A stretch of DNA of 59,183 bases from Clostridia bacterium (lineage in GTDB: Bacteria > Bacillota > Clostridia > Oscillospirales > RGIG577). Below the pieces are notes generated by a model. The model did no database searches, was not told where the DNA came from, and saw nothing but the letters and a program-made list of their open reading frames with translations. Position numbers and translations under genes: made by a program. Of the stretch, positions 1-59,183 are shown piece after piece (position 1 is the first letter of the stretch; each line of letters opens with the position of its first letter). The stretch covers positions 1 through 59,183 of the forward strand of contig JAFQZS010000015.1 of NCBI GenBank assembly GCA_017405765.1. The letters are read 5' to 3'.

Positions 1-65
1 ACGAGGCTCGAACTCGCTACCTCCACCTTGGCAAGGTGGCGCTCTACCAGATGAGCTAAATCCGC
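1..65 (-). tRNA. tRNA-Gly (GCC), 3' end cut by window edge
   Basis: Read on the minus strand this starts GCGGATTTAGCTC, has a CCACC/GGTGG anticodon stem with loop TTGCCAA (anticodon GCC, glycine) and the T-loop GTTCGAGCC. The 3' half of the acceptor stem and the CCA lie outside the window. It is the most downstream of three minus-strand tRNAs (Val, Asp, Gly) that are probably co-transcribed. Confidence 0.95.
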
Positions 66-67
66 AT

Positions 68-144
68 TGGCGACCCGGATGAGACTCGAACTCACGACCT
101 CCGCCGTGACAGGGCGGCGTTCTAACCAACTGAACTACACGGCC
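68..144 (-). tRNA. tRNA-Asp (GTC) with a mispaired acceptor stem
   Basis: The minus strand shows a D-arm (GTTC/GAAC), anticodon stem GCCGC/GCGGC with loop containing GTC, the T-arm GTGAG/CTCAT around TTCGAGT, discriminator G and an encoded CCA. The 5' acceptor strand GGCCGTG does not match the 3' strand CCGGGTC: positions 5-68 (G with G) and 6-67 (U with C) are adjacent mispairs, where GGCCCGG would pair. It is either a functional tRNA with a weakened stem, a damaged copy, or a sequencing error. Confidence 0.9.
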
Positions 145-147
145 ACA

Positions 148-223
148 TGGTGGGAGCTACAGGGCTCGAACCTGTGACCCTCTGCTTGTAAGGCAGATGC
201 TCTCCCAGCTGAGCTAAGCTCCC
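148..223 (-). tRNA. tRNA-Val (TAC)
   Basis: On the minus strand GGGAGCT pairs perfectly with AGCTCCC in the acceptor stem. The anticodon loop CTTACAA gives TAC (valine), the T-loop is GGTTCGAGCC, and CCA is encoded. It lies three bases upstream of tRNA-Asp in the same direction. Confidence 0.96.
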
Positions 224-336
224 AATTAACTTTTTTCTCGCCGGTCAGCATTTTGTTCTCGCCAGCGACAAGAATTAGTTTACTACGATATATGCGCTTT
301 GTCAATACCTTTTTTGTTTTTTTATTAAAAATAAAT

Positions 337-1218
337 CTACTTTGAGGCTTCCTCAAGCAATGCTTCAAGCTCCTCTCTGCCGAAATCATAATGCTTATTG
401 CAAAAGTGGCATACAAGCTGAGCGTCGCCCTGCTCTCTTATAATATCCGAAAGCTCCTTCTTTCCCAAACTTATCAGCGCCTTTGACATACGTTCTTTGC
501 TGCACTTACAAACAAAGTCTATGCTGTCCATTTGAAGCACCTCTGTTTCAAGTCCCTCAAGAGCGCGCTGAAGTATCATTTTCGGCGTATATCCCTGGCT
601 TAAAAGCGCCGTCACAGGCGGAAGCTTTGCGATATTCTTTTCGATAAGATCTATTATTTTATCTTCGGTATACGGCAAAAGCTGTATCATGAATCCCCCT
701 GCCGCCTTAACGCTGAGATCTTCGCCAATCAAAACTCCCAGCGCGCAAACGGTCGGCACCTGCTCGCTTTTTGCAAAGTAATGCGTTATATCTTCCGCTA
801 TTTCTCCCGTCTGAAGGCGTATGCGCCCAATATAGGGCTCTTTCATACTAAGATCCTTTATGATAATAAGATCGCCGTTCCCGACTGCCCCGCCAACGTC
901 TATTTTACCGTTCGACGCCGGCGGAAGCTCCAAAGAAGGATTATCGACATATCCGCGCACATTGCCAAGATAATCGGATACTGCAATAATGCTGCCGAGA
1001 GGACCATCTCCGCGCACCTGCATAGTTAGGCTGTCTGTTTCGGTTTTTAAAAGGCACCCCATCATAGATGCGCCCAATAAAGCGCGTCCAAGCGCTACGG
1101 TCGAAAGCACAGAAAGGCCGTGCACCTTTCTTGCGTGCTCTACTATGTCCTTTCCCTCTATTGCAAATGCGCGCACGCTGAGTTCAGATGTTATCGCGCG
1201 TATCAATGTTCCGCTCAT
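337..1218 (-). CDS. hslO: Hsp33 redox-regulated chaperonin
   Basis: 293 aa, the full length of the Hsp33 family. This cytoplasmic holdase is switched on by oxidation of a C-terminal zinc centre. The four zinc-binding cysteines are visible as CKC near residue 238 and CHFC near residue 270, the C-X-C...C-X2-C spacing of the family. The N-terminal globular domain begins MSGTLIRAITSELSVRAFAI. The start is preceded by GGAGAAAATGA, and its ATGA overlaps the stop of the upstream methyltransferase by four bases, so the two are translationally coupled. It is the last gene of a three-gene minus-strand unit (TrpR-like regulator, methyltransferase, hslO). Confidence 0.96.
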   Translation of the reverse strand: MSGTLIRAITSELSVRAFAIEGKDIVEHARKVHGLSVLSTVALGRALLGASMMGCLLKTETDSLTMQVRGDGPLGSIIAVSDYLGNVRGYVDNPSLELPPASNGKIDVGGAVGNGDLIIIKDLSMKEPYIGRIRLQTGEIAEDITHYFAKSEQVPTVCALGVLIGEDLSVKAAGGFMIQLLPYTEDKIIDLIEKNIAKLPPVTALLSQGYTPKMILQRALEGLETEVLQMDSIDFVCKCSKERMSKALISLGKKELSDIIREQGDAQLVCHFCNKHYDFGREELEALLEEASK

Positions 1219-1973
1219 TTCATTTTCTCCTTTACAGCCGCAAACACGGCCCTTTCACAATCCGTTTGAGGCTTTTTAAACTTATATTCACCGTAGACGT
1301 AAACTCTGTCAAATCCCACCTCATAAAGCATGTCGGAAAGCTCCGTGATCTCATAGGCGCGCTCTTTTACGCAATCGTCCTCGCGCACATAAAGACCTTC
1401 ATCAGTCTTTTCAAACAGCGTCATATCGTAATAAAAACTGCGGCGTCTTTTGTCATACGAATGCTCCACGGCGCAAAAAACATCCTCGGTTTCATATATT
1501 GCGGTCGTACCGTCAAGCACATTTTTAAATCTGTGGGGAGTGTTTATATCAAAAACAAATAATCCTCCTGGATCAAGATACATATGACAGCACTCAAAAC
1601 AGCGCATAAGCTCGTTTTTATCTGTCAAGTGATTTATACTGTCAAGCGAAGAAACAACGGCTCCCACCGTACCATAAAGCTCAAACGAAGACATATCCTG
1701 ATTGAGATAAAGTATATCAAGCCCCGACTGCGCGCGCTTTGCCTGTGCAGCATTCAGCATCGCGTCGGAATTATCTATGCCTATCATATCATATCCCCGC
1801 CCGGCCATTATCTCGGTAAGCGTGCCCGTACCGCAGGCAAGGTCTGCCACTATTACGGGATCTGCGCCGAAGCGTTTGAATATGCGCTCGTAAAAATCAG
1901 CGATGCGTTCATAATCCACATGTGCATTGAGCGCGTCATAAAACCCTGCAAGCGCCGAATAGGATATATTCAT
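1215..1973 (-). CDS. Class I SAM-dependent methyltransferase, substrate unknown
   Basis: 252 aa with the Rossmann-type SAM fold: motif I is VADLACGTGTLTEIMAGRG around residues 42-60, followed by the acidic strand end IGIDNSDAML. The residues after motif IV (VVSSLDSINHL) fit a small-molecule or protein methyltransferase of the Methyltransf_11/25 type. No substrate can be read from the sequence. The start has AGAGGAGAA just upstream and overlaps the end of the preceding YerC-like gene by four bases. Its 3' end overlaps hslO. Confidence 0.85.
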   Translation of the reverse strand: MNISYSALAGFYDALNAHVDYERIADFYERIFKRFGADPVIVADLACGTGTLTEIMAGRGYDMIGIDNSDAMLNAAQAKRAQSGLDILYLNQDMSSFELYGTVGAVVSSLDSINHLTDKNELMRCFECCHMYLDPGGLFVFDINTPHRFKNVLDGTTAIYETEDVFCAVEHSYDKRRRSFYYDMTLFEKTDEGLYVREDDCVKERAYEITELSDMLYEVGFDRVYVYGEYKFKKPQTDCERAVFAAVKEKMK

Positions 1974-2281
1974 TTCTCCTCTGCCCCGTTTTCTTCCTCG
2001 CTCATTCTGTCAAGCACTGTAGCATATCCGTCGCTTCCGTAATGAAGGCAGCGGTTTATACGGCTTATAGTGGCCGTAGAAACGCCTGTCTGCGCAATAA
2101 TGTCTACATACAGTTTGTTTTCACGAAGCAGTCTTGCGACCAAAAGACGCTGTGCCATAGCCTTTATCTCGGCTATAGTACAGAGGTCCTCAAAAAAATC
2201 GTAACATTCTTCCGTGTTTTTCAGCGATAGTATTGCCTTATAAAGATAATCTATATTTTCGTCCTGAAGTCTTTTCTTCAT
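1970..2281 (-). CDS. YerC/YecD family TrpR-like DNA-binding protein
   Basis: 103 aa from the ATG at 2281. The protein is almost all helix and carries a Trp-repressor-type helix-turn-helix: LTIAEIKAMAQRL-like first helices, then a recognition region TGVSTATISRINRCL near residues 66-80. The family is small, cytoplasmic and widespread in Firmicutes, but its target genes are generally unknown. An in-frame start 12 codons further upstream has a worse ribosome-binding context; the chosen ATG follows AAAGGACGG. It is the first gene of the unit that continues into the methyltransferase and hslO. Confidence 0.88.
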   Translation of the reverse strand: MKKRLQDENIDYLYKAILSLKNTEECYDFFEDLCTIAEIKAMAQRLLVARLLRENKLYVDIIAQTGVSTATISRINRCLHYGSDGYATVLDRMSEEENGAEEK

Positions 2282-2341
2282 AATAAAATACCGTCCTTTC
2301 GCCTGCGATGCTATCATTTTACCTCAAAAATTTACGCATGT

Positions 2342-2396
2342 AAAGCAATAAACCGCAAAAGAATTCTTAAAAAGACTCTTTTGCGGTTTATTGCTC
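2342..2396 (-). terminator. Rho-independent terminator after xerD
   Basis: A near-perfect inverted repeat, AGCAATAAACCGCAAAAGA against TCTTTTGCGGTTTATTGCT, surrounds a short A/T-rich loop just downstream of the recombinase stop codon. Both flanks are T-rich on their own strands, so it may work in both directions. Confidence 0.85.
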
Positions 2397-2419
2397 TTTT
2401 CTTATAGGAGTCAGGTATC

Positions 2420-3340
2420 TCAAGCTCGGGGATGGAACTTCTGATATACCTCATTCAGCTTATTCTTCGTTATCTGCGCATATACCTGAGTTGAAGATAT
2501 ATCGCTGTGGCCGAGCATTTCCTTTATGGAATGAAGATCGGCGCCGTTTTCGATAAGATGCACGGCAAACGAATGTCTCAACGTATGCGGCGTAACTTTA
2601 TTCTCAATTCCTATCTGTTTTGCATACTGCTTAATAATTTTCCAAAACCCTTGGCGCGTAAGGCGCTGTCCCGAAAAATTAACAAACAGCGCTTTTTGAT
2701 TTGCATCGGGCGACATAAGCGGACGCGCCGTCTCTATATAATCAGAAAGGCTTTTTGCGGCCATTTTATATATCGGAACTATACGCTCCTTTAACCCGCT
2801 TGAGCATCTTATAAAGCCAAGCTCCAGATTTACATCGCGCAGATTAAGGTCTATAAGCTCGCTTACTCTTATTCCTGTCGCATATAAAAGCTCCAGCATC
2901 GCCTTATCTCTGTACCCTTTCAAATCAACGCATTTGGGCTGATCCAAAAGAAGCTCTACTTCCTTGCTTGTAAGCACCTGCGGCAGCTTCTTTTCAACGG
3001 TCACACGTTCAAGCGTCAGCGCCGGGTTCATCGGTATAGCGTTGATAGAAGCAAAATATTTAAAAAAACTCTTCAGCGAAGCAATATTTCTTGTAATGGT
3101 CGCGTTGGAACGGTGTATGCTGCGAAGATGCGATATGTAATCCTCTATGTTCGACTGCGTTACAGAAGCTATATCCGTAACTCCGATAGTTTCAAGATAC
3201 TCTATGAACTGAGATATATCGCTTCTATAGGATTGTATTGTATTCGCAGAAGATTTCCTTTCGTTTTTAAGATACAATTCGTACATATTAAGATATTTTT
3301 GCAAAATCTTTTGCCTCCGTTTCGGGGAAGTGGTGTACAT
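2420..3340 (-). CDS. xerD: Tyrosine recombinase, XerD type
   Basis: 306 aa, typical XerC/XerD length. The N-terminal SAM-like DNA-binding domain (residues 15-105) is followed by the catalytic domain. Catalytic residues visible are Arg in ATGIRVSEL (near 157), the HTLRH box (near 252), His in LGHS (near 278) and the nucleophile Tyr in TQVYAQ (near 287). The enzyme resolves chromosome dimers at dif. Its place directly behind spoIIM, with six bases between stop and start, is a common clostridial arrangement and argues for the housekeeping enzyme rather than an integrase. The XerD rather than XerC label rests on this context. Confidence 0.88.
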   Translation of the reverse strand: MYTTSPKRRQKILQKYLNMYELYLKNERKSSANTIQSYRSDISQFIEYLETIGVTDIASVTQSNIEDYISHLRSIHRSNATITRNIASLKSFFKYFASINAIPMNPALTLERVTVEKKLPQVLTSKEVELLLDQPKCVDLKGYRDKAMLELLYATGIRVSELIDLNLRDVNLELGFIRCSSGLKERIVPIYKMAAKSLSDYIETARPLMSPDANQKALFVNFSGQRLTRQGFWKIIKQYAKQIGIENKVTPHTLRHSFAVHLIENGADLHSIKEMLGHSDISSTQVYAQITKNKLNEVYQKFHPRA

Positions 3341-3346
3341 TTATAC

Positions 3347-3967
3347 TTAGCCTGATGAAAATGCCAGCACCGACAGGCATTCAAAAAAAGAAGCCGCCGT
3401 AATAAGAAGGGCAAATATCACAAAGACCGTGATATGAGTCCTGAGCGCTTTGGCAAAATCATTTTTTATCTCCGGTATGCCCCGTACGTTTTTATACAAT
3501 CGAAAAGAAAACTTTGTACAAATGACCGCATAAAACGTAAGAAGCGGCAGCGAAAACATATTCTGAAGGAATATTGTCAATACCGAGAGTATAAAGCCCC
3601 CGTCATAGGACAGCGAATATATCGTGCCCAGTGCAAAGCCCAGGCAGAATATTTTCATTGAAAAAATCGCTAAAACAAAAGGTACGCCAACTACAATAAA
3701 GCCTGCGATAAACATAAAAAACAAATATCGGATATTGATTTTTAAAGTCTCAATAAAGAGAAGCCAAAAACCGATATCGCCGTCATTTACGTTTATCGTT
3801 AAATTTTCATAGAAACCTGCAAATAAATTTGCATCCGACGCAACGAAACCGCGTACAAAAAACACGCCTGCGCAAAGGGCCGATACATACAGGACAAAAA
3901 CGCCGGTAAAAATACCTGTGTTTTTTTTGATCCATATATCAAAATCCCAAAGAGGATCGTTAAGCAT
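3347..3967 (-). CDS. spoIIM: Stage II sporulation protein M
   Basis: 206 aa integral membrane protein with about five hydrophobic segments (near residues 19-38, 77-103, 108-130, 134-152 and 178-200). SpoIIM belongs to the DMP machinery (SpoIID, SpoIIM, SpoIIP) that drives septal peptidoglycan hydrolysis and engulfment in endospore formers. The start ATG is preceded by GAGGGACCTGGT. It is probably translated together with xerD just downstream. A SpoIID-like protein also occurs in this window (11561-13207). Homologues are found in some non-sporulating relatives, so the gene alone does not prove sporulation. Confidence 0.9.
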   Translation of the reverse strand: MLNDPLWDFDIWIKKNTGIFTGVFVLYVSALCAGVFFVRGFVASDANLFAGFYENLTINVNDGDIGFWLLFIETLKINIRYLFFMFIAGFIVVGVPFVLAIFSMKIFCLGFALGTIYSLSYDGGFILSVLTIFLQNMFSLPLLTFYAVICTKFSFRLYKNVRGIPEIKNDFAKALRTHITVFVIFALLITAASFFECLSVLAFSSG

Positions 3968-4027
3968 ACCAGGTCCCTCACGAAATCAAACCGAACATTC
4001 TATAGTGTACAGTATCTTTTGCAATTT

Positions 4028-4082
4028 GCAGTTTGCAGTATCAGTCGCAGTATCAGGTGACTGCAGTATCAGTTGCAGTCAT
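4028..4082. repeat. Three direct copies of GCAGTATCAG
   Basis: The 10-mer GCAGTATCAG occurs at 4035, 4047 and 4063 (steps of 12 and 16 bases), flanked by partial units (GCAGT). It lies in the gap between proC and spoIIM. It could be a small slippage repeat or a cluster of protein sites; the sequence gives no function. Confidence 0.7.
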
Positions 4083-4170
4083 GATAATAGAGCCCCAACA
4101 GCATTTAAGCCCTAATATCATATGATAGATGTTTCGGTAATATACTCCCGTGAGGGAACTCAAAGTCTAC

Positions 4171-4980
4171 TTAACCGGCGCCCAGCTCATAAGAACGTTT
4201 TGTACACGCTTTCATTGCGTCGTCAATAGTCTTATAAACGTTATTTGCATCAAAACATTTGATGGATTCTATGGTAGTTCCGCCCGGGGAACAAACCATT
4301 TTAATAAGCTCCTTAGGCGACAGGCTGGAATTTCTAAGCATTTTTATCGAGCCTTCAAAAACAGCGCATATAAGCTTAAAAGCTTCGTCGCGGTCAATGC
4401 CCTGGTCTACGGCGCTTTCGACCATCGCATCAACAAAGTAGTAAACGTATGCCGGCGAGCTGCCGTTAACACAAACTATTTCGTTCATCTGCGATTCGTC
4501 TATAAGCGAAACGACGCCGAGCTTACTGAATACATCGATAACAAAACGCTTCTTGTCTTCCTCAATGTCATCCGGCGCGTATATCGCGCTTGCGCCAAGC
4601 GAAACCATAAGCGGAGCGTTTGGCATCACGCGGATTATCTTGACCTTCTGACCGAGGATATCTCTTATTTTTTCCGTAGGAACGCCTGCAGCGATCGTGA
4701 CAAAAAGCTTGTCCGACAGATCAAGTGAAGAAAGCTTACTCAAAACCTCGGGGAAGACCTGCGGCTTAATGCAGAGAAAAATGATATCGCAAAGCTCTGT
4801 CAAAGTAGCCTCATTGCGGGCAACGCAGCAGCCGAGTTTTAAAAAACGCTCGGAAGCCTCAGCCTTCGCATCGTAAACGGTTATGCAGGAAGGTTTGAGT
4901 ACACCGCTGGTCAGCATACCATTTATTATAGCGCCGCCCATGTTTCCGGTACCCAAAAAACCTGTCATAAAAGCGCTCAC
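4171..4980 (-). CDS. proC: Pyrroline-5-carboxylate reductase
   Basis: 269 aa, the usual ProC length. It catalyses the last step of proline synthesis, NAD(P)H-dependent reduction of pyrroline-5-carboxylate. The N-terminal dinucleotide-binding motif is GFLGTGNMGGAI (residues 7-18). The C-terminal dimerisation region carries the family signature VCSPGGTTIESI (near 227-238) and NGSSPAYVYYFVDAM (near 172-186). The frame opens with GTG at 4980 behind ACGGGGTGA; ATG at 4968 is an alternative start with a weaker site. It stands alone, with A/T-rich DNA upstream. Confidence 0.95.
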   Translation of the reverse strand: MSAFMTGFLGTGNMGGAIINGMLTSGVLKPSCITVYDAKAEASERFLKLGCCVARNEATLTELCDIIFLCIKPQVFPEVLSKLSSLDLSDKLFVTIAAGVPTEKIRDILGQKVKIIRVMPNAPLMVSLGASAIYAPDDIEEDKKRFVIDVFSKLGVVSLIDESQMNEIVCVNGSSPAYVYYFVDAMVESAVDQGIDRDEAFKLICAVFEGSIKMLRNSSLSPKELIKMVCSPGGTTIESIKCFDANNVYKTIDDAMKACTKRSYELGAG

Positions 4981-5265
4981 TCTTAAGTCACCCCGTTTGA
5001 TTTACATAATTAATTTTCCTATAACTTTTTCTGCAATATTATAGTAATACACATTTTATCAATTTGCAAGAGCAAATTTTGGATTATGTAACCGAAATTC
5101 ATCTTTTTATGTAAACTTGTTTTATGTCAACACACGAAACTTAATACATTTTGTTGATTTTAAGCAGTTTTCTCACAACATTTTGTCCGGAATTTGAAGA
5201 TTTCGATATTGAAAAAAATTTTAAAAAAATTTAAAAAAATTTTGATTTTTTAAGAAAATACGCAA
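4981..5265. other. A/T-rich intergenic stretch upstream of proC
   Basis: No open frame or RNA is supported here. The minus-strand part next to proC contains a TATAAT at about 5035-5045 with TTGATA-like hexamers at non-ideal spacing, so a proC promoter is likely but its exact boxes are uncertain. The rest is A- and T-tracts. Confidence 0.5.
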
Positions 5266-5303
5266 AAAAAACGGCTGCAATGCTGATTGCGGCCGTTTTT
5301 TCA
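5265..5303 (-). terminator. Terminator of the SCIFF maturase gene
   Basis: AACGGCTGCAAT and ATTGCGGCCGTT form a stem with one mismatch around a short loop. On the minus strand it is followed by a run of eight T. It lies about 35 bases past the stop of the maturase gene. Confidence 0.85.
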
Positions 5304-5334
5304 TTGAAAATGCGATCTGTCGTATTATGTTTCT

Positions 5335-6735
5335 TTAGTTCTCTTCCCTGTCATTTAACGCTGCCGCGAGCCATATCGCGCACTCAACGCGCTTCTTTTC
5401 CAGCTCGCAGGCGATCGTGTTCGGCAGCTTTATATCGCCGCGCATCTGGAAGTTGTTTGCCGCGCATCCGCCGCTGCAATAAAACTTAGCCCAGCACTTT
5501 TTACATTCGGGCTTCGAGTAAACATTGTTTTCGGCAAAGGTCTTTTTTATCGTCAAGTCAAGCTCATCGCTTTCATGCACGTTGCCCATCTTATACTCGC
5601 TGTGTCCCACAAACTGATGGCAGGGGTATATATCCCCTTCCGGCGTTACGGCCAGATATTCGTTTCCGCTTCCGCATCCGTGCAGCCGTTTTATTACGCA
5701 AGGCCCTTGAGTAAGGTCCAGCATAAAATGAAAGAAGTTGAACCCCTCCCCTGCGCATATGCGGTCGTACATTATTTTTGCCAGACGCTCGTATTCTTCA
5801 TAGATCTGCGGCAGGTCGTCCTCTGTAAGCGAGTATGCAAGCTTAGGATCCGAAACGACCGGCTCTACCGAGATCTGGTCAAATCCCGCATCGGCGAGAT
5901 GAAGCACATCGTTTGAAAAGTCCTTATTATACTTTGTAAAAGTGCCTCTTACGTAATATTCTCGATCTCCCCTAAGCTTTGCCATTTTTAAAAGCTTCGG
6001 CGCTATTACATCATAGCTGCCGCCGCCCGACGCCGTTTTTCTTACCCTGTCGTTTACTTCCTTTCTTCCGTCAAGGCTCAGCACCACGTTCGACATATGC
6101 TCGTTTATGTATTCCATGTTCTCGTCGTTTAAGAGCACGCCGTTCGTCGTTATCGTAAAGCGAAAATTCTTATTATGAAGTCTCCCCTGTTCTGATGCGT
6201 ACTCGGTTATCTTTTTTACGACGCCGAAATTCATCAGCGGCTCCCCGCCGAAAAAGTCGATCTCTATGTTGCGTCGGCCCCTTGACTTAAGAATAACAAG
6301 ATCTATAGCTTTTTTGCCTGTTTCAAGATCCATCAGCTTTCTTGTGCCGCCGAAATCTCCTGTTGATGCAAAGCAATATTCGCACCTTAAATTACAGTCG
6401 TGCGCCACATGAAGGCAAAGCGCCTTTACGGGCGCAAGCTCGCCGCTCTTCTTTGCTATATCCTCGTATACGTCCGGCGTATACAGCATCTCGCTGTTTA
6501 TAAGCTCCGACACCTCGTTTCGTGCCGTTTCTATATCTTTAAGCTCATACTGCTCCCTAAGCCGGTCTAAAACATCGTCCGGCAGCTTTTCTCTTAAATC
6601 ATGCCCGCCGTTTTTGTCATCATGCTTTTCCAATAGAGAAAGCATATCATATGTAAGCTTATCAACCTCCAGCACCGCTCCCGAGTTTACGTCAAGAGCG
6701 AAGCTCCTCCCATGCATACTATAAAGGTGTACCAT
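5335..6735 (-). CDS. scfB: SCIFF peptide thioether-forming radical SAM maturase
   Basis: 466 aa, the full length of the SCIFF maturase (CteB/ScfB) family. The radical SAM motif CNLRCEYC (near residues 113-120) binds the catalytic 4Fe-4S cluster. The C-terminal SPASM/Twitch part has cysteines in the GCGSGN region, the YPCHQF region (near 376) and the CKKCWAKFYCSGGC region (near 415-428). The enzyme joins cysteine sulfur to backbone carbons in the small SCIFF peptide encoded just upstream. The start ATG follows AAAGGATGATGATCG. A terminator-like hairpin lies between peptide and maturase. Confidence 0.96.
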   Translation of the reverse strand: MVHLYSMHGRSFALDVNSGAVLEVDKLTYDMLSLLEKHDDKNGGHDLREKLPDDVLDRLREQYELKDIETARNEVSELINSEMLYTPDVYEDIAKKSGELAPVKALCLHVAHDCNLRCEYCFASTGDFGGTRKLMDLETGKKAIDLVILKSRGRRNIEIDFFGGEPLMNFGVVKKITEYASEQGRLHNKNFRFTITTNGVLLNDENMEYINEHMSNVVLSLDGRKEVNDRVRKTASGGGSYDVIAPKLLKMAKLRGDREYYVRGTFTKYNKDFSNDVLHLADAGFDQISVEPVVSDPKLAYSLTEDDLPQIYEEYERLAKIMYDRICAGEGFNFFHFMLDLTQGPCVIKRLHGCGSGNEYLAVTPEGDIYPCHQFVGHSEYKMGNVHESDELDLTIKKTFAENNVYSKPECKKCWAKFYCSGGCAANNFQMRGDIKLPNTIACELEKKRVECAIWLAAALNDREEN

Positions 6736-6759
6736 CGATCATCATCCTTTTTTACTTAA

Positions 6760-6782
6760 AACAAAAGGAGCCGTTCGGCTCC
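6760..6782 (-). terminator. Hairpin between SCIFF peptide and maturase genes (probable attenuating terminator)
   Basis: On the minus strand GGAGCCG pairs with CGGCTCC around a two-base loop and is followed directly by TTTTGTTTT. It lies 12 bases after the peptide stop codon and ends about 25 bases before the maturase start. Such a short terminator would let only part of the transcripts run on into the maturase gene. The structure is seen; partial termination is inferred. Confidence 0.65.
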
Positions 6783-6794
6783 CCTTGAACTTTT

Positions 6795-6938
6795 TTACTT
6801 GCGGTTCTCACACTTCTGATTGGCCACCGTGCATGACGTCTTGCATGCCGACTGGCAAGAGGTCTGACATTCGCCGCATCCGCCTCTGCATGCGCTTTCT
6901 TTTAAAGTGGCAGGGCTTATAACTTTAATATGTTTCAT
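6795..6938 (-). CDS. scfA: SCIFF ribosomal peptide precursor (six-cysteines-in-forty-five type)
   Basis: A 47-aa gene on the minus strand, with GGAGGGAAG six bases before its ATG. The peptide begins MKHIKVISPATLKESACRGG and ends CTVANQKCENRK. Cysteines sit at residues 17, 21, 24, 28, 32, 36 and 43, in the spacing GGCGECQTSCQSACKTSC that marks SCIFF peptides, among the most conserved RiPP precursors of Clostridia. It is the substrate of the maturase encoded downstream, which forms thioether links from cysteines. The biological role of the mature peptide is unknown. Confidence 0.95.
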   Translation of the reverse strand: MKHIKVISPATLKESACRGGCGECQTSCQSACKTSCTVANQKCENRK

Positions 6939-6967
6939 AATTCTTCCCTCCAAAAAACTTTCTTGAT

Positions 6968-7375
6968 TTATTTTCTTCCCGGCAATTTAAGGTTCACTCC
7001 GGCAACGCCGCCCGCCGCTCCCAAAGCAAGCATAACGACAAGACGCACCAAAGCATTCTTAAAAACCGCCTCTGCATCAAAGCAGACAGTGCCGACGATA
7101 TATATTACCGCAAACAGAATCGCTCCCGTTATAATACCATGGATCATACCGCGCGAACCGAACCCGGCCGCACAGGCAAAAGCGCCCGCAAAGCTCGACA
7201 GTCCTACGGAGACAAGGGTAATGATCCACGCCGCATCCTTCGGCACCCCCGCATACGTTATAAGAAGAGCGCCCAAAACAAGAAATATCCAGCATAAAAC
7301 GAACGATGCAGCCACCGCCGCAATATACGTTTTAACAGGGCTTTTTGCTTGCGATACGGTTTCGTTCTTTTTCAT
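6968..7375 (-). CDS. TIGR04086 family membrane protein
   Basis: 135 aa from the ATG at 7375, which follows GGGGAGGATTTT; the same frame runs six codons further up to a GTG with no good site. Four hydrophobic segments are visible (near residues 17-40, 47-72, 78-97 and 105-125), with a basic C-terminus LKLPGRK. Members of this small family of unknown function are typically found in Clostridia next to yajC and the SCIFF genes, exactly the neighbours here. No catalytic residues are apparent. Confidence 0.8.
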   Translation of the reverse strand: MKKNETVSQAKSPVKTYIAAVAASFVLCWIFLVLGALLITYAGVPKDAAWIITLVSVGLSSFAGAFACAAGFGSRGMIHGIITGAILFAVIYIVGTVCFDAEAVFKNALVRLVVMLALGAAGGVAGVNLKLPGRK

Positions 7376-7445
7376 AAAATCCTCCCCTTTCACATCTTTT
7401 ATAAAATAAGTATGGAAGGGGTATGGATTTTATGACGGTCATCGC

Positions 7446-7883
7446 TTATTTTTTCTGGCTGCCGTCGTATTCATCCGTATACTCGCCGTCTGCATAATCC
7501 TCGTCAAAATCATAATCGTCGTATTCTTCGCCGTTTTCGTCTACAGTATAGTCTTCATACGATTCTTCATCCTCATTATCGACCCGTTCGAGCTCGTCTC
7601 TCTGCGTTCTCGTAACAGCCGGAGCAGGATCAAGCACTGTAAGCGCATTTCTTACAAAGTCAAGACGTACTCTGTCGCGTCCGCATTCGATAGTGATGAT
7701 ATCATCTTTTATCTTGATGACCCTGCCGACTACGCCTCCCGCGCTTTGTACCTTATCACCGCGCTTTATGTTTTTTCTCATTTCATTGATCTCTTTTTGC
7801 TTTCTCTGCTGAGGTCTTATCATGAGAAAATACATAACTGCCACAATGAGTATCAGCGGGATAAACGCTTGTAAATTTTCCAT
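7446..7883 (-). CDS. yajC: Preprotein translocase subunit YajC
   Basis: 145 aa. An N-terminal single membrane helix (residues 4-22, followed by MIRPQQRKQKE) and the small soluble domain with GDKVQSAGGVVGRV mark YajC, an accessory subunit of the SecDF complex. The last 45 residues are an extra tail very rich in Asp, Glu and Tyr, longer than in the best-known homologues (about 85-110 aa). It lies downstream of tgt in the common clostridial queA/tgt/yajC neighbourhood. Confidence 0.93.
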   Translation of the reverse strand: MENLQAFIPLILIVAVMYFLMIRPQQRKQKEINEMRKNIKRGDKVQSAGGVVGRVIKIKDDIITIECGRDRVRLDFVRNALTVLDPAPAVTRTQRDELERVDNEDEESYEDYTVDENGEEYDDYDFDEDYADGEYTDEYDGSQKK

Positions 7884-7985
7884 ACCTTTTAATACACCTC
7901 CTAAGTTACCTAGTTATTTATTATATTAAAACTTTTATATAATAGCAATAATTTATTTGTGATTTTCAGAAAAAATATGCAAAAA

Positions 7986-9116
7986 TCATATTCTGCGTCC
8001 CATAATGCACAAATTTCGCTGTTTAAATTCGGAAAATGTGCCGTTTTCAAGGTTGATTCGTATTTTTTCCATAAGGCTGTTGTAAAAATACAGATTGTGC
8101 ATTACCGCAAGCCTGAGCGCAAGTATCTCGCCCGACTTAAAAAGATGACGAATATATGCGCGGCTGAAATTTCTGCACACATGACAGCTGCAGTTTTCAT
8201 CTATCGGCCGCTCATCCTTTATATACTTAGCATTGTTTATATTCAGTATGCCCTCCGAAGTGAACAGATGTCCGTGACGCGCGTTTCTTGCAGGCATAAC
8301 GCAATCGAAAAAGTCTATCCCCCTGTCAACGGCCTCAAGGATATTAACGGGCGTTCCTACTCCCATAAGATAACGCGGTCTGTCTTTTGGCGCAAAGGGT
8401 TCCACCTTCTCAATGATCTCATACATCGTTTCCGTGGGTTCTCCCACGGCAAGCCCTCCTATCGCATAACCGTCCAGCTCAAATTCGGCTATCCTCTTCA
8501 TGTTCTCGATTCGCAGATCCGCATACGTCGCGCCCTGATTTATGCCGAAAAGCATTTGATTCGGATTTACTGTCTTTTCCGAAGCGTTAAGCTCGTTTAT
8601 TTTTTTTATGCATCGTTCAAGCCAGCGCACCGTTCGTTCATGCGAGGCCTTGGCATATGAATACTGTGCCGGATTTTCCACACACTCGTCGAACGCCATT
8701 GCTATGGTCGATCCGAGATTCGACTGTATGGTAATACTCTCCTCAGGACCCATGAACAGCTTTTTCCCGTCGATATGCGACGAAAAATATACGCCTTCCT
8801 CTTTTATATTGCGAAGCTTGGCAAGCGAAAACACCTGAAATCCGCCGCTGTCTGTAAGTATTGGCCTGTCCCAGTTCATAAATTTATGGATCCCGCCGAG
8901 ATCGCGTATTACTTCGTCCCCGGGACGCAGCGTAAGATGATATGTGTTTGAAAGCTCTACCTGACACCCTATATCTTTAAGATCGAACGATGAAAGGCCG
9001 CCCTTTATTGCCGCCTGCGTACCCACATTCATAAACACCGGAGTTTTTATAATTCCGTGCACGGTATGAAACTCGCCCAGACGCGCGCGTCCCTCTGTTT
9101 TTAAGATCTTAAACAT
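7986..9116 (-). CDS. tgt: Queuine tRNA-ribosyltransferase
   Basis: 376 aa, normal for bacterial TGT. It exchanges guanine 34 of tRNAs with GUN anticodons for the queuosine precursor preQ1. Catalytic Asp motifs are visible in TDSGGFQVFSL (near 88-98) and in GIDFFDCVMPARNARHG (near 262-278). The zinc site is CSCHVC followed by H about 25 residues on (near 306-337). The start follows CGGAGGAAAAT. A good promoter lies 42 bases upstream, so tgt is transcribed separately from queA, with the flavodoxin pair between them. Confidence 0.97.
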   Translation of the reverse strand: MFKILKTEGRARLGEFHTVHGIIKTPVFMNVGTQAAIKGGLSSFDLKDIGCQVELSNTYHLTLRPGDEVIRDLGGIHKFMNWDRPILTDSGGFQVFSLAKLRNIKEEGVYFSSHIDGKKLFMGPEESITIQSNLGSTIAMAFDECVENPAQYSYAKASHERTVRWLERCIKKINELNASEKTVNPNQMLFGINQGATYADLRIENMKRIAEFELDGYAIGGLAVGEPTETMYEIIEKVEPFAPKDRPRYLMGVGTPVNILEAVDRGIDFFDCVMPARNARHGHLFTSEGILNINNAKYIKDERPIDENCSCHVCRNFSRAYIRHLFKSGEILALRLAVMHNLYFYNSLMEKIRINLENGTFSEFKQRNLCIMGRRI

Positions 9117-9157
9117 ATTTTCCTCCGATACATGATTTAAGCTTCGACTACATATTC

Positions 9158-9185
9158 AGTATATCATAAATAATGCGCATATCAA
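9158..9185 (-). promoter_or_regulatory. Sigma-A-type promoter for tgt
   Basis: On the minus strand TTGATA and TATACT are separated by 16 bases, about 40 bases upstream of the tgt start. The boxes match the vegetative consensus at four to five of six positions each. Confidence 0.7.
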
Positions 9186-9192
9186 CAAAGCG

Positions 9193-9233
9193 CCAAAAAA
9201 ATAACTGCGCGCGTTTTTATCGCGTGCAGTTAT
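9193..9233 (-). terminator. Terminator after the flavodoxin gene
   Basis: ATAACTGCGCGCG pairs with CGCGTGCAGTTAT (one G-U pair) around a seven-base loop, followed on the minus strand by TTTTTTT. It lies 19 bases after the flavodoxin stop codon. Confidence 0.88.
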
Positions 9234-9251
9234 TTATATTAAGAAGCGTTT

Positions 9252-9680
9252 TTATGCGAGCGCTTTTCCGAGCGCCGCGCACTCGTCCAGAGCCTGTGCG
9301 TCGGGAGCTTCGCAGCAGATGACGAAATCGCAGGCCATAGCTGCGCCTGCGGCCTTGCATTCGGCTTCCCAGTTTCGCATCCATTCGCCGTCGCCCCAGC
9401 CGTATGAACCGAACAACGCGATCTTCTTTCCTCCAAGTTTTCCCTTACATTCATCGAATAAGGGCTGCATTTCCGATTCTTCCAGAACTTCGGCGCCCAT
9501 CGAAGGACATCCGAACGCGATCGCGTCAAATCCATCCATCTTCGCCGCGCCAAAGCTGCCGTCAGATACGTTGAATACGCTAACGTCCGCGCCCGCGCTT
9601 TTTGCTCCGTTTGCCACGCTCGACGCCATCTGTGCCGTGTTGCCCGTGCCGCTCCAGAATACTACAGCTACTTTGCTCAT
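9252..9680 (-). CDS. Flavodoxin
   Basis: 142 aa short-chain flavodoxin, a cytoplasmic FMN-binding one-electron carrier that often replaces ferredoxin when iron is scarce. The FMN phosphate loop is WSGTGNTAQMA (residues 9-19). A 50s loop AFGCPSMGAE (near 55-64) and a 90s loop FGSYGWGDGEW (near 89-99) contribute aromatic stacking residues. The start is preceded by AAGGAGAGATCATAATA. It is the second gene after the DUF3793 gene, and the pair lies behind two identical-arm palindromes that may bind a metal-sensing repressor. Confidence 0.94.
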   Translation of the reverse strand: MSKVAVVFWSGTGNTAQMASSVANGAKSAGADVSVFNVSDGSFGAAKMDGFDAIAFGCPSMGAEVLEESEMQPLFDECKGKLGGKKIALFGSYGWGDGEWMRNWEAECKAAGAAMACDFVICCEAPDAQALDECAALGKALA

Positions 9681-9713
9681 TATTATGATCTCTCCTTAGA
9701 ATTATGTTTTATG

Positions 9714-10265
9714 TCAAGCAGCCACAGTAAGCTGCCAAACAGACCTGCCCTCATGCCACAGCTTTGCATATACAGCGCGGCATTTTTTTATTCGCGCAAA
9801 TAATTTGCGCGCTTCGCAAACGTTGCAGTATACCTTCCAATAACCGCAGTATTTGCAGTTTTTGCCTTGATTATTGATAAACCCGACTACATCCCGAAGC
9901 GGATATCCCAAGAATATCCCTATCTCATGCGGAAAGCCTTCGCCGCATTCAAATCTTTCTTTGAGATGCTCTATAGCGCAGTCCATATCGGCGCATTCAT
10001 ATCCGTAAGCAGACAAAAAGCTTTCGACCCCGCTTTTTTTAAGGTCGGCGGCAAGATGCGTACCGCGATATACATATATAAGCGCCTTGCCTTTCGAATA
10101 TTTAAGAAGCTTTAAAAAAACGCCTTTGGCGCCGAAGCTTACGTTCATCGCATTGATTTGATCTATAAGAGCTTCTTTAGACTTTATATCCACAGTAAAC
10201 AGGCTTGCCGTTTTCAGCGACGCAAGCGTAGGTGAACAATGCTTAATAAGACATTCTTCAAGCAA
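9714..10265 (-). CDS. DUF3793 family protein
   Basis: 183 aa, starting at TTG 10265 with AAGGAGGAAACGG in front. It is cysteine-rich in the C-terminal half (CKYCGYWKVYCNVCEA near residues 136-151), which could bind a metal or Fe-S cluster. The segment HEIGIFLGYPLRDVVGFI (near 112-129) is the family hallmark. The family has no established function and is often found beside flavodoxins in Clostridia, as here. The shared transcript suggests a role in iron limitation or haem/electron-transfer metabolism, but this is inference. Confidence 0.82.
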   Translation of the reverse strand: MLEECLIKHCSPTLASLKTASLFTVDIKSKEALIDQINAMNVSFGAKGVFLKLLKYSKGKALIYVYRGTHLAADLKKSGVESFLSAYGYECADMDCAIEHLKERFECGEGFPHEIGIFLGYPLRDVVGFINNQGKNCKYCGYWKVYCNVCEARKLFARIKKCRAVYAKLWHEGRSVWQLTVAA

Positions 10266-10343
10266 AACCGTTTCCTCCTTAGGTTAAAATGTATTTGCAA
10301 ATATCATTCCCCGATCAAGCGAAATTATTATAAGCAAATACTT

Positions 10344-10359
10344 GTTAGTTGCAACTAAC
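10344..10359. promoter_or_regulatory. Palindromic operator 1, GTTAGT-N4-ACTAAC
   Basis: A perfect 16-bp palindrome, GTTAGTTGCAACTAAC, in the region upstream of the DUF3793/flavodoxin operon. Its arms are identical to those of the second site 56 bp away. The form suits a dimeric repressor such as a DtxR- or Fur-type metalloregulator; the regulator itself is not in the window. Confidence 0.65.
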
Positions 10360-10372
10360 CTAATGTTTTAAT

Positions 10373-10393
10373 AAAAACGGCCGTGCCGTTTTT
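10373..10393 (-). terminator. Terminator after queA, lying between the two operators
   Basis: AAAAACGGC and GCCGTTTTT form a perfect 9-bp stem with a three-base loop. T-runs are present on both strands. It is about 95 bases past the queA stop codon and separates queA from the DUF3793/flavodoxin unit. Confidence 0.8.
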
Positions 10394-10399
10394 ATGTGG

Positions 10400-10415
10400 G
10401 TTAGTGTTGACTAAC
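10400..10415. promoter_or_regulatory. Palindromic operator 2, GTTAGT-N4-ACTAAC
   Basis: GTTAGT-GTTG-ACTAAC, the same arms and the same 4-bp spacer as the site at 10344-10359. The centre-to-centre distance is 56 bp. The two sites bracket the queA terminator. Confidence 0.6.
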
Positions 10416-10488
10416 TAAAGGTTACTATATAAATGCATTAAAGTCAAGCGTTTTGTGAAATTTTTAAAAAAAAGTTTGACGCAGACGC

Positions 10489-11538
10489 TTATTCTATAAA
10501 CATTGCGTCTCCGAATGAGAAAAAGCGATATTCTTCTTTTACGGCCTCCTCATATGCACGCCGTATATTCTCAAGCGACGAAAAGGCGCTTACAAGCATC
10601 ATTAGAGTGCTTTTCGGAAGATGAAAATTTGTTATCAGCGCATCAACCGCCTTGAATTTATACGGAGGATATATGAATATATCCGTTTCACGGCTCTGCG
10701 GAACTATTATCCCGTTCTCATCGGCGCATGATTCAAGCGTTCTTGCCGAGGTCGTGCCTACTGCAACGATCCTCCCGCCGTTCTTTCGCGCCTTGTTTAT
10801 TTCATCGGCCGCCTCCTCGGTCAATTCAAACCATTCCGAATGCATCTTATGATCGAGTACATTTTCAACATTTACGGGACGAAACGTACCCACTCCCACA
10901 TGAAGCGTAAGATCTACTGTTTTTATCCCTTTTTTGCTTATGCCTTCCAAAAGCTCTTTTGTAAAATGAAGACCGGCAGTCGGCGCTGCGGCAGAGCCTT
11001 CCACCTTGGAGTAGACGGTCTGATACCTCTCCCTGTCGTCAAGCTTTTCCTTTATATAAGGCGGCAGAGGCATTTCTCCCGTTTTATTTATCGCGGCTGC
11101 CGTGTCGCCGTTTTTTGCACATAAGCGCACAATGCGCCCTCCGTCGTCAGTTCTCTTTATTATTTCGGCGGTAAGCCCGCCCTCGTCAAACTCAATGATA
11201 TTTCCTTCGTGCACACGTTTTCCCGGACGTATCAATACTTCCCACACGTCGCCTCCGTATGGCTTAAGCAAAAGCATTTCAACGCTTCCGCCGGTCCCCT
11301 GCTTCTTTCCGTACAGTCTTGCCGGTATAACGCGGGTATTGTTGAGCACAAGAACATCATTTGTGCAAAGATAATTCAGTATGTCATAAAAGTGTTCGTG
11401 TTTAAGCTCTCCCGTTAGCCTGTCCATGTGCATAAGCCTAGACGACTGCCTGTCTTTAAGCGGCGTCTGTGCAATAAGCCTTTCGGGAAGGTAATAATCA
11501 AAATCGCTGACTGTGTACGTCGGTATAAGTCTGTTCAT
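10489..11538 (-). CDS. queA: S-adenosylmethionine:tRNA ribosyltransferase-isomerase
   Basis: 349 aa, the full QueA length. It transfers and isomerises the ribosyl group of SAM to preQ1 in tRNA, giving epoxyqueuosine, the step after Tgt. Family motifs seen are [17 protein letters not shown] (near 14-30), [16 protein letters not shown] (near 61-76), [12 protein letters not shown] (near 183-194) and [13 protein letters not shown] (near 207-219). It is followed by a terminator and so is not in one transcript with tgt, which lies 1.4 kb downstream. The upstream SpoIID-like gene ends 23 bases before queA and may be co-transcribed. Confidence 0.97.
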
Positions 11539-11560
11539 TAAATATGCGCTCTTTTCCTCG

Positions 11561-13207
11561 TTATTTTAAAGTCTCAAGCGTCGTGCCCCTGAAATAATGC
11601 GTAAGTATCTGTTCAAAAGTATATCCCTGAAGCGCCATGCCTTTCGCGCCCTCCTGGCTCATGCCCACGTTATTTCCGAAGCCCGTGCCCGATATCGTAT
11701 AAGTATCGCCGCTTCCGCCCGTTCTTGAAACAAAGCCGCTTCCGCTTTGCGTTACAACGCTTACGGTATCTTTGTTCATCTTTGAGACCTCGCCGCTTCC
11801 GCTTATAACAGACGCCGTGAACGCGCCGTCGGCTATATTGCTTGTCCCGCTTGAGCTTCTCGCATATACAGACGAGAACGAGCCGCCGCCCGAGCCCGTT
11901 ATCGTAAATCGCTGCGAATGAACGTAGGGCGAAAGCTTGATGCGCACCGTTTCCTTGCTTATAGTTATCGAACGCCCTTCCGTATCCGTCGCGGTCACGG
12001 AATATACGTTGCCGGCGTCTGTAAACTTGCTTACATAAAAGCTCTCGATCTCGCCTATCGTATAGCCGCCGGCCACGAGCTTTGAACGCACTTCTTCTTT
12101 CGTAAGCGTCGTGGACCATCTGCCGTAAGCTGCATTATCCAGATCCTCGTACGGCGACTCGACCGCCGTAAGATACGGCACGGCGGCAAACCATACGTTT
12201 TCGGCGTTTTCGGTATATCCGCCGCTCGAAGCGTGATAATAAAGCTCCGCAAGCTTTCCTGCGTATGTAAGCACCATGCCGTCCGTCTGATCCACGGCCG
12301 CGTCGGAATTCGTTCCCGCTTTTGTCGTTCCGCCGTATACCTGGCAATGCGTACCGTCGCATACCATAAAGCCTTCGGATCTATGCTTGTTCATATTCTG
12401 ATAAAGGTAATTCCTTGCGGCCACGGCCTGCGCCTTCAGCGCCTCCAGCGGCCAGCCGTTGCTCATCTCGTAAGGCACTACGCCCTTAAGATAATCCTGC
12501 ACGGATACCAGATTTATAAGGTTCAACTTTCCGGAGGAATTGCGGTACATAAGAAAGCTGCCGTAATACTCCGTGCTGCCGTTCTTCATTTTTGGTTTCG
12601 TTCCGTAATTCGTCGGCGACAGGTAAAAGCAGTTTACGCCGCTTTGCTCAAGCTCAAATATCACTTTGCTTTGATTCATATCAATGACCGAAAAACCGTA
12701 AGACGCGCCGCCCGCGCCCGAAGCGCCTTCCCCCGACTGCGCGGCATATTCCGCCGCCGCGCCATTTGCATCGGAAAGCGACGAAAAGCTGCCGAAACGC
12801 ACTCTGTACGCGCCCTCGACATATGCTACAAAGCCCGAAAGCGGAGCAGCCGCATTATACGCGGCGCTCTGCGACGCAAAAGTGCGGTCAAGCTGAACGT
12901 GATACGCACCTATGTCCGATCCCGATGAAAGCGAATTTCCGGATACAGCGTAGCTTTTATCGTTTGCGACCGATACGAAGCGCGCGCCGGATTCGTATAA
13001 TATAACGGGATCGTCATTATTGTCGAGATAACCGAAACTCATACCTCCCGCATCGTATAATACATTATAGCTGTCCTTCGCTTCGCTGCCGTATATAATG
13101 CCCACTTTTGCCGTCATATTCTTATTGTAGTCAAGCGCAAAGGCCGAAGGCATGGCAAAAGTCAAAACGACCGCCAGACACAGTATAACGGATACGATCT
13201 TCTTCAT
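11561..13207 (-). CDS. Secreted SpoIID/LytB-domain protein
   Basis: 548 aa with a signal peptide ([21 protein letters not shown], cleaved near AFA). Residues of about 100-160 contain a SPOR-like stretch ([18 protein letters not shown]) that could bind denuded glycan. A SpoIID domain follows at about 230-350, with [20 protein letters not shown] and [11 protein letters not shown], the region of the lytic transglycosylase site. The C-terminal [17 protein letters not shown] box (near 510-526) is also typical. It is longer than the sporulation SpoIID (about 340 aa), so it may be a vegetative or spore cell-wall amidase enhancer/transglycosylase. The start follows AAAGAGGCGATATATAA. Confidence 0.88.
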
Positions 13208-13273
13208 TTATATATCGCCTCTTTTCATAAAAAACATCGAAAATACGATTTTTATAAAATTTTTATAAAGTAA

Positions 13274-13302
13274 TTGACAGTTTAAAAAAACAATGCTACA
13301 TT
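13274..13302 (+). promoter_or_regulatory. Promoter of the lysine operon
   Basis: A perfect TTGACA is followed after 17 bases by TACATT, with further A/T-rich hexamers (TATATT) just behind. It begins about 52 bases before the riboswitch aptamer. Confidence 0.65.
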
Positions 13303-13325
13303 ATATATTAATAGCATAATATATT

Positions 13326-13582
13326 TGATAGAGGTGCGTTTTTTATCAGTACTCGCGTACGGATACCGAAAGATCTTACGCCGCGACGAAAGGAAAAAAC
13401 GCCGAAGGGGATGCTTTTTTCGGACGCATTGCCCTGGGTGTACGGTCAACAGCCGTGCAACTGTCATCGAAAACAGATGGAGAGCTATCAGCTTCTGGTT
13501 TAATGTCGTTTGCCGTATTTTTTTTGCGGTTTCATGCTTTACATTTTACTAGAAAGCCGCCGGTTTTTCAACCGGTTTTTTT
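13326..13582 (+). promoter_or_regulatory. Lysine riboswitch (L-box) with expression-platform terminator
   Basis: The aptamer spans about 13326-13490. TGATAG at its start pairs with CTATCA at its end (P1). Conserved L-box blocks are visible: GAGGTGCG, AGTACTCG, GCCGAAGGGGATGC, the GGTGTACGGTCAA/CAGCCGTGCAACTGTCA pair and GGAGAGCTATC. The length of 165 nt fits the class. A terminator stem CCGGTT/AACCGG with seven T follows at 13560-13582. Lysine binding is known in this class to favour the terminator, so this should switch off asd, dapA, dapB and the ACT gene when lysine is plentiful. Confidence 0.96.
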
Positions 13583-13660
13583 ATTATTAAATCTTAATTA
13601 CGGCGGTAATTTGTGCCAATGTCCGAATTGCCGTTAAACAATTACGTTGGAGGGTCAATT

Positions 13661-14662
13661 ATGAAAAAGTACAATGTAGCAGTTGTCGGCGCGACCGGCA
13701 TGGTAGGAAGAACCTTTTTAAAGGTGCTTGAAGAGAAAAAGCTCCCCGTTGAGAATTATTATCTTTTCTCCTCTTACCGCTCGGCAGGCAAAAAAATCGA
13801 GTTCATGGGCAAGGAATACACGGCTATCGAGCTTACCGAAACTGCAATGGACGGTAAAGACATAGATATCGCGCTCTTCTCCGCAGGCGGCAGCACCAGC
13901 GAAAAATTCGCGCCCATCTTTGCGAAAAAAGGCGCGGTCGTTATCGACAACTCCTCTGCATGGCGCATGAACCCGGAGGTTCCGCTCGTAGTGCCGGAAG
14001 TAAATCCCGACGATCTGAAGTGGCACAAGGGCATTATCGCAAACCCCAACTGCTCGACCATTCAGGCTGTGGTTGCATTAAAGCCGCTCGATGAAAAATA
14101 CGGCATAAAGCGCATCGTATATTCGACATACCAGGCAGTATCCGGCGCAGGTCTTGCCGGCTGGATGGACCTTGAAGAGGGACAGAAGGGCAATCCCCCC
14201 AAGAAGTTCGCTCACCCCATCTACAACAACTGCCTCCCCCACATCGACGTATTCTTAGACAACGGATACACGAAGGAAGAGGAAAAGATGATAAAGGAGA
14301 CGAGAAAGATACTCGGCCGCCCCGACCTCAAGGTAACGGCTACGACCGTAAGAGTTCCCGTATTCAACAGCCATTCCGAATCCATCAACGTCGAGTTCGA
14401 GCGTCCCTTTGACCTTGCCGAATTAAAGGACGTCCTTGCAAAGGCTCCCGGCATAGTCGTTGAAGACGATCCCGCAAACAACGTATACCCGCTTGCTATA
14501 AACGCAACGGGACACGACGAAGTGTTCGTAGGAAGAATACGCCGCGACGAATCGGTAGAAAACGGCGTCAACATGTGGGTAGTTGCCGACAATATAAGAA
14601 AAGGCGCGGCAAGCAACGCCGTTCAGATAGCCGAGACCATGATAAACAACGGCATAATATAA
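13661..14662 (+). CDS. asd: Aspartate-semialdehyde dehydrogenase
   Basis: 333 aa from the ATG at 13661, which follows GGAGGGTCAATT; an in-frame start 16 codons upstream lacks a site. It makes aspartate semialdehyde from aspartyl phosphate using NADPH. The N-terminal nucleotide-binding motif is VVGATGMVGRTFLKVL. The catalytic cysteine is in NPNCSTIQAVVAL (near residues 130-142) and the active-site histidine region is HSESINVEF (near 244-252). It is the first gene of the L-box-controlled operon. No aspartate kinase catalytic gene is present here. Confidence 0.97.
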   Translation: MKKYNVAVVGATGMVGRTFLKVLEEKKLPVENYYLFSSYRSAGKKIEFMGKEYTAIELTETAMDGKDIDIALFSAGGSTSEKFAPIFAKKGAVVIDNSSAWRMNPEVPLVVPEVNPDDLKWHKGIIANPNCSTIQAVVALKPLDEKYGIKRIVYSTYQAVSGAGLAGWMDLEEGQKGNPPKKFAHPIYNNCLPHIDVFLDNGYTKEEEKMIKETRKILGRPDLKVTATTVRVPVFNSHSESINVEFERPFDLAELKDVLAKAPGIVVEDDPANNVYPLAINATGHDEVFVGRIRRDESVENGVNMWVVADNIRKGAASNAVQIAETMINNGII

Positions 14663-14710
14663 CATTTCGGCTCTCTTTCGTAAATCTTACTTAAATAAGG
14701 AGGAAGAATC

Positions 14711-15598
14711 ATGAAAAAGACAATATTCAAGGGGGCAGGCGTCGCTATCGTCACTCCTTTTACCGATGACGGGATCAACTTTAAGGAATTGGGACGCCTT
14801 ATCGACTTCAATGTTGAAAACGGCACCGACGCAATAATCATATGCGGCACCACCGGCGAAGCGGCAACGATGAACGACGAAGAGCATAAAGCTGCCATAA
14901 GCTTTGCGGTAGAACATACTAACAAGCGCATACCCGTTATCGCAGGCACGGGCTCGAACGATACGGCGTATTCCATTGAGCTTTCCAAGTTTGCCGAGAG
15001 CGCAGGCGCAGACGGTCTTCTCATGGTAACGCCTTATTACAACAAGACGACGCAGAAAGGACTCGTAAAGCATTTCATGCGTATCGCCGATTCCGTAAAT
15101 ACTCCGATAATCGTTTACAACGTGCCCAGCCGCACGGGACTCAACATTCAGCCCAAGACTTATCTTGAGCTTTCCAAGCATCCGAATATCGTAGCTACCA
15201 AGGAAGCGAATTCCAACATTTCCGAAATCGCCAACACGCGCCACTTATGCGGCGACGACTTGAACATGTATTCCGGCAACGACGATCAGATAGTGCCTAT
15301 CCTCTCTTTGGGCGGCATCGGCGTTATCTCCGTTCTCTCTAACGTGATGCCCCGCGAGACGCACGATATCTGCCAACTTTTCTTTGACGGCAAGATAAAG
15401 GAAAGCGCACAGCTTCAGCTCAAGATGATGGACCTTATCGGCGCGCTCTTTTGCGAAACGAATCCCATCCCCGTAAAGACGGCTCTCGGTCTTATGGGAT
15501 ATAACGTAGGTCCGCTTCGCATGCCGCTTTGCGATATGGAAGGCGCTAACCTCGACAGATTAAAGACGGCGCTTAAAAACTGCGGTCTTATAAAGTAA
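14711..15598 (+). CDS. dapA: 4-hydroxy-tetrahydrodipicolinate synthase
   Basis: 295 aa TIM-barrel enzyme that condenses pyruvate with aspartate semialdehyde. The family signature GTTGEAATM (near residues 45-53), the active-site Tyr in YYNKTTQKGL (near 108-117) and YNVPSRTG (near 136-143), and the Schiff-base Lys in IVATKEAN (near 159-166) are all present. The ribosome site AAGGAGGAAGAATC precedes the ATG. It is the second gene of the lysine operon, 48 bases after asd. Confidence 0.97.
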   Translation: MKKTIFKGAGVAIVTPFTDDGINFKELGRLIDFNVENGTDAIIICGTTGEAATMNDEEHKAAISFAVEHTNKRIPVIAGTGSNDTAYSIELSKFAESAGADGLLMVTPYYNKTTQKGLVKHFMRIADSVNTPIIVYNVPSRTGLNIQPKTYLELSKHPNIVATKEANSNISEIANTRHLCGDDLNMYSGNDDQIVPILSLGGIGVISVLSNVMPRETHDICQLFFDGKIKESAQLQLKMMDLIGALFCETNPIPVKTALGLMGYNVGPLRMPLCDMEGANLDRLKTALKNCGLIK

Positions 15599-15623
15599 AG
15601 GTCTTTAAAAGGGATGTGAAAAT

Positions 15624-16388
15624 ATGAGTAATGTTATAAGAATTCTCATGTCGGGCTGCAACGGAAAGATGGGCCGCGCGATCTCGCGTATGGCCGCTGC
15701 GGACGACAGCGTTGAGATAGTTGCAGGTCTTGATATAAACACGGCCGAGGAGTTCGGATATCCCGTTTTCAGCGATCCGGCGAAGGTCAATATTGACTGC
15801 GACGTTATAGTGGATTTTTCAAACCATGCCGCGCTTGAGGGGGTGCTCGAGCTTGCAAGAAGCAAAAAGGTCCCCGCCGTTATTGCAACGACCGGCCTTC
15901 TCAATACGCAGATAGAGCTTATGCACGAAAGCGCAAAATACGTGCCGATCTTCCACAGCGCAAATATGTCGCTCGGCGTAAATCTGCTTATCGATCTTGT
16001 AAAAAGAGTTGCGCGCGCACTGGGCAGCGATTTTGATATCGAGATAATCGAAAAGCACCACAACCAGAAGCTTGACGCTCCGAGCGGTACGGCGCTTGCC
16101 ATTGCCGACGCGCTTAAAGAGGCGCGCGACTGCGAAACGCAGTACGTATATGAGCGTCAGTCGGTGCGCCGCAAAAGAGAAACGAGTGAGATAGGCATAC
16201 ATTCCATCCGTGGAGGCAATATCATCGGCGATCACGACGTGCTTTTCTGCGGACAAAACGAAACGATAACCGTATCCCACTCCGCCGCTTCGCGCGACGT
16301 TTTTGCGGCAGGCGCTTTAAGAGCGGCTAAGTTCATCGCAAAAAAGCCTGTCGGCCTTTACAGCATGAGCGACCTTATAAATGAATGA
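15624..16388 (+). CDS. dapB: 4-hydroxy-tetrahydrodipicolinate reductase
   Basis: 254 aa. It reduces the DapA product with NAD(P)H. The Rossmann motif is MSGCNGKMGRAISRM (residues 8-22). The catalytic region EKHHNQKLDAPSGTAL (near 140-155) holds the His/Lys pair of the active site. The start follows GGGATGTGAAAAT, 25 bases after dapA. It is the third gene of the operon, which then continues into an ACT-domain gene rather than further lysine enzymes. Confidence 0.97.
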   Translation: MSNVIRILMSGCNGKMGRAISRMAAADDSVEIVAGLDINTAEEFGYPVFSDPAKVNIDCDVIVDFSNHAALEGVLELARSKKVPAVIATTGLLNTQIELMHESAKYVPIFHSANMSLGVNLLIDLVKRVARALGSDFDIEIIEKHHNQKLDAPSGTALAIADALKEARDCETQYVYERQSVRRKRETSEIGIHSIRGGNIIGDHDVLFCGQNETITVSHSAASRDVFAAGALRAAKFIAKKPVGLYSMSDLINE

Positions 16389-16412
16389 TCCACGTCGAAA
16401 GGAGGCGTTCTT

Positions 16413-16892
16413 ATGCTTGATATGGATAAGATTTTAACTGAACTTACAGGTGAAGAAGATATCACGTTGATAACGCTTCATAATATTCCTGCGGATATGA
16501 AGCTTATGTGCGATATATTCGACAGCTTTTCCCGCGAGCGCGTAGTTCTAGATATGATAAGCCAGACTGCTCCAACGGGCGGACATATAAGCATTTCATT
16601 TACTTTAAAGGACGACGATCTGCCCCGCGCGATAAAAATCATGAGCACTTTCAAGTCAAAGCTTCCCTCCCTTCGCAGCGACGTAAACCCCGGTAATGCA
16701 AAAATCGTATTTTTCGGCGAGCGCATGAAGGACAATTACGGTGTGGCAGCATACGTTATGCGCCTGTTTTCGGATAATCACATTATGCTAAAGCTTATAA
16801 CTACATCCGATAACGACATCTCATGCCTGCTTTCCAAGGACGATTTTGAATATATCTATGACGTAGCTGCAAAGGCGCTGAAAATAAGCTGA
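16413..16892 (+). CDS. Free-standing tandem-ACT protein like the aspartate kinase regulatory region
   Basis: 159 aa. Residues 16-75 (ITLITLHNIP..., VVLDMISQTAPTGGHISISF) and 85-158 (AKIVFFGERMKDNYGVAAYV..., IMLKLITTSDNDIS) line up by eye with the two ACT domains at the C-terminus of LysC-type aspartate kinases. No kinase domain is attached. The motif that reads STSEIKIS in typical kinases is TTSDNDIS here, so effector binding may differ. AAAGGAGGCG precedes the start. As last gene of the L-box operon it could act as a separate lysine/threonine-sensing subunit of an aspartate kinase encoded elsewhere; this is inference. Confidence 0.8.
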   Translation: MLDMDKILTELTGEEDITLITLHNIPADMKLMCDIFDSFSRERVVLDMISQTAPTGGHISISFTLKDDDLPRAIKIMSTFKSKLPSLRSDVNPGNAKIVFFGERMKDNYGVAAYVMRLFSDNHIMLKLITTSDNDISCLLSKDDFEYIYDVAAKALKIS

Positions 16893-16908
16893 AGATCCAA
16901 AACATAAA

Positions 16909-16946
16909 ACCGTGCATCCCCCGTATGAGAGATGCACGGTTTTTTT
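16909..16946. terminator. Terminator between the lysine operon and the MFS gene
   Basis: ACCGTGCATC and GATGCACGGT form a perfect 10-bp stem around a 12-base loop, followed on the plus strand by T-rich sequence. A shorter T-run on the minus strand means it can also serve the convergent MFS gene. Confidence 0.9.
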
Positions 16947-16961
16947 ATATCTGAATACTGT

Positions 16962-18221
16962 TCAAAGCTTCATGTTTCTTAAAATAAACGCACTCATCAC
17001 TATCGCAATGATACAGCATACTCCGGCGCATACGAACGCCACTCTGTAGCCGCCGAGATAATCTATAATGAATCCCCACAGCGCCGCCCCTGCGCCGATG
17101 CCTATATCAAAAGAAGAGTAATAAGTCGCGTTCGCGCTGCCGCGCCTGTCTGCGGGCGCGTGCTTCACTACGAGCGCGTTTGCCGTCGGCAGCGCCGCTC
17201 CCACGCCTATGCCGTATATTACAGAACAGATTATAAGGTGGGTAAAGCTGTTCAAAAACGAAAGCGAGAACAGAGCAGCAGAAAATATCGCAAGACTCGG
17301 TATCATTATCATAAGCGTATGTACGCGGCCGAAAAGCCTGCTCGTCAAAACGCGCACGATCAGTATAACGACGGCGGTCGCCGTGTAGAACATGCCCGGA
17401 TTATCTATCCCCAGTGATATCGCAAAGGACGGCATGAACGAAAGCACGCAGCTCATGCTCATTGCAAGCACCAAAACGACGAGCGACGGACGAAATACAG
17501 TTTTCTCAAATATTCTCCATATCAGCTTGACCTTCTTGCCCGACGCCTCCGTATCTGCGTTCCGTGGCTTATTATACTCCTCGGGATGCTCTCGCTTATA
17601 CTCCTCAAATCGTATCCGCGCCTTCTTTTCGTAGTTTAAGGTCATGATTATCACAAGCGCCGAAATAAGCGCAAGGCCCGATACGGCAAACATGGGAGAA
17701 TAGATACCGCCTGTCATAAGCGACAAAGCAAGCGCCGGACCTACCGACGTTGCCGCCGTGGCGGTAAGTCCGAAATAAGCGATACCCTCAGACAGTCTCT
17801 TCTCCGGCAACACGTCGGCTGCGATAGTTCCGTTTGCAGTCGATATGCAGGCGATGCCCACGCCCTGAAGCACACGAAAAGCCATTACAAGCATCACGTT
17901 CATCGAAAGTATGTACACGATAGTTCCCGAAAGAAAGACGAAAATACCCACGATGGTAACTATCTTTCTTCCCCTCGTGTCGATTATGCGCCCTACGAAC
18001 GGTCTCGACGTCAGAGCCGCAAGCGTAAGAAGACCCGTCATTACTCCCGCCTGGCTCGGACTGCCGCCAAGCACGATAACGTAGTAAGGCAGCGTAGAGC
18101 CTATCATCTGCTGAGAAATGTTGCAAAGGGTCGCTATTATGAATATTCTTATAAAATCACTGTTCCAAAGCCGCTCGCTGACTTCTATGAACGCGCTCGG
18201 AACGCCTGTGGCCTTAGCCAA
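16962..18221 (-). CDS. Major facilitator superfamily transporter
   Basis: 419 aa with about twelve membrane helices and a charged central loop (residues about 195-230). It starts at TTG 18221 behind GGGGGAC. Family features are the loop 2-3 motif GRIIDTRGRKIVTIVG (near residues 76-91) and the matching loop 8-9 region. The Arg/Gly-rich motif A suggests a proton-driven exporter of the multidrug type, but the substrate cannot be read. It converges on the lysine operon and shares its terminator. Confidence 0.87.
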   Translation of the reverse strand: MAKATGVPSAFIEVSERLWNSDFIRIFIIATLCNISQQMIGSTLPYYVIVLGGSPSQAGVMTGLLTLAALTSRPFVGRIIDTRGRKIVTIVGIFVFLSGTIVYILSMNVMLVMAFRVLQGVGIACISTANGTIAADVLPEKRLSEGIAYFGLTATAATSVGPALALSLMTGGIYSPMFAVSGLALISALVIIMTLNYEKKARIRFEEYKREHPEEYNKPRNADTEASGKKVKLIWRIFEKTVFRPSLVVLVLAMSMSCVLSFMPSFAISLGIDNPGMFYTATAVVILIVRVLTSRLFGRVHTLMIMIPSLAIFSAALFSLSFLNSFTHLIICSVIYGIGVGAALPTANALVVKHAPADRRGSANATYYSSFDIGIGAGAALWGFIIDYLGGYRVAFVCAGVCCIIAIVMSAFILRNMKL

Positions 18222-18269
18222 ATAAAGTCCCCCAATACAGGAATAAATTTACATGAAAACTTCAAGCTT

Positions 18270-18296
18270 AAGGGCGGACGAAGCCGCCCTTTTTTC
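18270..18296. terminator. Hairpin between the MFS gene and the copper-amine-oxidase-N protein
   Basis: AAGGGCGG pairs with CCGCCCTT around ACGAAG. The long T-run (TTTTTTC) is on the plus strand; on the minus strand, where the genes are, only two T follow. It probably still ends minus-strand transcription, but the orientation of the T-run is odd. Confidence 0.6.
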
Positions 18297-18310
18297 TTAT
18301 TTCTTATTCC

Positions 18311-19306
18311 TTATTTCATTCTTGCGCTGCCCGTAAGTATTATAAGCGTTCTGTAGCCGTCGCCATCCTTTGCGCAGCTTACCGCAGTCTGCGTATAGTC
18401 CTTATCCTTCAGCTCAGACCACAGCGATTCGTCGTGCGTCGTGTTCTGTATAAGCCAGTTTGCATTGGTGTTCTTTACAAAGCATATCTCCTTTTCGGTA
18501 ACGAAATATGCGACACCCAGACTTTCAAACATAGACTTTCTGTCGGCGCCGTAGGAAAGCGTATCGATATTATCGTTGCTCCAAGCGTTCAGTATCTGGC
18601 GCTCATATACCCTGTTATCGCACACCGTGGAAAGCTCCTCGCTCCACATAAGGCTGCGTTCGCCCTTCTGCACAAGCGTATCGTTCAAAGCTTTATATAC
18701 GTCCTGTGCAAATCTTTCCTCGTCGATCTTAAAGCTGTCGGCAGTGACCGAAGCATCTATAGGACGTATCATGCCCGCGATCTTCGTCTTGATATCGGCG
18801 ATCCTGAGAGGCGCCGCGTTCTTATATATCAAAGTAGCGTTATATGTATCTGCCCAGTTTACCGTATATCCCACAAGCTCTGCAACGTAACGCGCGGGAA
18901 GCAGCGTATTGCCTTTCGCGGAAAGCACGGGCGCAGCATCCATGCGATACGTTATCTCGTCCATATTGTTTACTATCCTGTATACCGCCGTATTGCCTAT
19001 CTGATATTTCAGCTTAAAGCCGGGATCATCGTTTTTTGTAACAATGATCTGTTGTCCCTCGCTTATCCATTCCACAGAGCAGTTAAGCGATTCGGTAAGC
19101 ACACGAAACGGCACCATCGTTCTTCCGTCAATGATCCTCGGCGCTTCCGGCAGCGCCGTCTCTTCGCCGTTTATATACGCCTTGTCATTGCCCGTTTGAA
19201 AAACAAGCTCTGCCGATGAAGATGCGTCTGCGGCGCCCGCCGGCATCACAGCAAAAGCGATGCACAAAGCTGCCGCGATCAATAAACTCAAAACTTTTCT
19301 TTTCAT
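18311..19306 (-). CDS. Secreted protein with copper-amine-oxidase N-terminal domain
   Basis: 331 aa from the ATG at 19306, which follows a G-rich site; an upstream TTG in frame is less likely. A signal peptide ends near AAD (residue about 27). Residues 40-170 hold the two halves of a copper amine oxidase N-terminal-like domain (RIIDGRTMVPFRVLTESLN and LLPARYVAELVGYTVNW), a stalk-like cell-surface module common in Clostridia. The remaining 150 residues, with ERSLMWSEELSTVCDNRVYE, vaguely recall a CAP/SCP fold. The role at the surface is unknown. Confidence 0.75.
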   Translation of the reverse strand: MKRKVLSLLIAAALCIAFAVMPAGAADASSSAELVFQTGNDKAYINGEETALPEAPRIIDGRTMVPFRVLTESLNCSVEWISEGQQIIVTKNDDPGFKLKYQIGNTAVYRIVNNMDEITYRMDAAPVLSAKGNTLLPARYVAELVGYTVNWADTYNATLIYKNAAPLRIADIKTKIAGMIRPIDASVTADSFKIDEERFAQDVYKALNDTLVQKGERSLMWSEELSTVCDNRVYERQILNAWSNDNIDTLSYGADRKSMFESLGVAYFVTEKEICFVKNTNANWLIQNTTHDESLWSELKDKDYTQTAVSCAKDGDGYRTLIILTGSARMK

Positions 19307-19320
19307 ATTGCCCCCCCGTT

Positions 19321-20550
19321 TCAATTGATTGTTATCTTCATAAAGGTTTTTTTGCCTTTTTTGACTATTATAAATCCGTCTTTAAAATCGCTTTTGCCGA
19401 CCGTTTTATCTATCGCCGTGACCTTTTCGTCGTTTACGGATATACCGCCCTGATTTACAAGACGTCTCGCCTCGCCCTTTGACGGTGCAAGCGAGGACAG
19501 AACAAGAAGGTCAAGTATGCCTATCTGTCCGTCTTTAAGCTGACCTTCGGAAAGCTCGAACGTAGGCATATTGTCGCTTACGCCGCCTGCGGCAAAAAGC
19601 GCTTTCGCCGCTTCCTCGGCTTTTTTCGCCTCTTCGGCGCCGTGGATAAGCTCGGTAAGCTCAAAAGCAAGCGTCTCCTTTGCTCGGTTTATATCCTTGC
19701 CCTCCAGCTTTGAAAGCTTCTCTATCTCGTCAAGCGGGAGGAACGTAAGCATCTTTAAGCATTTTATCACGTCTGCGTCGTCTACGTTGCGCCAGTACTG
19801 ATAAAAGTCGTAAGGCGGCGTCTTTTCGGGATCGAGCCATACGGCGCCGTTCGCCGTCTTGCCCATCTTCTTACCTTCGGAGTTCTGAAGGAGCGTTATC
19901 GTCATGGCGTAAGCGTCCTTGCCCAGTTTTCTTCTTATAAGCTCAGTGCCGCCGAGCATATTGCTCCACTGGTCGTCTCCGCCGAACTGCATGTTGCAGC
20001 CGTATTTTTGGAACAGATAATAAAAGTCGTAAGACTGCATTATCATATAATTGAATTCAAGAAAAGAAAGGCCCTTCTCCATACGCTGTTTATAACATTC
20101 CGCTCTGAGCATATTGTTTACCGAGAAGCATGCGCCGACCTCCCTGAGAAGGTCTACATATTTCAGATCAAGAAGCCAATCGGCGTTGTTTACTGCTATT
20201 GCGGCATTTTCGCCCTCGAAGTTTATAAACTTTTTCATCTGCTCCTTAAAGCGCTCGCAGTTTTTCATTATAACGTCGTAAGACATCATCGCGCGCATAT
20301 CCGTTCTGCCCGAGGGGTCTCCTACATGTCCCGTGCCTCCGCCGAGGAGCACTATCGGTTTGTTTCCCGCCATCTGAAGCCGCTTCATCAGGCAAAGCGC
20401 CATAAAGTGGCCCACATGAAGAGAATCGGCCGTCGGGTCAAAGCCTATATAAAAGATCGCCTTACCGTTATCGACAAGCTCTCTTATCTCCTTTTCATCG
20501 GTCACCTGTGCAATAAGTCCTCTGTCCTTTAATTCCTGAAAAATGCCCAT
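19321..20550 (-). CDS. tyrS: Tyrosyl-tRNA synthetase
   Basis: 409 aa class I synthetase charging tRNA-Tyr. The HIGH-type motif reads HVGHF (near residues 46-50) and the KMSKS-type motif reads KMGKT (near 230-234). Tyrosine-binding residues are in IGFDPTADSLHVGH and QSYDFYYLFQKYG. A C-terminal S4 RNA-binding domain (SKGEARRLVNQGGISVNDEKV near 358-378) completes the chain. It follows recN by 12 bases, so there is no room for a T-box leader; it is read through from the recN side. Confidence 0.97.
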   Translation of the reverse strand: MGIFQELKDRGLIAQVTDEKEIRELVDNGKAIFYIGFDPTADSLHVGHFMALCLMKRLQMAGNKPIVLLGGGTGHVGDPSGRTDMRAMMSYDVIMKNCERFKEQMKKFINFEGENAAIAVNNADWLLDLKYVDLLREVGACFSVNNMLRAECYKQRMEKGLSFLEFNYMIMQSYDFYYLFQKYGCNMQFGGDDQWSNMLGGTELIRRKLGKDAYAMTITLLQNSEGKKMGKTANGAVWLDPEKTPPYDFYQYWRNVDDADVIKCLKMLTFLPLDEIEKLSKLEGKDINRAKETLAFELTELIHGAEEAKKAEEAAKALFAAGGVSDNMPTFELSEGQLKDGQIGILDLLVLSSLAPSKGEARRLVNQGGISVNDEKVTAIDKTVGKSDFKDGFIIVKKGKKTFMKITIN

Positions 20551-20562
20551 TTTTTTAGATCC

Positions 20563-22284
20563 TCACTTTTTGGTTTTTGTTTTTCTTATATCCTCTTTCG
20601 TGCGCTCAGCCATACTTAGCATCTCCCGGGCATTGACTAAAGAAAGCGTTGTTATCTTATCAGTGCCCGTTATCCGCGCGATCTCGCTTGCGCGCTCAAC
20701 GTCGGATAATTCTTTCACGGTCGTTCTTGTAGTTTTCCCGTCGGTGCTTTTTTCAATATAATAATGACTGTCGGCCATAAGCGCAAGCTGCGCCAAATGG
20801 GTCACGCACAATACTTGTTTATATCCCGATATCTCATACAGCGCATTTGCCACCTTCACGGCCGCGCGCCCGCTTATGCCCGCGTCTATCTCGTCAAACA
20901 CGAGCGTGCCCGTGGGCTCGCTTTCAAAAAGCACGCTTATCATGGCAAGCATTATTCGTGACAATTCTCCTCCCGACGCTATCTTTGCAAGCGGTTTTAA
21001 CGCTTCGCCGGGGTTGGGCGATATGAGAAACTCTAAAACATCGGCGCCGCTTTGAGTGAAATCACAAACATCTTCGGCCGTTTTTATATCCGCCTTGAAT
21101 CTTACCTTCGCCATATCAAGATAAGTAAGCTTATCCGTTATCTCAGCTTCCAGCCGTTTCGCCGTTTTGCTGCGCAGAGCGGAAAGCTTTTGTGCCGAAG
21201 CGACAAGCTCCTTTCGCGCCTCATTAAGTTCCCCTTTCAAGCGCTCGCGCTTCGCATCGGCAAATACGATATCGTCAAGCTTATTTTTGCATTCTTCCAA
21301 AAATGCAAGAATATCTTCTATGCTGCCGGCATATTTTCTTTTAAGGCGCGATATCTCGTCCTGACGTGCTATGATATCGTCGATATCCTCGTCGGAAAAA
21401 TCAAATTCATCTTTTTTCGAGGCTGCCGACATCGCTATATCCTCTATCTCAAGGCACACCGACTCAATGCGCTCGGCAAGTTTTTGTGTCTCCTCATCAT
21501 CGCGTGCCAAAATCATAAGCTCGTTTTTCGCCTCATATGCGGCGTTATATGCGCTCACCGCGCCGTTCTCGCCGCCGTATAAGAGATCATATGCCGATTC
21601 TATCGCGGAAACAAACTTTTTCGCGTTGGAAAACTTTCGTTTCTGCGCCGCAAGCTGCTCGTCCTCTCCTGGCGTAAGCTCGGCCGCTTCTATTTCTTCA
21701 ATACAGAATTTAAGATAGTCCACACGGCGCATTTTTTCATGCTCGTCCATATCCAAAGCGTTATACTCTTTTTCAAGCGCCTTATATTTTTTATATGTAT
21801 CGAGATAATGAGCCGATACCGTTTTGTCCTTTGAAAATCGGTCTAAAAGCGTCAGATGGCGTTTTTCGTCAAGAAGGCTGCTTGCATCATGCTGACCGTG
21901 TATATTTATGATATACGGCATTATGCTTTTAAGTACCAAAAGCGTTGTCGGACGCGAATTTATGCGCACGCTGTTTTTCCCGTCGCCGAATATCTCTCTT
22001 TCAACCAAGATGCGCCCGTCTTCATCCGGGCTTATTCCCGCCTCAGCCATACGCTCGGCCGCACTTTCGGGCAGAGAGCCGATTATCGCGCTCACAAAGG
22101 CAGACTTCTTCCCCGTGCGTATAAGCTCTCTTGGTGTACGTCCGCCCAAAAGCATATTTATTGAATCTATTATTATTGATTTTCCTGCTCCCGTTTCTCC
22201 GGTAAGCACATTCATCCCGCCCGAAAAGTCGATATCGAGCGACTCTATCAGCGCGACATTCTCAATATGAATAGCATAGATCAT
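20563..22284 (-). CDS. recN: DNA repair protein RecN
   Basis: 573 aa SMC-like ATPase of double-strand-break repair. Walker A is TGETGAGKSIIID (near residues 29-41). A long coiled-coil centre spans about 160-370. The signature and Walker B lie in GGELSRIMLAM (near 444-454) and GTLVFDEIDAGISGRAA (near 465-481). It lies 17 bases after argR; tlyA, nadK, argR and recN are all in one direction, the usual Firmicutes order with nadK in it. Confidence 0.97.
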   Translation of the reverse strand: MIYAIHIENVALIESLDIDFSGGMNVLTGETGAGKSIIIDSINMLLGGRTPRELIRTGKKSAFVSAIIGSLPESAAERMAEAGISPDEDGRILVEREIFGDGKNSVRINSRPTTLLVLKSIMPYIINIHGQHDASSLLDEKRHLTLLDRFSKDKTVSAHYLDTYKKYKALEKEYNALDMDEHEKMRRVDYLKFCIEEIEAAELTPGEDEQLAAQKRKFSNAKKFVSAIESAYDLLYGGENGAVSAYNAAYEAKNELMILARDDEETQKLAERIESVCLEIEDIAMSAASKKDEFDFSDEDIDDIIARQDEISRLKRKYAGSIEDILAFLEECKNKLDDIVFADAKRERLKGELNEARKELVASAQKLSALRSKTAKRLEAEITDKLTYLDMAKVRFKADIKTAEDVCDFTQSGADVLEFLISPNPGEALKPLAKIASGGELSRIMLAMISVLFESEPTGTLVFDEIDAGISGRAAVKVANALYEISGYKQVLCVTHLAQLALMADSHYYIEKSTDGKTTRTTVKELSDVERASEIARITGTDKITTLSLVNAREMLSMAERTKEDIRKTKTKK

Positions 22285-22301
22285 TTCATTTTACTTTCTT
22301 T

Positions 22302-22757
22302 TTATTCTTTTAACCTTGCGGCCTGCTCTTTTGAAAACTTGACCGCGTCGTCATCGCTGCGAAAGACGACAAATATCGTATCGTCGCCTGCCAGCGTTCC
22401 AAGTATCTGCGAAATGTTCATTGAATCTATGGCGGCAGCCGCACCTGAAGCAAGACCGGTCAAAGTCTTTATCACCACCATATTTCCCGCGCAGTCGATA
22501 TTTGTCACACATTCGCGAAATATCGCCTCAAGCTTTTTAAGCCTCTTGTCCTCTGATTCCGCTCCCCGCGACGAATACTTATATCGTCCCGAAGCGTCAA
22601 GAACCTTGAATATACGCAGTTCCTTTATATCTCTCGATATAGTTGCCTGAGTGACCAAAAAGCCTTCGTCCTTCAGTCTTTGGGCAAGCTCTTCCTGCGT
22701 CTCAACGCTGTATTTGTCTATAAGCTCCAAAATTTTAAGCTGTCGTTTGTTTTTCAA
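22302..22757 (-). CDS. argR: Arginine repressor
   Basis: 151 aa, standard ArgR/AhrC size. The N-terminal winged helix (residues 1-65) has LAQRLKDEGFLVTQATISRD, the DNA-recognition region. The C-terminal domain that forms hexamers and binds arginine contains the GTLAGDDTIFVVF segment (near 121-133). The start is TTG 22757 with AAAGGGTG in front, five bases after the nadK stop. In Firmicutes this gene sits between tlyA and recN, as here. Confidence 0.95.
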   Translation of the reverse strand: MKNKRQLKILELIDKYSVETQEELAQRLKDEGFLVTQATISRDIKELRIFKVLDASGRYKYSSRGAESEDKRLKKLEAIFRECVTNIDCAGNMVVIKTLTGLASGAAAAIDSMNISQILGTLAGDDTIFVVFRSDDDAVKFSKEQAARLKE

Positions 22758-22762
22758 AATGA

Positions 22763-23620
22763 CTACACCCTTTCTCGCAGCTTTTGGCGCAGAATAGTAT
22801 AAAAATTGCGGTCCTTCACGCGTATAAGCTTAAGCATAAGCTTTGAACGCGATACCTGTACGACGTCTCCTATCATAAGCTTTCCGTATTTATTTCCGTC
22901 TGCCGACAGATACGCTTCCCTGTCCCCTTCTCCCGTTACTTTTATCTGAAACGTGGACATTATGGACATAACTATCGGTATGGAAACAAGCGAATGAGGA
23001 CAAACGGGAGTTATCACAACGCTCGGAGTCCCCGGCTCCATAACGGGGCCGCCCGCGGAAAGCGAATATGCCGTGGAGCCTGTGGGAGTCGCCACTATCA
23101 TACCGTCGGCGCGGAACTGATTTACAAGTATGCCGTCCGCGTAAAACGACAGATCTACAGGGTGCGCGATCAAACTCTTTGAGATAACTGCTTCGTTCAA
23201 AGCCGTTATGCGATTTATCGTTTTGCCGTCTCTTATTACCGAGATATCGAGCATCGCGCGCTCGTCAAATTCAAACCTGCCTGCAAATACCTTTTTAAGC
23301 TCCTCCGTCTCGTCGATCTCAAGCTCAACGAGATAACCCAGATTGCCGATATTTATCCCAAGCATGGGAATGTCTGCCGAAGCCGCTTCTGCCGAAGCCG
23401 CTATAAGCGTACCGTCGCCGCCCAGAGTTATTATAAGGTCGATTTTCCCTTTTACTTTGTTTAGGGGAGCATATTTTATATCGGAGGCGCCTACCTCCGT
23501 TTTATGCATAGGATCGAGATATACCTCCCCGCCGGCTTCCTCTATCGTCTTTGTTATGGAAAGCACGGCTTCCCGCCACTTGAGCTTGCCGGTATTAGGA
23601 ATTATAAAAGCTCTTTTCAA
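22763..23620 (-). CDS. nadK: NAD(+) kinase
   Basis: 285 aa from TTG 23620, which follows GGAGG by seven bases; the longer in-frame start at 23635 would overlap that ribosome site. It phosphorylates NAD to NADP. The invariant GGDGT motif (ITLGGDGTLIAA near residues 63-74) and the second signature TGSTAYSLSAGGPVMEP (near 175-191) are both intact. It lies between tlyA and argR in the same direction. Confidence 0.95.
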   Translation of the reverse strand: MKRAFIIPNTGKLKWREAVLSITKTIEEAGGEVYLDPMHKTEVGASDIKYAPLNKVKGKIDLIITLGGDGTLIAASAEAASADIPMLGINIGNLGYLVELEIDETEELKKVFAGRFEFDERAMLDISVIRDGKTINRITALNEAVISKSLIAHPVDLSFYADGILVNQFRADGMIVATPTGSTAYSLSAGGPVMEPGTPSVVITPVCPHSLVSIPIVMSIMSTFQIKVTGEGDREAYLSADGNKYGKLMIGDVVQVSRSKLMLKLIRVKDRNFYTILRQKLRERV

Positions 23621-23640
23621 AAAAATGCCTCCCAACAGAT

Positions 23641-24453
23641 TTATGCATTTTTGTCTTTTTCAAAAGCCATGTGAGACTCATGCACCAGCTTTTCTATATC
23701 GGCCTCGAAGCTTGCTTCGGGCGCGCGCTTTTCTATATACATAAGGTATTCTATGTTGCCTTCGGGACCCCTTATCGGAGAGTGGTACACCCCGAGTATG
23801 CTAAAGCCTGTTTCCTGCGCTTCACAGAGCACCTTTTTTATTACCTGTTCGTGAACGCGCATATCACGCACAACGCCTTTTTTCCCCACAGCTTCGCGTC
23901 CGGCCTCGAACTGAGGCTTAATAAGGCAAACGGCGCGCGCCCCGTCTCTTAGGGTCCTGTATAACACGGGGAGCACGAGCTTAAGCCCGATGAACGAAAC
24001 GTCCACCGTGCCGAAATCAAGTCTGCGCTCAAGCACGCTGTCGTCGAAATAACGTATATTCGTCCGCTCGATATTCACAACTCTCGGATCGGTGCGAAGC
24101 TTCCATGCAAGCTGGCCGTACCCCACGTCAACGGCGTACACCTTTTTTGCGCCGTGCATAAGCATACAGTCGGTAAAACCGCCGGTCGAAGCGCCTATAT
24201 CTATGGCGTATACGTCTGTCAGATCTATATTGAAGCGGTCTATTGCCCCTTTAAGCTTAAGTCCGCCCCTGCTTACAAATTCAAGCTTTTTCCCTCTTAT
24301 CTCTATTTGGGCGTTCTCATCTACGCTCTGCCCCGGCTTATCTGTTCTTTCGCCGTTTACAAATACTATGCCTTCCATTACAAGGGCTCTGGCTTTTTCG
24401 CGGCTTTCTGCAAAGCCCTTCTCGAACACGAGAATATCTATCCTTTTTTTCAC
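23641..24453 (-). CDS. tlyA: TlyA-type rRNA 2'-O-methyltransferase
   Basis: 270 aa. The N-terminal S4 RNA-binding domain (residues 4-65, RIDILVFEKGFAESREKARA) is followed by an FtsJ-like methyltransferase with motif I AIDIGASTGGFTDCML (near 83-98). Family members 2'-O-methylate cytidines of rRNA; older names call them haemolysins. The start is GTG 24453 behind AAAAGGATACTTAAA, one base after the oapA stop. The oapA-tlyA-argR-recN order matches the known OLE locus. Confidence 0.94.
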   Translation of the reverse strand: MKKRIDILVFEKGFAESREKARALVMEGIVFVNGERTDKPGQSVDENAQIEIRGKKLEFVSRGGLKLKGAIDRFNIDLTDVYAIDIGASTGGFTDCMLMHGAKKVYAVDVGYGQLAWKLRTDPRVVNIERTNIRYFDDSVLERRLDFGTVDVSFIGLKLVLPVLYRTLRDGARAVCLIKPQFEAGREAVGKKGVVRDMRVHEQVIKKVLCEAQETGFSILGVYHSPIRGPEGNIEYLMYIEKRAPEASFEADIEKLVHESHMAFEKDKNA

Positions 24454-24454
24454 T

Positions 24455-25165
24455 TTAAGTATCCTTTTTTGCGGCTCTTATACGGCCGCTTTTCTTTTTG
24501 TCGCCTTGTCTGTTCAGTTTTTTGGGCGCGGCAACGCCTAAAATGCTCTCTAAAACGAGCCCCACGTAATATATTATCGTATTGGAATAACCGAGCGCAA
24601 TGTTTTTCCCAAGCGCTTTGCCCCCTATCGTGAGCGCGGCAACGATGCTCGTAAGCACCAGATTTATAAGCACGCTGTTTTTCTCCCATGAAAACGACGC
24701 GGCAAAATATCCTACGATAACTACTACTGCGCCGCCGCTTATTATTCCCGTAATATCGCCTATTACGTCGTTGCAGAAGTTTGAGACCTTGCCTGCCTGC
24801 GCGATAATCTTGAGCGCGTACTTCGCTCCCGGCACCTTTCTTGCGGCCATCGAATGAAACGGAGTGGAATTTGCCGCCGTCACCGCCGTTCCGACTATAT
24901 CGAAGACTATTCCCAAAAGTATAAAAATAAGCAGTATAACGAGCGCTCCCGCAATCGATACCCCCGAAAGCGCACGGTTTGAAACGAAAGAAAGACAAAA
25001 CGAGGCTAAAAGAGCAACCGCTACTACTATGATCGCCCACCGGCTGTCTGACTTTCGCTTAGGCGAGGCAAGAGAACGTATTATCTTTTTATGTTTTTTT
25101 ATCCTGTCTCTTATGCCAAAACTGCCCGTATTATCTTCGTCGGTACCTTCATTTGATGATTCCAA
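24455..25165 (-). CDS. oapA: OLE-associated membrane protein OapA
   Basis: 236 aa, starting at TTG 25165 behind ACGGAGGAGC. It has basic ends (residues 20-42 and 215-236) and four hydrophobic segments (near 45-62, 66-92, 138-160 and 165-190). The conserved GIVFDIVGTAVTAANSTPFHSMAARKVPGA region (near 83-112) recalls DUF21/CNNM-type membrane domains. The protein known as OapA in Bacillus halodurans is a membrane protein encoded just downstream of the OLE RNA and binds it. The position here, 32 bases after the OLE RNA and directly before tlyA, matches. The Arg/Lys-rich ends would suit RNA binding. Confidence 0.88.
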   Translation of the reverse strand: MESSNEGTDEDNTGSFGIRDRIKKHKKIIRSLASPKRKSDSRWAIIVVAVALLASFCLSFVSNRALSGVSIAGALVILLIFILLGIVFDIVGTAVTAANSTPFHSMAARKVPGAKYALKIIAQAGKVSNFCNDVIGDITGIISGGAVVVIVGYFAASFSWEKNSVLINLVLTSIVAALTIGGKALGKNIALGYSNTIIYYVGLVLESILGVAAPKKLNRQGDKKKSGRIRAAKKDT

Positions 25166-25197
25166 TTAAAGCTCCTCCGTTATATATTAAGTAAATA

Positions 25198-25812
25198 ATA
25201 GTGGCGGTATACAGAGTAAATCTTGCGGCTTTGGTCAAGTTGGATTTCCCATGCTGCTGCCCGCTGTCGCCAAACGGGCGGTTTCCCATTAAAGCCTCAT
25301 ATGCCGCGTCGCCGACGGCATGACTTGATTGCCACTCAGTCCGCACTTCAATCCCCCGCATACCTCAAAAAAGAACAGCCTAGAGGTTTTCCCAAACGGT
25401 CTTATCTGCTTTTTATCCTCTTTTGCAAACAGGGTTTCAGGCTGCATTAGCCCCATGCCTTCGGCCAAAGGCTTAGGGCCTGTCTTCCGTTCACCGCTGT
25501 TCACTCAAGGCAGGCTACTCTGCACACAGCAAAACAACCGCAATGCAGGTTTAATCCCGGTTCGTAATCTGTCCGGTCAACTAATGATCGTGTATAGGCA
25601 GACTACAAAGTCGGGTCTCCATGATAAAAGGGTCAGATCTGTATGCCATTACAGGCTGCCCTTAAATCCAACACTCGTGGTGTTACTCCCAGCACCCACC
25701 CAAAACTGGGCGTTTTAAGCAAGCACAAGAAGCTTCATCGATATGCCCTTTAACGGATTTTTAGCCCCGTCTTCAAAGCAAAAAGCTCCGACTAAGAATA
25801 CTGCGCCACTAT
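25198..25812 (-). ncRNA. ole: OLE RNA (ornate, large, extremophilic)
   Basis: A 615-nt stretch with no supported protein frame. Its 5' end ATAGTGGCG (25812-25804) pairs perfectly with CGCCACTAT (25206-25198) at its 3' end, giving a 9-bp closing helix. OLE RNAs are about 600 nt and lie immediately upstream of oapA, with tlyA, argR, recN downstream and xseA, xseB, ispA upstream: the order here. Internal inverted repeats are also visible. OLE RNA is known to go to the membrane with OapA and to affect stress tolerance. Identification rests on locus order, length and end pairing; the family covariance model was not run. Confidence 0.88.
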
Positions 25813-25825
25813 ATCTTATTGTTGT

Positions 25826-25854
25826 ATTGTATCATATATCATATTTATAATCCA
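25826..25854 (-). promoter_or_regulatory. Possible promoter of the OLE RNA
   Basis: TACAAT on the minus strand lies about 14 bases before the first base of the closing helix; the -35 match (TGGATT, 17-bp spacer) is weak. Since a strong terminator lies just upstream (25885-25915), an own promoter is expected. Confidence 0.4.
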
Positions 25855-25884
25855 TACTTTTCGAAAAAGATAAATAAAAAAATA

Positions 25885-25915
25885 AATGCGGGGAAAGACG
25901 CCGCTTCCCCGCATT
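25885..25915 (-). terminator. Terminator between the PAP2-like gene and the OLE RNA
   Basis: AATGCGGGGAA pairs perfectly with TTCCCCGCATT around a nine-base loop and is followed on the minus strand by TTATTTTTTTAT. It separates the upstream isoprenoid genes from OLE transcription, at least in part. Confidence 0.88.
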
Positions 25916-25928
25916 CGTTTTGGTTATC

Positions 25929-26384
25929 TCATGCCAGCATAAATATAAGAGCAACGGCTATGCCCAAAAGAGCGCCTGCTCCCACCTGCGCCGGCGTATG
26001 GCCCAATATCTCTTTAAGGCGCATCTGCATAAACTCGGGCTCCGTATCTTCCCATGCGTCCATCATCTTGTTTAAAACCTTGGCTTGCTCGCCGGCAGAG
26101 CGCCTTACGCCCGCAGCATCGTACATTACAACGCACGCCAAGGCAGCCGCAAGCGCAAACTGCGAAGATGCAAATCCGTCTTTGAAGGCTATGCATACGG
26201 CAAGCGCAGCCACGAACGAGGAATGAGAGCTCGGCATACCGCCCGAATCCATAAATCGCCGAAAGTCGAAGCTCTTTTCCGTGACGAGCGTTATGACCAT
26301 CTTTATGACCTGGGCTATGAACCATGACAGAAAGGCGGCGTCAAACGCAATATTAGAAGTTATGAAGACAAAAAATTCCTTCAT
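25929..26384 (-). CDS. Divergent PAP2 family membrane protein
   Basis: 151 aa, the usual length of the divergent PAP2 (DivPAP/YuiD-like) family. Phosphatase-like motifs are GGMPSSHSSFVAAL (near residues 48-61) and the DAAGVRRSAGEQAKVLN segment (near 89-105), with four to five membrane helices. PAP2 enzymes remove phosphate from lipid or isoprenoid pyrophosphates; the activity of this divergent branch is not established. It sits between ispA and the OLE RNA, suggesting a prenyl-lipid link. GGGAGGCAAAC precedes the start. Confidence 0.9.
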   Translation of the reverse strand: MKEFFVFITSNIAFDAAFLSWFIAQVIKMVITLVTEKSFDFRRFMDSGGMPSSHSSFVAALAVCIAFKDGFASSQFALAAALACVVMYDAAGVRRSAGEQAKVLNKMMDAWEDTEPEFMQMRLKEILGHTPAQVGAGALLGIAVALIFMLA

Positions 26385-26430
26385 GTTTGCCTCCCGTAAA
26401 TGCGCAAATAATTACACCTAACGATTATTC

Positions 26431-27315
26431 TCAATAATCCCTGTTCAAAAGAAAATCGGTGAGATACTGTAAAAATTCATTGTCCGGTATTTCCTTTAAA
26501 CAATCCTTTGCTTTATTAGTTACTTCCGTAAGCTTTTTCTTTGCTCCGTTCACGCCGTAGAAGGTCACATACGTGCTCTTATTGCTCTTTTCGTCGCGTC
26601 CTACGGCCTTTCCCAGCTTTTCGGTGCTGCCCTCAACGTCGAGGATATCGTCCTTTATCTGAAAACCGAGACCTATATGTCCCGAATACTCCGTTGCGGC
26701 GTCATAAAGCTTGCCCTCGCATACGCCGGCAGCTATACAGCCCATCTGAACGGAGGCTCTTATCATAGCGCCCGTCTTCATCTTATGTAGCTTGTCAAGC
26801 TTCTCTATCGGTATTTTAAGCCCCTCGGATTTTAAGTCTATTACCTGACCTCCCGTCATGCCTTCGCTTCCGGCAGCCTCGGCGAACACCTTTATCGCCT
26901 TTACCACGCGGTCGGCGGGGATCTTGTCCGATGACTTCGTTGCGTATTCAAACGCCTTCAAAATAAGCGCGTCGCCCGCCAAAAGCGCCATCGCCTCGCC
27001 GAACACCTTATGGTTCGTGGGCCTTCCGCGTCTCAGATCGTCGTCGTCCATGCAGGGCAGATCGTCATGTATGAGCGAAGCCGTATGCAGCATTTCAAGC
27101 GCTGCCGCAAAAGGCATCGCAGCGTTTATGTCGCCGCCCATCACGCGGCAGAATTCAATGCAGAGCATAGGCCTTATGCGCTTTCCGCCCGCCGTAAGGC
27201 TGTAGATCATCGCGTCGTTGATCTCTTTATGATAGCCCTCGATAGGCGCTATGACACAATCAAAATATTCCTTCAGCATCTGCGAATAAAAATCAAATCT
27301 GTTCTCGGGAGTCAT
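26431..27315 (-). CDS. ispA: Farnesyl/polyprenyl diphosphate synthase
   Basis: 294 aa short-chain trans-prenyltransferase that condenses IPP with allylic diphosphates. The first Asp-rich motif is HDDLPCMDDDDLRRGRPTNH (near residues 78-97) and the second is FQIKDDILDVEG (near 219-230). Two residues between the Asp pairs of the first motif fit the bacterial farnesyl synthase type. The gene follows xseB by 30 bases; xseA, xseB and ispA in this order are standard in Firmicutes. Confidence 0.95.
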   Translation of the reverse strand: MTPENRFDFYSQMLKEYFDCVIAPIEGYHKEINDAMIYSLTAGGKRIRPMLCIEFCRVMGGDINAAMPFAAALEMLHTASLIHDDLPCMDDDDLRRGRPTNHKVFGEAMALLAGDALILKAFEYATKSSDKIPADRVVKAIKVFAEAAGSEGMTGGQVIDLKSEGLKIPIEKLDKLHKMKTGAMIRASVQMGCIAAGVCEGKLYDAATEYSGHIGLGFQIKDDILDVEGSTEKLGKAVGRDEKSNKSTYVTFYGVNGAKKKLTEVTNKAKDCLKEIPDNEFLQYLTDFLLNRDY

Positions 27316-27345
27316 AATAATTTTCCTTTCTTTTATTGCATTTTA

Positions 27346-27570
27346 TTATTGTTCATCGTCGGCGGCGCCGCTCGCGGTCCCTTCTTCCGAAAGAAGCATC
27401 CTCACTTTGAGCTGAGCCTCATCAAGAGTCTTTTTGCACTGCTTTGAAAGCGCCGCACCCTGCTCAAACAGCTTTATCATATCGTCAAGCGGAAGATCAC
27501 CCCTTTCCAGCGCTTTTACTATCTCGTCAAGTTTTTTTATATTCTCCTCAAAGCTTATCTTCTTAGCCAT
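27346..27570 (-). CDS. xseB: Exodeoxyribonuclease VII small subunit
   Basis: 74 aa from the ATG at 27570, which has GAGAGG nine bases upstream; an in-frame ATG three codons earlier is also possible. The mostly helical sequence SFEENIKKLDEIVKALERGD is the XseB signature, followed by LPLDDMIKLFEQG. It forms exonuclease VII with several XseB per XseA. It overlaps the end of xseA, which couples their translation. The acidic/Ala tail is not conserved in the family. Confidence 0.95.
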   Translation of the reverse strand: MAKKISFEENIKKLDEIVKALERGDLPLDDMIKLFEQGAALSKQCKKTLDEAQLKVRMLLSEEGTASGAADDEQ

Positions 27571-28801
27571 CGTTTCCATCCTCTCTGTCGGGCTTTTTTA
27601 TGACCTTCACGGTACGCGCCTCAATACTCAGGCGGTCAAGATATACTTTTATGTCGTCTCCGGGACTTATATCGTTCTCGGAGCGTATCACGCGCCCCTG
27701 TGCATCAGTCGTGACAGAATATCCCCGTTCGAGCACCGCCATGGGATCGAGCGCATGAAGCTTTTTTGACAGCGCGTCATGCTCGTGAACGCGGCTTTTA
27801 AGCAGAGCGTCGAGCGCATGAGTCATCTTGTCCTCCAAATGGGACAGCATGAGCGTTTTATCCTGAAAGCTCCGCTCGGGATACTTAAATACAGTGCTTC
27901 CCGCAAGTCTTTCGTAAGTATTTTCAAGAAAATCAACTTTCTTTGTAAGCGCCCGGGTCATCGTGCTTTGCGCCTTATAAAGATAATTATATATATCGTC
28001 AAAATTCGGAACGGCCAGCTCCGCCGCCGCAGAAGGCGTAGGCGCGCGCAGGTCCGAGACAAAGTCGCATATCGTAAAATCGGTCTCATGCCCTACGGCC
28101 GATATGACCGGTATCTGAGACGCCGCAACCGTCCTTGCAAGCCCCTCGTCGTTAAAAGCCCACAGCTCCTCTATCGAGCCGCCTCCGCGTCCTATTATTA
28201 TCGTATCGCAGAGCTTGCCCGCGTTAAAATAATTCACTCCTGCTATAAGCTCCAAAGGCGCCTGCGGCCCCTGAACGAGCGCGGGATAGACCAAGACCTC
28301 GCAGAGAGGAAATCGTCTCCCCAAAATATTTATCATGTCTCGAAGCGCGGCGCCCGTCGGCGATGTTACTATGCCGATACGCACGGGCATTCGCTTTATT
28401 TTGCGCTTTTTCGCAGGATCGAAAAGTCCTTCGTCGGAAAGCTTCTTTTTAAGCTGTTCAAAAGCGAGATACAAACTCCCCTCTCCTTCGGGAGTGAGCC
28501 GATCTATATAAAGCTGATACTGTCCGTCTCGCTCAAAGACGGATACGCGGCCGCCCGCTATGACCTTCATACCGTTCTCTGGCCTGAAGGCAAGCTTAGA
28601 CGCGCTTGAACGGAACATGACCGCGCGTATCAGCGCGCCGTCGTCCTTTAACGACATATATATATGACCCGACGAATGTATCTTGCAGTTCGATATCTCG
28701 CCGCTTACGAATACATTCGAAAGCACGGGGTTTTTATCAATAAGCAGCTTTATATATTTATTTAACTGTGTTACGCTAAGTATATTTTTTTCCTCAGCCA
28801 C
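27563..28801 (-). CDS. xseA: Exodeoxyribonuclease VII large subunit
   Basis: 412 aa. An N-terminal OB fold (residues 8-105, SVTQLNKYIKLLIDKNPVLS) binds single-stranded DNA. The catalytic domain has GIVTSPTGAALRDMI (near 143-157), IIGRGGGSIEELWAFNDE (near 200-217) and SAVGHETDFTICDFVSDLRAPTPSAAA, all family hallmarks. A coiled-coil stretch (270-350) precedes the C-terminal GYSV motif. Its end overlaps xseB; its start is one base after the Kae1-like gene. Confidence 0.96.
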   Translation of the reverse strand: MAEEKNILSVTQLNKYIKLLIDKNPVLSNVFVSGEISNCKIHSSGHIYMSLKDDGALIRAVMFRSSASKLAFRPENGMKVIAGGRVSVFERDGQYQLYIDRLTPEGEGSLYLAFEQLKKKLSDEGLFDPAKKRKIKRMPVRIGIVTSPTGAALRDMINILGRRFPLCEVLVYPALVQGPQAPLELIAGVNYFNAGKLCDTIIIGRGGGSIEELWAFNDEGLARTVAASQIPVISAVGHETDFTICDFVSDLRAPTPSAAAELAVPNFDDIYNYLYKAQSTMTRALTKKVDFLENTYERLAGSTVFKYPERSFQDKTLMLSHLEDKMTHALDALLKSRVHEHDALSKKLHALDPMAVLERGYSVTTDAQGRVIRSENDISPGDDIKVYLDRLSIEARTVKVIKKPDREDGNDG

Positions 28802-28802
28802 T

Positions 28803-29723
28803 TTATTTTCTCCTTACATCGCTAAGATACGCCCCGTAGGCGCAGCCGAGCGCATTGTCGCCCGAAAGTGCGGGCGATACGAAATAAACATAAGAAAGCT
28901 CCCGCTTCATAACTTCCCTTAAATATCCGTTGGCGCTTACGCCGCCTACAAAAAGCACGGGAAGGCGCGTTTTTTGATTGTTAAGCGCCGATAATATCGT
29001 ATCGGTCACGGCTTTTATGGCATAAGATGCTATTTTCTTCGGTTCTTCGCCCGATCCAAACATCTTTTCGATTATATTCTGGTGTCCCGAAAGATTGAAG
29101 TATGTACCTTTTACCGAGGTCTTCACCTTTATATCATCCGTCGGGCATCCCTTCGCAAGCTCTTCAAGCTCTGCGCCGCACGGAAAGCGAAGCCCCAGCA
29201 TAACGCCTGCGCGGTCGATGAGCTGGCCTGCGTTTATGTCGAGCGTGCCGCCGATCCTTATGATATTGAGCGCGCCCATATCGTTTTTTACGTGAAGTAT
29301 TTCACTTGTGCCGCCCGAAAGGTGGACTGTTATAAATTCAGGCATGGAAAGAAGCTCTTTATTTTCATATATCCCCGCCAGCGTATGTCCCGCCTGATGC
29401 GACGTCTCGTAAACCGGTGCGCCCGACGCATACGCCATAGAGCGCGCCGAAGCCGCTCCCGCCAAAAAGCAGGGCATATACGAGCCCTTCTCGTCGCGCG
29501 GGCGTGTGCTTACGCCTATCTTTGCAATGCTCTCCGCCTTCGGAAGCTCGGCTAAAACCTCGGGCAGCGCCCGGGTGTGCAAAAACAGCGCGTCGCTCTG
29601 TCGCAGGCCCGCCTTTCCCTGCTCTACGGGGAGAAGTCTTCCTACGTTCTTATATCCGTCCTCAAAAAGAATGCATACGGACGTGCGGTAGTTGCTTGTA
29701 TCTATACCGATATACGACGCCAT
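28803..29723 (-). CDS. Kae1/TsaD-like domain protein (M22 family), not TsaD itself
   Basis: 306 aa from the ATG at 29723, which overlaps the nusB stop codon as TAATG. The ASKHA-fold start YIGIDTSNYRTSVCI and the HQAGH metal-binding motif (HXXXH, near residues 115-119) match the Kae1/TsaD superfamily. The ATP-binding part has HLSGGTSEILHV (near 137-148) and FVGGVSANGYLREVM. True TsaD usually begins with LGIETSCDET and is about 335-340 aa, so this is likely the shorter Clostridia paralogue of unknown function. It lies between nusB and xseA in one transcript. Confidence 0.8.
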   Translation of the reverse strand: MASYIGIDTSNYRTSVCILFEDGYKNVGRLLPVEQGKAGLRQSDALFLHTRALPEVLAELPKAESIAKIGVSTRPRDEKGSYMPCFLAGAASARSMAYASGAPVYETSHQAGHTLAGIYENKELLSMPEFITVHLSGGTSEILHVKNDMGALNIIRIGGTLDINAGQLIDRAGVMLGLRFPCGAELEELAKGCPTDDIKVKTSVKGTYFNLSGHQNIIEKMFGSGEEPKKIASYAIKAVTDTILSALNNQKTRLPVLFVGGVSANGYLREVMKRELSYVYFVSPALSGDNALGCAYGAYLSDVRRK

Positions 29724-30145
29724 TATGAGTTCTCTTTCTTTTCTCCGAGGCTTCTTATAAGCGTTCCCAAAATTCCGTTTATGAACGCTCCGCATTCCGG
29801 GCTTTCATATTTTTTTGCAAGCTCCACCGCCTCATTTGCCGATACTCCGTTCGGTATGTCGTTCATATATAATATCTCATACATCGACAGCCTAAGTAAA
29901 GACGTACCCACCCGAGATATCCTCTGCTTTGTCCAGCCTTTGGAAAAGCGGGAGATATAATCGTCAAGCTCGCCCTTTTTTTCGCATACTCCGCGCGTTA
30001 CGACTTCAAAATACGACTTTTCAAGCTGCGGTACAGACAGATTTTCATAATAATAATCGAGCACTGAGTCAATGTTTTCTTTCCCCTGAAAACTTATTTC
30101 AAAAAGCACCTTGAACGCTTCTTCGCGTGACAGACGTCTTGACAT
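29723..30145 (-). CDS. nusB: Transcription antitermination factor NusB
   Basis: 140 aa from the ATG at 30145, which is preceded by GGAGGATGAC; an in-frame TTG four codons upstream overlaps that site. The all-helical NusB fold is seen in SREEAFKVLFEISFQ at the start and ISRVGTSLLRLSMYEILYM plus PNGVSANEAVELAKKY (near residues 90-125). NusB with S10 forms the antitermination complex on rRNA operons. It is the first gene of the run nusB, Kae1-like, xseA, xseB, ispA. Confidence 0.96.
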   Translation of the reverse strand: MSRRLSREEAFKVLFEISFQGKENIDSVLDYYYENLSVPQLEKSYFEVVTRGVCEKKGELDDYISRFSKGWTKQRISRVGTSLLRLSMYEILYMNDIPNGVSANEAVELAKKYESPECGAFINGILGTLIRSLGEKKENS

Positions 30146-30215
30146 GTCATCCTCCAAATCATATGCAAAAGCTTCTACGCATAACTTAGAATATTATACA
30201 ACAAAGCATAAATAA

Positions 30216-30241
30216 AAAAAAGAGCAAAAACGCTCTTTTTT
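30216..30241. terminator. Terminator between the Na/Pi gene and nusB
   Basis: AAAAAAGAGC and GCTCTTTTTT form a stem with a six-base loop. It is symmetric, so it can act on either strand. On the minus strand it ends the transcript of the Na/Pi cotransporter gene. Confidence 0.85.
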
Positions 30242-30253
30242 AAACAAGATTTA

Positions 30254-32074
30254 TTATTTTACACCGGCCGTATCTTTTGACGTCTCGTTCTTATGAACGG
30301 CGTCTGTGCCCATAAGCTCCATTAAGAACCTCTCTCTGTATTCCTTTTCCACTTCCGCCGACCACTCCTGCCCCAGAAGTATGTTCTTTTGAGTGAGTCC
30401 GTGAACGCCTATCTTTCCCTCTGTCGATTTAAGTATCATCGACGACAGCTTTCTGCATCTGTCCAAAATACTTTCCATATTGGAAAGAGTATCGTTGAAG
30501 GTTATGCCGAGCTCCGCCGTGCAAGCGCCCGTCTGCAGTCTGCGAACGTGATGCAGGCGCATTTCTTCGCACATGTCGTCTATTACGCCCGCAAGTATTA
30601 CAGAGCTTTTTGCGTCGTTCGCGCTTTTCGTTTCAAAGGCCGTTATAGTGATCTCTACCTCTGCGCATACGGCCCTGTGCATAACAGACAGCTCGTGCTG
30701 AGCTTCTGCGGAATACTTCGTGCCCTGCTTTCGCATCTCTTTTGAAATATGCGCAATGTTCATAGCATAGTCGGAAATACGCTCAAAGTCTGATATCTCG
30801 TGCATGAGAAGCGTCGCTTCAACGTCCTCCTCGGTGTTTAGCTTATAGCGCATGATCTTCATAAGATAAGTGCTTACGGCGTCCTCGTATTTGTCGCACT
30901 TCGTCTCAAGCTTCTCCATTCGGGCAAATACGTCGCCGTTGTACGACTCAAGCAGCGTGCCCATAAGCAAAACGCCCTCAGACGCGCATTTTGCCATATC
31001 GTGCATCGCCTTCTGGCACTGTGCCAATGCCAGCGAAGGATATTTTATAAAGCTTTCATCAAGCACGGAAAGCGCGTCCGACTTGTTTGCTTTCTCCTTG
31101 ACCTCTTTTACAAGCTTATGCGTAAGCTTTACTAAAAGCGGCACGAGCGGCATAAGTATGATTATCGTTACAAGTCTGAACGCCGTATTGACTGCGGCGA
31201 TAGACACCGGATTCATAAGCGAATCCGCAAAGGCAAGGTTTAGGGCGCTGTCCACGGCGTAAAACACGATCCCGCAAAACAGCGCGCCCAATATATCCAT
31301 GATAAGATGAAGCGAAGCTGCGCGCTTTGCGTTTGCATTTCCGCCCAAAACTCCCAAAAGTACAGGTATTGCCCCGCCTATGGCGATACCGAGAATAACG
31401 GGAAAGGCTGTATTGAACGTTATGACTCCCGTCGTACTGAGCGCCTGAAGAATACCTACCGCAGCCGCCGACGACTGGATAAGCGCCGTAAAGAGAAGTC
31501 CTATGAGCAAGCCGAGAAGCGGATTTGAAAAATCGACCATAAGAGATAAAAATCTCTCGTCGGATTGAAGCGGCTCAACGGAGGCGCTCATCGCGCTCAT
31601 ACCCGTCATAAGTATTACAAAGCCCAAAAGCAGAGTTCCTATATCGTTTTCAAAAGTTCTTTTTCGGAACTTGCGAAGGAAAATACCTATTATGGCAATT
31701 ACGGATATAAAATTGGTAACGGAAAGGATCTGCGTTATCCCCGAACCGGAGCCGAGAGACGATATACTTACTATCCACCCTGTTATGCTGCTTCCGAGTA
31801 TCGAGCCCAAAATCATATACGCGACCTGGGACAGTCGCATCATGCCGCTGTTTAAAAAGCCTATGGCAATAATACTCGTAGCCGTAGACGACTGAATAAG
31901 CGCCGTTGTGCCCGCGCCGAGCAATACGCCTTTTACCGGGCGGCCGCTTAAGCGGTATAATACCGTCTCAAGACGGCCGCTGGCAACCTTATTGAGACCG
32001 TCGCCGATAAGAGTGGTTCCGTATAGAAATAAAGCAAGTCCGCACAGTAGTGCTAAAACGTTTGAAATTCCCAT
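30254..32074 (-). CDS. Na+/phosphate cotransporter family protein with PhoU-like tail
   Basis: 606 aa. Two inverted Na/Pi-cotransporter repeats carry the QSST/QSSA signatures (GTTALIQSSTATS near residues 54-66 and TALIQSSAAAVG near 196-207), with about eight to nine membrane helices up to residue 315. Residues 340-560 are helical and resemble a cytoplasmic PhoU-like domain (the MHEISDFERISDYAMNIA segment near 430). Such proteins (NptA/YjbB type) move phosphate, with export proposed for some. A clear promoter lies 54 bases upstream. Confidence 0.9.
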   Translation of the reverse strand: MGISNVLALLCGLALFLYGTTLIGDGLNKVASGRLETVLYRLSGRPVKGVLLGAGTTALIQSSTATSIIAIGFLNSGMMRLSQVAYMILGSILGSSITGWIVSISSLGSGSGITQILSVTNFISVIAIIGIFLRKFRKRTFENDIGTLLLGFVILMTGMSAMSASVEPLQSDERFLSLMVDFSNPLLGLLIGLLFTALIQSSAAAVGILQALSTTGVITFNTAFPVILGIAIGGAIPVLLGVLGGNANAKRAASLHLIMDILGALFCGIVFYAVDSALNLAFADSLMNPVSIAAVNTAFRLVTIIILMPLVPLLVKLTHKLVKEVKEKANKSDALSVLDESFIKYPSLALAQCQKAMHDMAKCASEGVLLMGTLLESYNGDVFARMEKLETKCDKYEDAVSTYLMKIMRYKLNTEEDVEATLLMHEISDFERISDYAMNIAHISKEMRKQGTKYSAEAQHELSVMHRAVCAEVEITITAFETKSANDAKSSVILAGVIDDMCEEMRLHHVRRLQTGACTAELGITFNDTLSNMESILDRCRKLSSMILKSTEGKIGVHGLTQKNILLGQEWSAEVEKEYRERFLMELMGTDAVHKNETSKDTAGVK

Positions 32075-32127
32075 GATCTTATGAAAAACTGTGATCCAGC
32101 GTCTTTTTAAAACTAAACTCTTAGTTT

Positions 32128-32155
32128 ATTATACTACTATTTTTCGATTTGTCAC
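32128..32155 (-). promoter_or_regulatory. Promoter of the Na/Pi cotransporter gene
   Basis: GTGACA and a perfect TATAAT on the minus strand are 16 bases apart. The -35 box touches the stop codon of the upstream CotH-like gene. A short inverted repeat (AAACT-AAG-AGTTT) lies just downstream of the -10 box and could be an operator. Confidence 0.7.
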
Positions 32156-34227
32156 TATTTTCGTCTATATAAAAATGCAATTATCAGCGCGGAAACGAGT
32201 ATGACAGATAAGACAATCCACATTACCGTATCGTTGCCGGTCTGCGTGTCCGCCTGCGGATGCATATCGCGCGGACCGCCTTGATTTTGGGTGGATTTTT
32301 CGCCCTGCACCGTATCAGGGATATCGGAGCCGTCTAAGCCGCCTCCATCCGGCCTGCCTCCGCCGAAGCCGCCGGGACCGCCTTGTCCGCCGCTGGGGCC
32401 GCCTCCGCCAAATCCTCCGGGGCCGCCCTGTCCGCCGCCGAAGCCGCCGCCCATGGTCCCCATGTCGGACAGCGTTATGCCGTCGGCGCCAACTAGGCTG
32501 TCGGGATCTTCCTTTTGACCGTCCGCCGTAGACGGTATCGTGCCGTCGAGCTGTCCCGTTACGCTCTCTGTTCGCTTAAGACAGAAGGCTTTCAGAGTAT
32601 CCACGCCTTTTTCAAACTCCTCATACGTGCAAAAGGCAGTCGGATCGCGCTTTACGTATTCCGCTATAAGGTCGTGCGTTTCGTCTATGATCGCCTGCAC
32701 GTCCGTCGTTTCAAGAAACTCTTTAAAATACTCGTGATACATCTCGGTATATTCTTCGTTTTTGAATATCCAGCCTATCATCGGGCGATCGTCGTAATCG
32801 CTTACAGAAAGCGGCGTATCTATCGGGTCGTTTATCATTTTTCCCGCATCAAACGACATAAACGTGCCGAACGCGAGATTATAATCCCACGGTATCATAA
32901 AAAGGCGTCCGTTTTTCTCATACAGATAATAGTTGTGTATTATCGAGCCGGTGTAGCTGTCGCCGTTTACGACGAAATTATGCACCACGAAATAGCGTAT
33001 TACTTCGTCCGTATTTACTGTTTCCTCGATTTTTTCGTTTTGCGAAAGATTCTTTAAGGATCTAATGAGCCTTTTTTTGTCCTTCGTCGATATGTCGGTC
33101 TTTGCGCTGTCGAAAATATTTGAATAATCGGACACGTCTCCGCTCGTGTATTTCAGCTTCACGTCGTCGGATCCCATGCCGAATCCGCCCGGCCCTCCGC
33201 CGCCGAACATCTTTGAGGGATCGAATCCCTCGGGCATATTCGACGGATCGAAGCCTTCAGGCATGTTTGACGGATCGAATCCCTCGGGCATATTCGACGG
33301 ATCGAAGCCCTCCGGCATATTCGACGGATCAAAGCCTTCGCGCATATTCGACGGATCGAAGCCTTCAGGCATATTCGACGGATCGAAGCCTTCGCGCATG
33401 TTCGACGGATCAAAGCCCTCAGGCATATTCGACGGGTCGAAGCCTTCAGGCATGTTCGACGGATCGAATCCCTCGGGCGGCGTCATATCGTTTCTGCCCG
33501 CTCTGCCGTTTCTGCCTTCCGCGCCTGTTTGCCCGTTTTCATCCATCCCGTTTTCTTCCATGAAGTCTTCCATTTTGAAATCTCTGCCGTTGCCGGGGCC
33601 GCCGCCCATGTTCATCGAATCGGGCTTATAAAGCTCGCCGTGGTGCGCGCCGTAATTTCTCTCAAGGAAGCTCTCCTCCACGCCTTCAACGGCAAGATAG
33701 AGCCCCCAGTCCTCGCCGTTCACCGTTATATATGCGTACGAACAAAGCGGCGCGTCAACGCCGAACTCGTTCATAAGGCGGTACGTGAGATAATCCTTCA
33801 TGTAGGTGTTGTCCTGTATTATGTTATTGAGGCTCAGCTTATCAAGTCCGTGATAGCTTCTGCCGTCCTCGTATTGGTCAAACTCCAGCTTGAAGCTGTA
33901 ACGGTCGCTTCCTAAAGCCGACACCGTGGAAAGCGAGGTGTTGCCCTTTGCGCGGATACCTGCGTAGTAGAACTTTTCACCGTCTATCGTTACCGTACAT
34001 TGCCTGTACTCCTCGTTTTCGCACGTTTCCAAAAACGAGTCCCCGTCGTCAATGCCTATGTCGATAGTATGCACCTTTTTTGTATCGAAAAGAAGCGCCT
34101 CATACTCTGCTTCGCTGCCTTCGGTCTGTGACGTCTTTATCTTTCCCACCAAAAGAACTGCCGCTATGATAACGGCTGCCGCAATAGCTGCAACGCAAAT
34201 ACGTTCAAACCTCTTTTGCGCCTGCAT
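32155..34227 (-). CDS. CotH-kinase-family membrane protein with an inserted nonapeptide repeat
   Basis: 690 aa. An N-terminal membrane helix (residues about 9-28) and a C-terminal one (near 668-687, ending YRRK) flank an extracellular part. The CotH domain is split: 45-215 has LYLAVEGVEESFLERNYG, and 355-540 has IPWDYNLAFGTFM, the active-site region of CotH kinases. Between them lie ten near-identical nonapeptides (PEGFDPSNM type). A Gly/Pro-rich stretch covers about 580-640. CotH kinases phosphorylate coat or secreted proteins; here the target is unknown. The gene is last in a unit with DUF4956 and VTC-domain genes. AAGGAG precedes the start. Confidence 0.87.
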   Translation of the reverse strand: MQAQKRFERICVAAIAAAVIIAAVLLVGKIKTSQTEGSEAEYEALLFDTKKVHTIDIGIDDGDSFLETCENEEYRQCTVTIDGEKFYYAGIRAKGNTSLSTVSALGSDRYSFKLEFDQYEDGRSYHGLDKLSLNNIIQDNTYMKDYLTYRLMNEFGVDAPLCSYAYITVNGEDWGLYLAVEGVEESFLERNYGAHHGELYKPDSMNMGGGPGNGRDFKMEDFMEENGMDENGQTGAEGRNGRAGRNDMTPPEGFDPSNMPEGFDPSNMPEGFDPSNMREGFDPSNMPEGFDPSNMREGFDPSNMPEGFDPSNMPEGFDPSNMPEGFDPSNMPEGFDPSKMFGGGGPGGFGMGSDDVKLKYTSGDVSDYSNIFDSAKTDISTKDKKRLIRSLKNLSQNEKIEETVNTDEVIRYFVVHNFVVNGDSYTGSIIHNYYLYEKNGRLFMIPWDYNLAFGTFMSFDAGKMINDPIDTPLSVSDYDDRPMIGWIFKNEEYTEMYHEYFKEFLETTDVQAIIDETHDLIAEYVKRDPTAFCTYEEFEKGVDTLKAFCLKRTESVTGQLDGTIPSTADGQKEDPDSLVGADGITLSDMGTMGGGFGGGQGGPGGFGGGGPSGGQGGPGGFGGGRPDGGGLDGSDIPDTVQGEKSTQNQGGPRDMHPQADTQTGNDTVMWIVLSVILVSALIIAFLYRRK
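33209..33478 (-). repeat. Ten tandem 27-bp units coding (P/R)EGFDPS(N/K)M
   Basis: Ten in-frame copies with no spacers inside the CotH-like gene. Two units start with Arg rather than Pro and the last has Lys for Asn; third-position differences (for example TCC/TCA, GGC/GGG) show that copies have drifted while the peptide is kept. Such arrays change length by slippage or recombination. Confidence 0.95.
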
Positions 34228-34239
34228 ACCATACTCTCC

Positions 34240-34911
34240 TTATCCCATGTATTCGCCGTTATAGCTTACGAGCACGGCGTTCTGTACTCCGTTAAGCGCT
34301 GCAAGCTCGTTTATGAAATCGGTGTTGTCCTCATTAAGTCTTACTTCCATATTAAGCTCTACAGCGCCGCTTCTTACCGTCTTGCTCTTGATCACGCAGC
34401 GCTTCGTATTCGCTTCAACGAAAGCTCTGGCCGCTTTTTCGCTTTCGGCGTTCTCGCAAGTAAGAACAACTATGTAGGGATTAACGTGCGACTTCTTGTT
34501 TACGAAAACGAGAAGTATTATGCCTATGACCACGCTGCCTATAACAGCGAGCGGTATCATGCCTGCCGCAAGCACTATGCCGGCAGCAATCGCCCAGAAC
34601 AGAAAGGCTATATCTAGCGGTTCTTTTATCGCCGTGCGGAATCGAACTATCGATAACGCGCCGACCATGCCTAAAGACAGTACCACATTGCTCGTTACCG
34701 CAAGAATCACAACAGTCGTTATAAGCGTAAGCGCAACGAGCGTTATGCCGAAGCTTTGTGAATACATAACGCCGGAGTAAGTCTTTTTATATATAAGGAA
34801 TATAAAAAGTCCGATAAGAAAAGCCAGACCCATGGCTATGAGCATGTCGGTAATATTGACAGACGTCACGTTTTCAAGAAAGCTTGTTTTGAAGATGTCG
34901 TCAAAAGTCAT
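34240..34911 (-). CDS. DUF4956 family membrane protein
   Basis: 223 aa. Hydrophobic segments lie near residues 20-40, 52-72, 76-100 and 105-130. The conserved LGMVGALSIVRFRTAIKEP (near 80-98) is the family hallmark. The C-terminal 90 residues form a soluble alpha/beta domain. The family has no established function but travels with VTC-domain polyphosphate polymerases and CotH kinases, as here (13 bases to cotH, 31 from the VTC gene). A membrane partner of the polymerase is a reasonable guess. Confidence 0.88.
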   Translation of the reverse strand: MTFDDIFKTSFLENVTSVNITDMLIAMGLAFLIGLFIFLIYKKTYSGVMYSQSFGITLVALTLITTVVILAVTSNVVLSLGMVGALSIVRFRTAIKEPLDIAFLFWAIAAGIVLAAGMIPLAVIGSVVIGIILLVFVNKKSHVNPYIVVLTCENAESEKAARAFVEANTKRCVIKSKTVRSGAVELNMEVRLNEDNTDFINELAALNGVQNAVLVSYNGEYMG

Positions 34912-34942
34912 TTTTGTTTTCCTCCTTTAATATCAGTTCGCG

Positions 34943-35617
34943 TTAATCATATATGCGGCATTTAGCATACTTTGAAAAAGCCGACGCACGCCTGTCGGGG
35001 ACCTGTACGAGATCCCTTATAATGGACGGAAAATACTCGTCGTACTTAATTTCCATAACGATATTCGTGCCGGTAAGTATCTCCACGCGCTCGGGATTTA
35101 AAATATCGGTCGCTTTAAGCGCCGTGCGTATGTCGTAATCAAGCGTTACTCTTACGTTTCCCGGCGGATATACGAACGCCTCGCGCGTATAGCTCACTAT
35201 GACCGTCGGCCTGAGCTGTTGATAACGCATCTTCGCGTAAAGCTCGCAAATAAGCCCCTTTTTAGATCCCTTCATCCATTCGATATCGCCGTTTATTATC
35301 CGTCTCACTTCCTCGGCCGTTACGCGCTCTGCTATCTTTTGGCACAGGCCGTTCTTTTTGCTCTTTTTTTCAAGCTTTATAAAAGACGTATCGTCGTTAT
35401 AAAGCCTTATACGGAATTTTTCGCGGTCGTTCACGCCGTCGATCTTTTCTCTTAACGCCTTATCGTACACGTTGTCGAAATAAAGACTCGATATCTTATA
35501 CGTGCCGTCCTCTTTGGCAAATTTGTCGTGCATAAGTACTGACGAAAGCCTCGATTTTACCGCATAATAATCGGAAGGATTTATGATATGCTTGAACTCA
35601 TGTCGGAATTTTGCCAT
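34943..35617 (-). CDS. VTC-domain protein (polyphosphate polymerase type)
   Basis: 224 aa. The tunnel-fold VTC domain starts FRHEFKHIINPSDYYAVKSR. The basic and acidic residues expected in the tunnel are visible in SSLYFDNVYDKAL (near 46-58), KFRIRLYN, FIKLEKKSK, RPTVIVSYTREAF and VMEIKYDEYFP (near 187-197). In yeast the VTC4 homologue makes polyphosphate from ATP. Bacterial copies next to DUF4956 and CotH are usually annotated as polyphosphate polymerases, but that activity is not shown for them as a group. It is first in the three-gene unit; GGAGGGGAGG precedes the start. Confidence 0.86.
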   Translation of the reverse strand: MAKFRHEFKHIINPSDYYAVKSRLSSVLMHDKFAKEDGTYKISSLYFDNVYDKALREKIDGVNDREKFRIRLYNDDTSFIKLEKKSKKNGLCQKIAERVTAEEVRRIINGDIEWMKGSKKGLICELYAKMRYQQLRPTVIVSYTREAFVYPPGNVRVTLDYDIRTALKATDILNPERVEILTGTNIVMEIKYDEYFPSIIRDLVQVPDRRASAFSKYAKCRIYD

Positions 35618-35729
35618 ATGGATGCCTCCCCTCCTATGTTTCTTTAAGTAAAGGGTATATTTTCTTTATGTGTATTATTTGAAGGAAATGTGACGGTTTT
35701 TTGATTATGTGATGAATTTATGAAAATAA

Positions 35730-35749
35730 GGGGGCTTTATTTGGCCCCC
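35730..35749 (-). terminator. Terminator after folC
   Basis: GGGGGC and GCCCCC pair around an eight-base loop. The minus strand continues TTATTTTC, a moderate T-run. It lies 12 bases after the folC stop codon. Confidence 0.75.
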
Positions 35750-35760
35750 AACGTATCGAC

Positions 35761-37029
35761 TTATTTCATTATCTTTTCCCTAAACTGCGACACAAGGTAC
35801 AAAGAGCCGCATATAAGCACGGTGCCGTCCTTCGGCGTAAGCTTTAACGCAAGCGGCAGCGCCTCGTTCGTTTCCGCTTCATATGCGGTCGTGCGGCGCG
35901 CCGCAATGCTTTTTACCTCGGCGCGTGAAAGCGCGCGCGGATTTTGAACGTCTACGGCGATAAATGCGCCCGCCCGCTCGGCTACCATTGATATGCACTC
36001 CTCATACGCCTTGTCTTTAAGCATACCCATTATAACGGTGGGCTTTTTTATTTTCAGCGCGTCAAGAGCTTTGCACAGCGTTCTTACGCCGTCCTCGTTA
36101 TGCCCGCCGTCGAGTATGACCGTCGGGCTTTCCCCCGCCACCTCAAAGCGTCCCGGTATCCTTGCCGCTTCAAAGCCTTTTTTTACGGCCTCGCCGCTTA
36201 TATCTGCTCCGCGCGCGCAAAGCCTTGAAACGGCGCACAGCGCCGTAAGCGCGTTATATATCTGATGACGCCCCGCAAGCTTTATCTCGATCTTCGTCCC
36301 GTCGTACTCAAAAACGCTTCCTCCCATGTCCTCCGATATGATATGTAAAAGACTCATATCGGGCAAAAACACCTTTGAGCCGCGTTCATCGGCCGTTTTT
36401 TCCATAATATCCGTTACACACTTCGCGTTTAAGGGATATATCACGGTATCACAGCCCGCCTTTATAATGCCGGCCTTTTCCTTTGCGATAAGCTCGAGCG
36501 TGTCGCCCAAAACGTTCATATGATCCATGGATACGGAAGTTATTACACAGACCTCGGGCGAGCTTATGACGTTAGTCGAATCGAGCCGCCCGCCGAGTCC
36601 CGTTTCCAGCACTACGTAATCGCACTTTTCCTCATAAAAAGCCAAAAACGCCGCAGCAGTGATAAGCTCGAACTCGGTCGGATGCTCATACCCTTTTGCT
36701 TCCATATCTTCCGCGGCGGCTTTTACGCGCTCCACGGCCGATACAAGAGCGTCTTTTTCTATATACTTCCCGTTTATCTGTATGCGCTCTCTGAAATCAA
36801 CGATATACGGCGAGGTAAAAAGCCCCGTTTTGTACCCTGCCGCTTCCAGCGTACACGCGATCATCGTAGCGGTAGAGCCCTTGCCGTTAGTTCCTGCGAT
36901 ATGTACGAATTTCAGCTTGTCCTGCACGTTCCCAAGCCTGTTCATAAGCTCGCTTATGCGTTCAAGCCCCGGTCTTATGCCAAACTTCAAAGCGCTGTGT
37001 ATATAAAGAAGCGTCTTTTCATAATCCAC
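35761..37029 (-). CDS. folC: Folylpolyglutamate synthase / dihydrofolate synthase
   Basis: 422 aa Mur-ligase-type enzyme adding glutamate to folates. The P-loop is AGTNGKGSTATMIA (near residues 45-58). Further ATP/Mg motifs are VLETGLGGRLDSTN (near 140-153) and SMDHMNVLGDTLE (near 166-178), and FEVAGESPTVILDGGHNEDG (near 296-315) is in the linker to the C-terminal domain. The start is GTG 37029 behind AAAGGAGGAAAGCAGA. It stands alone. Confidence 0.96.
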   Translation of the reverse strand: MDYEKTLLYIHSALKFGIRPGLERISELMNRLGNVQDKLKFVHIAGTNGKGSTATMIACTLEAAGYKTGLFTSPYIVDFRERIQINGKYIEKDALVSAVERVKAAAEDMEAKGYEHPTEFELITAAAFLAFYEEKCDYVVLETGLGGRLDSTNVISSPEVCVITSVSMDHMNVLGDTLELIAKEKAGIIKAGCDTVIYPLNAKCVTDIMEKTADERGSKVFLPDMSLLHIISEDMGGSVFEYDGTKIEIKLAGRHQIYNALTALCAVSRLCARGADISGEAVKKGFEAARIPGRFEVAGESPTVILDGGHNEDGVRTLCKALDALKIKKPTVIMGMLKDKAYEECISMVAERAGAFIAVDVQNPRALSRAEVKSIAARRTTAYEAETNEALPLALKLTPKDGTVLICGSLYLVSQFREKIMK

Positions 37030-37255
37030 TCTGCTTTCCTCCTTTGCGCGCCATATAGTCGGTTTTTATAGTATAGCACGTTTTTTCGCATAAGTCACAC
37101 TAACGATTCTCCTTTTGGTTCAGTTCGTTTTTTGCGTTTGCGGCGGTTTTAATATTAACTAATACGCTTTTGCCTGTTATAATATTTTTAAATATTATAA
37201 TGCACAAATAATTGCCTGTTAGTTCTTTCGGGCTTGTTCAATGTTACGGCTTTAT

Positions 37256-37284
37256 TTGACCGATACAGTCGTGCGTCGTATATT
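37256..37284 (+). promoter_or_regulatory. Promoter of the acyl-CoA dehydrogenase gene
   Basis: TTGACC and TATATT are separated by exactly 17 bases, about 40 bases upstream of the start. The rest of the gap from 37072 on is A/T-rich with no supported frame. Confidence 0.75.
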
Positions 37285-37322
37285 CTAAAAACAAAAATTA
37301 AAAAAACAGGAGGATGGTCACC

Positions 37323-38468
37323 ATGATAAACCCGTATCACCTTTTAAACGAAGAGCAGCTTGAAATACAGGCTCTCGTGCGCGAATTCTGCGAAAAGTAT
37401 GTTCGTCCCATCGTTAAAGACTGCGATGAAAAGAGCTACTTCCCCATGGACGTATATGAAAAGATATGCGACCTCGGCATTAACGGTATGTACATACCCG
37501 AAGAATTCGGCGGACTCGGACTCGACCTCAAGACTCAGTGCATAGTGCGCGAGGAAATAGGTAAGGTCGATCCCGGTTTCTCGATAGGTGTAGGCGCGTC
37601 TTCGCTCGCATTCACGCCCGTGCTTCTTGCCGGCAACGAAAAGCAGAAGAAGCTGTATGCAGACCATATTTTGAATAAGGGTCTCGCAAGCTACTGTCTT
37701 ACCGAGCCAGACGGCGGTTCCGACGCTGCTCATCAGCGCACCACCGCAAAAAAGGTCGGCAACGAATACGTTATAAACGGCGCTAAGTGCTTTATCACCA
37801 ACGGCCCCGTTTCCACGCTTTACACCGTATTTGCTTCCACCGATAAGGATCTCGGCGCAAAGGGCGTTTCGGCGTTCATCGTTGAGCGCGACCGTCCCGG
37901 CGTTTCCGTAGGCAAGCACGAGGACAAGCTGGGCATACGCTCCTCCGAGACGAGCGACGTTATTTTTGAAGACGTTGTCGTGCCGGCAGAGAATCTCGTA
38001 GGCAAAGAGGGCGAAGGCTTTAAGATAGCCATGAACACCTTAAACCGTACCCGTCCTCTGGGCAACGCTACGGTTGTCGGCATTATGCAGGCCTGCATAG
38101 ACTACTCCGTTGAGTACGCAAAGCAGCGCGTAGTATTCGGAAAGCCCATCTCGAAGTTCCAGGCAGTTCAGTTCATGCTGGCTGACATGGAGATGAAGAC
38201 CATCGCAGCTCGCCAGATGTGCTGGTATGTTGCAGAGCTCATCACTAACGGCATCACCGACCCCGGCATCGGCGCATCCACGAAGTGCTTCGTTTCCGAC
38301 TTGGCTCAGTCTGTTACTACCGACGCAGTACAGATACTCGGCGGCTACGGCTACAGCCGTGAATACCCCGTTGAGAAGCTCATGCGCGACGCTAAGATAT
38401 TCCAGATATTCGAAGGCACCAACCAGATACAGCGCATGACCATCGCAAACGCAATGCTCAAAGACTAA
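37323..38468 (+). CDS. Acyl-CoA dehydrogenase (short-chain/butyryl type)
   Basis: 381 aa from the ATG at 37323, nine bases after AGGAGG; an ATG three codons upstream abuts that site. FAD-dependent oxidation (or reverse reduction) of acyl-CoA. Signatures present are YCLTEPDGGSDAAHQR (near residues 125-140) and ILGGYGYSREYPVEKLMRDA (near 338-357). The catalytic Glu of short-chain enzymes is in IFEGTNQIQRM (near 363-373). Butyryl-CoA dehydrogenases usually lie with etfAB, crotonase and thiolase; none are beside this gene. Codon use (AAC, TTC, CTC, CGT) suggests high expression. Confidence 0.93.
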   Translation: MINPYHLLNEEQLEIQALVREFCEKYVRPIVKDCDEKSYFPMDVYEKICDLGINGMYIPEEFGGLGLDLKTQCIVREEIGKVDPGFSIGVGASSLAFTPVLLAGNEKQKKLYADHILNKGLASYCLTEPDGGSDAAHQRTTAKKVGNEYVINGAKCFITNGPVSTLYTVFASTDKDLGAKGVSAFIVERDRPGVSVGKHEDKLGIRSSETSDVIFEDVVVPAENLVGKEGEGFKIAMNTLNRTRPLGNATVVGIMQACIDYSVEYAKQRVVFGKPISKFQAVQFMLADMEMKTIAARQMCWYVAELITNGITDPGIGASTKCFVSDLAQSVTTDAVQILGGYGYSREYPVEKLMRDAKIFQIFEGTNQIQRMTIANAMLKD

Positions 38469-38486
38469 AATAAAGCGATCGGCTCG

Positions 38487-38524
38487 CCCCCGTATGCATG
38501 AATGCATACGGGGGCATTTTTTTG
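38487..38524 (+). terminator. Terminator after acyl-CoA dehydrogenase
   Basis: GCCCCCGTATGCAT and ATGCATACGGGGGC form a perfect 14-bp stem with a two-base loop, followed by ATTTTTTT on the plus strand. Confidence 0.95.
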
Positions 38525-38620
38525 GGGAGCTTGTCGTAAATGGTCAAAGCTTCGTGTATAATCATGTTATCAAGCATTAGTTTAAACCAGCCGAAATCTT
38601 TGAAAGAAGGGGCAAACACC

Positions 38621-38851
38621 ATGAACAATCAAAGAAGAAAAGCCTTGCGCGAGATAATTACACAACTTGAGGAGCTCAAATGCACCGTCGACGATATCCT
38701 CTACGAGGAGGAAAAGGACCGAGACAACATGCCCGAAAACAAGATCGACACGAAGGAGTACGAAAAAGCCGACGCCGTCGTCGATAATCTCGACGACGCC
38801 GTATGTACGCTCGACGAAGCCATATTCTGCATAGAAGCCGCGATTAAATAA
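38621..38851 (+). CDS. Small acidic helical protein of unknown function
   Basis: 76 aa from the ATG at 38621, preceded by GAAGGGGC. It is almost wholly helical and acidic: RRKALREIITQLEELK, a middle EEEKDRDNMPENK, and a C-terminal helix DNLDDAVCTLDEAIFCIEAA. Proteins of this pattern (basic start, NMPE, then a repeated Asp/Glu/Ala helix) are common as uncharacterised genes of clostridial prophages and integrative elements. No other phage gene is near, so it may be a leftover or a domesticated copy. No function is assigned. Confidence 0.72.
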   Translation: MNNQRRKALREIITQLEELKCTVDDILYEEEKDRDNMPENKIDTKEYEKADAVVDNLDDAVCTLDEAIFCIEAAIK

Positions 38852-38865
38852 TCGCGGGAGGATGC

Positions 38866-38897
38866 AAAAAAAGCCTTGCTTTCACAAGGCTTTTTTT
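38866..38897. terminator. Bidirectional terminator between the small protein gene and the MBL gene
   Basis: AAAAAAAGCCTTG pairs with CAAGGCTTTTTTT around a six-base loop. It serves the two convergent genes on either side. Confidence 0.92.
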
Positions 38898-38902
38898 GCG
38901 TC

Positions 38903-39745
38903 TCACCCATCGTCCTGCCCCATAAGGCAGGCTTCTATGCTTATTCTCGCAAGGCGGTTTCCCGAATAGTCCGGCATGCCTGCCGCCTTAAATATCCGTA
39001 AGATATTTTCATCGTCATAAACGTCTCCGAATTCGCTTTCGACTTGAATCGCCGCTTCTTTCAGCCGTGCAAGCATTTCCTTTGCGATCAATATCCTCTC
39101 GTCAAGCTTATCCTTATCGTAAACTGCGTCCCACGCCGGACAGGCGTATTTTATACCGCCGATGCTTTTGATAAGGTCAAGGCTCTTTATGCTTTTATTA
39201 TAATCAACAAAAATAGGAACGTCGCCTGAAGTCGGTATCGCATCGCCCGTAAAAATGAGCTCGCCGTTCAATATATATGACATTGAACCGTGCGAATGGC
39301 CTTCTGTCGATATCGCGCGAAGCTCTATCCCATTCTCGGGCGAGATCACATTGCCGTCTTCAAGCTGACGACTTATCCTTACCGATTCCGGCAGCAGCTT
39401 ATAAAAGTTCGGGATGGGGCGATCCGAAAACTGTCGGTCTATATCCTCTATCCACTCGGCCTCCTTTGCGGGAGCATATACTGCGCATCCGCTTCGCCTT
39501 TGTATTCCAGCCGCCGCGCCTATGTGATCCGGATGCGAATGCGTGATAAATATGCCTTTTAAATCATCTAAGCTGCGGCCTATTGTCTTTAAGTATTCCT
39601 CTATCAAAGTTTCCGTCCCCGCAACGCCGCAGTCAACAAGATAGCAGTGCCTTCCTTCGATGAGATAAACGTTTACAAATCGCTTCACGCTTGATGTTAC
39701 GAAAAACTCTTTTCGTATCAAATGAACGTTATCGTTTATCCTCAT
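38903..39745 (-). CDS. MBL-fold metallo-hydrolase
   Basis: 280 aa. The metal-binding motif HSHPDH (near residues 66-71) fits HXHXDH, with further ligands in TEGHSHGSMSY (near 144-154) and FTGDAI (near 162-167). The fold is that of glyoxalase II/beta-lactamase-like hydrolases. The C-terminal 70 residues are a helical extension that may shape the substrate site. The substrate cannot be read. It is convergent with the small acidic protein gene and shares its terminator. Confidence 0.88.
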   Translation of the reverse strand: MRINDNVHLIRKEFFVTSSVKRFVNVYLIEGRHCYLVDCGVAGTETLIEEYLKTIGRSLDDLKGIFITHSHPDHIGAAAGIQRRSGCAVYAPAKEAEWIEDIDRQFSDRPIPNFYKLLPESVRISRQLEDGNVISPENGIELRAISTEGHSHGSMSYILNGELIFTGDAIPTSGDVPIFVDYNKSIKSLDLIKSIGGIKYACPAWDAVYDKDKLDERILIAKEMLARLKEAAIQVESEFGDVYDDENILRIFKAAGMPDYSGNRLARISIEACLMGQDDG

Positions 39746-39768
39746 GCTTCATCCCCCGCTTTCCTTAA

Positions 39769-40056
39769 TCATTCAATAATTATCGCCCGACTGTCAACAG
39801 TGTTTTCTCTGAGAGCGGCAATTCTTCTGTATTCTTCCGACGAAAAACACTTCTCAAGCTGCTCCCTTCTGTCGAATTCAATTATTATCACTCTGTCAGG
39901 CTTCCATTTCGGACTCAGCGCCGTTATATTTTCCGAGCGCACCAAATACCGTCCCCCGTAGCTTTTAACGATGGGCGCAACTTTTTCTATGTATTCAAGA
40001 TAGTCCTTTATGTCTTTTTCCTTATCGAAATATGTTGTTATAACAAAATATACCAT
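39769..40056 (-). CDS. DUF1330-like dimeric alpha/beta barrel protein
   Basis: 95 aa from the ATG at 40056, which follows AAGGAGTGCGCC; the frame continues eight codons upstream without a site. The pattern YFVITTYFDKEKDIKDYLEYI, then YGGRYLVRSE, then PDRVIIIEFDRREQLEKCF and a Ser/Glu-Tyr motif (SSEEYRRIAALR) is that of DUF1330 proteins, related to the EthD/ABM-type ferredoxin-like fold. The function is unknown. It ends 23 bases upstream of the MBL gene and may be co-transcribed with it. Confidence 0.8.
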   Translation of the reverse strand: MVYFVITTYFDKEKDIKDYLEYIEKVAPIVKSYGGRYLVRSENITALSPKWKPDRVIIIEFDRREQLEKCFSSEEYRRIAALRENTVDSRAIIIE

Positions 40057-40172
40057 GGCGCACTCCTTTCGTTCAACCACTCACTTAAATTTGGATTTAA
40101 CTCCAAAACGAAAAATCCCGCCGACGCGATATCGCTTATGCTATATAAGCCGCGTCCGGAAACGCGTATATT

Positions 40173-40427
40173 TTACTCCAGCTTCTCAAATACAAGAGTC
40201 GCCTGGATACGGTCGCCGTCCATAAGTCCCTTGCTCTCCGCGCTCGTCGTTGTTATTGTGTGCAGCCTATAGCCTTTTTTTGCCTGATCGTTGATAACGC
40301 GCTCCAACGCCTTTAAGTTTCCCGAACCCGTTCCGATAAGCTTTTCCTTCAGCGTCACCTGAAGCACAACGTACTGATAGTTATGACCGGAAGCAGTTGA
40401 ATACGTCGATTTGTCCATTAAATTCAT
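40173..40427 (-). CDS. DUF4177 domain protein
   Basis: 84 aa, starting ATG 40427 after AAAAGGGGATCGTTTACT. It has the small beta-alpha-beta pattern of DUF4177: YQYVVLQVTLKEK at the start, a central helix LKALERVINDQAKKGYRLHTI, and a final strand ATLVFEK. Members often stand alone and have no known role. Confidence 0.8.
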   Translation of the reverse strand: MNLMDKSTYSTASGHNYQYVVLQVTLKEKLIGTGSGNLKALERVINDQAKKGYRLHTITTTSAESKGLMDGDRIQATLVFEKLE

Positions 40428-40529
40428 AGTAAACGATCCCCTTTTGTTTTATTTGAAAAAATGATAGCACGATATATCCGGCATGTCAAATAAGCATAAG
40501 ACGAACAAAAGCGGCTGCATTGCCCTCTG

Positions 40530-41294
40530 TCATCTTTTTTTATACATCACAAGCTCGGGATCTATACCCCCTTCCTCGTAAGTGCATACGAGTATAAGAT
40601 CCATATCTGCAACAACGCCAAATAAGCGTCCTTTCCCGAACTGCGACTCAAGCTGAGCGCACAAATACGTTTTTCCATCGTCAAGAAATTTAACGCTTCT
40701 GCCGCCTTGAAGCGGATACTCGAAGTTTACACGCTGTCCGACGAGAGCGTTTAATTTTTCCACCTTCGGCATACCCTCTATATGAAGATCGTTTATTTCT
40801 TCGATAAGCTTCTTTTTGAATTCCTCAAACTGACCGTTATCGCCGAGCTGTTCATATCTTTTCCAATGATCAAGCGTAGGCAGAAGCTGTTTCATATAAG
40901 AACGCGCCTGCTCTTCTGAAAAGCCTTCGCCGGTCATGTGATTAACGCAAGCGTCTATCAACTCTTCCATGTTGCTGTATGTATAAGCTCCATCGGCGTA
41001 GCACCACTTGCAGTAATCCTCATTCATCGTTCCGTCTTTTTCCCTGCTTATGATCTTATCCTCAAGCGGCATTCCGCAGCATTGGCATATAAGACGGCGC
41101 GGCTCTCCAAGCAGCGTATTTATCGAAACATCGAAAAACCTTGAAAGCAGTTTCAGTGTTTCCGTATTCGGCACGGTCTCGCCGTTTTCCCAGCGCGATA
41201 CCGCCTGGCGCGTTACAAATACCTTTTCTGCCAGCTCATCCTGTGATAAGCCGCTCTTTATTCTAAGCTCATGAAGTATCTCTCTTGTATCCAC
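40530..41294 (-). CDS. XRE-type regulator fused to a zinc-ribbon domain
   Basis: 254 aa from GTG 41294, behind AAGGAGGCGTTAGT. Residues 4-60 are a helix-turn-helix (LSQDELAEKVFVTRQAVSRW). Residues 69-105 hold paired cysteines CQCCGMPLED and YCKWCYADG, matching the putative zinc-ribbon family. Residues 106-165 are helical and 175-254 form a beta-rich C-terminal domain (VGQRVNFEYPLQGGRSVKF). A metal- or redox-sensing regulator of its own gene or of a neighbour is plausible, but no target site was identified. Confidence 0.85.
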   Translation of the reverse strand: MDTREILHELRIKSGLSQDELAEKVFVTRQAVSRWENGETVPNTETLKLLSRFFDVSINTLLGEPRRLICQCCGMPLEDKIISREKDGTMNEDYCKWCYADGAYTYSNMEELIDACVNHMTGEGFSEEQARSYMKQLLPTLDHWKRYEQLGDNGQFEEFKKKLIEEINDLHIEGMPKVEKLNALVGQRVNFEYPLQGGRSVKFLDDGKTYLCAQLESQFGKGRLFGVVADMDLILVCTYEEGGIDPELVMYKKR

Positions 41295-41395
41295 ACTAAC
41301 GCCTCCTTATATATTGATCTTAATACGCTTAAAAAAATATTGCAAGCAACCTGCTGTTGCTTTTTGGGGCAGCTTTTCATATTTTTGCGGTCTAT

Positions 41396-41423
41396 AAAAA
41401 AGCACGCCGAAGCGTGCTTTTTT
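41396..41423. terminator. Terminator upstream of the XRE/zinc-ribbon gene
   Basis: AAAAAAGCACGC and GCGTGCTTTTTT pair around CGAA. It is symmetric. It lies past the 5' end of the XRE gene, so on the minus strand it would stop transcription coming from the histidine kinase gene. Confidence 0.9.
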
Positions 41424-41555
41424 AAAATAAATCACTGTGTTTTTACAAAAAACGTTCAATCTGGCGCACCGCATACATACGCGCGTTCTCCTCTTACGGC
41501 GCAATACCAAAAGGCAGTCTTATGCGCCGCGGGATCTTTTTTATAATTCGGCCGG

Positions 41556-44500
41556 TCACGCCAGAATATGTCCAAGCATTTCCATCATCTTTGGAATATC
41601 ATAAGGCTTTGCCAGATGCCCGTTCATACCGGCCTCCAGCGCAAGCTTTCTGTCCTCCTCAAATGCATTTGCCGTAACGGCGATGATCGGGATATGGGCT
41701 TTTACGGGGTCGTCAAGGGAACGAATTATACGAGCAGCTTCATAGCCGTCCATAATGGGCATTTGGATATCCATAAGAATTATGTCATATGTTCCGGCAG
41801 GCGCTTCCTTCATCATGTTCACGGCTTCCTCGCCGTTTTTGGCGATCTCGATCTCTAAGCCTGCTTCAGAGAATATCGCCTGCGCAATCATCTGATTCAT
41901 CTCGTTATCCTCGGCAAGCAGGACCTTCTTGCCCGTAAAGTCTACCGCTTTTATTTCCGGCTCATTATTCTCCGGCGCATTCTTGAAGGGTGCGGCCAGT
42001 ACCTTCCTAAGCTCCGACAAAAAGATCGGCTTGGAGCAGAACGCGGTAACGCCGGCTTCGCTTGCTTCCTTCTCGATATCTGTCCAATCGTAAGCCGTCA
42101 TAATGATTATCGGGGCATTGTCGCCTATAACATTGCGCACCCGGCGGACTACCTCAACTCCGTTCATATCCGGCATCTGCCAATCGATGATATAAGTGCT
42201 GAACGCCTCCGCCTGCTTCATTGCCTCTTTCGCGCGGATCACGGCCTCCTTTCCCTGGCTTGTCCAGTCGGGACGCATACCGATCGTTCTGAGCATAGAG
42301 CATACAGAAAGGCATGTGTCGGTATCGTCGTCCACAACGAGCACTCTGCGTCCCTGCAATTCGGGGATCGCTTCGTTGAGAGTGGAGTTCCCGTTAAGGC
42401 GGCAGGGCATCGTCACGATGAACTCGCTGCCCTTTCCTTCCTCGCTGTTTACGGATATCGTGCCGCCCATCATATCTACTATGCTCTTGGTTATCGCCAT
42501 ACCAAGGCCTGTGCCCTGAATACCGCTTACCGTGCTTGTCTTTTCACGGGTAAAGGCGTCAAAAAGCGTTTTCTGGAACTCCTTGCTCATGCCGATGCCC
42601 GTATCTTTGATGCGGAACTCGAACAATGCATGTTCGGGGATAGGAGATGCTTTTTCTATTACAAAGAAGCTGATATCTCCTCCGTTCGGCGTGAACTTTA
42701 TCGCGTTTGACAGGATATTGAGAAATACCTGATTCAGACGAAGCTTATCCGTTATAATATCCTCATTTACCACATCCTGCGTATCAATAAACAGATTTAG
42801 CTGCTTTGCCGCTATATTGGCATGTATTATAGTCCGCAGGTCATGGATAAGGTCAGGCAGATGGACTTCCGATTCGTCAAGCGTCATTTTGCCGCTCTCT
42901 ATTCGGCTCATATCAAGCACGTCGTTTATGAGCGAGAGAAGATGCTGGCTCGATACGGATATCTTGCCAAGATAGTCGTGTACAAGCTCCTTGTCTTCAA
43001 TATGCGACGTGGCAAGCGCCGTAAAGCCTACTATCGCGTTCATCGGAGTGCGTATATCATGCGACATGTTATTAAGGAATGTCGTCTTTGCCTTGTTTGC
43101 ATGCTCGGCGGCAACAAGAGCGTCCTTAAGCGCTTCTCTTTGCGCTCTGTCCTCGCGGACAGACTCGGTAACATCGCTGTAATAACCGCGCAGAGACTGT
43201 TTTCCGTTCTCATCGGCCACTACGGTACCGCCGAAGCGCGTATACATCTCGTGGCCGTCCGGATGGATCCAAAGATTGATGCACTCAGACAATTTTCCCG
43301 AAAGCATCTCTTCGATCCTTTTCATTACTGCCGGTCTTTCCGCTTCAGGCACATGGGAATACCATGCGTCGTATATTTCTTCCTCTGTCAGGTCTTTTCC
43401 GGCTATCCCTAACAGCTCCTTCATTTTTGCATTAGCGCGCAGCCGCGACGCTTTTCCCTCTTCAAGCGTCATGTGCCACATACCGAAGCCCGCGTCGGCC
43501 ATTATGCCGTCGGTGTCCGCCAGCTCCTGCCTGCTGTATTCAAGCTCGCGTTTGCGCTCCTCCTGCTCCAACTGCTCCAGGCGCACCGCGGTCGTGTCTG
43601 TTTTAAGAACGATGCAGTATTCAGACTCTGGATCTACGGAATAAAAGTCAAAGCGCTTATAAAAATGTCCGTCCTCCATGTCCACTTCAATATCTACTGA
43701 ATAAGGCTCCCTTACCTCGAACATCTCAAAAACAGTCTTAAGATCCATTGCTTCACGTATCTTCTGCCGATATTCTTCATCCTTCGGCAGGGCGGGAATG
43801 ATCTGCGTTTCAAGATACTCCTTATAGGAGCCGTGCTTTACCTTCGGAAATATGTTTCCGTGCTCGATCATGCTCGCGTCGCCTATGGCAACATCGTAAA
43901 TGTCGCGGGCAATATATGCAACGAGATCGAACTGCTTTGCAAGTATCTTTCCGTTTATGGTGGAGGCAAGCTTCTCCGGGTTGTTTGATTCCTCTTTAAT
44001 AAAGACGACAAGATCGCCTGTAAGGGGGTGGCGCGTAACATTCGCCGTGATCTTTACATAGAATACGGAATTGTTGGGCAGTCGGGAGTAAAGCACCCTG
44101 CTCGCCGAGACTACGCCGTCCATATATGCCTTTGTCAGCGCGTCCGCATTGAAGGTGTCAAGGAATATATCTCTTTCTTCATCGATCGGGAAATATGACG
44201 CCCTTTCTTTCAGCGCATCCGAGAAATTCATATTCTCGCTGTTCGTCACATAGCTCGATGCGCCGTTGGCCTCTTCAACGATATCGGTAGTAAGATTGGC
44301 ACGAACGCGGGCAAGCGAATCGTCATCCGTCTGGTGAAAGCTTTCACCCAGGCTTGTATACACGCTCTGCAGCTGCTCCTCATATCGCTTAAGTCTTGTG
44401 AGATCGGCATATGTACAATAAACGTAATGCCTGTCGTAGTCGTCGATAAATGCGTAATGTATCGCGCACCAGATGATATTCCCCTTGCTTGTGATCCTGC

Positions 44501-44810
44501 GCACCGTAATGTCCTGCGTGCCGTCCGGACCGATGCGGTTCCTTAACATATCGAAAATGAGCCGACGGTCTTCCTCATAAGTATTCTTAAACAGGTTTTC
44601 GCCGTCCATGATCATAAGCGCTTCCTCCTGCGAATCGCATTCCATCATTTTGGCAAAAGCCGGCGTCACGAAAATAGCCGAAACGCTCCCGTCCTCGTTC
44701 TGCTCAAACAGGCAGGCAATATTGTTCACCTGGTATACGACACGCATAAAATGTCGGTGCGCTTCATCGCCTTCGAGATGATTCCCGTTCAAAATATCGT
44801 TGTTGCTCAT
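41556..44810 (-). CDS. Large hybrid histidine kinase with PAS domains and two receiver domains
   Basis: 1084 aa with no membrane helix, so a cytoplasmic sensor. PAS-like domains fill about residues 15-150 and 430-560. The histidine kinase core has its phosphoacceptor His in [17 protein letters not shown] (near 584) and ATPase boxes [10 protein letters not shown] and [18 protein letters not shown] (near 740-780). Receiver domain 1 (825-940) has DDDT and acceptor Asp in [11 protein letters not shown] (near 873). Receiver 2 (960-1080) has AEDNEMNQ and [12 protein letters not shown] (near 1012). There is no Hpt or output domain and no partner regulator nearby. AAGGGAGACAAGCCAA precedes the start. 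Confidence 0.93.
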
Positions 44811-45204
44811 TTGGCTTGTCTCCCTTCATATGTCGTACTTGGGCTGTGCGGCAGTTGTCCGCATAAACTGAAGCTTTGAAAAAACGCCAAAAACGCCCTA
44901 AGCTTCAAAGCCGCAAAGCCCAAATAAAAAGTCGTGCTAAGGTCCCCGGCGATCCTTACGGCAGCTCTCATTATTCTCGCCGATACCGTATTCTTTTTTC
45001 GGGGGCGTCCCCCGCCTCTTCGGATGAAACGTATGTTTTTTTGATTCGCGCGGCAGATCTAAAATAAACGCTCTTTGCCGTGAATTACGTGAATTATTTA
45101 TAAAAATAATATCACGATATACGCGCCGTGTCAAACGAGCACGGAGCGGTCCAACGCGGCACGATCGCCCTTCGTTGTCTTTTTTATGCGGCTTTTAATC
45201 CTTG
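44811..45204. other. Intergenic region with an inverted repeat in the kinase leader
   Basis: About 390 bases without a supported gene. TGAAGCTT (44869-44876) and AAGCTTCA (44900-44907) form a stem near the start of the kinase mRNA, with no T-run behind it. The minus-strand sequence around 45060-45120 is A/T-rich and likely holds the kinase promoter, but no clear box pair was fixed. No riboswitch consensus was recognised. Confidence 0.45.
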
Positions 45205-46065
45205 TCAGCAGTTTCCTGTATATACGTAGTCGAGCCGTTCGCGGGCCGCATCTGCCAGACGGTAGACTTTTCCTATATCCGTTGCCGGGCGATCCGTCAT
45301 GCAAAACCGAGGAAAGAAGCGTGAGACATGAAGAGGGATACTGCGGCCGATCGTATTCCCTTTCGTGTCCTTAAGTCCCGCAACCCATTCGGTCAGCGCA
45401 CGCATTTCTTCCACCGAATCGTTCTCCCCCGGCACGATAAGCGTAGTAAGCTCCACGTGGCATTCTTTAACGGCTCTTGTGATAAAAGCCTTGACCGTGC
45501 CAAGATCGCCGCCCAGCACGCCGGTATAATAATGCTCCGTAAAGCCTTTAAGATCGACGTTCATGGCGTCAATATATGGAAGAAGCGCTTCCAGAATTTC
45601 CGGCTCGGCTGTCCCGTTGGTGACCATTACGTTGATAAGGCCCGCCTCATGCGCCATAGACGCCGCATCACGGACGAATTCCCAGCCCACAAGCGGCTCA
45701 TTGTAGGTAAACGCAAGTCCGATGTTCCCGCGGGACTTTGCACGTTTTGCCGCATAAACAAGCTCCTCCGGCGTAATTTTCTCTACCTCCCCCGACATTC
45801 TCATCGCCTCAGTCGACCATGAGATCTCATGGTTCTGACAAAACGGACAGCGCAGATTGCACCCGTAGCTGCCGACAGACAATATCATACTGCCGGGGAA
45901 AAAACGTCGCAGCGGTTTTTTCTCAACAGGGTCCAGCGCAAAGGCGGTGATCCTCCCGTAGTTTTCGGAAACCACTTTCCCATTAACACACGTGCGCGCA
46001 CCGCAGAGACCTTTTTTACCCTCCAAAATATTGCAGTGATGAAAACATACGCTGCATCGAGCCAT
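45205..46065 (-). CDS. amrS: AmmeMemoRadiSam system radical SAM enzyme
   Basis: 286 aa. The radical SAM cluster motif is GCNLRCPFCQNHEISW (near residues 68-83), and N-terminal cysteines MARCSVCFHHC suggest a further cluster or metal site. The rest is the SAM barrel with LAFTYNEPLVGWEFV (near 116-130) and DAMNVDLKGF. It belongs to the AmrS group, which is found with MEMO-like and AMMECR1-like proteins; the modified substrate of the system is unknown. The fusion gene for those two domains lies 18 bases upstream in the same direction. The start follows GGGGGGATCAAA. Confidence 0.93.
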   Translation of the reverse strand: MARCSVCFHHCNILEGKKGLCGARTCVNGKVVSENYGRITAFALDPVEKKPLRRFFPGSMILSVGSYGCNLRCPFCQNHEISWSTEAMRMSGEVEKITPEELVYAAKRAKSRGNIGLAFTYNEPLVGWEFVRDAASMAHEAGLINVMVTNGTAEPEILEALLPYIDAMNVDLKGFTEHYYTGVLGGDLGTVKAFITRAVKECHVELTTLIVPGENDSVEEMRALTEWVAGLKDTKGNTIGRSIPLHVSRFFPRFCMTDRPATDIGKVYRLADAARERLDYVYTGNC

Positions 46066-46083
46066 TTTGATCCCCCCCGATCG

Positions 46084-47469
46084 TCAAGTGTGGCGCACAA
46101 CTTCAAAGCGCTGCAGCGCCACCGTTTCGTTCGGCCCTATCCCCGCTTTCCGGCGGGCAATGGCCACCTGCTCTTCCACGCTGTCCACGCCGTCCAGAGC
46201 CGGCAAAAGGAGACCCCGCCTGCCGCCTTTCGTCACTATCACGCCGTAGCGCGCCGGATCCAGTTGCGCCTGTGAAGATATGTCCTCCGGCTCTCCCAGC
46301 ACGTCAACGCTTATCTCCAAAAGCGAAAGCTCATCCGGGCGGATCGGGGCAAAACGCGGGTCACGGCTCGACGCGCTGACAGCGTTCATAATTATCTCCT
46401 TTGCAAGGCTTTTCTGCGTCGGGGCGATCGTTCCTATGCAACCGCGCAGTCTTCCCTGTTTGTGTATAGACACGAACGCACCTGCCCGCGTATCTGTAAG
46501 CTCCCAAGGCAAATCGTTCGGAACATCGATCGTCTTTCCGGTGCGCACATAGCTTTCCACCGATCTCCATGCAAGCCTCACCCACGGATCGCTTGCCGCG
46601 CGCGATTCGGTCAGCCGCTTCTTTTCTGCCTCTTGCCGTTTTTTAAGGAATCTGCGGCTTTCGTCGGCTCCGATCGGGTCAAACGTGCAAACGCCGTATC
46701 CCACGCCGGTCACATCCTCATAGGAAAGCTTATTTGCCTTTACTCCGGTCCCGTCCAAAGCGCCGGCCATTATAACGAAGGAACGGTGTCCGCACTCCGC
46801 CGCACGTTCACAAAAGGCCTCGTCAAAATCGAACAGCTCATCAAAGGCCGCCCGCCCGCATACGTCCATAACGCGGGCGTCGTACTGCGGACCTTCCGGC
46901 GCAAAGCCGTAAGGGCCGTCGCTCTTTAGCTTATGGGACAGGTCTCCGCTGGCGATATATACGGCTCTGCGGCCGATATCGGAAACGGCCTCCTTAATTA
47001 TCTGACCCAACCTGTAATGGTCTTCAAGCGGCAGTCCGGAAAGGCCGATACGCACAATATCGAAATCGGAATAATACTGTCGTATGAAATAAAGCGGCAC
47101 CATGACGCCATGGTCCAGTTCGGGCGAACGCTCTCCGTACGTCCCTGCGGGAAAATCCTCCGCGTGTGCAATGCGCGCAATGGTCTTTATAAGTTTTTCG
47201 TCGTATTTCTCTTTGAAGCGCACCTTAAAAGCTCCAAACTGCGCAAAGCTTCCCTCCGCGCCTTTGCCGGGCGAGATATGGAAGTAGTCCGAATAGAGCG
47301 TAGTGTGAGGGCTGGAAATGATAATGGTCTGGGGCCTAAGCTCTGCTATCCGCTGCGCTATGCGAATATACGCCGCCCTCGTAGTTTCTATCTGCCGCTC
47401 GCCGCCTCGTCCGACCTCGGGCACGATCAGCGGCGGATGCGGCGCCATATATGCTCCGATAATAGACAT
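46084..47469 (-). CDS. amrB-amrA: AmmeMemoRadiSam fused protein (MEMO-like plus AMMECR1-like)
   Basis: 461 aa from the ATG at 47469, behind AAGGAAGGAACAAT; the frame extends 27 codons upstream without a site. Residues 1-265 are a MEMO/class III extradiol-dioxygenase-like domain (GAYMAPHPPLIVPEVGRG; LDHGVMVPLYFIRQY; VYIASGDLSHKL) with the histidines of the metal site. Residues 290-461 are an AMMECR1 domain (TRAGAFVSIHKQGRLRGCIG, the Arg-Gly-Cys-Ile-Gly signature). The name follows the family; activity is unknown. It is the first gene of the two-gene unit with amrS. Confidence 0.92.
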   Translation of the reverse strand: MSIIGAYMAPHPPLIVPEVGRGGERQIETTRAAYIRIAQRIAELRPQTIIISSPHTTLYSDYFHISPGKGAEGSFAQFGAFKVRFKEKYDEKLIKTIARIAHAEDFPAGTYGERSPELDHGVMVPLYFIRQYYSDFDIVRIGLSGLPLEDHYRLGQIIKEAVSDIGRRAVYIASGDLSHKLKSDGPYGFAPEGPQYDARVMDVCGRAAFDELFDFDEAFCERAAECGHRSFVIMAGALDGTGVKANKLSYEDVTGVGYGVCTFDPIGADESRRFLKKRQEAEKKRLTESRAASDPWVRLAWRSVESYVRTGKTIDVPNDLPWELTDTRAGAFVSIHKQGRLRGCIGTIAPTQKSLAKEIIMNAVSASSRDPRFAPIRPDELSLLEISVDVLGEPEDISSQAQLDPARYGVIVTKGGRRGLLLPALDGVDSVEEQVAIARRKAGIGPNETVALQRFEVVRHT

Positions 47470-47614
47470 ATTGTTCCTTCCTTTCCGTTTGGTATTCTTA
47501 GGATCATCACAGATGCTTTGTTCATTATTATTATACCAACCTTGCATCACATTTCATAGCGGAAAAACAAACTTGTTTGCTGCGGCAAATCGGTGTACTG
47601 TTTTACACGGGCAT

Positions 47615-47645
47615 AAAAAAAACGCACGCCTAAGCGTGCGCTTTT
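47615..47645. terminator. Hairpin terminator upstream of the AmmeMemoRadiSam genes
   Basis: CGCACGC pairs with GCGTGCG around CTAA, with eight A in front and CTTTTT behind. Read on the minus strand it ends in TTTTTTTT and would stop transcripts from the remnant gene and tmRNA side. Confidence 0.88.
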
Positions 47646-47708
47646 TGGGGGAAACGGGTGCGAAAAGACGGATTTTCCGTGGTCCGCTATAGGTAAGTGA
47701 ACTTCTGT

Positions 47709-47870
47709 CAAATATTATTACTCTTCACCGTTTCCAAGGAAGCTATCAAGATCCGTTTGATCTCCAAGTGCTCCTCAAACAATGACTTTGCTTGTTTTTC
47801 ATCAATATATAAAAAAAGAGGTAATGATCTTAGCCAATATTCTGTTTCATACGTTTCTCCTTGACCATTA
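47709..47870 (-). pseudogene. C-terminal remnant of a four-helix-bundle (S23/IVP-type) protein gene
   Basis: The minus frame reads YETEYWLRSLPLFLYIDEKQ and then AKSLFEEHLEIKRILIASLE before a stop at 47709. This resembles the last third of four-helix-bundle proteins of the 23S rRNA intervening-sequence family (typical ETEYWL..L......YI.E.....L......I.KLL.S). The frame is closed by a stop just upstream, so the first two thirds are gone. It lies directly downstream of the tmRNA terminator. Confidence 0.6.
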
Positions 47871-47937
47871 TTTTATTTTTTGCGATCCGGCCGTTTTTCT
47901 CGCTCTTACCGAGCTCACAGGCCTATTTATTTTGACC

Positions 47938-47965
47938 AAAAAACCCCGCTCATGCGGGGTTTTTT
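47938..47965 (-). terminator. Terminator of tmRNA
   Basis: AACCCCGC and GCGGGGTT form an 8-bp stem with loop TCAT, extended by A/T pairs. On the minus strand TTTTTT follows. It begins four bases after the tmRNA CCA. Confidence 0.92.
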
Positions 47966-47968
47966 ATT

Positions 47969-48323
47969 TGGTGGAGGCGAGGAGAGTCGAACTCCTGTCC
48001 GAAAACACATCCCCCCGACTTTCTACGGATATAGCCTGATGTTTTACGTTCCCTACGATGCACGCCGACAGGCGGGCTTACATTTTCGGTAGCTTCATTT
48101 TACATGACGCGGGCAAAGCTTACCGCGTTCACGTTCACCGCTAAATGACGCCCCGTCCCATGCCGCGGTCCTCACGGGCGGGACGGCTGTGCGTAATTAC
48201 GCAGCTAATGCTAATCTGTTAGTTCTGTTAGCGTTTAATTTTAAGGTTGCCCGTTTTTAAATGGCCGGGCGCCATTATCCGCTTATCGAGCTTCAGCATC
48301 CCCGTCGAAACCGGTACGCCCCC
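47969..48323 (-). ncRNA. ssrA: tmRNA (ssrA)
   Basis: 355 nt. The 5' end GGGGGCG pairs with CGCCTCC (one G-U) ahead of a final ACCA, and the tRNA-like part ends GACAGGAGTTCGACTCTCC. The block TACCGGTTTCGACGGGG follows the 5' end. The tag frame on the minus strand (48232-48197) reads GCT AAC AGA ACT AAC AGA TTA GCA TTA GCT GCG TAA, giving ANRTNRLALAA. It begins four bases after the smpB stop, so both partners of trans-translation are adjacent. Confidence 0.97.
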
Positions 48324-48327
48324 GTAT

Positions 48328-48792
48328 TTATCTCATTCTCTGCTTTATTGCGCGGTCTATCTCTCTGTTCGCATCGCGCGAGGCAATGCTCTGGCGCTTG
48401 TCGTATTCCTTCTTTCCTTTTGTCAGCGCAACTTCAACTTTGACAAGCGAGCCTTTAAAATATACGCTTAAAGGGATCACAGCGCAGCCGTCTTGCTTCA
48501 TTTTGCCGAAAAGCCTGTTTATCTCGCGCTTGTGCATGAGTAGCTTTCGCTCCCTTAAAGGGTCCTTATTAAAAATATTTCCCTTTTCGTAAGGGCTTAT
48601 GTGCATTCCTCTTACAAAAAGCTCCCCGTCCTTTATAAAGCAATATGAATCCTTGAGGTTAAGCTGTCCCAAACGCACGGATTTTACCTCCGTGCCGAAA
48701 AGCTCTATCCCCGCTTCAAACTTTTCCAATATAAAGTAGTCGTGATATGCTTTTTTGTTGTTTGCCGCAATTTTTACAGAAGGAGCAGACAT
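48328..48792 (-). CDS. smpB: SsrA-binding protein SmpB
   Basis: 154 aa, normal length. SmpB binds the tRNA-like part of tmRNA and brings it to stalled ribosomes. Signature parts are NNKKAYHDYFILEKFEAGIE (residues 11-30), GTEVKSVR (33-40), FIKDGELFVRGMHISPY (near 52-68) and the basic tail KGKKEYDKR...DREIDRAIKQRMR. TAGGAGGAATTT precedes the ATG. tmRNA follows immediately. Confidence 0.97.
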   Translation of the reverse strand: MSAPSVKIAANNKKAYHDYFILEKFEAGIELFGTEVKSVRLGQLNLKDSYCFIKDGELFVRGMHISPYEKGNIFNKDPLRERKLLMHKREINRLFGKMKQDGCAVIPLSVYFKGSLVKVEVALTKGKKEYDKRQSIASRDANREIDRAIKQRMR

Positions 48793-48977
48793 AAATTCCT
48801 CCTAAGAAGATTTATCCGTGTTTTTTTATTATACTCACGCCGCGCGCCCTCGTCAAGGCGCATAATGTCAAATCTTTTCAACTCGCTCATACGATATCCC
48901 AAATGCATAAGGCGGCGCTCCCGATAATATAAATAAAGCGGCTTTTTACGTAAACGGCCGCTTTCGGAGGTGAAAAA

Positions 48978-49547
48978 ATGGGTCTTCTCGAATCGTTTCT
49001 TATCGCCGTAGGACTTTCGGCGGATGCATTTGCCATTTCGCTCGTAAAGGGGCTCGGTATGCGCCGCATCGACTATGGAAAATGCGCGGTTATCGCCTTG
49101 TTCTTCGGCGGCTCTCAGGCGCTTATGCCGCTTATAGGCGCTCTGATAGGCGCGCAGTTTTCTCAATGCATCACAAGATTCGGTCATTTCATCGCCTTCT
49201 TCCTTCTTTCGTTCATCGGCGCTAAAATGATATACGAATCTATAAAAAACGAGCCTGCCTTCATCAAATCGTCGTTCGACTTAAAAGAGCTTCTTATCCT
49301 TTCGCTTGCAACGAGCATAGACGCATTTACCATAGGCATGACGTTCGCCTTTATAAAAACTCCGGTGCTCCCCGCCGCATCGGTGATAGGGCTTACCGCC
49401 TTCGCGCTCTCGTTTCTCGGCGTCATATCGGGCGTCCGCTTCGGCGCAATGTTCAAAAGGCCTTCAGAGATGATCGGCGGCGCCGTGCTCATATTCATCG
49501 GCTTAAAGATGATGTTTGAGCATACGGGTCTTATTTCTTTCTTATAA
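48978..49547 (+). CDS. mntP: Manganese efflux pump MntP
   Basis: 189 aa with six membrane helices. MntP exports Mn2+. The two internal repeats show the conserved acidic motifs LSADAFAISLVKGLGMR (near residues 13-29) and SIDAFTIGMTFAF (near 110-122). GGAGGTGAAAAA precedes the start. A hairpin (AAAGCGGC/GCCGCTTT) lies just in front of the ribosome site, but the consensus of the manganese (yybP-ykoY) riboswitch was not found. It diverges from smpB. Confidence 0.94.
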   Translation: MGLLESFLIAVGLSADAFAISLVKGLGMRRIDYGKCAVIALFFGGSQALMPLIGALIGAQFSQCITRFGHFIAFFLLSFIGAKMIYESIKNEPAFIKSSFDLKELLILSLATSIDAFTIGMTFAFIKTPVLPAASVIGLTAFALSFLGVISGVRFGAMFKRPSEMIGGAVLIFIGLKMMFEHTGLISFL

Positions 49548-49634
49548 AGCAGATCTTTCGTTTCTGTATCTTTCAAAAATTATGTATGCTCTTGCTCATA
49601 TTTTGTATACTTATTACATCTTTTTCCGTCTCTA

Positions 49635-49663
49635 TTGACAACATATTGTGTTAGTAATATGAT
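49635..49663 (+). promoter_or_regulatory. Promoter of the MATE transporter gene
   Basis: A perfect TTGACA and TATGAT are separated by 17 bases, about 70 bases before the start codon. Confidence 0.8.
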
Positions 49664-49734
49664 ATTTATCAACGCTTGATATAATACCTATATATATATT
49701 CGGTGCATAATAAATCAAAAAAACGGAGAACAAA

Positions 49735-51102
49735 ATGAATCGTGACGTTTTTGAAAAAATGCCTATACCGAAGGCGGTAATGTCGCTTGCCGTTCCGTCG
49801 GTCTTGAGCATGCTCGTTTCCATTATATACAACATGGCCGACACCTTCTTCGTAGGTCAGACGAACGACCCGAATCAGGTGGCCGCGGTATCGCTCACTA
49901 TGCCGCTTTTCTTTATATTCCTCGCCGTGGGCAACATCTTCGGCGTAGGCGGCGGCACGTTCATCTCGCGTTCGCTCGGCGCAAAGCTTTACGATAAGAT
50001 AAAAAACATATCAAGCTCCTGCTTTTATATGTCTGTCGCGGCTTCATTCGTTCTTATGGCGATATTCCTCATATTTATGACGCCGATACTGCACCTCATG
50101 GGCACATCTCCCGCAACCGAGGGATTTACGCGCTCCTATCTTACCTTTTTGGCGATAGGCGCGGTGTTTTCGGTGGAGTCTATAATGCTTTCCAATATAA
50201 TCCGTGCTGAGGGCGCGGCAAAAACGGCCATGTTCGGCATGATATTCGGCTCCGTTGTGAATATCATCCTCGATCCCATAATGATACTCGTGCTCGATAT
50301 GGGCGTTTCCGGCGCGGCTATCGCAACTGTGATAGGCAATATATGCTCTGTTATCGTATATCTTCTCTATTTCAGAAGAAAGGATACCGTGCTCTCCATA
50401 GCGCCCAAGTTTTTCACGATGCATGAGATCTGGGGACCGATATTTATGATAGGTCTCCCCGCTTCCGTGAACAATATACTCATGGGCATATCAAATCTGT
50501 TTTTGAACAACGTCCTTTCAAGCTACGGCGACTACCCCGTAGCGGCAATGGGCGTGGCGCTGAGAGCGAATATGCTTGTCGTAATGCTGCAGATGGGCTT
50601 CGCCATAGGCATACAGCCGCTCATCGGCTACTCATACGGCGCAAAGAATTATTCCCGCATGAAAAAGGCCATCGGCTTTACCATGATATGCACGACGATC
50701 ATAGGCGTGGCGCTCACGACGCTGTACTTTTTCAATACTGATTTCATAATATCCGTCTTCATCAAGGACGAAACGGTCATAATGTACGGTGTGCAGATAC
50801 TGCGCGCCCTGATGATCGCAAGCCCCGTGCTCGGCATACTTTTCTCGTTTACGTTCTCGTTTCAGGCAATGGGACGCGCGATACCTTCGCTGCTTCTGTC
50901 GGTAGCAAGGCAGGGCCTTTTCTTTTTGCCGATACTCTTCATCGCTAACCGTCTGTTCGGTCTCGACGGCATTATATATACGCAGCCGTTTACCGACCTT
51001 CTGTCGCTGATAGTTGCGGCGATAATGTTCTTTGTGATGATGCGCGGCGTAAACAAGCGCGCACTGGAGGAGCAGGCCGGATCAAAACCGCAGCAAAGAT
51101 AA
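49735..51102 (+). CDS. MATE family efflux transporter
   Basis: 455 aa with twelve membrane helices in two similar halves. It starts PIPKAVMSLAVPSVLSMLV and continues NMADTFFVGQTNDPNQVAAV, the characteristic first-helix region of clostridial MATE proteins; SRSLGAK and GIQPLIGYSYGAKNYSRMKK (near residues 291-310) are also typical. These cation-coupled pumps expel drugs or metabolites; the substrate is unknown. GGAGAACAAA precedes the start and a strong promoter and terminator flank it. Confidence 0.93.
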   Translation: MNRDVFEKMPIPKAVMSLAVPSVLSMLVSIIYNMADTFFVGQTNDPNQVAAVSLTMPLFFIFLAVGNIFGVGGGTFISRSLGAKLYDKIKNISSSCFYMSVAASFVLMAIFLIFMTPILHLMGTSPATEGFTRSYLTFLAIGAVFSVESIMLSNIIRAEGAAKTAMFGMIFGSVVNIILDPIMILVLDMGVSGAAIATVIGNICSVIVYLLYFRRKDTVLSIAPKFFTMHEIWGPIFMIGLPASVNNILMGISNLFLNNVLSSYGDYPVAAMGVALRANMLVVMLQMGFAIGIQPLIGYSYGAKNYSRMKKAIGFTMICTTIIGVALTTLYFFNTDFIISVFIKDETVIMYGVQILRALMIASPVLGILFSFTFSFQAMGRAIPSLLLSVARQGLFFLPILFIANRLFGLDGIIYTQPFTDLLSLIVAAIMFFVMMRGVNKRALEEQAGSKPQQR

Positions 51103-51111
51103 AAATCCCCT

Positions 51112-51148
51112 GCCGCAGCGAAATGAAAATCGCTGCGGCTCTTTTTTT
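51112..51148 (+). terminator. Terminator after the MATE gene
   Basis: GCCGCAGCGA and TCGCTGCGGC form a perfect 10-bp stem with an eight-base loop, followed by TCTTTTTTT. Confidence 0.95.
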
Positions 51149-51299
51149 CGCTTTTTTGATAAGATTACGCCATGCCGCACGAAATGTGTTCGCCGCTTTA
51201 ATAAAAGAGCGCATGTCCGTTGCGGACTCATATCGTTTATGATATGATTTCGTTAAATAAAGGCGTTAAATCAAATCATTCATACCGGAGGGATCCAAC

Positions 51300-53072
51300 G
51301 TGACAAAGAAACTTTTGGGAATAGTTATCGTATCCTGCATGTTTCTTTCTTTTCTGCCTATGACGGCCGAAGCCGAGGCCGGAACGTGCGGCGGCGATCT
51401 CAGATGGGAACTTGACGACGCGGGAGTTCTGACCATATCCGGCACGGGAGCTATGACCGAGTGGCAGGATTTCGGAGAAGCCGACTGGAACGACGTGAAA
51501 CAGGATATAAGAGCCGTCGTTATCGAGGAAGGCGTAACGACTGTCGGAAACTATGCATTCTGGGACTGCCTGAACATTACATCCGTAAAGCTGCCCCAAA
51601 GCCTTACTTACATCGGCAAAGCCGCGTTCATCTACTGTGAAAAGCTAACTTCCTTGAAAGTCCCGCCAAAGGTCGCAGGCATAGGCAATGCGGCGTTCGT
51701 GCATTGTTCGGCGCTTCAGAGCATACGCATACCGGAAGCGACTATAGAGATCGGCGAGACTCCCTTTTACGGCTGCGAAAACTTATCTGTCATATACTAC
51801 GGCGGCAGCAGTGAGCAGTGGGACGCCGTTATATGGGGCGATGACGACCATTATCCCGAATATACGAGCGTATGTTTTAACTCATATTACACGGGACCGT
51901 CGGGCGAAACGAGCGGCACCTGCGGCGAAGATCTTCTGTGGAAGCTTGACGAGGCCGGAGTTTTGACCATATCCGGCACAGGCGCTATGACCGACTATGA
52001 TGATTGGACGGACGTACCGTGGTTCGATAATACCGAAGCGATATCGCGGGCAGTGATCGGGGATGGCGTGACCTGTATCGGCGATCACGCCTTTATGAAC
52101 TGCTTTAACATGGAACAGATAGACCTTCCGGAAAGCTTGGAACGGATAGGAAAGCGTTCCTTTGAGTTTTGCTCATCAATTAAGGAGATCTCTCTCCCCG
52201 TCGCTCTTAATGCGATAGACCGCGGAGCCTTCGGATACTGTAAAAAGCTTGCGGATATACGCTACGGCGGACGTCAGTCTCATTGGAATGAGATAAGCCT
52301 CGCCGAAGGCGACAACTCGCTTACGGGCGTTACGCTTCATTTCTCCGACGGGAAGACAGCTTCTGTTCCTCTTAACATGGGACCTGTTACAAGCAAAGGC
52401 CGCTGCGGTCCCGACGTATATTGGCAGAAAGACGCTTACGGTACGCTTCGTATTTACGGCAGCGGATCAACATACGACTTTAAGCGCACAGGAACTTATA
52501 ACGTAGGAGACGAAGACTTCTTCCCTACGTGGATATTTAAGGAGCCTGCCGCCGTTTGCGTCGTTATCGATGAAGGCGTGACCCGTATAGGCCGCGCTGC
52601 GTTTACCAACGTCCCCCGGATCATCGAAAATACGTTCTCGGTATATATCGACGATATCTCCGACCTTTACTATATAGGTACTAATGAGCAGTTGAGCGAG
52701 TTTCTTGAAAACAGCTCCGATTCATATAATGAGCTTCTCGATCATGCCGCAGTTCGTGTTATACGCAGTCCGAAGGAGCAGCCAGTATCTGCGGCAGAGA
52801 TCTCAGATGTGCAGGTCTCGGGCAGCACGGTCAGCTGTACGATATCCGTTACCGAAAGCTCAAGCGCATGGTTCGCCGTATATGACGAAAACGGCAGATT
52901 CCTCGGCGCGGAGTCTCGCGCGCTTTTGGCCGATACCGAAAATGAGCTTACATTCACAGCCGACAATGACAGCGCCGCAAATTTCGGTATCTTTGTATTC
53001 TCAGACAGCTTTACGCCTCTTTGCTCCGCTTCCTGCGGGTGTTTGGGCGTCATATCAGGCGGCAGCCGCTGA
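51300..53072 (+). CDS. Secreted BspA-like leucine-rich-repeat protein
   Basis: 590 aa from GTG 51300, behind GGAGGGATCCAAC. A signal peptide ends near AEAEA (residue about 25). The mature part has three repeats of an N-terminal cap: CGGDLRWELDDAGVLTISGT, CGEDLLWKLDEAGVLTISGT and the diverged CGPDVYWQKDAYGTLRIYGS (near residues 28, 204 and 362). The first two are followed by BspA-type LRRs (VGNYAFWDCLNITSVKLP, IGKAAFIYCEKLTSLKVP). The last 110 residues are beta-rich, and no LPXTG or membrane anchor follows. It is probably a secreted or wall-associated adhesin-like protein of unknown ligand. Confidence 0.88.
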   Translation: MTKKLLGIVIVSCMFLSFLPMTAEAEAGTCGGDLRWELDDAGVLTISGTGAMTEWQDFGEADWNDVKQDIRAVVIEEGVTTVGNYAFWDCLNITSVKLPQSLTYIGKAAFIYCEKLTSLKVPPKVAGIGNAAFVHCSALQSIRIPEATIEIGETPFYGCENLSVIYYGGSSEQWDAVIWGDDDHYPEYTSVCFNSYYTGPSGETSGTCGEDLLWKLDEAGVLTISGTGAMTDYDDWTDVPWFDNTEAISRAVIGDGVTCIGDHAFMNCFNMEQIDLPESLERIGKRSFEFCSSIKEISLPVALNAIDRGAFGYCKKLADIRYGGRQSHWNEISLAEGDNSLTGVTLHFSDGKTASVPLNMGPVTSKGRCGPDVYWQKDAYGTLRIYGSGSTYDFKRTGTYNVGDEDFFPTWIFKEPAAVCVVIDEGVTRIGRAAFTNVPRIIENTFSVYIDDISDLYYIGTNEQLSEFLENSSDSYNELLDHAAVRVIRSPKEQPVSAAEISDVQVSGSTVSCTISVTESSSAWFAVYDENGRFLGAESRALLADTENELTFTADNDSAANFGIFVFSDSFTPLCSASCGCLGVISGGSR

Positions 53073-53104
53073 CAAAAAGTCGGGCGAAAAAAGGATCAAC
53101 GCTT

Positions 53105-53139
53105 AAAAAAACGACGTGTCGAAACACGTCGTTTTTTTT
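53105..53139. terminator. Terminator between the BspA-like gene and the lipoprotein gene
   Basis: AAAAAAACGACGTGT pairs with ACACGTCGTTTTTTT around CGAA; it serves both convergent genes. Confidence 0.95.
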
Positions 53140-53165
53140 GTTAATACTTCGCGGCAAACTTCACG

Positions 53166-53792
53166 TTACGGCACGAGGCTAAGATCCGTGCAGTTATAAG
53201 ACAGGCTTTCGTATTCAATGGTTTTTATCGTAAGATCTGACACGGCTTCTGCGGCGTTAAAGTCGTCGTCCAAAGAGTCGGCGTCTATCTTTTGCTCAAA
53301 CGTCACCTTGTAGTTATAAAGACCGTTTATGTAATAGACCTCCGTTGAGTCATCGGTTATCGACCAGCCGTTCTCCGAAAAGCCCGCTTCCTCAAGCTGG
53401 GCGCCCGTAATGCCGATATAAGCCGAAAGCTCCTCATCCGAGGGTATGCCTGCGGACAGATCCTCAGTCTTTGTTATCTCAAGGTCGGAAACTATTTTTT
53501 CTATCTCATCAAAACCTTCCTCGGACGCAAAATCAACGGCGTCGATGGCTTCAAGCTTTTCCTTGCTAAGCTGGGCCGACACGCGAAGGCTTTTTCCGCC
53601 GTACTCAAATACATATACGTAATCCTTATCGTCATATCCCGACATCCACATCTCGGAGTCCACCGCAAACGCATCTCCAAGCGTTACGAATTCCTTATCC
53701 TCTGCGGCTTTATTCTGCTCGCCGCCGGAGCATGCGCAAAGCGATACGGCAACTATCGCCGCAAGCAGTATCGATATAAGCTTCTTTTTCAT
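53166..53792 (-). CDS. Lipoprotein of unknown function
   Basis: 208 aa from the ATG at 53792, behind ACAGGAGGATTAAA; the frame extends 30 codons upstream without a site. The lipobox is LCAC in MKKKLISILLAAIVAVSLCA followed by the acylated Cys. The mature part is acidic, with the motif GEQNKAAEDKEFVTLGDAF at its start and regions YVYVFEYGGKSLRVSAQLS and LSAYIGITGAQLEEAGF. No known domain was recognised. It lies 37 bases downstream of the DMT exporter gene on the same strand. Confidence 0.8.
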   Translation of the reverse strand: MKKKLISILLAAIVAVSLCACSGGEQNKAAEDKEFVTLGDAFAVDSEMWMSGYDDKDYVYVFEYGGKSLRVSAQLSKEKLEAIDAVDFASEEGFDEIEKIVSDLEITKTEDLSAGIPSDEELSAYIGITGAQLEEAGFSENGWSITDDSTEVYYINGLYNYKVTFEQKIDADSLDDDFNAAEAVSDLTIKTIEYESLSYNCTDLSLVP

Positions 53793-53829
53793 TTTAATCC
53801 TCCTGTTTATTATAATGATTATTAAATAT

Positions 53830-54675
53830 TTACGCGGACTTCTTCGCCGCGTCCTTCGCACACCAAAACGTGACCGACGCAAGCACTATAACTGCGCCGA
53901 TAAGCGACCACATCCCCGGCGTCTCTCCCGCAAAAATAAATACCCACAGCGGATTTAAAAGCGGTTCTAAGATGGCGATAAGCGACGCCGTAAGCGGTGG
54001 GCAGTTCTTTAAAGCCACGGCGTATATCGCATACGGGAGCCCTAATTGGAATATGCCGAGAAGTATTATAAGGATCAGCGTCTGCCCCGTTATGGGAACG
54101 TTAAGCGCCGCCGCGAACGGCAGTCCTATTACGGCAGTAAGAAGCTGGCCCTGGAAAATGCCCGAAAAGCGCGTACTTTCGTCGGCCTCGGCAGAATTTA
54201 TAAATACGCCCGAGAAAAATATCCCGCCGAAAAGGCCTGTAACATTGCCGATAACGCTGCCCGAGGAAAGGCCGTCCAAAAAAAAGAGGACTATCCCCCC
54301 TAAAGTCAGTAAAACTACTATATAATCTGTCTTTAAAAAGCGTTTCTTCTTAAATATGGCATAATATAAAAGTATCAAAACAGGCGCGCAGTATTGCAGC
54401 ACTATTGCATTGGCCGCCGTTGTAAGCTTTGTCGATAAAACGAACATAAGAAGCGTACCGGCAAGCGAAACGGCAATAGATACTGTGCGTTTGCTTAGTT
54501 TAAGCTCAAGACGCATTACTTTTATCGAAACAAGCACAACAAGCGCGGCGATAAGGCTTCTTGCGCCGGAAAGCGCCATTGCGTTCCACGGTATCAGCTT
54601 TATAAATATGCCGCCCGTGCTCCAAAGCACGGAGCATATGATTATCTGGATCATTCCGAGACGTTTTGGATCCAT
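53830..54675 (-). CDS. EamA/DMT family transporter
   Basis: 281 aa with ten predicted membrane helices in two EamA halves (residues 5-135 and 145-275). Conserved parts are WSTGGIFIKLIPWNAMALSG and, in the second half, NCPPLTASLIAILEPLLNPL, the PAPV-type motif. These proteins export metabolites or amino acids; the substrate is unknown. It is followed by the lipoprotein gene and separated from the ABC transporter upstream by a terminator. Confidence 0.88.
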   Translation of the reverse strand: MDPKRLGMIQIIICSVLWSTGGIFIKLIPWNAMALSGARSLIAALVVLVSIKVMRLELKLSKRTVSIAVSLAGTLLMFVLSTKLTTAANAIVLQYCAPVLILLYYAIFKKKRFLKTDYIVVLLTLGGIVLFFLDGLSSGSVIGNVTGLFGGIFFSGVFINSAEADESTRFSGIFQGQLLTAVIGLPFAAALNVPITGQTLILIILLGIFQLGLPYAIYAVALKNCPPLTASLIAILEPLLNPLWVFIFAGETPGMWSLIGAVIVLASVTFWCAKDAAKKSA

Positions 54676-54710
54676 ATATATATAAGCCTTTCTGATGATT
54701 TTTTCTAAAA

Positions 54711-54740
54711 ATTAAAGCGTGCCGCAAGGCACACTTTAAT
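54711..54740. terminator. Terminator after the amino-acid ABC operon
   Basis: ATTAAAG...GTGCC and GGCAC...CTTTAAT pair around GCAA with one mismatch; T-rich on both strands. It lies just past the ATPase stop codon. Confidence 0.8.
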
Positions 54741-54751
54741 TTGCTGCTCGT

Positions 54752-55477
54752 TTATTTTAAGACTTTACTTAAAAATTCCTTTGTGCGCTCCTCTTTGGGA
54801 TTCTCAAAAAACTCCTCCGGAGGCGCCTGCTCTATTATTCTGCCTTCGTCCATTATGAGTATCCTCGTGCCCACTTCTCGTGCAAAGCCCATCTCGTGAG
54901 TCACAACGGCCATCGTCATTCCCTCGTTGGCAAGCTCCTTCATTACCTCCAAGACCTCGCCTACCATTTCAGGGTCGAGCGCGCTCGTCGGCTCGTCGAA
55001 AAGCATTATCTGCGGCTTCATCGCAAGCGAACGCACGATGGCGATACGCTGCTTCTGACCGCCCGAAAGCTGGTTCGGATATGCTTTTGCCTTATCCTCG
55101 AGACCTACGCGCCTAAGTAGCTTTATCGCCTGCTCGTCCGCCTCCTCCTTTGACATTATCTTAAGCTTAACGGGAGCAAGCGTAAGATTCTGCATTACCG
55201 TAAGATGCGGAAAAAGGTTAAAATGCTGAAATACCATTCCAAGACGCTCGCGCACCTTGTTTATATCCGTCTTTTTGTCGGTTATATCTACTCCGTCAAT
55301 GATTATCTGGCCGCTCGTAGGTACCTCCAAAAGATTAAGACAGCGAAGGAACGTAGACTTTCCCGAGCCCGACGGGCCTACTATAACTATTTTCTCGCCC
55401 TTATTTATTTCCTCGGAAATATCGTTAAGCACATGGTTCGTGCCGAAATATTTATGAAGATGTCTAACGCTTATCAT
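54752..55477 (-). CDS. Polar amino-acid ABC transporter ATPase
   Basis: 241 aa, GlnQ/HisP type. Walker A is [14 protein letters not shown] (near residues 34-47), the Q-loop is [13 protein letters not shown], the signature is [11 protein letters not shown] (near 135-145), Walker B is [16 protein letters not shown], and the switch His is in VVTHEMGFA. It overlaps the end of the permease gene by 14 bases. Together with the permease and the binding lipoprotein upstream it forms a complete uptake system. Confidence 0.96.
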
Positions 55478-56180
55478 GCTCGTTCAACTTCCTTTCCATT
55501 GCGGCAAACAGCTTTGACAATACCGTCGTTACGCCCAGATAAATGAGCGCGATTATGATAAGCGGGAAAAACGCCTCATAAGTTCGGCTCGTTATTACGC
55601 TTTGCACCTTCGTAAGGTCGGCAAGTCCGATATATCCGACGATAGCGGTCTCTTTTACAAGCACGATAAATTCGCTGGCATACGTTGGCAGTATCATTCT
55701 TATCGCCTGGGGCATGATGATATTTATCATAGTCTGCGACTTTGACAGTCCCAGCGAACGCCCCGCCTCATGCTGTCCCTTATCGACGGAGATAATGCCC
55801 GAACGAATTATTTCGGCAATATACGCCGCGCTGTTGCACGAGAATGCGAATATCGCTACCATCATCTTCGAGGTGTCCGGCGATGTGAAGATAACTAGAT
55901 ATGCGATAAGCAGCTGCACCATCGTAGGCGTTCCGCGTATGAAGTCTATGTATACTATCGAAATAAAGCGAAGTATCTTCACGCTCGATATCTTCATGAG
56001 CGCAAGAATTATTCCCATTATAGTTCCGAAAATTATCGCCGCTATCGTTACGGTCAGCGTGACCTGAAGACCTTCAAGATACAGCTTGTATCGGTCGGCG
56101 TATAAAAACGCCTGATAAAAATTATTTCCGGCAGTCTGAAACCACGCGGACAGGGCTGTAAAAATATCCAATCGTTCCAC
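55464..56180 (-). CDS. Polar amino-acid ABC transporter permease
   Basis: 238 aa. HisMQ-type inner-membrane subunit with five to six helices. The region [19 protein letters not shown] (near residues 34-52), [19 protein letters not shown] (near 77-95) and the EAA loop [20 protein letters not shown] (near 136-155) are family signatures. It follows the binding-protein gene after a gap with a stable hairpin and overlaps the ATPase gene. Confidence 0.95.
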
Positions 56181-56256
56181 TCCTTAAAAAACAGATACGC
56201 GATCTTAAATAAAAACTCGGATCCGCCCCAAAATTCTTATTTAAAATCGGTATCAG

Positions 56257-56290
56257 CAAGTGAGGAGCAGTGAAAAGTGCTCCTCACTTG
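56257..56290 (-). other. Stable hairpin between binding-protein and permease genes
   Basis: A perfect 13-bp stem, CAAGTGAGGAGCA against TGCTCCTCACTTG, with an eight-base loop and no T-run on the minus strand. It lies 16 bases after the binding-protein stop. Such hairpins often protect the 3' end of the abundant binding-protein mRNA; that function is inferred. Confidence 0.75.
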
Positions 56291-56305
56291 ACAACAAAAA
56301 CTAAA

Positions 56306-57151
56306 TTATTTAAGAACGATTATAGCCTGATTAGACTCATAATAGTCGGTCGAGAAGTCTACGTTCTGTCTTCTCTCCTCGGTATTCGTCATGCCTGCGG
56401 CGATAAAGTCGATCTTGCCGCTGGAAAGAGCTGCGATAAGCGAGTCAAAGTTCATGTCTTCTATTCTAAGCGTCTTGCCTGCCTTGTAAGCTACCCACTT
56501 TGCAACTTCTACGTCAAAGCCTGCGATCTCGTTTGCATCGTCTCTGAACTCGAAGGGTTCAAACTCTGCGTTCGTGCCCATGATTATCTCGCCGTCAGCC
56601 TCATACTCCGGTATTTCGGGAAGAACCGCTTCCTCGTCGCCGGTGATGTAGTATGCAAAAATGCTGTCATATGCGCCGTTTTCCTGGATCTCGGCGATAG
56701 TGTCGTTTACTATACCGAGAAGCTCTGCGTTGTCCTTCTTAACTGCGATAGCGTACTTTTCGATCTCGTCGGTCGGCTGGAAGTCGAGTATTACCATATC
56801 GTCATTTCTCTCAACGATCTTCTTAGCCGGCATCTCGTCGATTATAACGCAGTCAACGCGGCCGTTCTTAAGCTCCATAGCGGCGTCGGTAGCCTTCTTG
56901 AAGCGAACTATCTCCGCATCGGCTATATCGGATGCGATAAGGTCGCCGGTGGTGCCTTCCTGAACTGCTATCTTCTTGCCTACGAGGTCAGCTGCGGAAT
57001 TGAGTACCACGCCTGCCTGCTCTTCTACTGTTGCCTCTTCTTCCTGCTGTGCATCGCCCTCAGAGTCAGACTTGCTGCCGCCGGACGAGCATCCTACAAA
57101 GAGCACGCCCATCATAAGTACGGCTAAAATAAGTGCAATTACTTTTTTCAT
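56306..57151 (-). CDS. Amino-acid-binding lipoprotein with circularly permuted lobes
   Basis: 281 aa. Signal and lipobox MKKVIALILAVLMMGVLFVG precede the acylated Cys21. Family-3 solute-binding proteins normally run GxxxFxPFEF (lobe 1), then DLxGKKIGVQxGTTG (lobe 2). Here the order is reversed: residues 52-168 carry NSAADLVGKKIAVQEGTTGD and EIQENGAYDSIFAYY (usual C-terminal half), and residues 187-281 carry GEIIMGTNAEFEPFEF, GFDVEVAKWVAYKAG and GKIDFIAAGMTNTEERRQNV (usual N-terminal half), stopping at YYESNQAIIVLK. An acidic linker (169-186) joins them. It heads the operon with permease and ATPase. A strong promoter lies upstream. Confidence 0.9.
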   Translation of the reverse strand: MKKVIALILAVLMMGVLFVGCSSGGSKSDSEGDAQQEEEATVEEQAGVVLNSAADLVGKKIAVQEGTTGDLIASDIADAEIVRFKKATDAAMELKNGRVDCVIIDEMPAKKIVERNDDMVILDFQPTDEIEKYAIAVKKDNAELLGIVNDTIAEIQENGAYDSIFAYYITGDEEAVLPEIPEYEADGEIIMGTNAEFEPFEFRDDANEIAGFDVEVAKWVAYKAGKTLRIEDMNFDSLIAALSSGKIDFIAAGMTNTEERRQNVDFSTDYYESNQAIIVLK

Positions 57152-57189
57152 TTTTCCTCTACCCTTTCTAAATGGTTTTTGTCCTTGTA

Positions 57190-57218
57190 ATTATACATTT
57201 GTAATGCGCAAAATTCAA
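57190..57218 (-). promoter_or_regulatory. Promoter of the amino-acid ABC operon
   Basis: On the minus strand TTGAAT and a perfect TATAAT are separated by 17 bases, about 40 bases upstream of the binding-protein start. Confidence 0.82.
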
Positions 57219-57307
57219 TAGTCTGCGTATATTTTATCATAATTATAATATAAAATGAATGCGCCTGCAGGTTCATATCATATTTGATTTGCCGATAAAT
57301 GACCAAA

Positions 57308-57355
57308 GGGACTATGACGTCCGTGAAAATATATTCATCGATCGGTCATAGTCCC
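57308..57355 (-). terminator. Hairpin downstream of the collapsed surface-protein gene
   Basis: GGGACTATGAC and GTCATAGTCCC form a perfect 11-bp stem with a 26-base loop. The minus strand continues with only TTT, the plus strand with AGTTTTT. It lies about 45 bases past the remnant stop and before the promoter of the ABC operon. Confidence 0.6.
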
Positions 57356-57398
57356 AGTTTTTATGTGTTAAAACTTATCGTCTTCGCCCTACTAAGGC

Positions 57399-57523
57399 TT
57401 ACTTTCCGTGCTCGTCTCTGCGCTTTAATACAATGCCCGAATATACGAACACTGCTCCCGCTGCCGCCATGAGTATCACAGAACAAGGAAAACCGTAAGT
57501 CCTCGTTTTAATTTAGCAGTCAT
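57399..57523 (-). pseudogene. Collapsed surface-protein gene: signal-peptide start joined to a C-terminal anchor
   Basis: After GGGGGAGTATGATAAA the ATG at 57523 opens MTAKLKRGLTVFLVL and stops. Shifted by one frame, the very next bases read VILMAAAGAVFVYSGIVLKR followed by RDEHGK and a stop at 57399, which looks like the membrane anchor and positive tail of a sortase substrate. So both ends of a secreted, anchored protein are present but the body is missing and the join is out of frame. It lies 70 bases downstream of an LPXTG-protein gene. Confidence 0.65.
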
Positions 57524-57595
57524 TTTATCATACTCCCCCTTTCCCGTTCTTTCAAAGTCTTATGTCAATCGTCTTAAGTGTATCCTCGCCTAAGT

Positions 57596-59183
57596 CTATC
57601 TGCGGGTCCTTCTTATGTTTCTTCTGCTTCTTATTATAAATGCAGCGCCTGCGCCGAAGATGAGCGCCGTGCCGAGCACGAGGTATAATGCGGGGCCGAA
57701 GCCGCCCGTCGAGGGAAGCTCAACGCCGGCCTCGTTGGAGATCTTGAGCGTGTATACGCGCGTAGTGGAATTGTACGACCTTCCGTTTCCGCTCGAGGAA
57801 AGGCCGGTGCCTTCATCATATCTCACATCATCCTCAGGCGTACCGTCGCCCGGGAGAACGGTCACCACTACGGGATCCGCCTTCTTGTTGTAGCCGTCCG
57901 GTGCAGTTGTTTCAATGAGGTTGTAAGTGCCTACCGTAAGCTCGAAAACCGTATTGCCCATGCTGTCCGAAAGCATTCCGTCGCTGCCGGAGGTAAGGCC
58001 GGTGTACAGAGCGGGAGTTATGCTTTCTCCGTCCGAGTCAGCCCTGTAAAGATCGAATTTCGCGCCTTCAAGCTTGCTTGTTGCCCAGCTTGTGATATCT
58101 ACTTTTTTGAAGCTTACCTTCTTCTGCTGTATATTGGTGACGGTCATAACATATTTTAATACGCCGTCTTCGCTGAATATGTTCGAAAGCGTTACCGTGT
58201 CCGGATGATCTCCCAGTGTTACGGCTCCCGTAGGAGATACGGTGAAGCGTGTATATGCGCCTATCGGCTTGTAACCGTCGAGCGGCGTCTTTTCACGAAG
58301 CTCGTACGTTCCTGCGGGAAGCGTGTTGTCGATCTTCGGGATCTTGCCGTTCTCATCCGTCGTAAGACTCTCATAGCCCGTCATCGGATCAATGTCGATC
58401 GCCGTTGTGCCGTCTACCGTCACCTGGCGGTGAAGCGCGAACACAACGCCCGGGAGCACATCGCCCGTAGTCTCGTCGGTCTTTATCGCTTCGAACGTAT
58501 AGGGTATGTTCTTTACCGTAAGCGTCGCAAGCGTTGTTCCCTCTGCCTGAGTAAGCGTGTAGTACTGCTCTTCAACGCCACTTACTGAAACTGTGCCGTT
58601 TGTGCTTACGTTGACGGTCATTGCGTCTTCAAGGCCGTGATAGCCGGAGGGCGCAGACGTCTCGGTCAGCGTATAATCCTTATTGTTTGCAAGGAACGCC
58701 GTTGTGATCATGCCGTCCTCGTCGGAGGTGAACGTTCCTATCTCGGTGCCGCTTTGATCCTTTAAGGTAAATACTGCTCCGGGAAGATCATGACCGCTCC
58801 AGTCCTGCTTTTTAAAGATAATGCCGGGCCTGTCGTTCGTTACGGTATCCACGCGTACGTTGGAGCCGCTGCCGACTGTCCCCTCTTCATAGAGAACGGT
58901 ATACGCGAAGTCCGAACGTCCCGTCTCGCCCTTCAGTGTGCCTTTTAAAGTGATCTGTCCGCCGTTTTCTATCGCAGTAACAGTCCCGCAGTTTGTTACA
59001 ACTCCGTTCCCGTCTACCGTGGGATCAGCACCCGAAATCTTAACTTCGCGGATAACGTAATCGCCGACTCCCGTCGTTCCCGATACGGGAAGGTGATCGT
59101 AATACCAGTACATCGTCTGCGGCTTCGCGCTGTAGGATATCTGACGGACGCTGCCTTCAACAAGCTCGCCGCCTGTGGTGAAC
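57596..59183 (-). CDS. LPXTG-anchored surface protein with SpaA/Cna-B-like repeats, 5' end outside the window
   Basis: At least 528 aa; the frame is open to the window edge, so start and signal peptide are not seen. Three prealbumin-like repeats end in ETSAPSGYHG, EKTPLDGYKP and ETTAPDGYNK; their partner Lys motifs are FKKQDWSG, FEAIKTDETTG and FKKVDITSW, as in isopeptide-forming SpaA domains. The sorting signal LPSTGG (57718-57701) is followed by a membrane helix and RSRRNIRRTRR. Sortase would attach it to the wall or polymerise it as a pilin; no sortase gene is in the window. Confidence 0.9.
   Translation of the reverse strand, partial: FTTGGELVEGSVRQISYSAKPQTMYWYYDHLPVSGTTGVGDYVIREVKISGADPTVDGNGVVTNCGTVTAIENGGQITLKGTLKGETGRSDFAYTVLYEEGTVGSGSNVRVDTVTNDRPGIIFKKQDWSGHDLPGAVFTLKDQSGTEIGTFTSDEDGMITTAFLANNKDYTLTETSAPSGYHGLEDAMTVNVSTNGTVSVSGVEEQYYTLTQAEGTTLATLTVKNIPYTFEAIKTDETTGDVLPGVVFALHRQVTVDGTTAIDIDPMTGYESLTTDENGKIPKIDNTLPAGTYELREKTPLDGYKPIGAYTRFTVSPTGAVTLGDHPDTVTLSNIFSEDGVLKYVMTVTNIQQKKVSFKKVDITSWATSKLEGAKFDLYRADSDGESITPALYTGLTSGSDGMLSDSMGNTVFELTVGTYNLIETTAPDGYNKKADPVVVTVLPGDGTPEDDVRYDEGTGLSSSGNGRSYNSTTRVYTLKISNEAGVELPSTGGFGPALYLVLGTALIFGAGAAFIIRSRRNIRRTRR

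Follow-up and report, generated by a model that had tools for sequence, protein, structure and literature searches.

OLE is a large bacterial RNA that resides in the cell membrane, accompanied by partner proteins, and aids cells under stress. Of the structured bacterial RNAs for which, to our knowledge, no biochemical job has been established, it is one of the largest. Published work on relatives suggests how such a particle would come about: OLE would be transcribed together with oapA and have its 3' end processed, the RNA would dimerise via L4, L5/L6 and L9.3, and OapA, a relative of CNNM-type metal transporters, would hold it at the membrane. Together with OapB, OapC and bS21, OLE would form a stress- and metal-homeostasis particle that replaces a missing Mg2+ exporter of the MpfA type. 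The first mapping placed OapC on kink-turn 1a, in which J4a/5 pairs with J5/6 (PMC9723947); this work was biochemical and was performed in H. halodurans (PMC9723947, PMC12054373). In the cryo-EM structure, J4a/5 forms kink-turn 1b together with J6/7 (PMC12286853). Wencker et al. make the case that both kink-turns occur (PMC12054373).

We analysed a window of 59,183 nucleotides (contig JAFQZS010000015.1), the whole stretch of DNA to which all coordinates refer unless stated otherwise. The analysis confirmed that it encodes an OLE whose usual partner genes are all present and which is ordinary except for a hairpin specific to its lineage. We put the probability that the RNA is a full-length OLE and would also assemble the usual particle at about 0.9. 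With the full-length class of Fernando and Breaker (2024), the window OLE shares the full model match, the GGCGAC loops of the P13 region, loops L4, L5, L6 and L9.3, an oapA gene directly downstream and the apparent absence of MpfA; it differs in an added J5/6 hairpin that breaks kink-turn 1a and in its gut-anaerobe host. OLE variants 1 (TANB77) and 2 (RF39) belong to the same RNA family and likewise have gut hosts, but their P7–P9 region is shortened or lost and OapB and OapC are largely missing, whereas the window OLE matches the whole model and its genome carries both genes. As in the H. halodurans particle, OapA, OapB, OapC and bS21 are all represented, here as genes. Unlike in H. halodurans, the perfect anti-Shine-Dalgarno mimic of P6 is lost, the 3' strand of P6 reading GACCCUUUUAUC.

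Identity of the RNA and its terminal helix

The initial annotation had assigned positions 25198–25812 to OLE and named a covariance search as the check. Indeed, the Rfam model for OLE, RF01071 (curated gathering cut-off, 50 bits), matched with 470.3 bits (E = 6e-135) over model positions 1–616, its full length. Location and strand stood as proposed; the ends, given as 25812 and 25198, were slightly short, the match reaching 25825 and 25185.

25185–25825, minus strand: OLE RNA, RF01071 match; likely transcript start near 25819, placed from the -10 box

The Rfam search returned no competing family within 25825–25185, riboswitch families included. The stretch 25198–25812 was correctly described as gene-free: its ORFs are short, overlap the RNA and include no credible protein gene. 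That it encodes a full-length OLE RNA is, in our assessment, virtually certain. The extremophile label did not fit the host, which is an uncultured gut member of the Clostridia from an anaerobic gut lineage. The host's closest named relatives, 79–80% identical to it in OapA and 94–95% in the RNA, are MAGs of Clostridia from the duodenum of sheep and cattle. The 2.17-Mb, 99%-complete genome contains a single OLE copy. A search of 147 genomes, almost all of them at the level of the order, found OLE in 57, and the window OLE has the second-highest score among the 57 OLEs in the order. No similar DNA turned up in phage records.

The proposed pairing of the RNA's ends was also correct: on the minus strand, ATAGTGGCG (25812–25804) and CGCCACTAT (25206–25198) are perfectly complementary over 9 bp, with mismatches flanking both sides. 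The arms of this helix, P1, are AUAGUGGCG paired with CGCCACUAU, nine base pairs.

25804–25812, minus strand: P1 helix, 5' arm, from complementarity and covariation in 125 OLEs
25198–25206, minus strand: P1 helix, 3' arm, from the same evidence

The 125 OLEs came from same-order genomes and named Clostridia and were aligned using MAFFT without structure. The nine column pairs were standard in 990 of 1125 cells (88%), as compared to 30–67% when the 3' partner was slid by 1–3 bases. Among the seven inner pairs, 829 of 875 cells were standard, and most of these pairs occurred as several types: pair 4 was G-C in 83 OLEs, A-U in 24 and U-A in 6, and pair 5 was U-A in 91, G-C in 16, A-U in 12 and C-G in 5. 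The end-to-end helix is real and covaries across the 125 OLEs. Because the Rfam model keeps these positions unpaired, the helix is independent support. We take it to be the published P1 of OLE domain 2, a stem so named in PMC12265935.

The loops that make dimer contacts in the published structure (PMC12286853), L4, L5, L6 and L9.3, are all kept in the window OLE, as judged by sequence only. The loops putatively assigned to OapB follow them.

25757–25764, minus strand: A-rich loop L4, CUAAAAAU, dimer bridge B1 (PMC12286853); A run nearly invariant
25706–25712, minus strand: loop L5 (CGCCCAG), dimer kissing loop (PMC12286853)
25643–25650, minus strand: loop L6, AAUGGCAU, dimer kissing loop (PMC12286853)
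25460–25469, minus strand: loop L9.3 with a GGCC palindrome, dimer bridge B3 (PMC12286853)
25264–25314, minus strand: region holding both GGCGAC loops, putatively P12.2/P13 and the OapB site; helix names by analogy with the literature

Partner proteins and the proposed particle

Genes for OapA, OapB, OapC and bS21, the four partners backed by published work, are all present in the genome. The gene adjoining OLE, 20 nt from the RNA match, had been called oapA at the outset, and its product is recognisable as OapA from an invariant motif and a CNNM (DUF21) fold.

24455–25165, minus strand: oapA, 236 aa, TTG start after GGAGGAG

Specifically, the motif KVSNFCNDV-GD is common to 23 other oapA products, whose loci nearly all have OLE just upstream. 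The six best PDB matches of the AlphaFold model (pLDDT 78) were all CNNM/CorC structures, at E values of 0.011 to 0.45, none of which passes 0.001; the Pfam CNNM score was 15.4 bits, below the cut-off of 28.4. A family search of the 99%-complete genome yielded no other CNNM protein. As OapA is the only CNNM-like protein found, MpfA appears to be absent, as expected from the published anticorrelation (PMC11332333).

The OapB gene lies between map and infA, and its product matches the PDB structure of OLE-associated protein B (7k9b, E = 1.8e-7); OapB was located by synteny and this match, the KOW-family search of the genome having missed it. OapB matches occurred in 100 of the 147 genomes searched, so such matches are not OLE-specific. 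OapC, a YbxF-like L7Ae protein encoded between rpoC and rpsL, had YbxF as its best PDB match and aligned with it at the RNA-contacting glycine (GIKQ versus GTKQ), scoring below the NCBIfam equivalog cut-off.

Based on these genes, the window OLE very probably assembles the usual particle. A stress or metal role is a reasonable expectation, held with less assurance, function beyond particle assembly being taken from studies of H. halodurans. Abundance and membrane location are predicted from family membership.

In a separate observation, family f19 of the same order (L181; G041:C1:59849-60118) has a single in-frame TGA in an rpsL match (G020) and in an OapB match (G041); TGA reassignment and sequence error are the candidate readings.

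The J5/6 hairpin and the OapC-binding kink-turn

The joiner between P5 and P6, J5/6, spans about 9 bases in most OLEs versus 22 in the window's genus, lengths that depend on our own alignment boundaries.

25670–25684, minus strand: extra J5/6 hairpin AACAC-CACGA-GUGUU, lineage-specific, disrupting kink-turn 1a
25733–25742, minus strand: J4a/5, bulged kink-turn strand (AUC GAU GA AG)
25614–25621, minus strand: J6/7 strand UGGAGACC, partner in kink-turn 1b; GAG aligned in 125 of 125 OLEs

Both of the closest relatives carry the hairpin in their OLEs, at 94–95% RNA identity; its stem of 5–6 bp shows no compensatory change among the genus's three sequences. Families f9 and f13 of the order, L111 and Pusillibacter faecalis (AAGCGC-UUUCU-GCGCUU) have J5/6 hairpins as well, longer ones whose sequences are unrelated. 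We found no mention of such hairpins in the text of Fernando and Breaker (2024). The genus-wide hairpin, predicted to break kink-turn 1a, is what is new here, in a small way.

Bases were assigned to the two kink-turns in our alignment from the published descriptions. The 1b core (a C-G pair plus tandem G-A and A-G) was found in 125 of 125 OLEs, its second C-helix pair in 121, and the element is intact in the window OLE. The 1a core was available in at most 98 of the 125, or 97 discounting L143, which borrows hairpin bases; the scoring allowed three registers and was thus generous. Kink-turn 1a therefore cannot form in about 28 OLEs and does not define the family. No contiguous register for it exists in any of the genus's three OLEs. 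Because the hairpin blocks 1a, the most likely arrangement is that OapC of the window's genus binds kink-turn 1b, a placement we consider probable.

We compared J5/6 with OapC status in the 56 same-order OLEs with usable sequence (OapC present in 41, absent in 10, not called in 5). Kink-turn 1a was possible in 25 and impossible in 16 of the 41 OapC-bearing genomes, and possible in none of the 10 lacking OapC. Hairpins occurred in 8 of these 10 versus 3 of the 41, the 3 being the window's genus. Fisher's test gave p = 7e-4 for 1a capacity and 1e-5 for the hairpin, ignoring the tree; probably only two independent OapC losses are involved, in f9 and part of f13. Absence was called by family search. 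In f9, the rpoC-rpsL interval is empty, which further supports it; in two f13 genomes rpsL is no longer beside rpoC, and absence there is that of the family search only. By gene neighbourhood, most weak matches could be assigned to OapC, lying between rpoC and rpsL; one, in G063, was rejected as YlxQ. The same neighbourhood yielded two OapC-like ORFs which had escaped the family search.

These counts are mixed: with 1a capacity absent in all OapC-less genomes, we dropped the hairpins as simple evidence for 1b. The data fit kink-turn 1b as a universal structural element and a J5/6 under constraint that relaxes on OapC loss. That 1a was possible in 25 of 41 genomes with OapC and 0 of 10 without it hints that 1a may matter to OapC somewhere. 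OapC might thus still use 1a in the window's genus, in a complex kink-turn that loops the hairpin out at the kink: mutation and probing demonstrated 1a in H. halodurans (PMC9723947), and the bases needed might come from the UAA that precedes the hairpin and the GG that follows it. However, 1b is intact in the three OLEs that lack a contiguous 1a register, and 16 OapC-bearing OLEs lack 1a under the same rules. We judge this reading unlikely, though it deserves some weight.

Less likely again is that OapC is retained here for other kink-turn RNAs, without binding OLE. OapC/YbxF has a wider distribution than OLE (PMC9723947), OapC matches also occur in several same-order genomes without OLE, and J5/6 hairpins elsewhere in the order accompany OapC loss; against this, kink-turn 1b is preserved as a canonical GA/AG kink-turn.

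Returning to OapC on kink-turn 1b, a broader proposal is offered tentatively, at somewhat below even odds: J5/6-hairpin OLEs may be a recurrent variant without 1a, usually arising in lineages that lost OapC, and the window's genus may have kept an OapC that acts through 1b alone, so that 1a would be dispensable for a working particle. Since hairpin and OapC coexist in this genus, against the general pattern, it offers a natural test of both published OapC kink-turn models. Hairpin-blocked OLEs separate these models without engineering, and one occurs in the cultured P. faecalis.

The complete OLE of P. faecalis (400 bits; L188 3483-4147, NZ_AP023421.1 about 200833-201497) is located on pMM59_01, a 504-kb replicon typed as conjugative, in a locus that also holds an oapA-like CNNM gene, dxs and tlyA. 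The replicon could be a second chromosome instead of a plasmid.

The locus and its transcription

The neighbours initially named (oapA, tlyA, argR and recN on one side; ispA, xseB and xseA on the other) were found as described, with two genes overlooked: one resembling NAD kinase and one of the DUF212 family.

20563–22284, minus strand: recN-like gene, sequence recognised by eye
22302–22757, minus strand: argR, from a domain scan
22763–23635, minus strand: NAD-kinase-like gene between tlyA and argR, sequence recognised by eye
23641–24453, minus strand: tlyA, FtsJ and S4 domains
25826–25834, minus strand: extended -10 promoter-like element TGATACAAT, consensus match only, 13 bases 5' of P1
25884–25916, minus strand: intrinsic-terminator-like hairpin 3' of the DUF212 gene, 13 pairs, T tail
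25929–26384, minus strand: DUF212 (divergent PAP2) gene between OLE and ispA
26431–27315, minus strand: ispA, polyprenyl synthetase
27346–27579, minus strand: xseB
27563–28801, minus strand: xseA-like gene, sequence recognised by eye

The terminator-like hairpin (25916–25884) sits between the DUF212 gene and OLE; three such sites were found in the region versus 1.4 expected, and the scan reported none between OLE and oapA. Of 125 OLE extracts, 65 contain the pattern TGnTAnnnT within their first 32 bases. A promoter scan of the region did not report the TGATACAAT site, and the two sites it did report are at chance level. The oapA ribosome site lies within about 25 bases of OLE, a few bases past P1. 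Given the upstream hairpin and TGATACAAT, and no terminator-like site before oapA, OLE is probably the head of an oapA-tlyA transcript and would need a 3'-end cut for release; such processing is reported for H. halodurans (PMC11332333).

This arrangement, including the ribosome site near P1, would also suit an RNA that is mainly a cis-acting leader controlling oapA-tlyA. We regard that as highly improbable: published work shows particle function, the window OLE matches no riboswitch family, and one genome has its OLE beside murA, away from oapA. In that MAG (L081 3049-3612; L187 1501-2069), oapA occupies a dxs-tlyA locus without OLE, and OLE (466 bits) lies beside murA, so OLE and oapA can be unlinked. 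The L081 oapA locus was accordingly discarded as an OLE-less case. A decayed pseudogene can be dismissed, as we found no support for it and the second-highest score in the order, the intact conserved loops and the intact oapA all speak against it.

Further features were recorded in the window. A TsaD-like gene (28803–29795, by eye) lies between xseA and a nusB-like gene in the OLE neighbourhood. The dxs gene, beside tlyA in some other OLE/oapA loci, is missing here (23635–27315), and DXP-synthase matches in the genome were weak only (best, 48.6 bits). A lysine riboswitch (13321–13495, 99.5 bits) precedes a gene at 13661 whose beginning resembles that of an aspartate-semialdehyde dehydrogenase, and a tmRNA gene occupies 47969–48323 (161.7 bits).

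Follow-up and report, generated by a model that had tools for sequence, protein, structure and literature searches.

A circularly permuted family-3 amino-acid-binding lipoprotein from a Clostridia bacterium and the recurrence of swapped segment orders among its relatives

The window, by which we mean the whole stretch of 59,183 nucleotides of DNA that was analysed, encodes a family-3 amino-acid-binding protein in which both halves of the domain are present but stand in swapped order. This protein is very probably a working binding lipoprotein of an ABC importer for a polar amino acid, circularly permuted directly after the first of the two strands that connect the lobes. Permuted relatives with intact operons are widespread, and a second permutation, cut at the other hinge, is found among them.

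Segment order of the window protein

We divided the domain into three segments. A comprises the N-terminal part of lobe 1 up to and including hinge strand 1, B is lobe 2, and C consists of hinge strand 2 and the C-terminal part of lobe 1. The canonical chain thus runs A, hinge strand 1, B, hinge strand 2, C (ABC), whereas the window protein runs BCA (Table 1). The Pfam profile SBP_bac_3 (PF00497) matches it with 119 bits against a cut-off of 26.4, in two stretches in swapped order, profile positions 1–92 mapping to residues 189–281, which are the C-terminus. NCBIfam amino-acid-binding models likewise match in two swapped stretches, and a phmmer comparison with the T. maritima arginine-binding protein ArgBP (6svf) aligns residues 180–281 with chain positions 3–104 and residues 54–165 with 114–223, each at ~2e-22. 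In a circular rotation scan, scored with a profile of relatives in canonical order, the native sequence reaches 137.6 bits in two pieces, and with the start moved to residue 174, the optimum, which corresponds to the old N-terminus, the score rises to 275.2 bits in one piece. As a control, E. coli GlnBP scored best at its own N-terminus to within 2 bits. The swapped order is therefore real and far beyond chance, as the original prediction had claimed; no normal-order homologue aligns with the whole gene in one piece. Because lobe 2 comes first, followed by the C-terminal and then the N-terminal part of lobe 1, the protein is a permuted variant rather than a standard member of PF00497. The profile itself is matched by 60 of 60 homologues as well. 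The window protein has the marks of a natural circular permutant: the rotation scan, the junctions and a normal-order paralogue of 294 residues in the same genome (G000:C44) show homologous halves, swapped, with the old termini joined and the new termini internal. In profile-based annotation such proteins go unnoticed, appearing as two partial matches.

Table 1. Features of the permuted binding-protein gene and its operon (positions in the window)
Feature	Positions	Strand	Basis
Gene for the circularly permuted family-3 amino-acid-binding lipoprotein (P0001; 281 aa; order B-C-A)	56306..57151	-	Exact ORF; profile and phmmer matches; rotation scan
Signal peptide and lipobox, residues 1-21, FVGC, Cys21	57089..57151	-	Sequence
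Acidic, poorly ordered tether, residues 22-50, ending in GVVLN	57002..57088	-	pLDDT ~47-72; junction comparison
Segment B, lobe 2, residues 54-120, including QEGTTGD and D105 (aligned with ligand-contact positions)	56792..56992	-	
Segment C, residues 130-169: strand of hinge 2 (YAIAVKK) with the C-terminal part of lobe 1	56645..56764	-	
New linker from former C-terminus to former N-terminus, residues 170-186	56594..56644	-	Ordered in model (pLDDT ~96); purifying selection
Segment A, residues 187-281: formerly the N-terminal half of lobe 1 (GEIIMGTNAEFEPF...R260...), with the hinge-1 strand AIIVLK at its end	56309..56593	-	
Amino-acid ABC permease (BPD_transp_1, HEQRo_perm_3TM)	55464..56180	-	Profile matches; operon context
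ABC ATPase, GlnQ-like	54752..55477	-	Profile matches; operon context
Promoter-like site TTGAAT-17-TATAAT, upstream of the binding-protein gene	57190..57218	-	Consensus match only; site count in the region near chance
Pair of strong hairpins in the spacer that separates the binding-protein gene from the permease gene (56257-56290 and ~56194-56254)	56194..56290	-	Folding; congener comparison

Comparison of the junctions locates the cut. In canonical proteins the A|B junction reads '...QVVIV.EDSxIxSxDDLxGKKIGVQ...', while the permuted proteins end in QVIIV(R)K and, after the lipid cysteine and the tether, start with '...xVxSxDDLxGKKIGVQ', so the cut falls in the loop directly after hinge strand 1. 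It had been proposed that the terminal AIIVLK and the GVVLN near the N-terminus are two copies of the crossover strand left by a duplication. The first part of this proposal stands, AIIVLK being the hinge-1 strand. The second does not: GVVLN matches the canonical 'SPIxSxDDL' loop that follows the strand and is coil in the model, so we rejected it as a duplicated hinge strand. On the other side of the domain, where the old termini are joined, the gap between the C and A profile segments is 15–28 residues with a median of 18.

The gene lies ~2 kb from the contig end, a position where an assembly join or a decaying fragment might produce an apparent swap. We give such an explanation practically no weight. 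The same order is found in the independent assemblies of two congeners (90 and 88% identity), at ~100 loci overall and on the complete Anaerotruncus colihominis chromosome CP102255.1, and the congeners together with this chromosome rule out an assembly artefact. The gene has no stops and sits in an intact operon; its dN/dS against each congener is 0.08–0.11, alike in both halves and in the linker, so that a pseudogene is ruled out as well and the whole gene, linker included, is under purifying selection.

Predicted structure and ligand site

An AlphaFold model of the window protein, computed from 60 sequences of permuted homologues only, has a mean pLDDT of 89 (~96 in the mature domain) and a pTM of 0.77. 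VIA-align superimposes residues 47–171 on ArgBP 125–247 (Z 12.9, 1.7 Å, 39% identity) and residues 185–276 on ArgBP domain 1, positions 6–98 (Z 11.5, 2.3 Å, 46% identity), so the halves match in swapped order, and the model supports the view that the protein keeps the two-lobed type II fold. The best near-full-length sequential structure match is OpuAC (Z 12.4, 206 residues, 4.3 Å, 11% identity). Since the lobes are pseudo-symmetric, the Foldseek ranking of PDB entries, in which HisG and OpuAC stand high, is misleading, and we have used the per-half VIA ranges instead of that list.

The chain runs from the lipid anchor through the tether, B, hinge 2, C and an ordered linker of ~17 residues to A. 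Each lobe would then be one continuous stretch, covalently joined to the other by hinge strand 2 alone, as opposed to two strands in the canonical fold, while hinge strand 1 would become a free C-terminus that the model still places as a strand. Because the cut is in the loop after this strand, both termini, and with them the lipid anchor, are expected at the hinge. The ligand site, contributed by both lobes, would be unchanged by the permutation; an amino acid would be trapped between the lobes and delivered to the adjacent permease by the usual docking. The earlier expectation that the protein is probably functional, with lipobox and transport partners in place, is borne out by FVGC with Cys21 (invariant in a 13-member alignment), the adjoining permease and ATPase, the two-lobed model and the dN/dS.

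Eight residues of GlnBP, which we take to be its ligand contacts (F13, F50, G68, T70, R75, G117, T118 and D157), align with F197, F235, G253, T255, R260, G66, T67 and D105 of the window protein, and these positions are equally conserved in the ABC, BCA and CAB sets. The GlnBP side-chain positions K115 and H156 are occupied by Q64 and I104, which gives no reason to assume specificity for glutamine; a probably polar amino acid is the expected ligand.

The single strand between the lobes raises the question of whether two chains form a domain-swapped dimer in which each lobe 2 closes on the lobe 1 of the partner chain. Each lobe is indeed continuous and joined by one strand in the model, and for a type I binding protein, segment exchange is possible between its permuted halves in isolation (PMC9815098). 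Against this, the model of the monomer has high confidence over the whole mature domain, permease-fused BCA units exist, and a permuted type I protein, TpMglB-2, binds its ligand with the usual conformational change (PMC4990184). We consider the swapped dimer improbable and retain the monomeric, permuted two-lobed protein as the preferred reading.

The window protein shares with ArgBP, E. coli GlnH and ArtJ its homologous halves (39–46% identity to ArgBP), the ligand-contact positions, the lipobox and an operon with permease and ATPase, and differs from them in its swapped halves, in having one inter-lobe strand instead of two and in termini located at the hinge. A close parallel is TpMglB-2 (Tp0684) of Treponema pallidum, described as a 'Type Ic' circularly permuted glucose-binding lipoprotein which retains ligand binding and conformational change and for which an advantage in tethering was proposed (PMC4990184). 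Both are natural circular permutations of a tethered ABC binding protein. However, TpMglB-2 has a type I fold and binds a sugar, and in it three strands of the N-lobe were moved to the C-terminus, and an extra (fourth) hinge crossing is made where the window protein has lost one. The window protein does not belong to Type Ic, which is defined by the type I, cluster B fold and sugar-binding homology, as its Pfam and structure matches are type II and amino-acid-binding. Among type II proteins, OpuAC (2B4L) and ProX (1R9L, 1SW1) were identified as circular permutants by CPSARST, and the same paper lists OpuAC, ProX, molybdate-binding proteins and CysB together as one circular-permutation family (PMC2395249). 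The window model aligns with OpuAC end to end, but the two belong to different families with different ligands and share only ~11% identity, and the OpuAC profile PF04069 has no match in the window protein at E 0.001. OpuAC and ProX thus exemplify a relation between distant families and not recurrent switching inside one.

Spread, recurrence and origin of the permuted orders

Homologues with the swapped order exist in independent assemblies. A scan of genome contigs returned 80 loci, nearly all in swapped order, from Oscillospiraceae, Lachnospiraceae (Blautia, Roseburia hominis, Acetitomaculum, Kineothrix) and Anaerotruncus colihominis, whose BCA gene is the chromosomal one mentioned above. 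Also among these loci are many from Treponema (saccharophilum, bryantii, socranskii) and one from a Verrucomicrobiota bin. The BCA homologues number ~100 in all. Permease and ATPase genes follow on the same strand in 93 BCA loci, and in four loci (L095, L123, L148, L149) the BCA domain is fused to the permease, joined through the hinge-1 strand, which puts the membrane tether at the hinge. A simple pattern did not recognise the lipobox cysteine in 18 of 101 permuted homologues, Gram-positives included (for example L067, L084, L128 and L130), where start-site errors are possible. In a sample of 295 genomes of the window's order, full-length BCA proteins occur in ~26, CAB in 21 and canonical ones in 125; these counts were taken from tables and are lower bounds, obtained at differing thresholds. 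A strong full-length BCA match was found in 5 of 398 genomes in a scan of the phylum, and by comparison with the ~26 of 295 the distribution is patchy rather than universal. Loci with permuted gene, permease and ATPase are common in rumen and oral Treponema (L053–L092), and the nesting of their sequences among those of Clostridia suggests that the permuted operon was transferred between phyla.

At least 20 genomes of this bacterial order hold a second permutation, C-A-B, which is cut at hinge 2 (L017, L020, L024, L030, L031, L153, L158, L163–L179). These proteins start with '...KVIDIxLTxEEYAFGV', end in lobe 2 and keep both the ligand positions and intact operons. A BCA and a CAB gene can stand side by side in one operon, as recorded for genome G263 and for locus L178 (585–1418 and 1498–2361, minus strand).

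How often the orders changed was analysed with trees built on re-ordered A+B+C segments of 60 rows. The three orders are intermixed, with at least 12 changes and with 4–5 per label forced by well-supported branches, the count being uncertain because branches are short and some rows long. In AU tests with all columns, a single clade is rejected for BCA (p = 0.0026), for CAB (9e-5) and for both together (1e-5); segment A alone gives 0.024 for BCA and 0.0003 for CAB, and B+C alone 2e-5 for BCA. A single origin of each permutation is thus rejected, with the caveat of weak branches. The alternative, one ancient event per type with a tree mixed artefactually by long branches or by recombination between the halves, draws on the weakness of many inner branches, the length of some rows and the only moderate rejection of one BCA clade by segment A. 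We nevertheless judge it unlikely. Besides the rejections just given, the CAB protein L153 is ~60–73% identical to canonical proteins in every segment, and the BCA proteins L154 and L156 lie inside a CAB clade (support 100/99), independent segments placing the key rows alike. These two proteins carry a C-terminal tail after the hinge strand (DDTTFDDCATAADVEEIL), which the BCA family of the window protein lacks, so their breakpoint is a different one. Since the orders are mixed in the trees and single origins are rejected, permutation has recurred: it is neither local nor single in family-3 proteins but widespread and recurrent.

The most likely origin, which we regard as plausible, is an in-frame tandem duplication or fusion after which the outer pieces were lost, and in family 3 this would have happened more than once and at both hinges. 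Tandem fusions are known in both registers, for example an ABCABCABC-permease (L117) and a BCABCA-permease (L105), up to 68% identical when re-ordered, and are plausibly the kind of intermediate that duplication and end-loss need; an intermediate on the direct line of descent was not found. Tandem SBDs, several of them fused to permeases, were observed in the BCA register at L105, L015, L157, L185, L032 and L036 and in the ABC register at L117, L145 and L150. With two registers, the domain boundary in such an array is ambiguous and can be read as BCA-BCA or as BC-ABC-A. The tandem SBDs of GlnPQ (6H30) similarly show a BCA register across their domain junction, and comparable SBD-permease fusions, both canonical and permuted, are found among the homologues; the GlnPQ domains themselves are, however, canonical and in tandem, while the window protein consists of one permuted domain on its own.

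Whether the new connectivity is of any benefit is a separate matter. The permutation could be adaptive: a lipid anchor or permease fusion site at the hinge instead of on lobe 1 might improve the opening or docking of a tethered binding protein. It is recurrent and always found at the inter-lobe loops, the permease fusions tether the permuted domain by the hinge strand, and the tethering advantage was proposed for TpMglB-2 in similar organisms (PMC4990184). On the other hand, nearly all sampled canonical homologues are tethered lipoproteins too, for which reason the tethering idea is not clearly favoured; permuted and canonical kinds coexist in one genome, and the pattern is explained equally well by neutral fixation following tandem duplication, with cuts tolerated only in the inter-lobe loops. 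We therefore see adaptation as possible but doubtful. Similarly tentative is a broader proposal, in which permutation in the family-3 proteins of Clostridia and Treponema would be recurrent and interchangeable, ABC, BCA and CAB being all the orders that inter-lobe cuts allow, with at least several switches made via tandem SBDs and with a hinge tether or permease fusion altering opening or docking.

Permuted binding proteins thus have precedents in distant families (TpMglB-2; OpuAC and ProX), and the window protein belongs to a widespread, recurrently permuted set. The non-subscription literature searched contains no report of a permuted family-3 or other amino-acid-binding protein, nor of one family having been permuted repeatedly and at both of its hinges. 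Natural circular permutants tend to be isolated cases of great age, recognised by comparing distant folds, whereas in family 3 one domain occurs in three connectivities among close relatives (up to ~66–68% identical when re-ordered), in intact operons and in ordinary gut and oral bacteria. Their coexistence makes the origin of permutation, the need for two hinge strands in closure and the role of the anchor position directly askable. The family is a natural laboratory for protein rewiring, and its permuted domains are ready-made biosensor scaffolds with termini at the hinge.

The operon and its surroundings

Binding protein, permease and ATPase together span 54752–57151, in the layout seen at homologous loci. 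The spacer between the first two genes (56181–56305, minus strand) folds with ~-49 kcal/mol in the window and in both congeners, which also share both hairpins; the first hairpin has a z of -6.5, and the hairpin region is single copy in the genome. No Rfam family was found in the operon region. The hairpins probably determine how much binding protein is made relative to permease, through transcript processing or through attenuation that favours the binding protein. Upstream of the operon (57596–59182, minus strand) lies a large repeat protein, truncated where the contig ends, in which an LPSTG sorting signal and Cna-B-like repeats are seen by eye, a putative cell-wall adhesin or pilin-like protein from its appearance. 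At 51300–53072 on the plus strand a secreted protein of 590 residues is encoded, with what by eye are BspA-like leucine-rich repeats.
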